Part shown: positions 1 to 64,000 of the stretch, one piece after another | Numbering within the stretch: position 1 is the stretch's first letter | Layout: the number at the start of each line of letters is the position of its first letter | NCBI GenBank assembly: GCA_034687125.1 | Contig: JAQGBZ010000056.1 | Location: 184,484 to 248,483 of the forward strand | Origin: Neelides folsomi | Taxonomy: Eukaryota; Arthropoda; Collembola; Neelipleona; Neelidae | Length of the DNA stretch: 64,000 nucleotides | Reading direction: 5' to 3' | Notes under the pieces: model-generated | Databases searched by the model: none | What the model saw: only the letters and a program-made list of their open reading frames with translations | What the model was told of the DNA's origin: nothing | Made by a program: the position numbers and the translations under genes

Positions 1-1347
1 AGCATCGCTCCAAGTGTCTTCAGAACCGTGAGAGATTCATTTAGACGTCAAAAGGGTTGTTTTGTCACGTCGCTGACGTCTTCTAAAGGATTACTTTGGA
101 TTGGAACTAATTTAGGTAAAAAAATCTTTCAATTAAGTTTTGATTAATCTCACGTAATTATTGACCATTTTATGCAAATTCGATGTTGAAGAATATATTG
201 TTTTTTTATCAAGGTATCTAATTTCAATTTTTCAATGTGTCTTAATCTTGATTGATCTTTAGGTGTGGTTCTCACAATTGGCCTTCCACGACTCGAAGGA
301 GTTCCAATCATCAGTTCAGGGAAGTCGAATGTTTCATATCATGGCTATTCCGGCCCTGTCACATTCATCTTACCGTTGTCAAAACCAACTCAGAGTGTTC
401 ACAAACCCACATACAAAGAACCCCCAAATAAACCGACCAAAGTGTTACAAGACAATCTTCCAAATGGCACATCAATTAATTCATCTGTTGTGGAAGAAGT
501 TCGAAAAACTCCCAAAGTCAATTTTGAATCGTCTTCCCCTGTAGAAAAATCCGTCGATTGTTTGTCAAACGGAAGTAGCAGCAGCAGCAGTTGTAATCTC
601 GTCGATCCAACAATTCCCTCTGATCCACCAAAAAGTCCACCAGAATTTAACGGCCTGACCGGGCCAAATCCCAAACTCCTTATGGAAAAGGTCATTTTGA
701 GGAAGAAAAACTCTAGAGAAAATTTTATGAGAAATTGCAAGACTTTGCCCAGACAGGGGAACAACTTACAAGGGAATTTGAGATTTAGTATTGATTCCGA
801 TGTTTATGGCCTTTATGGGAATTTAATTAATGTGAGGGGTTTGGAAGACGAGGGCCGATTTGTTGACCCGCTTTACGATGCGTTGAGAAGAAGTGATCCG
901 GAGCTTGTAGCTCTCGATGCAAAAATCTCGACATTGGATCGACGAGTTCGAATGAGGATGTCACGACCAAGAAGTTTGGACTTGTCAAATTGGTCCGTGG
1001 ATTCAAAGATCTCTGCAAGTTCGGATGAAAGCGTTGGAACTGGACGGAATTCAAATTCGAGTGGGAATTTGGGAAATCAAGAACAACAACAATTAATTCC
1101 GAAATCATCACAGGCTGAGTCAAGTGAAGAGAAAAATCATAACAGTGGGACAACTAAAAAGAACGCAAGAGCTCAAAAGAAATCCAACGGCAAAGGAACG
1201 GTCATTGTGGTGGTTGGAGGACGAGGGTATGCAAATATGAGATTGCAAAATCAATCAAATCAAATTCAAGATCATTTTGCAGTTATGAGTGAAAGCAGTG
1301 AAAGTAAAATCTGCCCTTATTTAACTTTATGGCAAATGAAAACGTAA
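1..1347 (+). CDS. ARHGEF10-family Rho guanine nucleotide exchange factor, C-terminal part (5' end outside window)
   Basis: Two exons are visible: 1..115 and 263..1347, joined in phase (GT at 116, AG at 261-262), giving about 399 C-terminal residues. The join reads LLWIGTNLGVVLTIGLPRLE, then a segment containing VSYHGYSGPVTF. This is the last blade region of the WD40-like propeller that ends ARHGEF10-type RhoGEFs. A low-complexity Ser/Asn-rich linker follows, then the family's tail with VIVVVGGRGYANM and a final LTLWQMKT, like the GGxGY...LLIWQ ending of vertebrate ARHGEF10. The catalytic DH and PH domains lie upstream, outside the window. Family members activate Rho GTPases by GDP/GTP exchange in the cytoplasm. 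The long serine- and asparagine-rich insert between propeller and tail is lineage specific. ARHGEF17 is a more distant alternative. Confidence 0.85.
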
Positions 1348-4300
1348 TTTTTATTTTAAAACAACAAATTGTAAAACTTTAGATTAATATTAAGCAGATT
1401 AACATAAGTGGTAATGTAATTTTTATGTAACTTAATACATTTTGTACGTGATTTAGATAATGTAAATTACTGAAGATTACAACGTACTTGACAATTTTAT
1501 CCTTTTGACGCCTTTATGAATAATCCTTTTAATCTCTGGAAGATAATTTTTGCTTTTCGTGCATTATTTAAAGGTTTAAATCTTTTAAACATTTATCTGT
1601 TATAAACATCGTTATGAAATATGTTTTACACTCATTTTAATTGTATTTATCTGAGACATCTCATTATGTCCTTAAACCCATTATTTTAATAATTAACTTT
1701 AAAATCGGATTATAAGTAAACTTATAGAAATGACAAAGTTTCGAATTCTTAAATCTTTTTTGCTTTTGCTGAACTTTATACTTTTTACATTAATATATAT
1801 ATGGTAAATTATATATGGATCAGACAATGCATTATCCTTAGGTTTTTACTAATTAAATTACAATAAGTAATTTAATTTTAGTACAATACTAATAATTTAT
1901 TATTATGCTAAAGTCAGTACAATAATTTATTTCGTTAAATTATCTTTGTTCTGAAAATGAGTCTTACTGTTTTACCAAAATAACTTAAGGTTAATGTTTT
2001 GAATTTAAAACATTTCATAAATGTAGACATCAATTTATGTGTTTATTTAAAGAGTTTTAGAATGTCATTAATTATTTTAAAAGAAACATACGCTTTTAAT
2101 TACATTTTCAAATAATCACATTTGTATACACATGTTAGAAATTGATTTTTATAAAAGTCGAAATACCTACGCATACTAAATACAATATAATATTTATATT
2201 ATAATATATTTGTTTTTATTACTTTCACATTTACATAAGATGATATCAATTTAAAAGTTATGTCTAATAATTATCAATTTGTATCATTATTGCATCAAAA
2301 CTTTTAATTAAATGATTTGAATGTAACTCTTGGATTTAATTATTTGCAACTTGTGCATAATTTCATAAATTATCATAAAATATTATATAAGAAGACAATG
2401 AAAATTAAAGTACATAATCAAATAATCCAGTCGTAAAATTCTGAACGAGAAAATATAATCAGTTATCGTAAAGGCATATTACATATTATGAAAGATTTAT
2501 TATATGAACTTGGGAAAAATTTGGGGAGGATATACTATTTAACCAGATAGAATGAATTGTCTATATTAACTTTAAATATTTAACAATTATAAGTACTTAC
2601 AATTAATTTTAATATGGCATACTCTCTATAGAACGATAGAATGTGTACATGTAATGTATGTATGAGCAAACGTTTATTTTAGGCAAGAGCCAGAGTTCAT
2701 TTTTTTGTTTAATCTTTATCCATATTTCCTTTTGATAGATAATAAATGACTTAATGACATACATATAATATAACTATTGAACATGTAGGGCAAAAGAGAG
2801 ATTGTAAAATTAAATATTTGAAAGCCCAAGCCGAAGTATTCAAGTACTGATATTTTATAAGATTCTTCAAATATTCTCATCTATAGGGAATATCCCTATA
2901 AGAAGTCATCTATACTTATCCAAGCATATTTACTTTAAATTTATTAATAAGGATGGGCCATTTAGTGATATTTACGATAAAGTGCAATTTTTGGTATAAC
3001 GAGTTCAAGATCAAGATCACATCAATAACCTCAAATATCCTTGGGACTGTCGAACACTCTTACTGCTAAATAAACGTCAAATCTTTGACAGGAATCTTAT
3101 CATAAGTAGGCCCAGAGTTAAGAAATCTCCTACAAGCACTTTTGCGACTGACCGGGTCTGATTAAAAAGGGTTTCTTCAAATTAAGTAAATTCCTTTCCA
3201 TTCGCCATTTTTCGCCACATTGAACAATTTCCAACGAAGGCTGGTCCCAATTTTTGAAAGTCAGGGGATTTGGAGAGATTATAAAATAACCTGTTTTACC
3301 ATACACAATTTTTTTGAGTACAGGCGAACCTACTTGTAAAAGTACAAGTAAGAAGATTCCATAGATTGTATACATACGACGAAGATTGTTACTGAATAAT
3401 TATTTATTTCAACAATTAATACAAGTTTAGTTCAAGTTCAGAGTTTGTATTTTTTATAGATTTACTCACACCATCCATTGAACAACTTGAATTAAATCCA
3501 ACCTATAAGGACATAACATAGGAATTGAAGGGAATTTGGCAAAAAAGGTTCGTTTGGCTTAATTTCTTTACCGTTGAATAGTTCGAGTCCTTTGACCTCA
3601 TTGGAAATTGCGAAGAGAGATCAGCCAATACTCCCCATGTACCATGTACATTTAATATAGGTAGATAAATATATGAGAATGTATCAATGTATTTAGATAA
3701 CCTTAGCCTCGCATTAAAAATATGTTTGACTTATTGTCTTACTCCCCTTTGAACAATAAATTATATAAATACCATACAATACATTATTTGTACTTCAATT
3801 GACGTTATATTACATGTTTCACCACAATTGTGTACAATTGCAATTTTGCCAAAAGGAATACATAACCTTTCTATAAATTTCTTTTTTCCGACCGCGCATG
3901 TTTTAAAAGGGTGAATGTGAGTCCCAAAATTGACAAGAGAGGAAAAAGAGAAAAATAATCGTAAGTGGATTAAATCCTTACTAAATTATCAGTTAAATAT
4001 CAGTTAAATTGACGTTTAGAAGAGTCAAGTTGTGGAAATAACTTTCCTTGAACCCTGTGAATTTTTAATCCCCAAATATATAATATCTCCCTACAGGATA
4101 AAAAATTATAAGCATTCGTTTATACACCTGTAAATCCCTCTCCTGAATCTCATAAAAAAGAGGAGAGGAACTGAGAAAGTCAGACGGTCTGTTGACCACA
4201 AGTTCTCTCTTTTTATTATTTCAAGGTTGGATAATTAGGAGAATCATTTAACTATAATTTCATCCTATTTGACTTTCCGTTTGCAGAGCGCATGAGAAGA

Positions 4301-4616
4301 GAAAAACATTCGACCTACATGACTTCAAAACCAATCTTCAAACGATGAGTTCTTCTGTCAAACCAAACCGAAGATATTAAATCGACCATTTGCACAATGT
4401 TCATTGTTCCAGAAGTTGGAAGAACGTATCAATTAGTAAGATAATTATATAAAATAATTTATTTAATCATTATCATATTTCCCTATATTATCATCATAAT
4501 AATAATTATTTATGATTTTTATATAATTTAGTATTTCATTCAACTTCATTTCGGCTGACCTTGCTGAGGAAAATTTTCCTCACCTTGCATCAACCCTTGT
4601 TGTATCTATTCTGACG
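1348..4616. other. AT-rich intergenic stretch, no supported gene
   Basis: About 3.3 kb between the RhoGEF stop and the TMEM68 start. The first part should hold the RhoGEF 3' UTR. I see no phase-consistent multi-exon gene. One 81-codon minus-strand frame with a signal-peptide-like start lies at 3130-3375 and is listed separately. Just before TMEM68, around 4290-4400, the DNA is less AT-rich and may hold 5' UTR or promoter. Confidence 0.6.
3130..3375 (-). other. Unassigned ORF with signal-peptide-like N terminus, possible exon or gene relic
   Basis: An 81-residue frame starts MYTIYGIFLLVLLQVGSPVL, a plausible secretion signal, and continues through GYFIISPNPLTF to a stop at 3130. Several GT and AG dinucleotides inside could be splice sites, for example CAA|GTAGG just after the hydrophobic segment and CCCG|GTCAG near the end. 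Continuations to the left on the minus strand soon hit stops. I do not recognise the protein. It could be the first exon of a secreted protein, a decayed gene or a chance frame. Confidence 0.2.
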
Positions 4617-6532
4617 ATGAAATCCAATCACAACGATCCTCTAATGGTCTTTTTAGAAGAAGAAAGAAATCAGGAATTGCCCATTGAAGGCTTCAAAGCT
4701 CTCAATGACAATGAGACATATGCGGGACTCTTTTGGTTCTTGAGTAAGAATTTTTATAAATATTTTCCATATTATTTTCCATTGTACATAAAATTGTCTT
4801 ACACATTAAAAAATATATTTTGATAAGAATTATAATTTTATAATGAATTTATAACAAAATGATCTTTTCAGGATATGTCATTGATATCGATATCGATTAC
4901 GCTCGTTGGCTTTGGTAAGTGAAATTGTTTTCACGTAACTGTATTTATAATATAATTTTATAATTATTTATATTACTTAATTTTATAATTACAGGTGGAT
5001 GTTTACACCATTCCTCATCTCATTTTTGCTCCCTGCCCTAATTTTGGTTATACTCTATTTCCACTCCATTTTTCTCTACATTTACAAACTTCACAGGTAA
5101 ATAAATATGCGATTTTTTATTTTTGCAATTTAAAACTTTTTTCTTAATGTATTGAATAATTGAATTACGTAAATTGTATGAAATATAACGTCTTTTGATC
5201 ATTATGCTAACGTCTTGATCTTTTTTGTTTCTAGACATCGTCTTATAGATGCCTTTGAGCGTGACTTTTGGCAAGGAGGAAGAAAAACCTTGGCTGCTTT
5301 TTGGGATGCTCAGGGATGGATTTGGAATGGTAATGGACTTACGTCTAATTAGAATTACATAACTTCTTGAAACAAATTACCCTTTTTATTGACCGGATAA
5401 TAAAAATGTTAATACAGTTTAAACCTTTTATAGTTACATTTATCTAATATATTTAATTTATAAAGTTAATTAAATGAAAATATATTATTTTAGGGTACGA
5501 AGTTGAAGGGCTTGAAAATATTCCAGAAAATGAGCCGGTACTCATTGTATATTATCATGGGGCAATCCCCATTGACTTTTACTATTTACTCGCAAAATGC
5601 ATCTTGTATAAAGGAAAGCTTATTAGAACAGTTGGGGATCGATTTCTCTTCAAAATTCCTGGTAAGAAATTATGGATTTTATGGATTTAAAATCATTTAA
5701 TATTATTATACCTTCATATTTGCAAACTTACCTTCAATTTGTAAACTTACATTTAATAATTTTTTTCTTTTTAGGATTTGGATCAATGCTAGAAGCTTTT
5801 AAAGTTATTCCAGGAACAATAGGATCATGTGCTTCAATCCTTAAAGAAGGAAATACTCTCGCTATTGCTCCCGGTGGAGTTTATGAAGCTCAATTTGGTA
5901 ACGAGAATTATCGGTTGATGTGGAAGAATCGCGTTGGATTCGCCAAAGTAGCAATAGAAGCTAAAGTTGTAAGTTGACATACTTATCTCTAACTCCACTC
6001 TCTGTTCTGTAATCTTTAAAGTCAACAATTGGCATATCCGATATACAGTTTAACTATCTGTATAAGTATAATTTTCTAATCTGAATTTATATTTTAGTCA
6101 ATTGTGCCAATGTTTACTCAAAACCTCCGCGAATGCTTTCGGACTGTAAGTTGGGGCCATAAGTATTGGCATTGGCTCTACACCAAAACCCGCTTGCCAA
6201 TTATTCCTATCTATGGGTTTTTTCCTGTTAAGATGAAGACATTTATTGGGAAACCGATTCCTTATAACCCCGATATAACTCCCGAAGAGCTCTCAAACCA
6301 AGTAATTTAAATGACATTTTAAATCAAATTTTAAATTACATTTTAAATTACACATTTTATATAGGTAGCTTTTATATGAAATTATTCATCTCATTAATGT
6401 TAATGGCATTTTAAATTTTAGACTGCGACAGCGATTGAGAACATGATAAAAGAACACCAAAGAATTCCAGGGAGCGTCATTATGGCGTTGCTGCAAAGAT
6501 TTTATCAATCAGCTTCAAATAAGGTTGTTTAA
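4617..6532 (+). CDS. TMEM68: TMEM68/DIESL-like ER membrane acyltransferase
   Basis: Eight exons join in phase: 4617..4743, 4872..4914, 4995..5096, 5235..5329, 5494..5661, 5775..5968, 6098..6301, 6422..6532, encoding 347 residues (human TMEM68 is about 324). Residues about 57-90 form a hydrophobic membrane hairpin. The acyltransferase motif is in YYHGAIPIDFYY, with His144 and Asp150, and the second motif is IAPGGVYEA. Later blocks VPMFTQNLRE and EHQRIPG are diagnostic of TMEM68 within the DGAT2/MGAT-related superfamily. The family makes glycerolipids (triacylglycerol by a DGAT1/2-independent route in vertebrates) at the endoplasmic reticulum. All introns are GT-AG and 80-165 bases long. The ATG at 4617 is the first in frame upstream of the conserved region; an earlier 5' coding exon cannot be ruled out. 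Confidence 0.93.
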
Positions 6533-8161
6533 ATTTATAAAATTAAGGATTGGTTATTTATGTTAGATCCCCTCAACACAGGTGCTTCAAATAGTCTAAA
6601 TTATTATTTTTATGTGAACTCTTCATTAAAATCAAATCAGCGTGTTTGATATTGTCCAAAAAGTTATATAATTCTTATAAATAATATATTTATATATTAA
6701 AAATAGTTATACTCACACCTACTTAAGTTTTTCTCAGGCCGACAATTTAAACTGTATATTATACAATTAATCTAATCAGTATAATTAACAATTAATAATT
6801 ACTAAGATTAATGCAAACACTTTATGAGCAGTTTGATTTTTTGAATAGCTATAAAGACATGTTAAATATTACCTAATAGCTAGTAATTAGGAAATGGTGA
6901 CTTGCTTAAAAAGATGAGTTTATTGTTTTTCTGTACATTAGGTCAGGAGATTAATGTCCATTGTATTTGATACGAGGAAGACTTTCATTAAATGTTTAAC
7001 TAATTATATATATATTAATATATTTAATGTATTGGTTAAAAGAAAATAATTTTATATACAACTGCAAGTTGAACAGATATACCGTGTAATACGCCCTTAC
7101 TTAAAAATGGTGATAGTCTTATTCCTTTGAAGTTAGTTCTGTGATATATTAAAATTAAAAACAATCATGTGTGTAATATTAATCTTTTGTAGATTTCATT
7201 TATGTAATTATGTGTTTAACTACTGATGTATTTACTTTAATCATTCCCCGTTACACCCTTAGTTATATTCAAAATATAATTAATTTCCTTGAGCATTGTT
7301 CAATTAATGAGCTGGATTTTAAGGGTTAAATTAATTGAATTATCCAAAAATTCATTGGTGCGATTCTTAATTACATTTATATTATACATAATCAGGAAAC
7401 TCAATACTGTGAATCTCGTTAAATACTATTGCTAATATATATTGGAAATAAATGTATCATTGTTATTTATGTCATGAAAGTGTGCTTATGTGCATTAAAC
7501 GAAATGGATCAAATAAACGTTCAAGTTTCAATCAAAGAAGATCTTTTATTTACTCGAAGTTTATTTATTGCCTCTTTGCCAATTATGAGCCATTCTAATT
7601 AACCAGTATTTAAGCTTAATAAATAAGAGACAAAGAAATTGAAAAATATTTAATTACTCCAATTAACTTCATTTTTACATATTACAATGGCCAATCCAAC
7701 TCATAGCAAAGATCTTTTTTTATCATTTAATTAGAATTAATCAAGAAGATTTAAATATCAATTCGTTCAATATGCACAATTAAATTATACCGATTATTAT
7801 AAAAGAATGTGACAAGAAGGAAAAAGAGTTTAACTCCAGCTTCACATGGGAAAATAATAATTAATAGTAATTTATATATTTTATAGTTATTCGTGAAATA
7901 ACCAACTTATGATCCTATTTATGACAAAGAATAAGACTAAATTGACCAACTTCCAATATAATTATTCACGGAAATAATATAATTGTATACGATTTTACAT
8001 AATGGATTATGCTTTTTAGCATGTTACTATTTATATAATAAATTTTTAAATGTCTAAATTTCGAATTCTAATTAGAAGTCTAGCTTTAAGTCATAAGCAT
8101 GTGAAAGCTATTTGGAGTATTTTAGCTAATTTTTAGTTATTGAAGAAGTTGAAACGAGAGT
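6533..8161. other. AT-rich intergenic stretch, convergent 3' ends
   Basis: Region between the TMEM68 stop and the FKBP stop on the opposite strand, so it should hold both 3' UTRs. It is full of AT runs and short repeats such as TATATATTAATATATT near 7008. I see no coding exon, RNA gene or clear transposon end in it. Confidence 0.55.
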
Positions 8162-8761
8162 TCAAGGCTCGACACGGAGAAGTTCGACGTCAAAGATTAA
8201 AGTCGAGTTTGGCGGAATCACGCCTGGATGTCCTCGTGGACCATAAGCATAATCCGGAGAGCAGGTCAGTTTCGCACGTTGTCCCATGCTCAACTATTGA
8301 ACAATGCAAAAATTATAAGTTTGTTCAATTATAGTATAAATTAGAATAAATTGAATTTTTATTTGAAATGATAATTCTTACCTGTGCAACACCTTCATCC
8401 CACCCCTTAATCACTTCGCCGCGTCCAATACGGAACTTGAATGGCTCTCCTCGATCTCGAGAAGAATCAAATTTCTTTCCGTCCGTGAATGTTCCAGTGT
8501 AGTGGACAACGACCGTTTGGCCAGTCTTGGGAAATGTCCTTCCTGTAATAAACAAAACGAGCTAATAAACTCCAATAAAGTCAATTTATTAAGGTTGAAG
8601 ATGGTTTAATAGCCTTTAACTCATTACCATTAGTATGAATTAAAGAATGACAATAAGTGCCCAATATGGTTATAGCATTAGTCAAAGAAGAAATCAAGTT
8701 TATAATAATTAAATTTCATTTTACCGTCTCCGGGGGTCATTGTGTCAACTTGAACGCCCAT
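8162..8761 (-). CDS. FKBP1A: FKBP12-type peptidyl-prolyl cis-trans isomerase
   Basis: Three exons on the minus strand: 8761..8725, 8542..8382 and 8293..8162, joined in phase to 109 residues (FKBP12 is normally 108). The protein begins [20 protein letters not shown] and contains the FKBP core [32 protein letters not shown] and the closing block [19 protein letters not shown] followed by FDVELLRVE. These carry the FK506/rapamycin pocket residues (Tyr, Phe, Asp, Val-Ile, Trp, Tyr) of the family. It is a cytosolic prolyl isomerase that also binds ryanodine-type calcium channels and TGF-beta receptors. Only the middle exon is obvious as an ORF; the last exon is read antisense to a spurious plus-strand frame. 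It is head-to-head with VPS28, 599 bases away. Confidence 0.95.
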
Positions 8762-9360
8762 GTTGATAAGAAAGAGATTCCTAAAAGAATAATGGAATAA
8801 TTAATTATTCGGTTAATCTACACACCTCAAGTGACTAATTATTTTCGTGATTGGTATTTTACCTTCAAGAAAACTTGAGGACCGGTGAAGATAAAGGAAT
8901 AATTAGTGAGGAATAAATTGATTTTCTCAAATAATTGAGAAGTGTGGAAGGAAGATTTTTAGTTATGGAGTTTAGGAGTGGAATGAGACGCCTTATGAGA
9001 ATTTGTTTCCTCGATTCCCCGATTGGTGGAGCTCAGAAATTAAATTCATCATTTATTCCCCACTTCATATTGCCCATATCATCTGCATCTGCAGACTCTG
9101 AATCATCATCATCAGATCACTTAAATTAAATGATTAATTAATTAAAATTGATATTTATTGGAGTGGGTGAGGAATTATAAGAAGAACGTTTTGGTATTTA
9201 AACTACGCATCAAGTCCCGTCAGTATCTTTGAGGTAACTTTTAAGAAATTATATACAAATGTCAAAACAAAGACGTCCATTGCAAATTACAAAACATTGG
9301 AAATTAATTTTATCATTTTGTTAATTGCAGTTTTCAATTTTTTTAAAATAAGGAGGAAAA
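8762..9360. promoter_or_regulatory. Shared 5' region of divergent FKBP and VPS28 genes
   Basis: The ATGs of FKBP (minus, 8761) and VPS28 (plus, 9361) are 599 bases apart, so both 5' UTRs and promoters must fit here or in upstream UTR introns. No clear TATA box is seen. The plus-strand frame at 8935-9129 has no recognisable product. The sequence AAGGAGGAAAA lies just before the VPS28 ATG. Confidence 0.4.
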
Positions 9361-10378
9361 ATGTTTGCTGGATTAAATCAAAGTGGTGGCCCTCCAGGAC
9401 CGAGGTCAAATGAATGTAAGATCCCATATTTGTCATTTCATTAGTCATTAAGTCATTGTCATTATTGATCAATCAATTGATTATCAGTTTGTTGAAATTA
9501 ATTGAGGTTAATTTGATGTGACTGCTTAAAGTTGTATGTTTATGAAATGGTCTTAATAGTGTTGTGTTTATGTGATTTAATTAGATAATCGTCCAGAGCT
9601 TTTCGAAGAAGTCAAATTGTTCAAAAACGCAAGAGAAAGGGAGAAGTATGACAATTTGGCCGATTTATTCTCGATCCTGACGACTCTTCAACAATTGGAA
9701 AAGGCTTATATTCGTGATTGTGTCGGATCCAAAGAATATACATCTGCATGCTCAAAACTTCTTGTTCAATACAAGGCCGCTATCAAGTTGGCACAGGGTT
9801 ATGAAGATTGCCCAAATGTGGAATACTTTGTCAAGAAATTCAAGGTTTTATTAACATTTTGACTTATTTTGATAATTTCATTTATTTTTGCATAATTTCA
9901 CTAATATTGTCTTTGTATAAATAGCTCGATTGTCCCGCTGCACTTCAGAGAATTCGCGAAGACAAACCATTGACAATAAAAGATGATAAAGGGAATACAA
10001 GCAAATGCATTGCAGACATTGTTGCTGTAATTTTATAATCTTTTTATATTACTATGTCAAATTGGTTAAAGTAATGTTTTTCATGAAATTGATTAAATTA
10101 TTTTATTTTAGCTTTTTATCACTCTCATGGATAAAGTGAGACTTGAGATGAAAGCAATGGATCAACTTCAGCCTGACCTTCGTGACCTCCTTGACACTAT
10201 CAATCGTCTCACTCTCGTCCCACACGATTTTGAAGGAAAAACAAAAGTTGAATCTTGGATTGAAACTTTTTCAACGATGTCAGCCTCCGATGAACTAACA
10301 GACGAACAAGCGAGACAACTCACTCATGACCTCGAAGTTTCATACAACGCCTTCAATCGTCTCCTCAGTTCTCACTAA
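9361..10378 (+). CDS. VPS28: VPS28, ESCRT-I subunit
   Basis: Four exons in phase, 9361..9415, 9585..9844, 9925..10026 and 10112..10378, give 227 residues (human 221). Recognisable blocks are [36 protein letters not shown], a [14 protein letters not shown] segment and the C-terminal four-helix domain with [14 protein letters not shown] and [18 protein letters not shown]28 joins TSG101 (VPS23) and VPS37 in ESCRT-I, which sorts ubiquitinated cargo into multivesicular bodies. Its N-terminal region binds the ESCRT-I core and its C-terminal helical bundle binds ESCRT-II. The length is full and no lesion is seen. The start is fixed by agreement with the family N terminus. Confidence 0.95.
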
Positions 10379-12099
10379 CTTTCTATGCATTCAAAGTTGA
10401 TTATATTTTATTTTAGAAGCTATATGATAAAATAAGTTGTTTTATTCAACAGTTGTATATTCTCCAACGAGCAAATATTATAAGATTCTATCATTCATAT
10501 TTAAATTGACTTTCGATCTTAAAAGTGTGCGAGTGAAAATTTTTTAAAATTTTATATTTTCTGAAATACTTTCACATACAATTAATATGATGAATTTCTC
10601 TTTGAAATGCATAAATAAATTAAAAGTAAGTTATTTGTATTGGAAATGACTTTTTATGATAATCAGACCATAAATTGAATACAAAAATTTCTTTATATTA
10701 TTCTAAATATTAAACATTTAGGAACAATAAGATTAAAAGGACTGAATTTCAATGTCATTTTGGATCCGTAAGAATTATTATGTAAGCTTCGATGTTTACT
10801 AGTCATAATATTTCATTAGTTTTGTGGATAATCAAATAAGAGGTAGTGTTACAAAGTTAAACCATTTCTAAAAATGTGTTTTCTTTCAAGTTTTTGCCAT
10901 TTAAACATTTTGACTTTCGACTTACAATCATTCTGAAAGTACAGTATTTAATAACATATTATGAGCATTCTTATAGTCTAATATTTAGGCAATTAAACAT
11001 ATGAATTTGGGCGCTTTTGACTGTTTGTAAATTGTAATCTTTTATCATATTTAATAAAATTACTTTTAAGATAAACTTCACGAAGTTTGTACCTAAATAT
11101 TATATATGTACCAATATTTCAATTTTTTAAAATGAACGCATTTTAATCTTCATTGTGTTAACTAACACTTATTTCTAAATCTTTATTATATAATGATAAT
11201 TACAAACAAATAAATAGAGTCCTTCAAATGTAAAAACGGTCTAACTATTGTAATTTGTAATATACTTATTTCATAATAAATATGATATCATTGTTTCATT
11301 TACGACTATACCTATAGACTCTCAATCCATTTACTTTCATACATGTTCAAAATAAGGCTATATGATTATATGAAATATGTATTTTAATAAATGTACAAGG
11401 AATGTGAATTTATATTTATTTCAATATTTCCAAATCGATTTGTCTTTGGACGTGATGAAATTATTTATGCATGTGGAATCATTTGGAATAAAAAGGGAGG
11501 TGACTCCTCGTACGAGACGAAATGTTGGCAATGTATTGGAATAGACGTCTGGAGATGATAATGGTTCAAAGGCTCTCATTAAATGAAGGGAGTGGAGACG
11601 GAGTGTAATAAGGGAAGTAATAATAAGGGCTCCTTCCGAACCCATGCTCGACAATTTGAGTCGGACGGGGAAATTAATATTTTCCCAGCGAAGGAATTTG
11701 TCCAATTTGACTTTATGATTTGTAAAAGGAACCGAACCGCATTTTTCCTGGTTGAGCATAAGAATAGGCGAGGAATCCTTAAGAGGAAAGAGGGAGGTAA
11801 ATGAATCGGTGAGGAATCCGAGGGAGTTCCTTCCCAATCCCACAACTTTTCATGCCCATGCTGAGCCTCCCGCAATCATCTTCTTACTACAAACCAACAA
11901 GACATCATGTTATCTAACTTACTTCCACTCCTCATTAAAAACATACCCAACATTTCCCCCTTCAATCCCTCAAATCTGACATGGGGATTTAATTGCTCTA
12001 CATAAATAGGGAATTGTTCAAAATTCCTTTTTTGTATAAAGGGACATCTCACGCACTTCATCCTTTTCATTCCTACATAAAGACAACTTTGTATACCTA

Positions 12100-12179
12100 T
12101 ACAGGGTGGGCCATAAGTTGCTTTCTTTTTTAAATTAACAATCGTATAAAAAAGAAAGCAACTTATGGTCCACTCTGTA
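12100..12179. mobile_element. Tiny Tc1/mariner-like MITE (hairpin)
   Basis: Two 30-base arms, 12102-12131 and 12148-12177, are inverted copies with two mismatches, starting CAGGGTGGGCCATAAGTTGC and ending in the complement. A 16-base spacer separates them, and TA flanks both ends (12100-12101 and 12178-12179). TA target duplication and a CAGGGTG terminus are typical of Tc1/mariner-superfamily non-autonomous elements. The same terminal word recurs in a hairpin at 58712-58736. Confidence 0.7.
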
Positions 12180-14536
12180 TATAACGATATATGTACCTAC
12201 ATATATACTTATATCGTGCACTCGTATATTAATATTACAATAAATCCATACATTTTGTATTTTATTACTATATGGAATATTTTAACGATTTCTTATTAAT
12301 AAATACCTAAGCATTTATTAAGGATGAGGAATGTGTATGTCTAAATGTATGAAGTTATCTAATTTTGGTAACTTGTTACGTTCTATCTTTCCGCACGCAT
12401 GATTGAATTAATTTGTAAGTATAGAGGGTTAAAAATTTATGGGTCGTTAACTTGAAAGTATGAGATTTTGCATAATTCGATGAATAAATAACACGTTTGC
12501 AGCGATTCGGGGAAATGATTCAATTTGGTGTGAAGCTTTCTCATAGAAGATAGAACCCTATAGCATGTGTTATACTTTTATAAGTGAAAGCTTTTGGTAT
12601 ATAGAAAACTTTTGTCTTAAATTTGTAATTTGACTTACGATGTGGTTTATTGCAAAAGGACCTGTCGTAGAAATTAAAGTATTAAGTCAGTGCTAACCTT
12701 AAGTTAAATCCTCTGTATATTATTTTAATATATAAGCAGTATTTCTTAAATTTTTTAGCATTAAATTCCAGGTAAAGATAATATATATAGGTATTTAAAA
12801 GGAACCTTGATCGTAAAATGTATCTTTATTAAGACTTTGATCATATACTTTTTTAAATTCCTGAGAATAACAGAAAAAGATATCAAAAACTAACTTTTGT
12901 GTTAATTTTACAATGGAGTAAAAGAAGTACTTGTTGATTTAATGATAGTCATAAATATAATTTACATAAACTGGAAACTTCATTATCTTAAAACCAATTA
13001 AATTATTTACAACAAAAGTGTAAATTAGAATAAATTATAGGTATAACATTATGCTTCATTATCCAGCAAATCTTTGTTTTTTAAACATGTCTATGAAATT
13101 GTATGAATTGAATATTTTTCACTCGTAAAATTGGAAATTACTTCCACTCAAAAATTCCCAAATTTCAATGTCAATGAGTTTATAGCATCTTAATAAACCA
13201 CATGGCTCTCTCAGACTTTTATTGTTTCCTTTTTTTCTTTCTTTCCCAATTTTATTGGCGAAATATGGGTGTGTTGTGTTAGTATTCTTTTATATAAAGC
13301 TTTTACTATGACTAATAAGATAAATGAATTAGGCCTCTGCCCAAATATATTACGTGTACTGATAAATACGTAAATCCTATCAACTTTCATCTTATGTATA
13401 ATATCTTTCTCATACATGAATAGGTAAGTAAGATAAGTTCAATTATTTCCTATATGTTATTCAATTGTCTCCGAATTGGCAAATAATGTATTCAGATGAT
13501 GACTTTTGAAGTATTAATAAATAAGTCTCAAAAGGATAAAAAATAAAACGTAAAATATTGAGTTACGACACTTTTTAGTTTAAGTAAACTTCAAATGTAA
13601 CTAGTGCATTCATTAAATCGAAGAATTTATAGTTAGTGTCTTTATTGGCAAAAACTTTCTGCATTTTATGTATTGAAGCGATGCTTGAACATAAATCTCA
13701 CTCTGAACAAGTGTCTCTCTTTTGTCTGACCGTTTTAGGAATAAAAGCCATTAAAGTTACAATGAATTGAATATAATGTATAAAAAAGACTGAAAAGAAT
13801 CTGTCAAATATTGTTAAAAATCATTTCTCATTCCTTTCCCTTTTATGCAGTATACGATATATCACAGGAAATTAAGTAAGGTCAGGCTAATGTCCTATAC
13901 TATACTTTTACATTCAAGAAATATCTGTAGCGTTTCAGATTAACGTAATAAAAGTATTATTTTTTAAATTAATAGTCGTTTTGTAATAAAGTTTAACTAA
14001 AGTTAATAGATAAATAAATATGTCTAAATTAAATAAGTTATACTATTGAGTATTTAACCATTTAGTAGTGGTGATGGTAGGTTTTAAATACGTGATTAAT
14101 TTCCTATTCATTTGTCTCCTCTTATGTTTCTCTTTAATTACCTTGTTCAATCTAGTCTCTCGTTCGCCTATCCGCGTTTCATGCTTCAATTCAGTCTTTT
14201 AAACTCACCATTAGTAGAAACGTAGAATAATGTATAAATTAAATTTTCCCCAATTCACTTATTGAGTCGAAGAAGGCTCGATATAACAATTATGTAGTTT
14301 TCAAATACTTTATATGATATTTATCACATTTACGCACACTACCTACCTACCACATATCCTTTATTGGTTTCAATCTTTCTAGTTAAATTTGATTATGTTC
14401 TTTAGAAGACTATGCTTACACTCGTTTGCTATATTTATGAAATTTTAAAATAAGCAATAAACTACCCATTTAATATAAAGTTATAGGTTTAAAAACTTTG
14501 TAGGTAATAGGTTGTTTGTTGTTTTTGATATTCGAT

Positions 14537-14555
14537 ATATATATATATATATATT
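14537..14555. repeat. AT dinucleotide microsatellite
   Basis: A short pure TA run flanked on both sides by TATTCGATA-like sequence; a similar ATATTCGATAT word recurs near 15130. Confidence 0.6.
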
Positions 14556-14639
14556 CGATATTGACATGAATGAGGGATTCACATAAGTTAAGGTAAAATG
14601 TACAGAGGACGTTTAAGGACACGAGAACAAAGGAATTCG

Positions 14640-15125
14640 GATAAGTAAGTTTTAGGTATTTGAACCCAGCGGCTTCAACTCAACAGCCAGCCAACCTTTC
14701 GTCAGTTCGCCGTGTGCGACTCAACAGAGTACCGGGCAACAACACCTTTCTCTCAGAGTACCGGGCTCTTCTTCATACTTACATTTAACTCATATTTATT
14801 ATTATATCTTGCAGCTTTGCTGATTTATAATATTGGTTAATCAATTAATGTTGCTCTTATTTAATAATAAAATATTTATTATTTATTTCTCATAACTCAT
14901 CTACGCACAGTTATTGAATAGATCAGCTTCAGCTTTTGCTCATTGTTTGTTAGCTCGTTATCTCATCAGCGTATTAGCTCATTAGCTAGCTCATCTCTCA
15001 CACGGGATCCTCTCTATCCCTCAGAGACTATCTTGCTCAGTTAGGTAATCTATCAGATAATGGACATGTGGTGACCTAGCTCAACGATTCATTGGGGGTC
15101 ATCATAGTGTTGGGTTTCATTATAA
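14640..15125. mobile_element. Possible LTR or retroelement remnant
   Basis: A block of higher GC content and different texture sits within very AT-rich DNA. It holds a 13-base direct repeat, CAGAGTACCGGGC, at 14725-14737 and 14754-14766, and a polyadenylation-like AATAAAA near 14866. A run of TTAGCTC/CATTAGCTAGCTC words lies near 14950-14990. ATATTCGATAT words flank it on both sides. The composition resembles a solo LTR, but I could not define exact ends or a target duplication, and no reverse transcriptase or integrase frame is present. Confidence 0.25.
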
Positions 15126-18100
15126 TATATATTCGATATATTTGCATAAATACTAATAAAATTGCCCGTTTAATATAAAAATCTAATAAAAATAATTTGA
15201 TATTTGGTAAGTTGAAATTATTCAATTTATGGAGAGGTAAAAATATTCGCATTTTTATTTCCTTACCTTAGGCCTTGTTATTAATTTCAGATGCTCAAAA
15301 TGTATACCTACTTATCCTTATAAGTATATCTAATAGGTTTAAACTTTTAAACTTCTCCATTTTAATAAGGTAAAAATTGGAGTATAGTTATAGTATAAAT
15401 GCTTGATTTTATTTATTAAATCATATAATAAAAAAGTAATTGGTTCGTCGTATCCTAACTATACTAACATTATGGTACATAATGAGAAAGTTAGTTAAAA
15501 ATGCGCTTGAGTGGGCCTTATTCAAACTAATTTGTTATCTCTCATTTAATTGAAGATTTGTAAATTCTTAATAGACATGGATCAAACAATGAATTGGACC
15601 TCAAAATTTTAAATGCATACAATAATTACAATTTATTTATCAACGCATTTGAGATTTAAGTTATGTATTTAACGTGAAGCTTGAAAGTAGATGAGGATTT
15701 GAGGATAAACTTGTAGAGTCAACAAAGTGATTCCTTTCTATAAGCTTTCTTTTATGTTGGAAATTGGCAAGAAAGGGAAGTCAAAATGTTGTGTTTAAAA
15801 CTTGGATTTCTTTTATAGTGTGGAATGAATCGAGTATAGATCAAGAGCACACAAAAGTTATATAGAAGGAAACGAGGAGTCAAATAAAGTAAATATTTAA
15901 TGTGTCTTTGGATTAATTTTGAGATCACTAAAAAATTTTGTTTTAACTTCCACTTAATTGACATCAAAGGCTCGCCACTTTATCAAATTATAAACAGAAT
16001 TATTTTAGTAAATAAACTAAACTATTAAAAGGAATACAGACAAGCTTTATCAATAGATACCTATGTACAAGTATAATATCTGTGCATTATGCGTTAATGT
16101 ACTAATATTTATATGATGATATTGTATTAAAAACAAGATTTTGTGATAAATATTTAGTTAAATCTGACGATAGTGATGAAATGATATGTAAGTATAACTT
16201 TGTATAGGTATCTTGGATTTTTCATATACGACACAACATGAATAATATCTGTACGATTAAAATCATACCAAAACCGATTATAAATATGTTTCAAGTATCG
16301 CTTCTGTAAGCGTCTGTGGCTAAAACCAATGTTATTTCCTGTTGTATTTGCATAATAATATATTTTGCTTAAATTGACATTAAAAGTCCATAAAAATGGT
16401 TGGTAGTTTATTAATAAATAAACGCGTTTGTAAACCACAAATATTTAGTATGGGAGTTATGTTTGAAAACGAATCATGAAATACACAGAATTACTCCAGA
16501 AAATGTATGTCAAATATAGTTTCGTACACAACTTTAGTTTAGCTTGGTAGATTTATCTGCTAAATAAGATTCCAATTGTTTAAAATTGGTCCAAATGGTT
16601 GTAAATGAAAATAAAGAATCGGGATGTCACGTAAATTGTACACAGCAGAAAATCCCTTTTAATTCCTATTTTTCCAGAGTCAGCTGAAAACTCGGCAAGT
16701 GTTTTCAATTGAGGAACTTTGAGGCTTTTATTTATCTATTTCATCCCATTCATCATTTCTCATCGCATCATCACTTCGATTCATTTTACCTTTCCCATAT
16801 CCCTATACATATACCATATAAGTATACCATGCCATATCTATAGTAGAATAAAATTCCTATATTAAATCTACTTATGTATTTATATTAGAATGTATAGGAA
16901 ACACATCAATTTATTTCATAGTAAGTGTTCGTACTTTTTAACAAGGTTCAGCAAAAGTATTTTATCAACTTTAACTAACTACATAAAAACGACTCTTTCC
17001 TTACAGACTTTTAAAGCCAATAATTTTATAATGGTAGTAGAGGCTAAGTAAAGGTAAAAGTTTATCCATAAGTATACAATGTACATTGTACATGTAAGGA
17101 CAACCAGGTGTATCCAATTAGGATTGAATGATTGTAAAATTAGTATTAAATTGAGTTTGAGGAATTGAGGACTTTTCGTGGTTGGAAAAGAGTGTAAATG
17201 AAGAAGGTGTGAGGGTGTGTGTGTGGGTCGGATGTTGGTTGGTTCAACAACTCCCAGCCACCCTTTACGTATTTTCCAAACATGCTCACTGTCTTTGTAT
17301 AAGAGGACATTTATTGGGCACTTCCTCCTCGTGTGTAGTAGAAGAGTCTTGGGACTCGGCGAGGAACACAGCATTATTAAATCCACTCAATTGTCTCCAC
17401 TCAGACTTCATCAACTGAATCACTGGAAGGATTATATCATTAGACTATAAAACTATAATGTATCATCACCATCATCCCATTACCATCATCACCTAACTTC
17501 TCAAGTGGGAATTCCTATATTGAACAACAATTTAATCCACCTGGCATTCTCGCTCCCAGACGACTCAAGTGACCCGTTGATTAATTTACTTTCTCAACTC
17601 ACATTCAGTCATTTACAATTTTACAATATAGGGAAGTGAAGTGGGAAAATTAAGAATCTTTTTTCAATTGGTTTTTTTCTTCACGTCTAGCGTCTGTGGA
17701 CTGTGGAGGAGTTGAAGGAAAAATGATGAATGGAAAATTCCTTGGTTCGAATGAAGATTAATTGGATAAGGTCTTATTAATTCAACCAAACACCGTATAA
17801 TTAACCTGTCTAGAGGATCGAAGGAAAAATATAAAATCCAAAGATGTGAAAATCCAACCTCCGCGTCCGCCCCAAATCTCAAATTCTCAAACAAGACGAA
17901 GGGGGTGAAGTCGATCCAACACACGTTTTTGAGTCCTTGTCGAGATCGAATGTAAATGTGGAAGATAATACAAAGTACATTTCAAACAAATACCTTTCTC
18001 TTCTTCAAAGAGGATTGAATACGTTTAAAAGTAAAAGTTGGGAGAGAAGTGCCGTGTAATATTCTGAACGTGGGGAGAATATCGCCCAACTTGTTGTGAG

Positions 18101-18748
18101 AATGGGGAATGAGAGCTAAATTTAATAATTCATTCAAACAGACTCCTCAGATCCATAATGAATGACTCAAACTCTCTCAAACACATTCTTTCAATTCTGA
18201 GTGAAAAGAGGATTTTAATAAACAAAATATTCCTCCTTGAAAAGAAACATAAGAAGAATGCGAATGTTGAACAAACAGTTTAATGCAAACATTAAAACTC
18301 CCAAGTTCTAAATAATGTTAATCCAATAACAATTTAAGAAACTCCAACTCTCCCGCTTTTAATTCATTATCCTTAAGATTATATAAATTGAAATTTTAAT
18401 TCAAATGAGTCTAAAACAAGTCCGCGAATTTCCAACTCACATCATGTCTGCTTCCACTTGACGTGTGTTCAACCATTACATTGACGTTGATCCCTTCATA
18501 TCCACTATTTAACTTTTGACGATGAAAGCCCAATATTATTAAATTATTAATTATTAAAGTTGATACAAAAAATTTTAATTGGTAGTTTGATCAACAACAA
18601 CTCCAAACCATCTCGAGGATCTTTTTTCCAATAAGCAGTTTTTCCTTTAATGAAAGCAATCAGAGCGTAGACAAATCGGAACAATTTTGTCCTTTGACGA
18701 CTTTAATTTCTATTGATTGAGCAATTAGGAATTGATTGTCATTTCACC

Positions 18749-21700
18749 ATGTCTAAAGTGGAGCCAATTGAACTTATCGAGAACCCTTTGAGTTCTCTCG
18801 ACGGTTCGAGTGTTCAGCCTTCCTTGTCCTCCTCTGAGTTATCGCAGTTCCACGAATCTCTCGCCGTGAGCATTTTGAATCCGAAGAAGAAAAGAGACTC
18901 GGCGGGACCGAGTCAAGTCGGGAGTAGTAATGAGGACCTCCCTGGAGGGAATAATGGGAGAATGAAGAAAGTTGCTGGGAAGTTAGCACAGTCACAGTCA
19001 CACCAACTCATTGGACACCCCGGTAGAGGTGACTTTTAATACTCCTTAATCGACCGTATGCTTTTAATCCAATACCTTTAACTATGAATTATGTATATAA
19101 ACTGCTACACATTATGTACTACTACCTAAGTATGTACTCAGTATGTAATATGTATATACGGTACAGTGTACAGTACTTATTTTGTAAAAGGACCATTAAC
19201 TGAACAGCCATTTGTATCCCTGTTGTTATCTCCTTAATCGCGATTCCCCATCCCAATCTCTTGAAGACTGAAGAGATTGAAGGGAGACTAATGGAGATTA
19301 ATGGTAGGTGGTGGGAGAGGAGAAAAGAGGAATCGTCACTCCGACCCGAGTGATCCCCTCCTGACCTCCCTCAACTCATCACCCATTGCTCATGAAGGGA
19401 ACGAGCCGCTTCTTCCGCACAAAAACATCCTCATACGGCTCGAGGATCATGGATACTCATGCAACTCCAAATACTCTGATGGTAATAACTCTAATAACTT
19501 TTTTGATTTTATTGCTCCAACAGAGAAAGTTCCATTTCTCTGCTTTTTTAATTGACGTCGCTTAAACATAAAGGTCACTTTTAACGATCACTCACTCACC
19601 CATCAGTTCACCTTATAAAAATATAATTAGTTTACCTAAGTTCATTTTGAGTCTTTATTTTATTCTTATGTCACTTGTGTCATATTTAAAACTTTCACCA
19701 GTCCTTGGAAAATTTTATTCAGACATGACTATTTTATATTGTAGTATTACAATTAAGGGTAAGTAGTAGGTATTTTAAAAGTACAATGTGTGAAATTGTT
19801 TCACTATATTTTACACTTATTAGAAATACGTGAATCGTATAGAAGAATTAATAGAGATAAAAAGTTCTTAATTTTAGTTGGATGAATGTAAGGCATTGTA
19901 AGGGGAAGTTTTTTTTCTGACTCATCTGTCTCTAATATGTATTTAAAAGGACGTGTATTCAGATAGGAAAGTTGGAAAGAGATTTCCTTCCTCCTGTCAA
20001 ATACACTCTTAATATAACACGTCGGCTCTTCACAAACTCCCCTACAGAATAAAACAAAGTCTCGAGAGAGGATAATTAAAAAGAAAATTTTATTTTCATT
20101 TGAGACTCAAGAGAAAAGTTTTACATTTAAAACTCTTAAAAGGTCCGGAAGGAAAATATAAACTATATTGTTTAACCATCCACGAATTTTATCTTTCTTC
20201 TTTTACTTAAAGTCTCATATACTTAGGTAATAACTACAAGTACTTGTTTAACTCAAAGGTCGATTTTTTCTTCTATTCTTACAATCATGTAGGTAATAAC
20301 AATAACATATATCTATTACATACTCGTACATAGTACAGATAGAATAATACCTGTAAATGGAATGAATATCTTCAGTACATATCAATTTCATAAAATATTA
20401 TTTTCAATCATAATGCCAAATTCTTCCCTAAGGTCGAAGGAATAAGAAAAATGCAGGTAGTATTTGTACATGGTTTTTATAATAAGTATGAGTTCTCGTC
20501 TACACATTTCTCGAGATGTTTGGAAACGTTCCTAACAATGTTGAGGAATTTGGACATAAAGTTCATATAATTCTTCCAATTCTTCGGTCCATTTTTCCAT
20601 CTCTTTTAGTAGAATTACATATTAAAATGATAGGAGATTCCACAATGTGATCTACAATTTGTTAAATAGTTTTTTCTCAAGTTTTTATCATTTCCTACGA
20701 CTTGTTTGAAGCAGCATGAGATTTTTATCAATGAATCATCAATGAAATACTCTCAGGACATTTTGTACTCTTGAACAATGGAGAATAAGCAAAATAAATT
20801 TTATTTTCTTACCTGTACATAAATAATTGTCCCTTGGGAGAAAAAATGCTCAGGTATTTATTCATCTCCAATACAAGTTCGTAAATTCACTTCCGTAAAA
20901 CTTGATAAAATTAATAAAATAGTCTTACATGTGAAATCCTATCCTGTACTATATACTTATACATAAATATTATAGAATATATTAGATATCCTATACAATA
21001 GGTTGGGAATTTGGTTACATATAAAACAATAGTGACTCATCGACCCTACACATTGACATCTCATTAAATGTGGAACATGGGTTTGATACTTTTACATAAC
21101 AAATATGTATGTTATACTAAATATGTAAAAAAAAGTGTTCCTTTATAAGAGACAAAAGAGAGAGGAACCCTGATGGGAAGAATCTCCTTGAGATCAAACG
21201 AGTTTCCGTTCTAATATACATAATACGAGTATTTACCATAATCTTAAATACGGACTTGATCATTCCCTTATTATTACTGAATAGACTGAATACTGAGTGA
21301 GCAGAAATAAAATTTACGATCTCCATTTGTGTGTTAAGTATGATTTCTTTACGTAACTGGAATGAAAACTTGGGACGTGTAAGTATTTTGCTCACAAGAG
21401 GATTCCCAGTACGAGGTGTCGTATTACTTACATAACTATTGAGAATTAAATGATCATCAGTGATATGAAAGTTTATGAAGCGATCTTCCTCAAAGTTGTT
21501 TACTATGAGGAATTTCCTCACTTTAATGAAAATTCTTTTACTTGTCAAAAATCGTTTTTACTTTATTCGGTGAGGTGATGAAACGCAGTGCTCTCCATCC
21601 GGCAGCCTGATTGGAAATTTCATCCGGCATTGCCGTATTGATGCCGGATGCCGGATGAGAATGCCGGATTGGAGAATATGAGACATATATTACATATGAA

Positions 21701-24700
21701 CCTAACAGCTGATCAATGAGTTTAAATGTATTTCTTATAAAAATCAAAGGAATGAATAGCTTAATGATTAAAATATAAATATATCTAGAGACCGGACTTT
21801 TATGTTTTGACATATTTTTTATCTTTGAGGAATATCGCCTGAAACTTTGGAAACGTCCGTATTGGCCAACATAAGGAATCATTAGACTATGTTGTTAGAG
21901 AATATTTGGGCATGTTAGGGAATATTGCGGAATATTAAAAAATATTTTATGTCGTTACGGAATATAAAGAATATTTTAGGGGTTTCAAGGTTTGAGTTTA
22001 TATAATGGGTCAAAAAGCTGCTTTTCATTGCCCAAAAACTGTCTGTGCTTATGTTTTTGCACAATTAAGATACTCAATTCATTGAAATTATGAAATTACT
22101 TCAGTGAAATTACATCAGTAGTACTAAATATTTAGTACTACTGATAGATAAATATATCATACTTTATGGTACATTCCATACATTATTCGTAAGTGTTAAA
22201 ATGATATAGGTTTTCTGGTTTAAAAATATTTTAGACAATATAAGGCTTTTAGGCTTACTTATTAAAATAAAAACGGGGATAAATGCCTGATAGAACATTT
22301 AACAGTTTACTTGAACATATATTTATTTATTTGTCAAGTTTCATATTGTTTAAGAACGAGAAACTAATGAGTTATTAAGTAATTATTTTAAGTTTATTAT
22401 TAAATACAATTGGGTTTATTCAATTTTTTTCTTTGTAAAAACCTAATTTTACCTCAAAATTTTCATATTACATATTTTGCATATGAGAGAATATTGGGAA
22501 TATAAGGGAATATTTTGCATATTTCGCCATATTTTAACGGAATATTGCATACATATTTTAGGGTTTTATAGGGAATATATGTCCGGTCTCTAATAATATC
22601 TAGATAATTTTATCGAGATGACTATCATTGATTCTTTATTCCGAGTAATTAGTTGAACAGAGTCAAACCGGTAAACCTTGATAATTTATGTGATTAAATC
22701 TTAATCTCACATTCAGTAAATTATATTTTAAAAACTCGTTTGATTAAATCCGTTCGTTTTATTTTATTTAATAGAATATTTGAATATTGTCTCTTTGAAA
22801 AGGAAAGCAATAGGGTAAATTTTAGCCATTTGCCGATTCCAACTTCATCCAGCATGCAGGATGAACTTTTGCCGCAAGGCACAATCGGGCATCCAGCAAT
22901 GCCGGATTGAGCTCTGGGTGGTTTGTAAGTTCATCTCCTTCCTTCCCCTTCCATTGTACCGGAAATAATAGGGAGTTACCCGTACAAAAATTACTTTCAT
23001 AGAGAGATCATGGGAGCATGATTTGAATTATTAAACCTTTATTCCTTAAATGCATTCATGTAAATGCGCATTTGAGAGATTAAGCATTATGCATTAAAAA
23101 TAAACATTAAGCATTTGACAAGTCCACAAAATGAACAATAACTTTAACCATTATAACTCGAATAATCATAACTTGACTTAAATGGCATTTAATTTGTCAA
23201 AAGAGGTTAAGTATTATATTTGAATAGATGACTTTATTTAAAAGATTTTTTTATTTTTATAGTTTTAAACTAGTAGGCAAATAATTAACTGATAAATCAT
23301 GAAACGTCTCCTGAGTCAATTAAATAAGCTATAAATCCCATTCAAAGTCTCTTGTGATTCAAGTGATTTAAGAAACCCAGAAATGTTAAAAATTGAGTTT
23401 AAAAATGTAATTGATTTTGACATGAATGATTTCAGAGGACCTTGGTAAGACTTCGAAAACCGTGTCTGTGATAGCTCCTGAATCATCTCCCACTACACCG
23501 AATGAGGACGAAGATCGCGAGACTTGGTCTCAATCCCTCGACTTCCTTTTATCTATCATTGGATTTGCTGTAGATCTCGCCAATGTCTGGAGATTTCCTT
23601 ACTTTTGCTATAAAAATGGAGGCGGTAAATATTTTTAGCTAAATATCAACAATAATCATCTTTAATCTTTAGAATTTTTAAATTATATTTAATTGTTATT
23701 TAAATGCAAGATTAATCCAATTGTTTTTAAATGGAATATTAATCCAATTGTTCTTTATTGCGAAAATTTAGGAGCATTTCTCATTCCATACTTTCTCATG
23801 CTGGCCTTCAGTGCCGTTCCTGTCTTCTACATGGAACTTCTTCTTGGACAATCAATTCGGCAGGGTCCGATTTCCATGTGGAAGATCTGTCCACTCTTTA
23901 AAGGTTACAATTCCTTTTAATTTTGTAAAGGTCATGATTGTATAAATTGTCTTTGATTAATTGTTTAGAATAATTAATTTGAATAGTTTCCCCAATTAAA
24001 GTAAATCCAATTTAGGAATTGGGTACTGTGCCGTGACAGTTTCATACTTTGTCTCGTTTTACTACAATACAATCATGGGTTGGTCTCTCCACTACACAAT
24101 TCATTCCTTTGTTTCTCCGCTTCCTTGGACGACGTGCAACAACAGTTGGAATACCGACAACTGCTTCATCCCACCCGACAATAACACAGGAGAAGAACCC
24201 AATGTACGGCCACCCAATGCCACATCACCTGCATCGGAATATTTCAGGTATTTTTTTTAATTTAAATTCGAACTTCATCGTCGCATCGCTATTCAAATAC
24301 CAACCAATGGGCATTTCCCCGATTTTCATTAAAATTTAGTAAAAGTGGAATCGAATAAATCAATTCGGGATTTGTAATTAAGTTAAAGGGATTCTTCGAA
24401 TTTGATTAGAAAGAAATGAATGATTCAAAGCCCATTGTGTGGGAGACAAAAGGTTCATTTCGCCATTCAACCTTAAATTGTAGTTTTCCTTTTCTCCATC
24501 TGGGCCTTGAGAGTTTTGAGCGGTGAGAGAATGTTGACAAAAGGACTAAGATTCAATGTAGATGCAAATCATCCTCGGGAATAAATTCTTCAAAGGATGT
24601 TGTCGAAGATTAAAAACCTTTTCCTTCTCTTCAGTGTTTTAGGAAAAAGCGAGGAAAAGATTTCTGCCCATACTCTCTCCATTTACACTCTCAAAGGTCC

Positions 24701-27700
24701 TCATTTACATTCGAAAATTCAAAATATATCCTTCTACCCCAAACACGTCATTTTATAAACATCTTTCACATATGTATAGAATAGAATTTGTGAGGGAAGG
24801 TTCTTCATAAATAGGAATATAAAAATATAAATAAATACAATATATCCACCACTCTCACAATATACCATACAGATGTAAATTTCTCCTACACACCATATAT
24901 ACCTTATTATGTATATTCTGTACATATTCTGAAGTATTGCCATATTCTGAATGGAAGTTCCGTTCCGTCCCCTTTGTTTTTGTTCCAGCTTTCACACCTA
25001 TCTATCTATGTACTTCAATTCAATCTTTTTTCAATTTTTTTTCACTTAAGTTCTAAATGTCAAAAGTTGAAAATGATGAATTGGACAAAACCAAATCAGA
25101 AAACTTTTTGTGTCAATGTCACTTTTTCTATGATTCTCTTTTTGATCATTTCGTAAATTCCGAATATTTAAATTGAGTTTAATATTTAAATAGGTATTTT
25201 CACTTATTTACATACAGCTGCATTGTGTAAATCTGTAAACATATTTTGTAACTTTAAAGTTTTCTTCTTAAAAATAGGACCAGAGTGTTTTTACTATAAA
25301 ACTTGCGAATTTTATAGACTTTTCATTTTTCGACAACTATTCCATTAAATTCCATTTGGAGGGAAATGATAAAGAATGTGATTTTCTTTTATAATCAATT
25401 TATTTGAAAGTCATCAATCAAAAGCAGAAGACCGGAACTTCCAATCTCTTCATTGTTTACTATTTACGTTAACGTGCACTCGTGCGGGGTTGAATATGGT
25501 GAAAGCAAATAGATAAGATAGACCTCATCCAAAAACCTCATCCGTCGGACCCAATTAAGGTTAAGGAGACTTGGAAGTTCCCTCAGAGTAAATATTTGGG
25601 ATTAATAAAAAATGATATATGGGATGGTCAAGAGTCTCTTATAGACAATGGTATCATTCCATATTTTTACTTTTCTCGTCCTTCACTCTTCCATATGAGT
25701 TATGGCTACACCAATCTCTTATCTCTGGCAATCACCGGACTCAAAATACAATAAGAATAAATATAGAAGGAAGGTGATCATTTGAAAGTCTCTTGGTTCA
25801 TTGGCCATGTCTAATAACAACGATAAGGATGCTATCAAACCAGAATGAGCAACTTTAATACACTCTTATAGCCTATGCCAATAATAATATTATGGTTCAT
25901 TGAATATTTTTACTAGCCAATAAAGAACAGAATACATTTATCATATTCGTTCTTTAAGGTCTAGACTTAAACTAGACTCTAGACAAACCTCCAAAAAGAG
26001 CAAATACAATATGTATAGTATAGGTAAAAAGTATTAAGGTAGATATTAGATACAGATACAATATATCATAAAGTAAAGGCTGTAAAGGTAAAAGGTGTTT
26101 GTGTGAATTTATGATATAGAAAAGGGTATATGGAATTTAATGAAATAAATGAAATGATATTATGCAATTCTTATTTTTTGCCGAACTTGTTACAGACGGA
26201 GTGTGTTGGAGATGCAAGATCACGATATTGACAATTTGGGCCGGCCGAAAACGGATCTTTTGCTCTGCCTTGGAATCATCTACTGCCTCCTTTACGTCAT
26301 TCTTTTCCGTGGCATTAGAAGCACGGGTAAGAGAAAATTGGAAATCTCTTTTTCGCCCACTCACCGTTTTTTATATTTTCTTATAGGGAAAGTTGTATGG
26401 GTCACAGCGACCCTTCCCTACATGGTCATGTTCATTCTACTCATAAGGGGTCTGACCCTTGAAGGAGCCTCGGATGGAATTTATTATTATCTCGTACCTA
26501 ACATGACAAAACTGAGAGAAGTCGGGGTAAGTTGGTTTAAATAATCTCTGGGTTCCATTTAATTGGAACCACTATTTAGCATCAATTTTAAATGGGGTTC
26601 AAACATCCGCTTGAAAGCTTTATTTTACGTCAGAGCGATTATTAATTCCTAATATGTCTGAACGGTTATGGTCGTTTAAATAGTAGTTTTATATTAAAAG
26701 CCCATTAGAAATGTTTATACTTGCTATCTGTAATCTCATTATTAAATATGTATACGTAGGGAAAGATGTGATGAGATGAAGAGACCACAAAGGATGTTCA
26801 TTTTTAATGAGGGATATTTTATATGCAAATAGAGCTGTAAAATTAAAATTAAGAGGATATTTGTTTAAATAATAATTCATTTATCTTGTGGGAAGGTATG
26901 GAGTGACGCGGCTAAACAAATATTCTTCTCATCTGGTGCCGGATTCGGTGTTCATCTGACTTATGCCAGCTATAACAATTTTCACAATAATTGTTACAGG
27001 TTCGATTTATTATTGTAGTATCAGATATACAATATTAAATATTTATATAGTGCTCTACATGTACTATACATGTGCTAATACAGAATATGTACATATGTAT
27101 GTGCGACATTTGTGAAAATGATACAAGATATTATGCTTAAACAATGTTTTATGTTACTCTCAGAGATTGTATTGTAACGTCGTTGGTCAATTGCTTTACG
27201 AGTATTTTCTCCGGGTTTGTCATCTTCACCTACTTGGGTTCTATGGCCTTGAGACAAGGAAGACAGATAGACGAAGTCGTCAATGTTGGCACGTCTCTCA
27301 CATGCTCTATTAAATACTAAATCAAAGAGGAAGAAAAAATTGACATTCATATTTTGGGATGATTTGAATAGGGCCAGGCCTCGTGTTTGAAGTTTATCCC
27401 GAGGCTGTTGGAACGTTGCCTGGAGCCAATTTTTGGTCTTTACTCTTCTTCATCATGTTGATCATGTTGGGGATTGACAGTGCTGTAAGTGAAAGTTTTG
27501 TCGTCATATTACATATTTTATCTGTACATGAACTTATTATAGATTAAGTATAAAAGCTATAAATGTATAATAACTATTGTAAAATTTTTATATTTAGATG
27601 GGTGGACTCGAATGTGTAATCACAGGAATCAGCGACGAATTTAAAACTTGGTTCAAAAAGATTAAATTTTCGAGAGAAGTCTTCATGTTTGCTTGTGTGT

Positions 27701-28536
27701 TCCTCTCCTTTCTCATAAGCATCGTCAACATTACAAGGGTGCGAATCTTCTCCAAATTATATAATTTTTTAACTTCGTTTACTTTTACTTTGTGTAGAAT
27801 ATGAATTCAATTGGCCAATTATATTGTTTAACTTATAGGGAGGAATGTATACGTTTACCTTTTTCGACACGTATGCGGCTGGAAGTTCTCTTCTCTTTGC
27901 TGTACTCTTCGAAGTTATTGTCGTCTCTTGGGTTTATGGTAAATACATAATAATATATTGTTTATATCTTTAGGACGGGAATAAGATTTATTTGAATAAA
28001 ATATGTATACCATATGTAATCTATGATTTTTATTTACGTTAGGATTGGATCAACTTGGTGGAGACGCGGAAAAAATGATTGGCCATCAACCTGGATTGTA
28101 TTGGAGGATTTGTTGGAAGTTTGTCAGCCCGGTTCTAATAGCTGTAAGAAAATAATATTTTCTTTTCTTTTAACAACTCACTCTGACATTCTATTTTTTA
28201 TCAAGGTTATTATCGTACTCGATTTTGCAACTTCAACGCCTTTAAAACATGATGATTATGAATATCCTCGTTGGGCGCAAATCTGCGGCTTCATCTTCAC
28301 TTTCATTCCGATCACTCTCGTCCCCATAGTCGGGCTCATTGAGTTTTTCCAATTTCCCGGAGCTTGCAAAACCGTAAGTTAAATGGGAAAAATAAAATTA
28401 CAATAGATTTTAATATAAATTATATTTTCGATAGAAACTCGCTTATGCCATCACTCCAATTCAAGAACATGCAGGAATTAAAGAAAGAGGATTTGTGAAA
28501 AGGTTTAAAATCTCTCATTGGATCTATTTCCGGTGA
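18749..28536 (+). CDS. DAT: Sodium-dependent monoamine transporter, dopamine-transporter-like (SLC6 family)
   Basis: Fifteen exons join in phase: 18749..19022, 19308..19481, 23436..23624, 23772..23903, 24016..24247, 26196..26326, 26387..26526, 26896..26999, 27164..27288, 27372..27484, 27598..27738, 27839..27938, 28043..28143, 28206..28373, 28435..28536, giving 741 residues. TM1 has [13 protein letters not shown]; Asp196 matches the amine-binding Asp79 of human [18 protein letters not shown], the disulfide pair in [23 protein letters not shown] in TM6, [20 protein letters not shown] and a C-terminal KLAYAITP...HWIYF match DAT/NET better than the serotonin transporter. It should recover dopamine or a related amine at nerve terminals using Na+ and Cl-. 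The first two exons add about 150 residues of Ser-rich cytosolic N terminus; a shorter start at 23426 is possible. One intron appears to use a GC donor (27289). Confidence 0.9.
21586..22916. mobile_element. hAT-like non-autonomous element (outer copy)
   Basis: The left end reads CAGTGCTCTCCATCCGGCA and the complement of the right end reads CAGAGCTCAATCCGGCA. Both sit next to several subterminal CCGGCAT/CCGGATG repeats (21597-21670 and 22847-22908). A CAGNG start fits the YARNG rule of hAT terminal repeats. I see no transposase frame and no clean 8-base duplication at the edges. Most of its length is taken up by a second element at 21786-22592. Confidence 0.55.
21786..22592. mobile_element. 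hAT-like MITE nested in the outer element
   Basis: A perfect 12-base terminal inverted repeat, TAGAGACCGGAC at 21786-21797, is complemented at 22581-22592. The flanking 8-mers AATATATC and ATAATATC match at six of eight positions, consistent with an aged 8-base hAT target duplication. The interior carries repeated GGAATATT/GAATATTTT words in both halves, a typical subterminal repeat pattern, and no coding frame. Confidence 0.6.
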
Positions 28537-31017
28537 TCTGAAAATCGTGTGAAAGTTATACCTAACATATAATATAATAGATTGTACGATATTTAGCATG
28601 CACAGGTACTTCAAACATCGTCCTAATTATGCATTTAAGCATGCATGTAATTTTAATTAAATATTTAATTAATATACTTGTGTAAGTATAATATAAGTTA
28701 AAATAATAAATATACATACTATATATAAGTATACTGTATAAAAATACTTAACGTAATTGTAAAGTTCTGTAGATGCATTAAATACTTATACATAATATGA
28801 GAAGTTGCATTTAGATTAGTTGAGGTTATATGATATTTTATTAGTAATTAGTAGTTTAGAAATTATAATATAATGCTTAATCATTAATCAACTTTTAGTC
28901 AATTGATAATGTAAGGTAATAGAATATATAATGAATTTAAACTAGTGCAAAATAAGTAATTTTGATATATTGTGTTTATATAAAATATAATTTGTTATTT
29001 ATATGATTGTTTTAAAAATATTAATATTACTTCTTATTTTTTTGTTATACTCTTTATCACTATATTATAAAATTTTTTTGGGTCTGGATAATTAACGTAA
29101 AATTATGTAAATATCTTATAAATATAAATATGGAGTAAATATTATGTGCGTAGTACGTAAAGTAAAGCACATTACATATGTTAAACTTTCTCTTTTGGCT
29201 TTAAAGTACTTTAACTTAAATATTTTTACTAATAAGAATAATTAATTTTTATCTTACCTTGAATTTTCCAACGTTTAAATATAAAATATTCATTTTGTTT
29301 ACACTTGGTTTACACTATCAATATAGTACAAAATATTTTTTATTCCTTAACACTAATTTGCAATTTTAAATAAGAATATTTTAGTAATGTCAATGATCTA
29401 TAGATGTTATGTGCATAATTAAAGTTCGTTAAATACATAAATAGACGCATTGGGTTCATTTTTATTTATAGTAAATATTATAAAATTTTAATCTTAATTA
29501 TTTAAAAGATTTTTTATTAATAAAGTACCTGTCAACTTATTGTTAACCTTTAAATTACAAGCTTTAAAATTACAACACATATTATTATTTGTTTGTGTTA
29601 TTTGTAAATATTAGTGTTAATTTATTTTATTGAATATAACCATATTAATATAAAATCTCATATTTCTCACTAATCTTTTGGTTAGTAATCTGTATTTAAG
29701 TATGTGTATATAAATTTTTGAAAAAGTTTTGACGTCAGTATAAAGAGTTTATCAACTTATTTACATTAGTTTCATTTCTAATCAGTGTAATTTTAAGATA
29801 CTGTATCAACTTTTAGTTAAACTTTGGTTTAACTATTTATATTATACCAATGATGTGAATTGGAATTAAGAAGATACATTTACATCTACACTTAATAAAA
29901 TATTACATCTAAAATTTATTAAACAAGATATTAATTCCTGCCTCAATTTTCAATCCGCTTACTGGATAAGCACGTTACAATATAAAAATCAAAAACATTT
30001 TACATATTAATTCAAAAATATTTATTAATAAACTCATTCAAAAAACTGCTGGTCAGCTGAATATGAATTCTAATTAGAATCAAGATTGATGGAAAAAATT
30101 CCTCAATTAACGGATTAGCTAACTATACAAAATTGTGTTCAAAATAATATCCTTATATCTGAGAATTTAGCTATAGGATAGTATAAATGAATTAAACGAA
30201 TTAACTGTAAGCTAATAAGTGTGTATAATGTATATTAAATTAATAAATTGGAAGAAAAATTTAGATCAAAATTATTCACACCATTTTTATGGTGCGAATA
30301 AAATTAAATGCATTTGTTGGAATAATAGGAATCGTCTATAAATTGATATTTGACACTAATATAAGATTCTGACAAAACCTGGAAAAGTGGAAAAGCATCA
30401 AGTTGTAATACATGTATGGTGTGGAGCTAATTGGCAGTTTTATTTAATGATTATATTTACCTGTTATTAGGATACTAACAATGTAAAAAGTTATATGTTA
30501 TGAAATATATATAAATCTCATTTAATTACAAATCTAAGCATTTTATTAAAATAACTCTGTAAAATATGTGTATTATTGTAATATATAGTATTACCTATAT
30601 ATATTGTTAATTAAGTTTAATTTTATAGTGTTAATATATGTAGTGCTAATCGATTAAACGTATTTGATTAATTCACTAATAATAAAGTTCAGTGTTTATC
30701 TGAATGTGATGTGTGTTTGTAATAAAATTCTAGTAAAATCTACCGTTTAAATTAGTGGTAGTCATAAACGATAGATAAAGTAATGTTTTAATTTGGTAGT
30801 AAAATGATAATGTTAATTATTAATTTATTAATATTAGTTATGAAATAAATGAATTGTTCAATTAAAGCTTTACCACAATTAAAGTGAATTTAATAGTTAA
30901 TATTTAAAATTGAAAAAAATGCTGTATGTTATATAATTAATAAATCAATGTATGCGTATGTTGTGAAGAGACTTCCTTTTCCAGTTGCTTTTAGGTGAGA
31001 ACCGTTGAATTGACCAT
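28537..31017. other. Very AT-rich intergenic stretch, convergent 3' ends
   Basis: About 2.5 kb between the transporter stop and the minus-strand OBP-like stop. It consists of AT-rich sequence with many ATTAAT/TATAAT words and no exon, RNA gene or transposon end that I can support. Both 3' UTRs should lie here. Confidence 0.5.
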
Positions 31018-32066
31018 TTAACATTTCTGTAATATATTGTTTTTATGAAGCATGCGAAAGTCCATTATTTTTATAACTTATTGTTAGTTAACCTCGATTA
31101 AAATTTTATTTATAATTTTTTGAAAAATATCTTACTTGTTTTTCCATCATTTTCGCAAATGAACCTTGCAAGCATTCAATGAAATTTCCGTACGATTCAC
31201 AAATTTCATCCTTTGGATCCAATTTTCCGACTACACATTTTTATAAAAATTTATTTAACAAAATTCAACAAAGAAAAAAGTCTTTAATTACTTATGTAAA
31301 AAGCCAATCATATATCACTCACACATAAGAATACATAGGTAGGTAGGTAGTATATACATATTTTAATTACCGAATTTGGTTAAACATGGTTCAAAATATG
31401 GTTGAGTTGGTTTGACGAAATTTTCGGGCACAGCCATTGCTGCAAATCCAGCCCAAGACTCATTTGTCAACATATGTTTCTCATCTACCTATGATTAAAT
31501 ATATAATATTTAATTAGGTACCTACCTGTACTTACATACATATCACATGTAAATAGATCATATTTATTATAAAAAAGACCCAATTGCACATTCTAGTAAA
31601 ATGAAACGTTAAAGAGCAAAGCAATTACCATTTTAGCTTTTATCATGAGACATTTGAGAACACACTGGAAGATTAAGAAATAGAAAAAGTTTAATCAAAT
31701 TTTTTCAATATAAAGAATATAATAAAAATAAATGGTATATGATCTACGTTTAATATACCTTGAATTTATTCCCAAACTCTACTTTATCAGGAATGAGAGC
31801 TGAGAGTTCTCTTGAGCAGGCTCCAACAGTTTTAAACATTGCTTTTCCCTGTCTTCCAGTATATTTTTTAATTCCTGGACAATCAAAGGAAAGTTCCTTC
31901 TCATCTTTGCAATCAACCTGTTTATTTCATTAACATATTTTTCACTTATTAATTTAAAATAATTATATCATTTGAAATAATAAAATTTAAATTTGGTCCT
32001 GGTTCATATATCACATACGTAAAATGTAATGAAGGAGAAGCAGAAAAGGATTGATAGAAATCTCAT
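31018..32066 (-). CDS. Secreted odorant-binding-protein-like six-cysteine protein
   Basis: Six small exons on the minus strand join in phase: 32066..32019, 31917..31759, 31664..31629, 31488..31371, 31230..31136, 31026..31018, giving 154 residues. Residues 1-16, MRFLSILFCFSFITFY, are a signal peptide. Cysteines fall as C50-x19-C70-x3-C74-x41-C116-x14-C131-x8-C140. The x3 and x8 spacings (CVLKC; CESYGNFIEC) are the hallmark of insect OBPs, although x19 is shorter than the usual 22-32. Extra cysteines at 19, 29 and 154 suggest an additional bond. OBPs are helical carriers of small hydrophobic ligands in sensillar lymph and other fluids. It is tail-to-tail with the dopamine-like transporter. The last exon codes only Lys-Cys-stop. 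The family call is mine from cysteine spacing; a different small helical secreted family is possible. Confidence 0.7.
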
Positions 32067-33225
32067 TTTGTATATTGCCTTTTCGCCTTGAGTAGTGATG
32101 TGCTACTACTCCAATATTAAAAAAGCAAAAATATAAATATGATTATTTAAATCATAATAAAACGATGGTATTTGCTTTATTTTCCAATTTTTTATTTTGG
32201 TGAATGAATATTATAAATAAATGTATTTAGCACCTTTTATATCCTTTGCCACATAAGGGTCAATTATTTTTTAATGATATATTGGGACGCTAAGCGGAAA
32301 TGTGACTAGACTCTATTCTCTTTATTGATAACTTTTTATTTTCAGCTACAGCTTCTTTTTTATTCAGTTGTTTAATTACTACATACTGTAATAGTCTCAC
32401 TCAGTATATATAGTGATTTAATTGTAAATGTAAAAAGGTTTATTCGCCTTTACAGTTACTTCAGTACATTGGTATATTGAATGGTTAAATCATAAATCAT
32501 GGATAGATTTTACTATTCATGAGAAAAATATTTTTCAGATAATTTTGTGAGATATGCAAACTTTAAACTTCCCCTTCCATTTCATGCCGACAAAAACAAT
32601 AAAAATCATTAATGAATGCGCATAACTCATCTTAAACGATGGAGTTATGAATGAGAAGCCCAATTTAACCATTATTTAATTTTTTATGCTTTATTTTAAT
32701 GTCTGAATATTTAAATGAGACCACACACTCTTTTCTAATCAAGACCATAAAGATCTTTAATTAAAATCCAAAATCACTAATAAACCATATAAGCATTATC
32801 TTTATGAGTTAATGAGTTATGAGATGAGTTATGAAATACCCTAAGTTAGAGATGACAATTCATGATACAATATTTTAACGAAGGTTTTAAATATTTAAAT
32901 ATGGTTCAATGTCCATTTTCAATAATGCTTTGCATAACTTTATTTAAGGTGTTGAAGGGCGTTCTAACCTAAAAAGTCAAAAGTGAATAAACCATGTCAA
33001 CTTATGCATATGGCCACAAAGAAAATGAAGCTTATTCACAATCAATGAGAAATCAATGAAAGGAGTTGTTTCCAGAAATTCAATATTTTGCAGTTTTCTA
33101 TGGGCAATGATGTTTAATCAATATGATTGAGCGTAAAACTTGAATGAGAATCAAACCAAGAAAGCTTCAATAATAAAAATTGAAATCAATCTCATATGAA
33201 AGCTTGTTACATTTAAATATTTGAT
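32067..33225. other. AT-rich divergent intergenic region
   Basis: Between the ATG of the OBP-like gene (minus) and that of DNAAF11 (plus). It should contain both promoters. I see direct ATGAGTTATGA words near 32805-32830 but no exon, RNA gene or defined promoter element. Confidence 0.45.
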
Positions 33226-35204
33226 ATGGGAAGAGGTATAACCATACAAATCATGCATTGTATTTATTGAAGAATAGATATCTACATAATTAGTAATTAT
33301 ATTTTATATATTTAAATAATATATATTTATTTAAAGTGACAATAGAACTTTTACGTAAGCGGAGTGAGCACAACGAAGGAGAAATTCAAACATTAGAAGA
33401 ACTCGCCCTTCATCAAGAAAAGATTGAAAAGTTGGAGAATTTTCATTATTGCAAAAACTTGAAGATTCTCCTTCTTCAAAATAACATCATAGGGAGAATT
33501 GGTAAAAATTTAAAAATTTCAATTTTTAAAACCAATTAAAATTCTTTTTTAATATTATTAGAAAATCTCCAAAGACTGAAAAATCTTGAATATTTAAATT
33601 TAACGTTGAATAATATCAGGATTATTGAGAATCTCGAAGGATGCGAAAGTCTGAAAAAGCTCGACTTAACTCTCAATTTCATTTCTTTGCTTTCTTCTGT
33701 TTCCTCTTTGAAAAATAACATATTCCTCGAAGTGCTGTAATTAAACGACAAATGGAATATTTATGAATATCTTAAATATTTAGTTTAGTATTATAATTTA
33801 ATAGATTATTCACAGATTATCTTCAAATTATTCGTTTGATTTTTTAAGATATCTGACCGGAAATCCTTGTTGTGAGTATGAAGGATATAGAGAATATGTA
33901 ATTGCCGTACTTCCCCAACTTGATCAATTGGATGCAAATGATATCAGTAGAAGTGAAAGGATTAAAGCACAACAGATTTTTCATCAAGTTGAAAGAAATA
34001 TCTTGATGAGAGAAAAACTTTTAGGCGAAGGTTTGCAATTTTGTACAATTGAAATATGATTAGTTTATTTAAATTTAATAACAGAATTTAACGTTTATTT
34101 CTGATCAGATGGAAAAATCGAAGATAGCTATGTCGAAGAGTTGCTTGACAAAGATGACGAAGAGTAATTACAATTACCATATATCGTTTTTATTACAAAT
34201 AAATCATCATGATTCATGAATGATAATACGTTAAAATAGATTCTGGCATCAAGAAACCACAAATTGTCCTGAAATGAGAATTGCAATGGCTAAAAGAATG
34301 GAAGCAGAAGATCTCAAGAAGACTTCAACCGTTCCAAAGAAGCAAAAGCTTCCAAGAAAACTTTTTCTAGACGGAAGGCCTTTGAATGTCAATGAAGCAA
34401 AAGTTAAATTTACGCTTAAAGATGATGAGGAAAATAACAGATTGGTTATTGAAATTCAAACTCCGAAGTAAATAAAGATTTAGAGTTATTAAAGAATATT
34501 TAGTACCAATGTAGTGTAGTTTAAAGTTGGTTATTGGCAAAGAGAAATATAATTCATGTAATTTATTACAATTAAGATTCTTGGACACTTCTTTAATTAA
34601 CGCCGATGTTCAACCAAATTATGTGACAGGGACAATAAATAAGAAAATATTTCAATTTGTTCTTCCTGAAGAAGTTCGTCCAGACGAATCTGAAGCACAA
34701 AGATCTACAATCACCGGACACCTTAAGATTACAATGCCGAAGGTTTTTTAACTTTTTAAGTCTAATAAAATTAAAGAACCTTTCACTATAAGCTATACTA
34801 TACAATTAAAATAATAATGAATGTTAAAAAGGTCTATGAAAGGAAGCCAACGGTTCAAAATGGAAACATTCAACCGCTTGCTCTAGTCGGGAACTCTTTG
34901 AAAAACGAAAATGATAAGTAAATGCAAAAACATTTAAAATTAAATTCATTACCTATATTCTTACTATAAATATTTGATTTCATTAATTTAATTACATACT
35001 TCAATGACAGGACAAAAAATAAAAACGTCTCAAAAGAAGCCGTTAATTGGAGAGAAATTGTAAAAGAGGAAAATCATGATACGTGAGAGTATTTTATTTA
35101 ACAATTTTTCAATCCAATTGCTATTTATTTTATTCAATTGATTTCCCATTTTCAGGGAAAGTTTCGATTTCATTGATGATCCTTCGGTTCCTCCTCTCAT
35201 TTAA
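33226..35204 (+). CDS. DNAAF11: DNAAF11/LRRC6, dynein arm assembly factor
   Basis: Ten exons in phase: 33226..33235, 33337..33501, 33562..33736, 33849..34030, 34109..34163, 34240..34467, 34577..34742, 34832..34917, 35011..35082, 35156..35204, giving 395 residues. The first exon holds only MGR plus one base; the join gives [16 protein letters not shown], aligned with the LRRC6 start. Leucine-rich repeats follow ([32 protein letters not shown]) with the LRR cap YLTGNPC, then a CS-like domain with [16 protein letters not shown] and [14 protein letters not shown]. The factor acts in the cytoplasm with other DNAAFs to preassemble outer and inner dynein arms. It implies motile cilia or flagellated sperm. 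The C terminus is shorter than in vertebrates. Confidence 0.93.
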
Positions 35205-35865
35205 GACATTTAATTAACTCACCTGCTGCTGCTCTGCATGTCTACGCTAATATCAAACTATCAAACAACAAGCTTTTTAACAAGGTGTTTAAAATTGATA
35301 TTCATTCTACATGTAAATCATTTGAAGATGTGATAAAATTAAAACTTTCTATTTTTTACATTATTTACAGACAGATATTGTACTATGTCACTGTTCAATC
35401 AAATTCATCAGGGATTTTTTTAATTTATTTTTTTGAACTTTATAGTTTTAATAATGTTATCTTTTCTTTCCTACATTTATAGGCTCTGTGCTAAGGTTAA
35501 AATTTTCCATGAATATTTTTAAATTACAATTAGCACATAGTATATTTTTACTCTATACGTTGTCTAAATATAATTAATGTATCATTAATCGAGTCTGCAG
35601 TAGAGTCTTTATAAATAATAACTATGTATGTAATATATTTAATTTAGTACCCATTAATACACATGCATTTAATTGCAATGTTATACGTATATTTGAGTTA
35701 TTTATTTACATTCGTTTACAATTTACATGCAATATCCTCTATTATTTTGTATGGCATATCTACTTGTATATTACTTATTTCATATTACAATCTAAAAGTT
35801 TTCTAAATGTCGGTTAAGTTTATCCCTAAATAATTGTTACTGAATATTCTTTAATTTTTATTTTC
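35205..35865. other. AT-rich intergenic stretch, convergent 3' ends
   Basis: About 660 bases between the DNAAF11 stop and the stop of the minus-strand copper monooxygenase. The 65-codon plus-strand frame at 35285-35482 is low-complexity Ile/Tyr/Phe-rich and looks like a chance frame. Both 3' UTRs should be here. Confidence 0.5.
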
Positions 35866-38501
35866 TTAAATAAATAAGCATTCTTGATTCAAATTTGGTT
35901 TTGGTTGTAGTGGTGGAAGTTTCACAACTTCCATTGAGTCCCATGAACCAGGAAACCTTGAACCATCGCTTTGATTACACTGCATGTCAATTGGTGAATT
36001 GTTGTAGAAATCTGAGAGCAATTTGGCTCTGAAAGGAGTCCAGCGGATTCCATAATAATTTTCCGACACTGCTGCTTCTGCATCAATATCTTGACCTTCC
36101 TCTCTATTTAAAGTTAACATTCACTCACAATCAGTTAAATACAATAGATCTTTAGATTTTTTAAAGTTACTTACTCCGCCATAAAGTGAAAGTAATCTCT
36201 TAATGCGATCCATGAGACTGAACTCTTACAAACTTCAAGTCGAGTTCTTGGATAATACTACAAAAACAAGATAAATTAAATTAGCCAAACATAATCCCGA
36301 TTAACTACAAATTGATCAACAAACTATTGAATTACTTACGTGAATGTAGTTGACACACATTTCTTCACTTATAGAGAATCCTCCAAGAGTAATATTTTCT
36401 CTTCCTGATGTCTGATACTCACAAGTCGTAAGAAGAATATCTCCCTGTCAAAATAAATGACAATGCTTACATTAGTATTAAATGTCAGTGATATGAATAT
36501 GATATATTGCCAATGTATGGATGGTTATGGATTATGGTTAAAATACCGGCAAGACTTTTGTTGGGCTTTTGAGCAGACGAATCTCTTGATAATGTGTTGA
36601 GTAGTGATTGTCCCAATTTAAAGCTGGCAATTCTGAAAACTGCCCATCAAATCCTCTTCGAAAATGCCTTGTGATAACTCTCGTGCCTGTCAGATGTGTA
36701 TGAAGTTGTGATGCAAAAACTGTTATTCCTTCTTCTGGGAGTCCCACTGAAGTACATTCAAAGTTGCAAATCCCAGTTAGCAAAAATCCTTCTTGATGAG
36801 GAGGAATTGCCATTTTGTCAGAATATTCCAATCCAAGTTCAATAACTCCGGCTTCAATTTCTCTTAAATGCTCCGTAATCCAAAATCTCATTCCTGAAGA
36901 GTCGACCCAATCTAAACACATTAAATTTTATGATTTATTCCATAAGCCATAAAATCGATACTCAAATATTTAAACCAATTGAGCAATACATTTGATTAAA
37001 ATGCTACAATTAAAATAACAACATTACTTGACTTGAGTTTCGGGTTATTATAATGCATTTCAAGGCGAACAAAAGGATTAAAGCTTTTTCCTCCAATTGG
37101 ATATCCAGCTTGTTTTGGATATGTCAGCGGATCTGCTCCCATTGCCCAAGCCCCAATCACTTTGTTGCATATTTTCGTTTCTTTTGGTTGTTTATCGCAT
37201 GGACCTGCATAAAGTGGAATTTCTTTTTCTGCATCAGTTTCACAATGGAAAACTTCCATGTGGTGGACAAACTCTTCATTTCCTTTTTCGATTTCAGCCC
37301 CAAACTGAGAAATTTTAGAAATAAAGGGAATGAAATTAATTAATTTAGAAGGAATTTGAATTTTCCAACCTTAACAACATGATGCTTTCTTTGAAGGCTC
37401 TTTGGAAGTTTGACGATTTGACACCAATACATTGTTTCAGTTGCAGGGAAACTCACTTTGGAGTTTCGAACGTCAAACGTTGTGGTTGTTGGATCTAATT
37501 CAGCCGGAGGAATATTATTCTTAAGAAATCGAACCCGCTCAAACCCAACATCAACTTTCTCCTGAATGGAAACTCCTTTGATGTTATATAACGGCCCATC
37601 TCCTTTGCCCCAATGCAAATGAGTTGTTCCTTCCTAGAGAAAATAAATAACCAAGATCAGAATAGATTTTAATATATTTAAGCTTCATTTTGACATGAAC
37701 TCTAATGGATTTTTAATCTTTTCCCATCCATTGGCAAAATTGATACTTGAAGCCATTTAACTTTATAATTAATTTTAATTATATAAAAATTATACAAAAA
37801 AAATTATTCGGAAAATTTTCATATATTGCGTTTGAGTTGAGCATTGAAATATCGTATATTATTAATTTAAATAAAACAAGGGTTAAATTTAACATTTACT
37901 TTACTTCAAGTGCATAATCAAGATGATCACAAGTTACAAACTTTCTCCTAAACGTCCACTTGATAGTTGAATTTTTTTCAATAGTGAATTGGAAATCTTT
38001 GCAGTCCTGTTGATGGTCAGGTATCATTTCATGAGTACCCTCAAGGATATGAACATCCGTGAGTTGATATACTTCATGGTCAAGAAGATGATTTCTCCAA
38101 AGAACACAAAAGTCCCCGGTTCCATCACTCAGATTTCCTTCACTTGAAAATCCAATTCCATTCCATCCCCCTACTTTTGAATCCCAATTGGTTGTGTGAA
38201 TTTCTCCAACAAATTCGTCTAAATGTAAGAATAAATAAAATCCGAAGAATAAAAAAATTAAAATCACAATTTAAAATATTTAGTATATGATTTACATAGA
38301 TCAAAAATGTGGCCGGTAGCTGTTTTTACATAACAGATATTTGTATTTTATTTGTAACGTTAATTGAGATTTCTTATTTGTGTGCTTACCACTGGTGTAA
38401 TCAAGTTCCCAATAAAGAATTGTATTTTGGCCAAGATGTATATTGAAAATTGCCTCAGAAAGTGAAGCGAGGAGGAAGAGACGGAGGACGAACCTCAGCA
38501 T
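35866..38501 (-). CDS. Copper type II monooxygenase, DBH/tyramine beta-hydroxylase/MOXD-like
   Basis: Eight exons on the minus strand, 38501..38390, 38218..37905, 37633..37370, 37304..37028, 36911..36547, 36444..36340, 36257..36175, 36103..35866, join to 585 residues. MLRFVLRLFLLASLSEA is a signal peptide. A DOMON domain spans about residues 20-140, followed by the two-domain catalytic core. All copper ligands are present: His244-His245 (VHHMEVF) and His314 (LEMHY) for CuH; His393 and His395 (LHTHLTG) and Met473 (SISEEMC) for CuM. The family hydroxylates dopamine or tyramine at the beta carbon, or unknown substrates in MOXD, using ascorbate and oxygen in secretory vesicles. Which subfamily it belongs to needs a tree. 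There is no obvious C-terminal membrane anchor. An upstream in-frame codon at 38576 is possible but would bury the signal peptide. Confidence 0.9.
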
Positions 38502-40150
38502 CTTAACTTCAACCTCTCTTTCATCCCATTCACAGAGTTTGATGAAAATGATCCTAAAAGGCGTCTGCTCTCTCACATTCTTCTCATTTCATTACCAAGA
38601 TTCCACCACGAAGGATCTTCATTCTCCACTTCTAGTCCTCATAATGTAATACTCACATCGCTTAAGAATTTTTCATCAACTGAATATTTCATATAACCAC
38701 ATATTCTCATACGCAATATTAGACGTCGTTATAAATACTATAAAGGACAATGAGCTCGTGCGTCTTTGACTTCAATTATCCAATAATCATTTTCAATGAA
38801 TTGGCATCATACAAAATTAAGAATTCAACAATAAATTAAAATTCCATTATTGCATATATTCATTCTCATTAGTTTTTTTTTAAACTTTTTTGAATTGAAC
38901 ATTGACGCTAGAATTTCCGCCTACGTGTAAGATGGTTAATACCAGGATTTGCCTTCGAATGTTCTTCTAATGATTCATCGTTGAGGTTATCAAAAATTTG
39001 AATGTTAACTTTTTATAAGATCCAAATGAAACCGAATTTATGTTTCTATTTCTTTTCGTGATCTCAATGACTTTGGAAGGTTAATGGAATTAAATGTCAT
39101 CGAACGCACATCTACTACTGATCGTTAAGGCTCTTAAGGGTGGGCGTTGAATTGACTCACATGCTGATTCTCTGCCAATATTTTCCATGCGATATTTCGC
39201 AACTCTATATACTACACTTAAGTTACCTGTATATGACTCTACCTTCAGAGTTTAAAAGATACAATTGGTACTTGTATTGGTGATCAATAAATCACTTAAT
39301 CTCTTTGTATAACATTATAAACATCACGCATTTATTTAGATATGTACTATATACCATATAATATGTATGCATTGTAAGTTAATATGGAGTTTATAACGTA
39401 AAAATATAGGTAGTGCCTTTAGTTATCCAATCCAATTACCAATTATCCATTACTAATACACAATAGTTATATACATTATAATGAAAATACAATTAAAATT
39501 TTATGCAGAACAATGACCAATAAAGACAATGACTTATAAAGGAATTAAAAGAGACAAATAAGCCACACAAATGTCAAATAGATTTACCCTTAAACTTACA
39601 TTTAACATTTATTGTTAAATTAAACTACATACATTAATACAATGTTCATAAATGCTATATTTGGTGTATGAACATTCTTAGAAAAATATTTTCATAATTC
39701 ACAGGAAAATGATGATTAACATGTATTATTATAAAAACCTTATTCCTTTACTCCTAACATTAAGTCGTCAATTTTTACGAACTTTACCCTTTAGCATTTT
39801 TCAACATTTTGGTTGAATTTCATCAGAAAAGAGTAAACGTCCAATAAAGCTTTACTCAGAAAAAAATTAAAAAACACAAAATAAAAAATCGAATTTCTGA
39901 CGTATTTTATGATCTTATTTGGAAATTGATTAATTAAAATCATTTATCATCCAAGATTCATTGTCTTCAATTATCCATTGACAATGACATTTGTAGGAAG
40001 ATGACATAAATGGGCTGAAAAGGTTAGGAGTGTAACGAACGCCGGTTATTAAGTGAGTGCTGAGACTGAGAGTTTGTGGCTTGTGAGTCTTGTGAGTTAA
40101 TAGGAACGAAACAACCAGAATGTACGAGGAATGAATAAGGAGCGATGACG

Positions 40151-40210
40151 AGAAAGTTCGAGAGCCGAAGACTTCAGAGAATCCTAAAATGGGAATGGTA
40201 ATTTCTCGAA
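40151..40210 (+). promoter_or_regulatory. Heat-shock elements upstream of HSP70
   Basis: The sequence AGAAAGTTCGAGAGCCGAAG starting at 40151 divides into five-base units nGAAn-nTTCn-nGAGn-nGAAn, close to the HSF binding pattern. A second inverted pair, TTCTCGAA, lies at 40203-40210. Both are within 120 bases upstream of the TATA box at 40269. HSF binding is inferred from pattern only. Confidence 0.55.
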
Positions 40211-40268
40211 TCCCCCAGTCACCCTCTTCCCAAAATTGCGAACGGGGAACAACGTTGAAAGGGAGAGG

Positions 40269-40277
40269 TATAAAAGG
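40269..40277 (+). promoter_or_regulatory. TATA box of HSP70
   Basis: TATAAAAGG, the best TATA match in the window, sits about 188 bases upstream of the HSP70 ATG. An arthropod-type initiator TCAGTT follows at 40303-40308, about 34-36 bases downstream, so transcription probably starts near 40305. Confidence 0.65.
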
Positions 40278-40456
40278 ATTCTCCTCCTACGTACACTTAC
40301 TTTCAGTTCAACACTCGACACACTCACATTTATTTACAACACTTCGGTTTCAATATTTTTGTGGGTCCTATTGCCCCTTTGATTTTGTAGACTTAAGCGA
40401 ATCGGAAGTTTATTATTGAAGTTTGATAAGTGAAAGAGTGAGTTAAGGGCATAAAG

Positions 40457-43400
40457 ATGTCAAAGGCACCAGCGATCGGAATTGACCTCGGGACGACCTA
40501 CTCGTGCGTCGGTGTTTGGCAGCAAGGAAAAGTCGAGATTATTGCCAATGACCAAGGAAATCGAACCACGCCGAGCTATGTGGCCTTTTCGGATACGGAA
40601 AGACTTATTGGAGATGCGGCCAAAAATCAAGTTGCAATGAATCCACAAAATACTGTTTTTGATGCAAAAAGGTAGAAATTATTAGTTAAAATTTAAATAA
40701 AATTGATTCAACCATTATTTAAAAAAATTAAGTTTAATTATGAAATACATTATGCAGTAAATGAAATAACTACAATATTATGTTGTACAAAGCAGTGTGT
40801 GATCCGCGTATCTATATTTATTTAATTCATTAAAATTAAAATAAAACTATTTATTTAGATTGATCGGACGAAAATTTGACGATCCAAAGATTCAACAAGA
40901 CATGAAGCATTGGCCATTCACAGTCAAAAATTCAAATAACAAGCCCGTTATTGACGTTGAATACAAAGGAGAAAGGAAACAATTCAATCCAGAGGAAATC
41001 TCTTCAATGATTCTCCTCAAGATGAAAGAAACGGCTGAAGCCTATTTGGGGAAAAAGGTTAAGGACGCTGTCATCACTGTCCCAGCTTATTTCAATGATT
41101 CTCAACGACAAGCTACGAAGGACGCTGGGGCCATTTCTGGTAATTTTATTTAATTATACAAATAATAATGAATCATATTAATTGATATATAGTACTCTAT
41201 ATGCAGATTATCTTTCTTTACCTAGAATTTCTATAAATATATAATACCCTTAATTGTCAAGTTGGTTTTAATGATAATTTTATATTGTTTTATTATAGGT
41301 CTTAACGTACTGAGAATTATCAATGAACCAACGGCTGCAGCTTTGGCTTATGGTTTGGACAAAAATCTGAAAGGAGAAAGAAATGTTTTGATTTTTGATC
41401 TCGGAGGCGGAACATTCGACGTGTCAATCCTGACAATCGATCAAGGTTCATTGTTCGAAGTGAGATCCACTGCTGGAGACACTCACTTGGGCGGAGAAGA
41501 TTTTGACAACAGAATGGTCAACCATTTCTGCGAGGAATTTGCCCGAAAGTACAAGAGGGATTTAAAGGGAAATGTCAAGGCAATTCGTCGTCTCCGAACT
41601 GCTTGCGAAAGAGCGAAACGTACGCTTTCTTCCAGCACAGAAGCGAGCATTGAATGTGATGCCTTACATGATGGAATTGACTTTTATTCTAAAATCTCTC
41701 GTGCTCGATTTGAAGAACTTTGTATGGATCTCTTCAGGTAAATAATATTCAACTTGTATCATATGAGTCTTATGAGTCTTATGAACTCACATGGATTCAA
41801 ATATGCTTAATATGTTACTTATTGCAGATCTACAATGGAACCTGTTGAGAAAGCATTAAAAGATGCAAAAATGGACAAAGCCACAATTCACGATGTTGTT
41901 TTGGTCGGAGGATCAACGAGGATTCCCAAAGTCCAAAAACTCCTTTCTGACTTCTTTAATGGGAAGGAATTGAACAAAAGCATCAATCCAGATGAAGCCG
42001 TGGCTTATGGGGCAGCCGTCCAAGCTGCAATTCTTTCTGGTGTGCAGTCAGAGGCAATCCAAGATGTTTTGCTTGTGGATGTTGCTCCTCTTTCACTTGG
42101 CATTGAAACTGGTATGGATTTCTATTATATATACATATTACATACATTTGTATATAAATCATTTATTAATCATCTGTATATAAATCATCTAATATTACCA
42201 AACCCATATTCATTGGCTTCTTACTGTGCAAACCATAAACCAAGGATCCATAAAGCTATGAAAAAAATCTAACATTGCTTTATTCCAACAGCTGGAGGTG
42301 TCATGTCAAAGATCATTGAGAGAAACAGTCGAATTCCTGGGAAGCAGTCGCAGATCTTTACAACTTATTCGGATAATCAGCCAGCCGTGACGATCCAAGT
42401 TTATGAGGGCGAACGGGCAATGACAAAGGACAACAATATGCTGGGAACGTTTAATCTGAGTGGAATCCCCCCAGCTCCACGTGGAGGTATTTACTCTTAA
42501 TACAATTGATTCTTATTCTTATCATTAATTTAATAGTGCAATTTCCGAGTATTTAATGACAAATGGAATAGACATCTTGCTAATAAAATCCATTGATAAA
42601 TACTCTGCATTGCTAAATATGCACATTGATGAAAATAATATTTATTATATCAATGGTCGCGATCATTTTAATGACTCTTGTATTTACAGTTCCACAGATT
42701 GAAGTGACATTTGATATTGATGCCAACGGGATTTTGAATGTTTCAGCAAAAGACTCAAGTACTGGAAAGTCTGAGAAGATTACAATTAAGAATGATAAAG
42801 GGTAATAAACAATAAATATTAAGATAATGAAAGTTTCTCAACACCAACTCAATATTTGCTTATTTGGTTTCTCTCCTTTGATCTCTCTTATCAATTCAAT
42901 AGAATATTGATCAAGAGAAACTAAATATGTCTAAATACAATTCAAATTGTATTTGGACATTCAAATCGTAAATTGGTTGTCACTCCCAGCTTCAATGTTC
43001 AAATTGTAAGCTGAAGTGTGACAAGTTGGTTGGTGTGACTAATTTACTAGACGCAATGTCGAGAGAATTTTGTTTATGTATGAATACCAATATAGTATAA
43101 GATCTAAAAGTACAAGTTCTGATTCATATGTTTATAAATAGCCGACTGAGCAAAGAGGAAATCGAACGGATGCTGGCTGATGCTGAAAAATACAGAGCTG
43201 AAGATGAGAAGCAACGGGAAAGAGTTGCAGGTAAAAACTATCGTCATACACTTAACTATTTTTAACCATTCGGGTTTAACTTTTTAACCCAAATGGTTAT
43301 AAATTATAAACTTTTCCTAGATATTTTTTTTGAAATTTTGACTAAATGGATTTATTAGTAATTTTAAAAAATAGCATCCTATTTAAAAAATAGTATACTA

Positions 43401-43713
43401 TGTATATAGTAATGACACTAATTGGATTTTGGTTTAATTAGAACGCAACAAGTTGGAAGGATATGTCTTTGGTGTGAAACAAGCAGTGGAAGAAGCACCA
43501 GCAGACAAACTTGACGAAAATGATAAGAAAACTGCACTTAACAAAACATCTGAAGTTCTCAAATGGCTCGATAATAATCTTCTCGCTGAAAAGGAAGAAT
43601 ATGAATATAAATTGAAAGAAGTTCAGAAGGTCATTCAGCCCATTATGATGAAACTTCACGGAGGTGCGAAAAAGGGTGGACCAGGTGGACCAACCGTGGA
43701 GGAAGTTGATTAA
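40457..43713 (+). CDS. HSP70: Cytosolic HSP70 chaperone, intron-rich
   Basis: Eight exons in phase: 40457..40671, 40859..41139, 41299..41737, 41828..42111, 42292..42486, 42690..42801, 43142..43230, 43442..43713, giving 628 residues. HSP70 signatures are intact: [43 protein letters not shown], with [14 protein letters not shown] and the substrate-domain block [15 protein letters not shown]. The C terminus is PTVEEVD, the cytosolic co-chaperone motif, but the usual GGMP repeats are missing and only a short Gly-rich KKGGPGGP segment remains. It folds clients in an ATP cycle with DnaJ and nucleotide exchange partners. Seven introns are unusual for a stress-inducible HSP70, yet heat-shock elements and a strong TATA box lie upstream. 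It could be a cognate (HSC70) form or both. Confidence 0.97.
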
Positions 43714-44335
43714 ATATTCTTTCTTCGAATTTGGACATGAATTAACTGAAAATCTCTCAATTGGCATTTGTATACTTAATTAACTCCTTGTTAGTATACT
43801 ACTAAAATATTACATTAATTACAAAAGTAAATTGATTATATTTATTACAAACCTAAATATTTAACATTCTATACTACATACAATATCTACAAATAATCTA
43901 TAATGGATTATACATTATACCATATCTACTTTTGCATACCCAATACTAAATACTATCATAATGGCTATTTTGTTCCTAACATAAATACTTAAAATTATGT
44001 TAGATCGATCAACTTTAAATTCTGTTATTTTAATAAAATTTTTCAGTTTCTTATTCTCAATTCGCTCATTTTATTTAATAATTTGCTCTTTCATTAACTG
44101 GCGCATGAAATCATGCTTTCATTCTTTTACACTTTTATTCGTTTGATTTAACTTTAATTATGGATTATAACTTGTCGATAGTTGGCATTACTTAACTTAC
44201 ATTACACGAACACCCAAGAAAGCAACTTTTTTGACCAATAAAAATACAATCAATTTGAAAATGATTTAATTGATTTTACCATTTTCATTCAAGCATCATG
44301 ATATGTATATAATACTTGTAATACTCATAAAATAA
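43714..44335. other. Short AT-rich intergenic stretch, convergent 3' ends
   Basis: About 620 bases between HSP70 and CFAP157 stops. AT-rich, no exon or repeat that I can support; expected to hold the two 3' UTRs. Confidence 0.5.
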
Positions 44336-46344
44336 TTAAAACTTGAAATAATGAGCAATTTCAATTATTTCAATTCTCAAGTCATCTTTGAGATCTTTAG
44401 GTAAATCTTCAATTTTACAAGCCGTGTTGTAAACTTCAATAACTGTCTCGTTGAACCTTTTCTTCAAAAAAGTGAAATCTTCTTTGCTCCTCACCTATTC
44501 AAACATATTGTCATGTTTTAACAAAATCAATAAATAATATGTAAATTCGCTATTACAAGTTATACAGGTGTAAATTATAATTAATCAAGTAAATCACCTC
44601 GGTCAATTCTTTTGAAGCTAAAGCCATTTTAATGATGACTTTTCTATAGGTGTCAAGTCTCATTTCCAAATCCTTCCATTCGGCTCGCGTCTTTTCGTTC
44701 TTCTGCAAATTTTCCATTTCTTTCTCTTTGAGAATATCCAATTCCTTCATTACTGATTGATATAAATGTCTGGTTTCTGTCTCTTTTAGTTTAATTTCAT
44801 CAACTTCTTCTTGTAGCTGAATGTACGCTTTAAGTCTTCCGTCAATGACAAGTTGTCTTTCCAATAAATTCTTTGTTAGCTCTTGATATTGAGAAAACTT
44901 ATTTTGAACTTTATCATTTTCTTCTTCAATTACTTCAATCGTCATTCGTTTTTCTCTCAATTCTTGTTTCATTTTCTCTATTTTTTCACGAAGACTCAAA
45001 TTGCTTTTACAAACTTTCTCCAGCTTTAATGAAAATTAAAAACGTCAGAAAAATATTTAATGATTTTTGAATAAAAACCAACTATACTCTATTCCATTTG
45101 AGAAGATTATTGAGAATTGAATCATGTTACTTGACAAGTCATTAGAAATTCAAATAAACCGATATTATTTCCTGTACAAATTATTCGATTGCCCGGTCAA
45201 GTAACATGATTCAATTCTCAATAATCTTCTCAAATGGAATAGAGAATAATTTATTTTTATAATATTCATATTAATTAATTTTTAAAATTATTTATAAACA
45301 GTTCGTTCATTCTAACGATTAGCAATTTGTTATTGTACTCGTATTTTAAGTCTAATTAAAAGTGTATTTTGTCCAAAGGTACCTCATTTCTCAATCTAAC
45401 GTTTTCTGCTATAGCAGATTTGACTGTCGCATTTAAACTCATCTGAGCCGCTTTTTTGACTCTTTCAGCCATCAAAGTTAAAATTTCTGTAGAATCCTTT
45501 TTAATTTTTTCTCTAAAATTTATATTTCGTCTTTCCAAAAAGTCAAATTCTTTATCAAATCTCGTCCTTTCAGATAAAAGAGTACTTTCCAAATTCTCCA
45601 TTTTTTCTTCAAGATTTTCCTTTTGTATACGAAATTCTTCAAGAGAGCTAATTGTCTCCTCTAATTGAAAAGTATGAAAAATATTATTAATTGTATTATT
45701 CTGTAATCTGAAAATAGTTATGTATAATATTTTCATAATCAATAAATATTTTTCACTAACTCAGATTAAAAATTGTCTGGTCAAGATTGGATTTCATTGC
45801 ATCAAAAGTTTTGTCCTTCTCAAGAAGCTTTTTTTCGTACTCTTTTGCTTGGTCAATTCTGGCTTGCTCAAGACCATAAAGGCGATCTTCAAGTTCTTTA
45901 ACGCTTGACTTTTCTTCTGCGTATAGACGTTGGAGATGTGACACAAGATCAATTTTCTCTTGTTTTGTCTCTTCAAGCTGTGTTCTATAAACATCATTCT
46001 GACTCTCAAGATAGTCAGATTTCTTTGTCAATCTATAAAACAATGTTTTTTTTGTAAAACTATCTGTATTGGTAAATAATACACATTTGGTGCATGAACA
46101 AAATTAAATATCCATTAATCCTAACTTAGCATTTAAGTTTTTTTAAAAAAACTTAGCATTTAAGTATTCTTTGATCTACGAACCCCAAATTAAGGCTTTC
46201 CAATTCTTTGACACGAATTTCTAAAAGAGCCTTCTGAAATTCTGATTCATCTTCAACTGCAGTTTCTTCAACTTTTTTGGCTTCATCTTCTTTTCCTCCT
46301 TTTCCTTTCTTGTCTTTTCCCTTTCCACCCTTCTTTGCTCCCAT
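44336..46344 (-). CDS. CFAP157: CFAP157-like coiled-coil flagellar protein
   Basis: Five exons on the minus strand, 46344..46184, 46032..45761, 45660..45383, 45023..44598, 44494..44336, join in phase to 431 residues. The start MGAKKGGKGKDKKGKGGK is a Lys/Gly-rich head like that of vertebrate CFAP157, and the middle contains SSLEEFRIQKENLEEKME, matching the family's LEEFRxQKEEL block. Nearly the whole protein after residue 40 is coiled coil, with leucine heptads and many Glu/Lys. In mouse CFAP157 is needed for sperm flagellum shape, and it associates with tubulin and basal bodies. Other ciliary coiled-coil proteins are similar by composition, so the call rests mainly on the head and the LEEF block. 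A perfect 49-base inverted repeat lies in the third intron. It is head-to-head with CWC22. Confidence 0.75.
45087..45244. repeat. Perfect 49-base inverted repeat in a CFAP157 intron
   Basis: Bases 45087-45135 (starting CTCTATTCCATTTGAGAAGA) are exactly complemented by 45196-45244, with a 60-base loop. Transcribed from either strand it would form a long hairpin. No coding capacity, and no clear target duplication at the edges. Probably a recent MITE-like or foldback element. Confidence 0.8.
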
Positions 46345-47165
46345 TTAAATGTTGACTTATACTTACTCAGGAATAATAATGATTTTAATATTCATAAAAG
46401 TTTGATCAATCGTCTCGTGTCAATCGTGAAGTTGATCTCATGGAGTATTACAGTATAAGGTATATATGTATACATTTAAGTAATATGTATACACATTCCA
46501 GATGCATCGATTTATTTCTATCTCCCATTTATTGCAATGACAAAGTGAGAAATAGATTCAATATGTTGGGTCTTATTTGGGGTCATATGAAACATTGAAC
46601 AAGTTGATAGTTTAGAGCTTGCTACTAAATCCGGTATAACTTGAAGCATAACGCTTGGAGAATAGAAAATAGCATTTTTTATTCTTCCACAATCTTCGTC
46701 TTTAGCTTTCTAATTTTGAAGTTTAATTTGTTTAATTGGAAGTTTACGACTTAAATTAACGTGTTTCATCAGCCGGAAGAAGGCTTAAAAGGTAAATTAT
46801 TTGATTGTCTTTTATATCCATATATTTTTGATCATTGAGACAATATTCCTATCAATCAATTCACTCGCCAAAAGTTGAATTTTTTATATTAAAACTTATG
46901 ATTAAACTATTTTATTCATCTATAAAGTTAATGATATTTGATTCTACTTTAATAACGAGGTACAAATAAGCATTTTGTACTTTAAAAGTGAATCGAAAAG
47001 CATAAACGTCCTACGATTACCTCGTAGGCAATAAATTAATCCGCGAGGACAGATACGGGACGGACATGACATAACATAAATAACATTCATTAATTAAAAT
47101 CATTAGTGCAATTTTATTCTATTTTTTATTAATAATTAATTTATATTTTATCATAACAGGATAAG
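46345..47165. promoter_or_regulatory. Shared 5' region of divergent CFAP157 and CWC22
   Basis: About 820 bases between two divergent ATGs. A small imperfect palindrome, CCTACGATTACCTCGTAGG, lies at 47010-47028, about 140 bases upstream of the CWC22 ATG. The short leader just before CWC22 ends ACAGGATAAG, so an acceptor of a 5' UTR intron at 47158-47159 is possible. No TATA box is obvious. Confidence 0.35.
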
Positions 47166-50100
47166 ATGACTAAAGGAGAGTTAGAAGTCGAAGTCGAAGG
47201 AGGAGAAAAAGCCGTAAAAGAAGTGAAAGAGAGAAAAAAAGAACGCAAAAGACGATCTTCGACTCCAGAGAAGTCCAAACGAGATGAGCGAAAGAAGGAC
47301 ACAAAGGAAAAAGTGTCTTCAAGGTATTGGGAAGAAGATGCCGAAGAAGGGGAAATTCAGAAATCTCGTCATTCAAGATCTCGATCCAGAAGCCCACAAC
47401 TTCAGAAAAGCCGGTATTGGGAAGATGAAGAAGAACCTCGAGAGCGTCGAAGAAATGAAAGAGACAAAAGACGACGACGAGATCGGCGAAGCGAAGAAGG
47501 AGATTCCCATTCAGACGATGACCGAAGGAAAAGGAGACGTGACGACAAGCCCGAAGTTCCTCCACAACCTAAGAAACCACAATTAGACGTTCTTTTGACA
47601 AAGACCGGAGGAGCTTACATTCCACCAGCGCGACTCCGTCTCATGCAAAAAGATATAAAGGATAAAGCGAGTCCAGCGTTTCAGCGTTTAGCTTGGGAAG
47701 CTCTTAAAAAGAGTATCAATGGATTGATTAACAAAGTCAACACGGGGAATATTTCCATTATTGTGAGGGAGCTTTTCAAAGAGAATTTAATCCGAGGTCG
47801 TGGACTTCTCTGTAGGTCAATTATGACAGCCCAAAATGCATCAGGAACCTTTACAAATGTATACGGAGCACTGGTGGCAATTATTAATACGAAGTTTCCC
47901 AATATTGGAGAACTGCTATTGAAAAGATTAATCATTCAGTTTCGACGAGGGTATAAGCGAAATGATAAACCGGGTTGTTTGGCCGCTGCAAAATTCATCG
48001 CTCATTTAGTAAATCAGCAAGTGGCTCATGAAGTTTTGTCCCTTGAGATTTTAACACTTTTACTTGAACATCCAACTGAAGATTCTGTCGAAGTGGCGAT
48101 TGCCTTTTTGAAAGAAGTTGGAGGAAGACTCGACGAAGTTTCTCCAAAGGGAACTCATGCAATTTTCGATCGACTTAGAAGCATTTTGAATGAGGCCAAA
48201 CTTGACAAACGAGTTCAATATATGATTGAAGTCATGTTCCAGGTAATTTAAAAAAATCTTAACTATAGGTAAAATTCAATACGATTATTAGTTATACATT
48301 CGTTTTCTTTTATTTTAAAGGTGAGGAAAGACAAATTCAAGGATTTTCCAACATTGCCAGAAGATTTGGATCTCGTTGAAGAAGAGGACCAGTTCACACA
48401 TTTGTTAACGCTTGATGAAGTTACTGAAGGACAAGACATTCTGAGTAATTAAAACAAAACATTTTAATTAAAATATAAGATATTTAGTCATAACAAGAAT
48501 ATTTTTTAAATGGTTATTGAAATAAAATAGATGTTTTCAAAATCGATGATGAGTATGAGGAAAATGAGGAAAAATATTCGACACTTAGGAAAGAAATCCT
48601 CGATGAATCTGAAGAAGATGGCGAGGGAGATGAAGGTGAAGATGAAGAAGATGAAGAAGAAGAAGAGAAACCAGAAGGCGAAGGGGGTCTAATTATTGAT
48701 AAAACTGAAACCAACTTGGTAAGTTATTGTTTTTATATGAATAATTTTGCATTTCAAAATTAAAATTTACCATTAAAAAAAGTTAGTTAGTATGTACATT
48801 TAGTTTCATGCAAGGGCAACAAACGCAACGAATCTAATGTATTTAAAAATGTATATTAATCTAATTTTTTAATAAATTTTTTAAATTTTAGTTGGCGTTG
48901 AGAAGAACAATTTATTTGACGATTCAATCCTCACTTGACTTTGAAGAATGTTGTCATAAACTTCTCAAAATGAATTTACAAGCAGGGCAAGAAGTTGAAT
49001 TGTGTCATATGATCCTTGACTGTTGTGCTCAACAACGAACATATGAAAAGTTTTTTGGTCTTCTTGCTCAAAGGTTTTGTGCTATCAAAGGAGAATACGT
49101 GGCACCTTATGAGCAAATTTTCAAAGATACTTATGATACAGGTAATTGCTTATAATCATTTAATTTAAGAATTTACAAGATTTAATAATTAGATCTTCAA
49201 TAAACTCACTTTTTTTCCTTTTTAGTTCATCGACTTGATACGAATAAATTGAGGAATGTGTCAAAGTTTTTTGCACATTTACTTTTCACGGACGCGATTT
49301 CATGGGCGATATTCAGCCACATTGTTTTAACTGAAGAAGAAACTTCAAGTTCCAGTAGAATTTTTGTTAAAATTCTATTTCAGGTAATTAATTTTCAAAT
49401 AATCAATTACAAATAGAAACGTATTTCTTGATGCTCTTAAGTTTATAATTTATAATCTTTTATTTGATTTTAGGAACTATCTGAATATATGGGACTGCCG
49501 AAACTTAATCAGAGACTAAATGATCCAACTCTGGTGGAACATTTTTCTCGACTCTTTCCTAGAGATAATCCAAAGAATACGAGATTCGCTATTAACTTTT
49601 TCACTTCAATTGGACTTGGTGGTTTAACGTATAATTTTTTGGAATAATTTTTAAATATATATAGTTAGTTCACAGTTTGAATTAATATTGAATATTTAGT
49701 AACAATTTTTACAATTTTATTTTAATGATTTACAGTGACGAGCTGAGAGAACATTTAAAACGACAGCCTAAACCAACAGCGATTGTTGCACCAATTGAAG
49801 TACCTAAAGAACCAACGGAATCATCCTCGTCTTCCTCTTCGGAATCTTCATCATCTAGTTCTTCATCGTCTTCGTCTGATTCCGACTCTTCCAGTTCCTC
49901 TGAATCAGAACCACAAAAAAAGAAGAAAAAGAAAGGTGCGAAGGGCACTAAAAATTTCATTAACCGCTTTAAATAATTTTTTTATTAATTTTCTGTGCTT
50001 TATTTATTATTGATGATATTTGCAAAATAACCAATTACTATTATAACAATTTTAGTAATTTAAATCAATAGATTTATATAATTTTTTGCTTCTAAAATGT

Positions 50101-52063
50101 AATGAATTCATTACAATTTCATTGTAATTATCTTTAAGAATTTTTCAATCTATTAAAAAATGAATACAATGGATATTGTATTGACCTGCAAACTGCTTAC
50201 TTGCTCTATGCTATTATATTGGATAAAATAAACAAATAATGGCAAAGTTCTTAAAATCACCTCGTTATTAAAATCGCAACTATTAATTCACCCTGCCTCT
50301 GTACCTTGATTGCCCTTACGCTGCCCTTACATATTATCATATATTTACCAATATATGTAAACGGAAATGCAATAAAATTATGTTTAATAGGTAAAGACGG
50401 TAAAGGGGATCGAAAGAAATTGATTAAAAGAAAAGAAGCCGAAAAGATGAAAGAAGCCGAGAAAAGAAAAGCTGAATTGAGAGAAGCTGAAAAAAAGAAA
50501 GAAATTGAACGGTTGGAGATGGAACGAAGAGAAGCAGAGAAACAAAGAGAAATTGAGAGATTAGAAGCTGAGCGAGAAGAATTAGAATTAAGAAGGCAGG
50601 CCGAGAGGAGTAGAAATCCAAATAGAAATGAAAAACGTGATGACAGGAGAAGAGATCACAGAAATGAGAGTGATGAGAGACGAAAGGATCATCGAAATAG
50701 AAGTCATGATAGGGAAAGAGGAAAAGATAACCGAAGAGAAAGAGAAAAAAGCAGTTCAGAGAGAGAAGTCCGATCTTCATATCGAGCACAGCGGAAAGAA
50801 AAAGAAGTAGAAAAACACATCGAAAAAGAGTCGAGAAGAGAAGAGCGACGAGAACCTAATAGTGCCGAACGGGAAAGTCGGAGTCGTCGACGCAGGGAAA
50901 AAATTCCCGAGAGAGAAGTAAGAAGAGATAATAGCAGTTCAGAAAAAGAAGTAATACAAGAACGTCAACGTGAAGTTAAAAAAGCGGATAAAACTGATAA
51001 AAGTTCGAAACGGAGAGAGCAAAGAGATCCCAACAGTTCGGAAGAGGAAACTCAAAAACGTCAACGCGAAGAGAAAGTCGAAAAGAGTTCGAGACGGAGA
51101 GATGAGCAAAGAGAACACAGTTTAGAAAAAGATGTACGAGGAAGACAACGTGAAGATAAAGTAGAAAAAGTTTCTAAACGGAGAGAGCAAAGAGATCCCA
51201 GCAGTTCTGAAGAAGAAATTCGTAATTGTGAAGATAAAAAAGAAAAGAGTTCAAGACAAATAGATGCGAGTTCTTCTTCTTCTACTTCTTCTTCATCATC
51301 ATCTTCTTCTTCTGAGGATCAAGATCGGGAACCTCAACGTGGAGTGAAGATTGCTTCAAAAGTAATTGTAGTGAGAAGACTTGAACGAGCGGAGAGCAGC
51401 ACTGAAAGGGAATTGTTAGAACGTCAACACGAAGCAAAAATAATAGAAGAATATGTGCGAAAAAGAGATGAACAAATGCAGAAAAGCCCAGAAAGGGAAT
51501 CCCGTCGTTCACACCAAGAAAAAAATGTTGAAAGAAGAGAAAGAAGCTCACCAGAATGGGAACGGGAATCTCGCCGTCCACGACAAGAAAAAAATATTGA
51601 AGAGGAGAGAAGAGAGAAACGTCGCGAGAGTAGAGAGAGAGTCGAAAGAACTAATAGGGAAGAAAAGATCCCTGAAAGAGACGAAAGGAGAGAAAGAATT
51701 GAGAGTCGCGAGAGAGTTGATAAAACAATTTCAATAGAAAGAAGTGTCGAACGGAAAAGAAGGGAAGAATCGAAAGAAGATCGAAGGGAGAAGAGAAACG
51801 ATAGCAGGGAAAAGGTCGAAAAAGTAAATCGGGAAGAAAGTGTAGAAAAAGATCGAAGACGCGAAAGAAGTGTCGAAAGAGAGAGAAAACGGGAGAGAGG
51901 CGGTGAAAATGAATACCGAAGACAAGAGAGGAGCGTGGACGAAGATCGAGATCGAAGACGGGAAAAGCAACACGACAGCCGAGATCGAAGTTCCAAAAGG
52001 GATAAAAGTCCCGAACGTGACGATCGCAGAAGAGAAAAACGGGATGAAAAAAGAAGGCGATGA
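47166..52063 (+). CDS. CWC22: CWC22 (nucampholin) spliceosome/EJC loading factor
   Basis: Eight exons in phase, 47166..48242, 48321..48444, 48531..48718, 48892..49141, 49226..49383, 49474..49628, 49736..49935 and 50391..52063, give 1274 residues. After an Arg/Glu/Lys-rich head comes [17 protein letters not shown], the CWC22 signature before its MIF4G domain (about residues 165-360, including [18 protein letters not shown]). An acidic linker and an MA3 domain follow ([29 protein letters not shown]). A Ser run and a 558-residue Arg/Glu/Ser tail close the protein. CWC22 holds eIF4A3 in the spliceosome, seeds exon junction complexes and is needed for splicing itself. Reading on past the donor at 49936 stops at 49976, giving a possible short isoform without the tail. 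The tail is much longer and more charged than in vertebrates. Confidence 0.93.
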
Positions 52064-52379
52064 TTTTTTAAAAATAATATTTTAATGTAATTTACTGCTA
52101 TCAATATTTTAAGAATTTGTTATAATTTTTATTTATTAAAACTTAACTATATTTCAATTTTAATCAAACATTCGCATTTATTCTTTTATTGAACAATGCA
52201 TAAATATACCTCATAATTCATAATATAATATTTTTTGACAATGCAATGTTGAGTTAAAATAATTAATATGAATTCAATTTCAATGAATAAAATCTATTTA
52301 TTTAATATTTTTGTTGGGATATTTCAACCATCGTTATAAAGTTAAAAGTATGGATACAGATCTTAATTATAATATAAAT
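52064..52379. other. Short spacer between convergent CWC22 and PRPF4B
   Basis: Only 316 bases separate the two stop codons, so the 3' UTRs must be short or overlap. The stretch is AT-rich and contains several AATAAA-like words (around 52287) and TTTATT words usable on the other strand. No exon is seen. Confidence 0.5.
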
Positions 52380-56104
<3,725 letters not shown>

Positions 56105-56908
56105 TATTACCTCCTCAATCGTAAAAGATTAATTAGCAATAAACTAAGAGTTTGTTTAAGTACAAAGCAAGTAAAATATGACGTTGGTTAATTAAAATTT
56201 AAATGCTTAATGAAGGAAGAAGGAAATTAAATAAATTGAACGTATCCTAGTCGATTAATTTACAAGGGTTCGCGCAAGATGCATATTCGGGAGCGCAACT
56301 CGCAAATATCCCCCATGGAACAGAAGTTTAGCCGTAAGAGAACAGGAAAACTTCAAGACTGGCGCGAATCAACACGGAGGGATTTTTCTTTGTGTCTTTC
56401 ATTCATTTCCATTCCCTACCACGCTACTCTATCTTCTATTTAGAGATTGTTCTCTATCTTCCATTTAGAGAGACAGTTCTCTATCTTCCATTTAGAGTAT
56501 TAAACGTCTTTAAACATTTATTTTATCATTTTAACCTGCTTCGCAGTGTTATTTGAACGTTAAATACGTCTCCATCCTAAATTCGAAGTTATTAAGCTTG
56601 CTACATAGAACGTTGTGAATTTCTTTATTTCACCGACAAGCAACAGGTAAAAAGATACATATATGACAGTATTATGTAATAAATATTACAAAAATTAATA
56701 ACTGATATAATGTTAGTTAAATTAATAATTATATGTAAGGAATTGAATTGAATTGGGTGTGAGTGTAGTGTGGAGTTTGATAGTTTGATTTAGATATAAT
56801 AGAATATAGGCTATATGGGTAATGACTAATGATACTGAAATAATGACATGTCAATTTTATAATGTTTGCTAATGAAGCTTTATTATAAAATATAATAGAA
56901 GATAAAAG
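56105..56908. promoter_or_regulatory. Divergent promoter region of PRPF4B and MCM4
   Basis: About 800 bases between the two ATGs. The left part (56260-56410) is less AT-rich and holds two E2F-like words, TTCGCGC at 56269-56275 and GGCGCGAA at 56361-56368, expected for an S-phase gene such as MCM4. A three-unit tandem repeat follows at 56427-56497. The CAACAG at 56641-56646 before GTAAAAAG is a good splice donor, so MCM4 probably has a 5' UTR exon ending at 56646. Confidence 0.45.
56427..56497. repeat. Three-copy imperfect tandem repeat, unit about 26 bases
   Basis: Units start at 56427, 56452 and 56479 and share CTCTATCTTCYATTTAGAG, with the spacers ATTGTT and AGACAGTT between them. It lies in the PRPF4B-MCM4 promoter interval. 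Confidence 0.75.
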
Positions 56909-60696
<3,788 letters not shown>

Positions 60697-60819
60697 ATGT
60701 ATAATTAATTACATTCCACCTTTTTTACTTTATTTTTCCTAATATTACATTATATTATATGTAATATGTCTTACAAATTGATTAATTGCTACATTCGATA
60801 GTCTTCGATAATTTTACTG

Positions 60820-61664
60820 TTAATTTAGCAGCCGATAACTTTTGGTTACACCGGGAGAATATTGCTTCAAAAGGCTTTTGGCCTTGCTCGTGTTACCTAA
60901 ATTTTTATAATAGGAAACGATTAATTTCAATTAAATACAATGCTTATAATGTTTTATTTTAATTTTCCTTTTTAATTCTTAACATTTAATTTAGTATTAT
61001 TAATTTTTATAATAATTGTAAAATCAACTCACCGAGTTTGATTTGTACGTGAACTGCTAAGTTGAGGAAATCTGGAGAAAGGAATGTGTTTCCCGATTTA
61101 TTCATGTACCCCTAAACAATTGGATATTATTTTTAGAGAATGAACTTGTACTTTTGAGTTTATTTTAGCTTGAAAAGCGAATAAATATTTTATAAATATC
61201 TGAATTATTTACAAACCATATTTTACAAATCATTAAAATTAGTTAAGTTAATCGCCACTAACCTTAAGAATATCAGCAGCCTTATCGTATTCTTTTACAA
61301 GAACATGTGTAAGAGCTCGATTGTGTATAATGGCCATTTTTGCTGAGTCTTCTTTTGGAAACCATTCTAAAAATTAAAAGCATCGAATTGTAATTGAATT
61401 TTTACAGAATAAATAACATTTAAATTTAAATCTGCGAGTTTACCAATTGGAGATTTCAAAGGAGTTCCAATTGACTCTGAACTCTCACTCTCTCGTTTTT
61501 CTTCACCCGACTCCGTTGTTGGGGAATAACAATAAAGATTTCCTTGATCGTATGAGCCAACATTTGACAAATTTTGATTTTGTTCTTCAACGTAAATGTC
61601 CTGAGCCTTCTTTCTGTCTTTTAAGTAAAAGTGACATTCTGCCAAGTATTGTTTTCGAAGGTAG
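60820..61664 (-). CDS. CNOT10: CNOT10-like CCR4-NOT subunit, C-terminal part (5' exons not found)
   Basis: Four exons on the minus strand join in phase: 61664..61444, 61366..61263, 61111..61033, 60896..60820, about 160 C-terminal residues. They read YLRKQYLAECHFYLKDRKKA (TPR-like), a variable Ser/Glu-rich linker with IGTPLKSPIEWFPKED, then IIHNRALTHVLVKEYDKAAD, FLSPDFLNLAVHVQIKLGN and SLLKQYSP. Order and spacing fit the C-terminal TPR pairs of CNOT10, which scaffolds CNOT11 onto the CCR4-NOT deadenylase. The first exon starts with a phase-2 base, so more exons must exist, but none is convincing between 61665 and the right edge. They may lie beyond a large intron, or the copy may be truncated by the transposon next to it. 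It is tail-to-tail with MCM4, 123 bases apart. Confidence 0.6.
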
Positions 61665-61746
61665 CTATAAATTAGAAAAACAATTAACGCAAAACTAACT
61701 ACAGTTTTATAAATTAGGGTATGGCACTCTTTACAACTGTGTTAAA

Positions 61747-62448
61747 TAGAGCTCCGAATAGATATCTACATCTACAGATATCTATCATCTGATCTGTGTA
61801 GATTAGATTGTAGATCAGATAAAGATCTGACCCTTCAAATTTTTGTAGATGTAGATCAGATGACAAAATTATTTGTAGATAAAGATATGTAGTTATCTGT
61901 AGATATCTAGATATCTATTTGAAGAAAGATTGCACAAATTTTTAAAAGTTCCCGCAATTTAAGTTAATAAACTTACTAAAACTTAAGAGTTCTTAGAGCT
62001 AATATTTCAATTTAACATGAATTTTCATAATTATGTCTTAAAAATTCTCAAAAAGTATTCCCAAACGTAAAAAATTTGAATGTGAACTCAGTGTTTATTT
62101 CAAAAGTTGGATTACATAAAAATTTCGACCCTTTTAAAATAGTGGAATATTTAAAAATTAATATCGTTTATTATATTTGTGTATTGAGATGTTTGAGAAG
62201 TTAATTGAAAAAGATCCTAAATAATAGGAATTAAAATTTTCTTTAAAATATAAGGTTTATTTTGCAATTTATGTTAAATATATATGATGTAGATATCTGT
62301 AGATAAGTTCAGATAATTGGTTTCAGATGTAGAAAATTTTTTTATCTACAGAATAAGATCAGATATAGATGGTCAAAAAATTATCTACAAAAATGTAGAT
62401 TAGATCAGATATAGAGATATCCGATTTTGTCATCTGTTCGGAGCTCTA
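61747..62448. mobile_element. hAT-like MITE with TAGATATCTG repeats
   Basis: Perfect 12-base terminal inverted repeats: TAGAGCTCCGAA at 61747-61758 and its complement at 62437-62448. The first and last 170 bases are packed with GTAGAT, AGATATCTG and AGATCAGAT words in both orientations. There is no coding frame. The TAGAG start fits the hAT YARNG rule, but the flanking 8-mers (GTGTTAAA, GTCTAGAC) do not match, so the target duplication is lost or the family is different. Confidence 0.6.
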
Positions 62449-63478
62449 GTCTAGACACAAACAAGAAAAACAATAATATCATTCAAATTATTTAACAATG
62501 TGAAATATCTCTTGTTTTTCATTTGTATATGTACATTATTTTATATGAAATGAGAGTGGTCGTCTTTTCCAGTAATTGAACCTTACCTTAATAAGGAACA
62601 GATGGTAAAACACAGAGGGGTGCAATAAAATGTAAAACGAAAAAGACCTTTTTAAGTAGTGCAAAGATTCACTCTTGTCCTTTCCTTTATTATTTTGACA
62701 AAGATGGTCAAGTTTAGCGAGAACTCACTTTCTGCCCCTCATTCAAGTTCATGGTCAATTTGTCATTTTCATCTATCCCTTATTTAACCCGATGATGAAG
62801 TTTCTCAAAAATTTCACAAAAAAGAAAAAAAATGCTTTTTTTCATAAAAATGTTAATTTCAATGAGCTTTTGGCCAATTGAAACTACATAGAAGAACCCA
62901 AAGGAGCGACAAAATGTTTCACGGACATAAACAAGTATTTGTAAAACACGATAAATTTTGGCATATTGCATGACAATTAAGCATTAACACATTTCTTTGT
63001 AGCCAAAAGAGAATATTAAATATGCTTATTATGTAAGTATTTGTCTGCCGCTTCTAAACCACTGACCACTCCTTCGTCCACGCACTTGCGGGGCATAAAA
63101 TAAATATCAAAATTACTTACTCATTGTTAGTCTGGAATCCCCACTGGCCCAGGTCAAAATTCTTAATGCTAGTGCTATATGAATTATTTTATAATATGAT
63201 ATACAAATACAAAATACATTTAAATACTAACCTCTGCCGATTAATCCCATCAATAGTAATAATGTAAAGTTTACATTTAGAAAATTCTCTTCATTTTGAT
63301 CTCTTTATTGCATAAATAATGTGAGAATGAATGTTACAAAAGCCAAATGCATAATATAAATAATACATAATTAATATTATATCTATGTATATGTAATAAC
63401 TTATGATAGTACAATAAGTAATAGTTAAATAGAATAGTTAAACTTTAGTTAAATGCATTTATAATTTAATGATTTTAG
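62449..63478. other. AT-rich interval with weak exon-like blocks on the minus strand
   Basis: I found no certain gene. On the minus strand a 52-base block, 63169..63118, has an AG before it and GTAAGT after it and is less AT-rich than its surroundings. A possible upstream block ends at a GT near 63230, and another follows an AG at 63093. Several phases are open and none gives a recognisable protein. Earlier exons of the chitin-binding gene on the plus strand should also lie here but were not identified. Confidence 0.3.
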
Positions 63479-64000
63479 GATCCACAAATTAGCCACTGCA
63501 ATCATGAGCGAGATGTAAATCCTAAACCAGCCAATTGTGGAGGAAATGGAGGAGGAGGAAATGGAGAAAGTGGAAATGAAGTAGACACTGAAAATGGACA
63601 AGGCAATGGAAATGGTGGCAACGGAGATAATGGAAACAATGGTGGAAATGGTGGCAATGGAGACAATGGAAACAATGGTGGAAATGGAGGAAATGGTGGA
63701 AATGGTGGAAATGGTGGGAATGGAGGAAATGGTGGAAGTGAACCCAATGACAAACCCAACAGGCCATGCGACAATCCTACCCATAACCACGGGTCTCAAC
63801 AAGGTAAATCATCTTTTCTGGAGTTTTTTAAATTCGATATACTGTCAATTACATTATTACATTAAATAATCTTCATGGTCATTAATGTTTTGAAGGTTCT
63901 AATGGAGGATCGAACAACAATGAAGGAGGATCTAACAACAATGGAGGAGGATCGAATAACAACGGAGGAGGATCTAACAACAATGGAGGAGGATCGAATA
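63479..64000 (+). CDS. Gly/Asn-rich secreted protein with CBM14 (peritrophin-A) chitin-binding end, partial
   Basis: Two exons, 63479..63803 and 63896 to beyond the right edge, join in phase. The first begins DPQISHCNHERDVNPKPANC, which fits the last two cysteines of a CBM14 domain (typically FDPxxxxCDxPxNVxxC). About 25 GGN/GDN-type triplets follow, then a short Pro/Asn/His segment with one more cysteine. The second exon is made of GGSNNN repeats running off the edge. Such proteins are cuticle, peritrophic-matrix or mucin-like components in arthropods. The N terminus and signal peptide were not found upstream. The repeat DNA (GGAAATGGT, GGAGGATCTAACAACAAT) is prone to length change. Confidence 0.6.

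Follow-up and report, generated by a model that had tools for sequence, protein, structure and literature searches.

Does a gene broken into six tiny exons encode a true odorant-binding protein (OBP) and, if so, where do its cysteines place it between the OBPs of insects and those of chelicerates? In the two groups the fold is roughly alike but the disulfides pair differently, and a common origin is so far a conjecture. The locus lies in a window of 64,000 nucleotides (the whole stretch of DNA that was analysed), on the minus strand at 32066–31018, where six exons of an odorant-binding-type gene join in phase to give a 154-residue protein. We number the eight cysteines at issue C0 to C7 from the N-terminus.

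Gene structure and family membership

The features of the gene, in window coordinates, are as follows.

32019..32066, minus strand: exon 1, 48 bases; residues 1–16, from the start codon through most of a presumed signal peptide; hydrophobic N-terminus
31759..31917, minus strand: exon 2, 159 bases; residues 17–69, with the presumed end of the signal peptide (Cys19), C0 (Cys29) and C1 (Cys50); matches itself in a search of its own genome
31879..31881, minus strand: codon for Cys29 (C0), the extra cysteine nearer the N-terminus; codon read; equivalent cysteine in six of six host genes
31629..31664, minus strand: exon 3, 36 bases; residues 70–81, with C2-x3-C3 (Cys70, Cys74); phase-0 intron immediately 5′ of C2
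31371..31488, minus strand: exon 4, 118 bases; residues 82–120 and the first base of codon 121, with C4 (Cys116)
31136..31230, minus strand: exon 5, 95 bases; remainder of codon 121 to residue 152, with C5-x8-C6 (Cys131, Cys140); phase-1 intron before it
31018..31026, minus strand: exon 6, 9 bases; Lys-Cys-stop, with C7 (Cys154, codon 31023–31021); phase-0 intron before it

The introns are all GT–AG, with phases 0, 0, 0, 1 and 0, and the joined frame has no in-frame stop. A sequence-only reading of this DNA had proposed six exons with these coordinates and sizes, GT–AG introns and 154 residues, and we recovered all of it. It had also stated that the 9-base final exon adds only a cysteine; exon 6 in fact encodes Lys-Cys, followed by the stop.

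An HMM comparison with the PBP/GOBP family (hmmscan) placed the window protein over the gathering cut-off of Pfam PBP_GOBP (PF01395), with 23.5 bits against 22, and this was the sole Pfam family at E ≤ 10. The proposed odorant-binding-protein-like identity is thereby upheld, the family being that of the OBPs. Searched alone against the PDB with phmmer, the window protein gave no match. A profile built from six host genes matched 49 PDB sequences at E ≤ 10, the best being NribOBP3 (E 8.8e-8). Forty of these carry the name of an odorant- or pheromone-binding protein; another 3, listed under mosquito gene names alone, are, we assume, OBPs; 4 (salivary proteins of insects, or SP15) we take to be insect OBP relatives; and 2 are unrelated. 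One paralogue, on contig C67, by itself matched 17 PDB sequences at E ≤ 10, with a best E of 0.0038; 14 of the 17 are OBPs.

The gene was said to lie next to a dopamine-type transporter, and the neighbour at window 23426–28379 on the plus strand is indeed an SLC6 monoamine transporter of many exons, nearer DAT/NET than SERT (PDB scores of up to 420 bits for NET/DAT and up to 393 for SERT). About 8 kb from the transporter, at window 36541–36927 on the minus strand, is a Copper type II ascorbate-dependent monooxygenase C-terminal domain, presumably of the dopamine or tyramine beta-hydroxylase type, so that the OBP gene is flanked on either side by monoamine-type genes. The window also holds a 602-codon open frame with strong purine skew (50255–52060, plus strand) that has no Pfam match at E ≤ 0.01.

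Paralogues share a tiny last exon

Searching the host genome (75.1 Mb in 840 contigs) by family and by protein, we found at least six OBP genes: the window gene (contig C56) and genes on contigs C731, C436, C486, C67 and C413, the models for C413 and C731 being without first exons. After splicing, three paralogues score over the PBP_GOBP cut-off (C486, 38.0; C67, 32.7; C413, 31.1 bits) and two just under it (C731, 21.0; C436, 19.1 bits). C731 is the nearest paralogue of the window gene, with 42% identity in the best-matching stretch and 41% over the alignment. In the C731 gene (contig positions 6900–6115, minus strand) one open frame of 262 residues holds both the OBP domain and, directly ahead of it, a Thr/Pro-rich stretch (the first 180 residues of the frame include 70 Thr and 18 Pro), as if an OBP had been fused to a mucin-like arm.

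Intron positions recur among the six genes. Four of them (window, C67, C413 and C731) are interrupted in phase 0 directly before C2 and in phase 1 after C4, and in five (the same four and C486) another phase-0 intron leaves a single codon ahead of that for C7. The last exons of those five genes are 9–21 bases long and read KC, MCER, AC, ACKTMR and VCA; in each gene the last intron is thus followed by a single codon and then by the codon for Cys, with a stop no more than five codons later. In the window gene, retention of intron 5 would give a protein that ends in VRYFSKNYK and lacks C7. The sixth gene, C436, lacks the intron before C7 and ends in LPC. When the 200 bases after each last donor were shuffled with dinucleotides preserved, such an acceptor appeared in 48, 166, 54, 74 and 117 of 2000 shuffles; the product of the five fractions, about 1e-7, is a guide only, the criterion having been chosen after the genes were inspected. 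The window gene offers an example of a 9-base exon able to carry a structural element of a protein.

These shared features bear on whether the model of the gene has erroneous ends or describes a pseudogene. The last exon is very short, identity to even the nearest paralogue is 41% and the model was made from DNA alone, but the splice sites are canonical and in phase, no stop interrupts the frame, and the introns and the Cys-bearing last exon are common to the paralogues. We regard an erroneous model or a pseudogene as highly improbable.

The host is probably a springtail

The mitochondrial contig (C742) carries, in its first half, the order I, −Q, M, nad2, W, −C, −Y, cox1, L(UUR), cox2, K, D, atp8/6, cox3, continuing with G, nad3, A, R, S, E, −F, −nad5, −H, −nad4, −nad4L, T, −P, nad6, cob, S, −nad1, −L(CUN), −V. 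Of its proteins, cox1 was identified with Pfam and nad1 in the PDB, the others by eye; trnN was not called, and the rRNAs are presumed to occupy the gaps next to V. A trnL(UUR) between cox1 and cox2 marks Pancrustacea, and its place in this contig therefore indicates the ancestral pancrustacean order. A chelicerate host, such as a mite, was considered and rejected on this arrangement. The same order is given for 24 of 31 springtail mitogenomes in the available text of PMC7153868. ND1 found its best PDB match in Drosophila and is uninformative on order. The trnC of this contig, at 51 bases with the anticodon at position 19 (ARAGORN), looks as if its D arm were missing, and the 75 Mb nuclear genome seems small for a hexapod. 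A search of the host genome for GH45 cellulase gave no match, which does not itself show absence; the enzyme is described, in the portion of the literature available, as present in most springtail lineages and missing from Neelipleona. Viral and prokaryote collections yielded no usable stretch related to the window gene.

The sequence-only reading had held that, outside insects, an OBP-like gene would be rare. That finds no support as it stands for a pancrustacean host that is probably a springtail, as OBPs have already been reported from the springtails Folsomia candida and Orchesella cincta by Pelosi et al., who, in the part of that paper available, describe them as not found in crustaceans (PMC4145409). 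A crustacean host is a lesser possibility.

Four matches to 7tm_6 were found in the host genome, three of them over the cut-off; the best scores better as 7tm_7 (57.7 against 36.4 bits) and the second better as 7tm_6 (29.6 against 14.6 bits). No Orco-like receptor surfaced in this search of the host genome, which had no Orco-bearing genome as a control. Orco would match 7tm_6 far better, and a winged-insect host is therefore unlikely. Receptors also bear on function, since the window protein might keep the OBP fold yet serve outside the senses, as a lipid carrier of the haemolymph or a protein of cuticle or egg, and have no part in olfaction. Many OBPs are not olfactory. The failure of an Orco-like receptor to surface, in a search with no positive control, fits a non-sensory job, as do the small number of OBP genes (the six found being a lower bound) and the Thr-rich stretch of C731, which is unlike a lymph carrier; the presence of at least one gustatory-type receptor (7tm_7, 57.7 bits) speaks against it. 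A non-sensory role is a real possibility, somewhat short of an even chance.

Eight cysteines in the predicted mature protein

The window protein has cysteines at positions 9 and 19 and at 29, 50, 70, 74, 116, 131, 140 and 154. Signal cleavage was placed with a crude −3/−1 rule. A candidate site after Cys19 ('VDC') leaves eight mature cysteines and a less likely one after residue 31 leaves seven; Cys9 and Cys19 are presumed to belong to the signal peptide. C67 has four candidate sites, each of which leaves eight cysteines; in C486, cleavage after residue 21 leaves eight and after residue 19 nine; in C436 the candidate sites leave nine or ten. A ninth cysteine occurs in C436 and in C731, the latter in a model without first exons. 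Both terminal cysteines, C0 and C7, are present in all six host genes, and so are both C2 and C5. The spacings from C0 to C7 are as follows.

Window: 20-19-3-41-14-8-13
C731: 17-19-3-41-14-8-11
C436: 17-9-3-42-14-8-8
C486: 16-26-3-41-19-8-10
C67: 17-18-3-41-12-8-8
C413: 17-21-3-41-15-8-8

The spacings C2-x3-C3, C5-x8-C6 and C1-x19-C2 are as first described. The earlier count of three extra cysteines is right as to residues 29 and 154 and too high by one for the mature protein, Cys19 lying before the candidate cleavage site, as does Cys9, which that count left out. As predicted from the gene, the mature window protein is thus the insect set of six cysteines with one more near each end. An extra disulfide that uses the last cysteine, also suggested earlier, is likely, both terminal cysteines being present in all six host genes. 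Our literature search, in which coverage of subscription papers was limited, found no earlier description of an eight-cysteine plan that would unite the insect and mite patterns, or of a tiny last exon bearing the last cysteine.

Four disulfides are expected on this plan: three interlocked bonds of insect type (50–74, 70–131 and 116–140) and a clasp, 29–154, which would fasten the last helix, at its end, to an N-terminal arm. Cysteines might instead pair otherwise, with Cys29 or Cys154 forming a dimer, or with Cys19 staying in the mature protein and bonding Cys29. The cleavage site rests on a crude rule and the pairing is one that we infer, which leaves room for such arrangements; against them, C0 and C7 co-occur in six of six genes, and in the four genes with complete starts a candidate cleavage site coincides with, or follows, a cysteine upstream of C0. 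We consider these other pairings unlikely.

Comparison with mite proteins

Chelicerate OBPs provide a direct comparison for the proposed clasp. In VdesOBP1 of Varroa the disulfides are 21–141, 41–68 and 111–132 and, in the text available of the same structural study, two bonds occupy conserved three-dimensional positions in insect and mite OBPs, the insect helix 3–6 bond is missing from VdesOBP1, and an extended N-terminus is instead bonded to the last helix (PMC8222343). Four T. urticae OBPs have the same pairing by mass spectrometry (PMC8269058, Table 1). Cysteines for both sets of bonds are therefore present in the host proteins.

Positions in that Table 1 give cysteine spacings of 19-24-42-20-8 in three T. 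urticae proteins and 19-24-42-24-8 in one, and the mite OBPs covered by these sources run 19-24/26-42-20/24-8 overall. With C2 and C5 omitted, four host genes come close to this (window, 20-23-41-23-13; C67, 17-22-41-21-8; C413, 17-25-41-24-8; C731, 17-23-41-23-11) and two fit more poorly (C436, 17-13-42-23-8; C486, 16-30-41-28-10). Where insects have C2 and C5, VdesOBP1 has Ser and Ile, the positions being reckoned from Cys68 and Cys132 of the mite protein. The sequence-only reading made no mention of this likeness of the extra cysteines to the mite pattern.

Sequence similarity between host and mite is marginal. A host-family HMM, built from an alignment anchored at the eight cysteines, scored 10.0 bits on VdesOBP1; as high a score came from 2 of 1000 full shuffles and from 3 of 1000 that kept the cysteines in place. 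The match aligns Vdes cysteines 2, 3 and 4 to host C1, C3 and C4 and, being local, stops before the last two. A profile comparison with VdesOBP1 was weak (probability 0.7%, P 0.08), in the same register. The Varroa OBP (7NYJ) was absent among the 49 PDB matches of the six-gene profile, and a search of the host genome with VdesOBP1, itself uninformative, gave no match. The case for a shared plan is made because of cysteine placement, the short C1–C3 stretch and the published structures.

The terminal cysteines might nevertheless be a convergent extra disulfide of this lineage, as in the Plus-C OBPs of insects, and hence uninformative on an ancestor shared with chelicerates. A bond joining both ends is an easy addition that could arise twice, the similarity to VdesOBP1 is weak, and two of the six genes (C436 and C486) lack the mite-like C1–C3 length. 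In contrast, the proline that Plus-C OBPs conserve directly after C6 occurs in none of the six genes, the HMM found its register with VdesOBP1 unprompted, and C1–C3 is mite-like in four of six (22–25 residues, against 24–26 in mites and 30 in the three insect matches in which it could be counted). Plus-C OBPs with eight or more cysteines do occur in insects, as the part of PMC10926425 available to us describes. Convergence comes close to an even chance.

On the side of common origin, Varroa transcripts are reported, in the available text of PMC5638865, to carry a PBP/GOBP domain, which favours a common origin of insect and mite OBPs; the tick OBP-like proteins described there are without it.

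A proposed function and origin

We think it likely that the locus is a functional OBP gene of the PBP/GOBP family in a non-insect hexapod, probably a springtail, and that it encodes a secreted, helical carrier of small hydrophobic ligands. Secretion, pairing, fold, ligand and site of action are what we infer for the window protein. Its short C1–C2 segment of 19 residues would lack insect helix 2 and give a wider, more open pocket, which the clasp may close or steady, as in VdesOBP1. The protein would be secreted into the lymph around sensory or other cells and ferry ligands to receptors, probably gustatory or ionotropic rather than of the Orco type, or would serve another lipid-carrier role.

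Judged from cysteine patterns, the plan is a union of the insect and mite architectures and possibly near their common ancestor. More specifically, we suggest tentatively, and as something that may well prove wrong, that eight-cysteine, four-disulfide OBPs keep an ancestral arthropod plan, from which insects would have lost the C0–C7 clasp and gained helix 2 and chelicerates would have lost the C2–C5 bridge. The authors of the T. urticae study state, in the sections available, that a common precursor was not found in sequence databases (PMC8269058); if the ancestral plan is true, the host OBPs supply the precursor that they missed. A living form with both cysteine sets would allow a stepwise path between insect and mite OBPs by cysteine loss alone, and makes the question testable.

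Comparison with known systems

Like the classical OBPs of insects (NribOBP3, AgamOBP1, LUSH), the window protein has six cysteines with C2-x3-C3 and C5-x8-C6, is presumed to be secreted, and is recognised by Pfam and by profile search. It differs from them in having eight mature cysteines, the two more lying at the ends, in a tiny last exon that bears the last cysteine, and in a C1–C2 distance of 19 against 26 in the three PDB matches in which it could be counted. Classical insect OBPs range from about 25 to 30 residues between C1 and C2, and paralogue C486 has 26.

Plus-C OBPs also have an extra cysteine between C4 and C5. The window protein has none there, and the residue after C6 is Leu in one of the six host genes and Ile in five, never proline. 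What the window protein does have in common with Plus-C OBPs is a count of eight or more cysteines, which in that group form four or more disulfides, as far as the available text of PMC10926425 describes them.

Chelicerate OBPs (VdesOBP1, 7NYJ; TurtOBP1–4) resemble the window protein in their terminal cysteines and approximate spacing, and four of the six host genes share their short C1–C3 segment; unlike them, the host genes keep the insect C2 and C5. The OBPs of Folsomia candida and Orchesella cincta, as reported in the available part of PMC4145409, probably belong to the same host group and the same gene family as the window gene.
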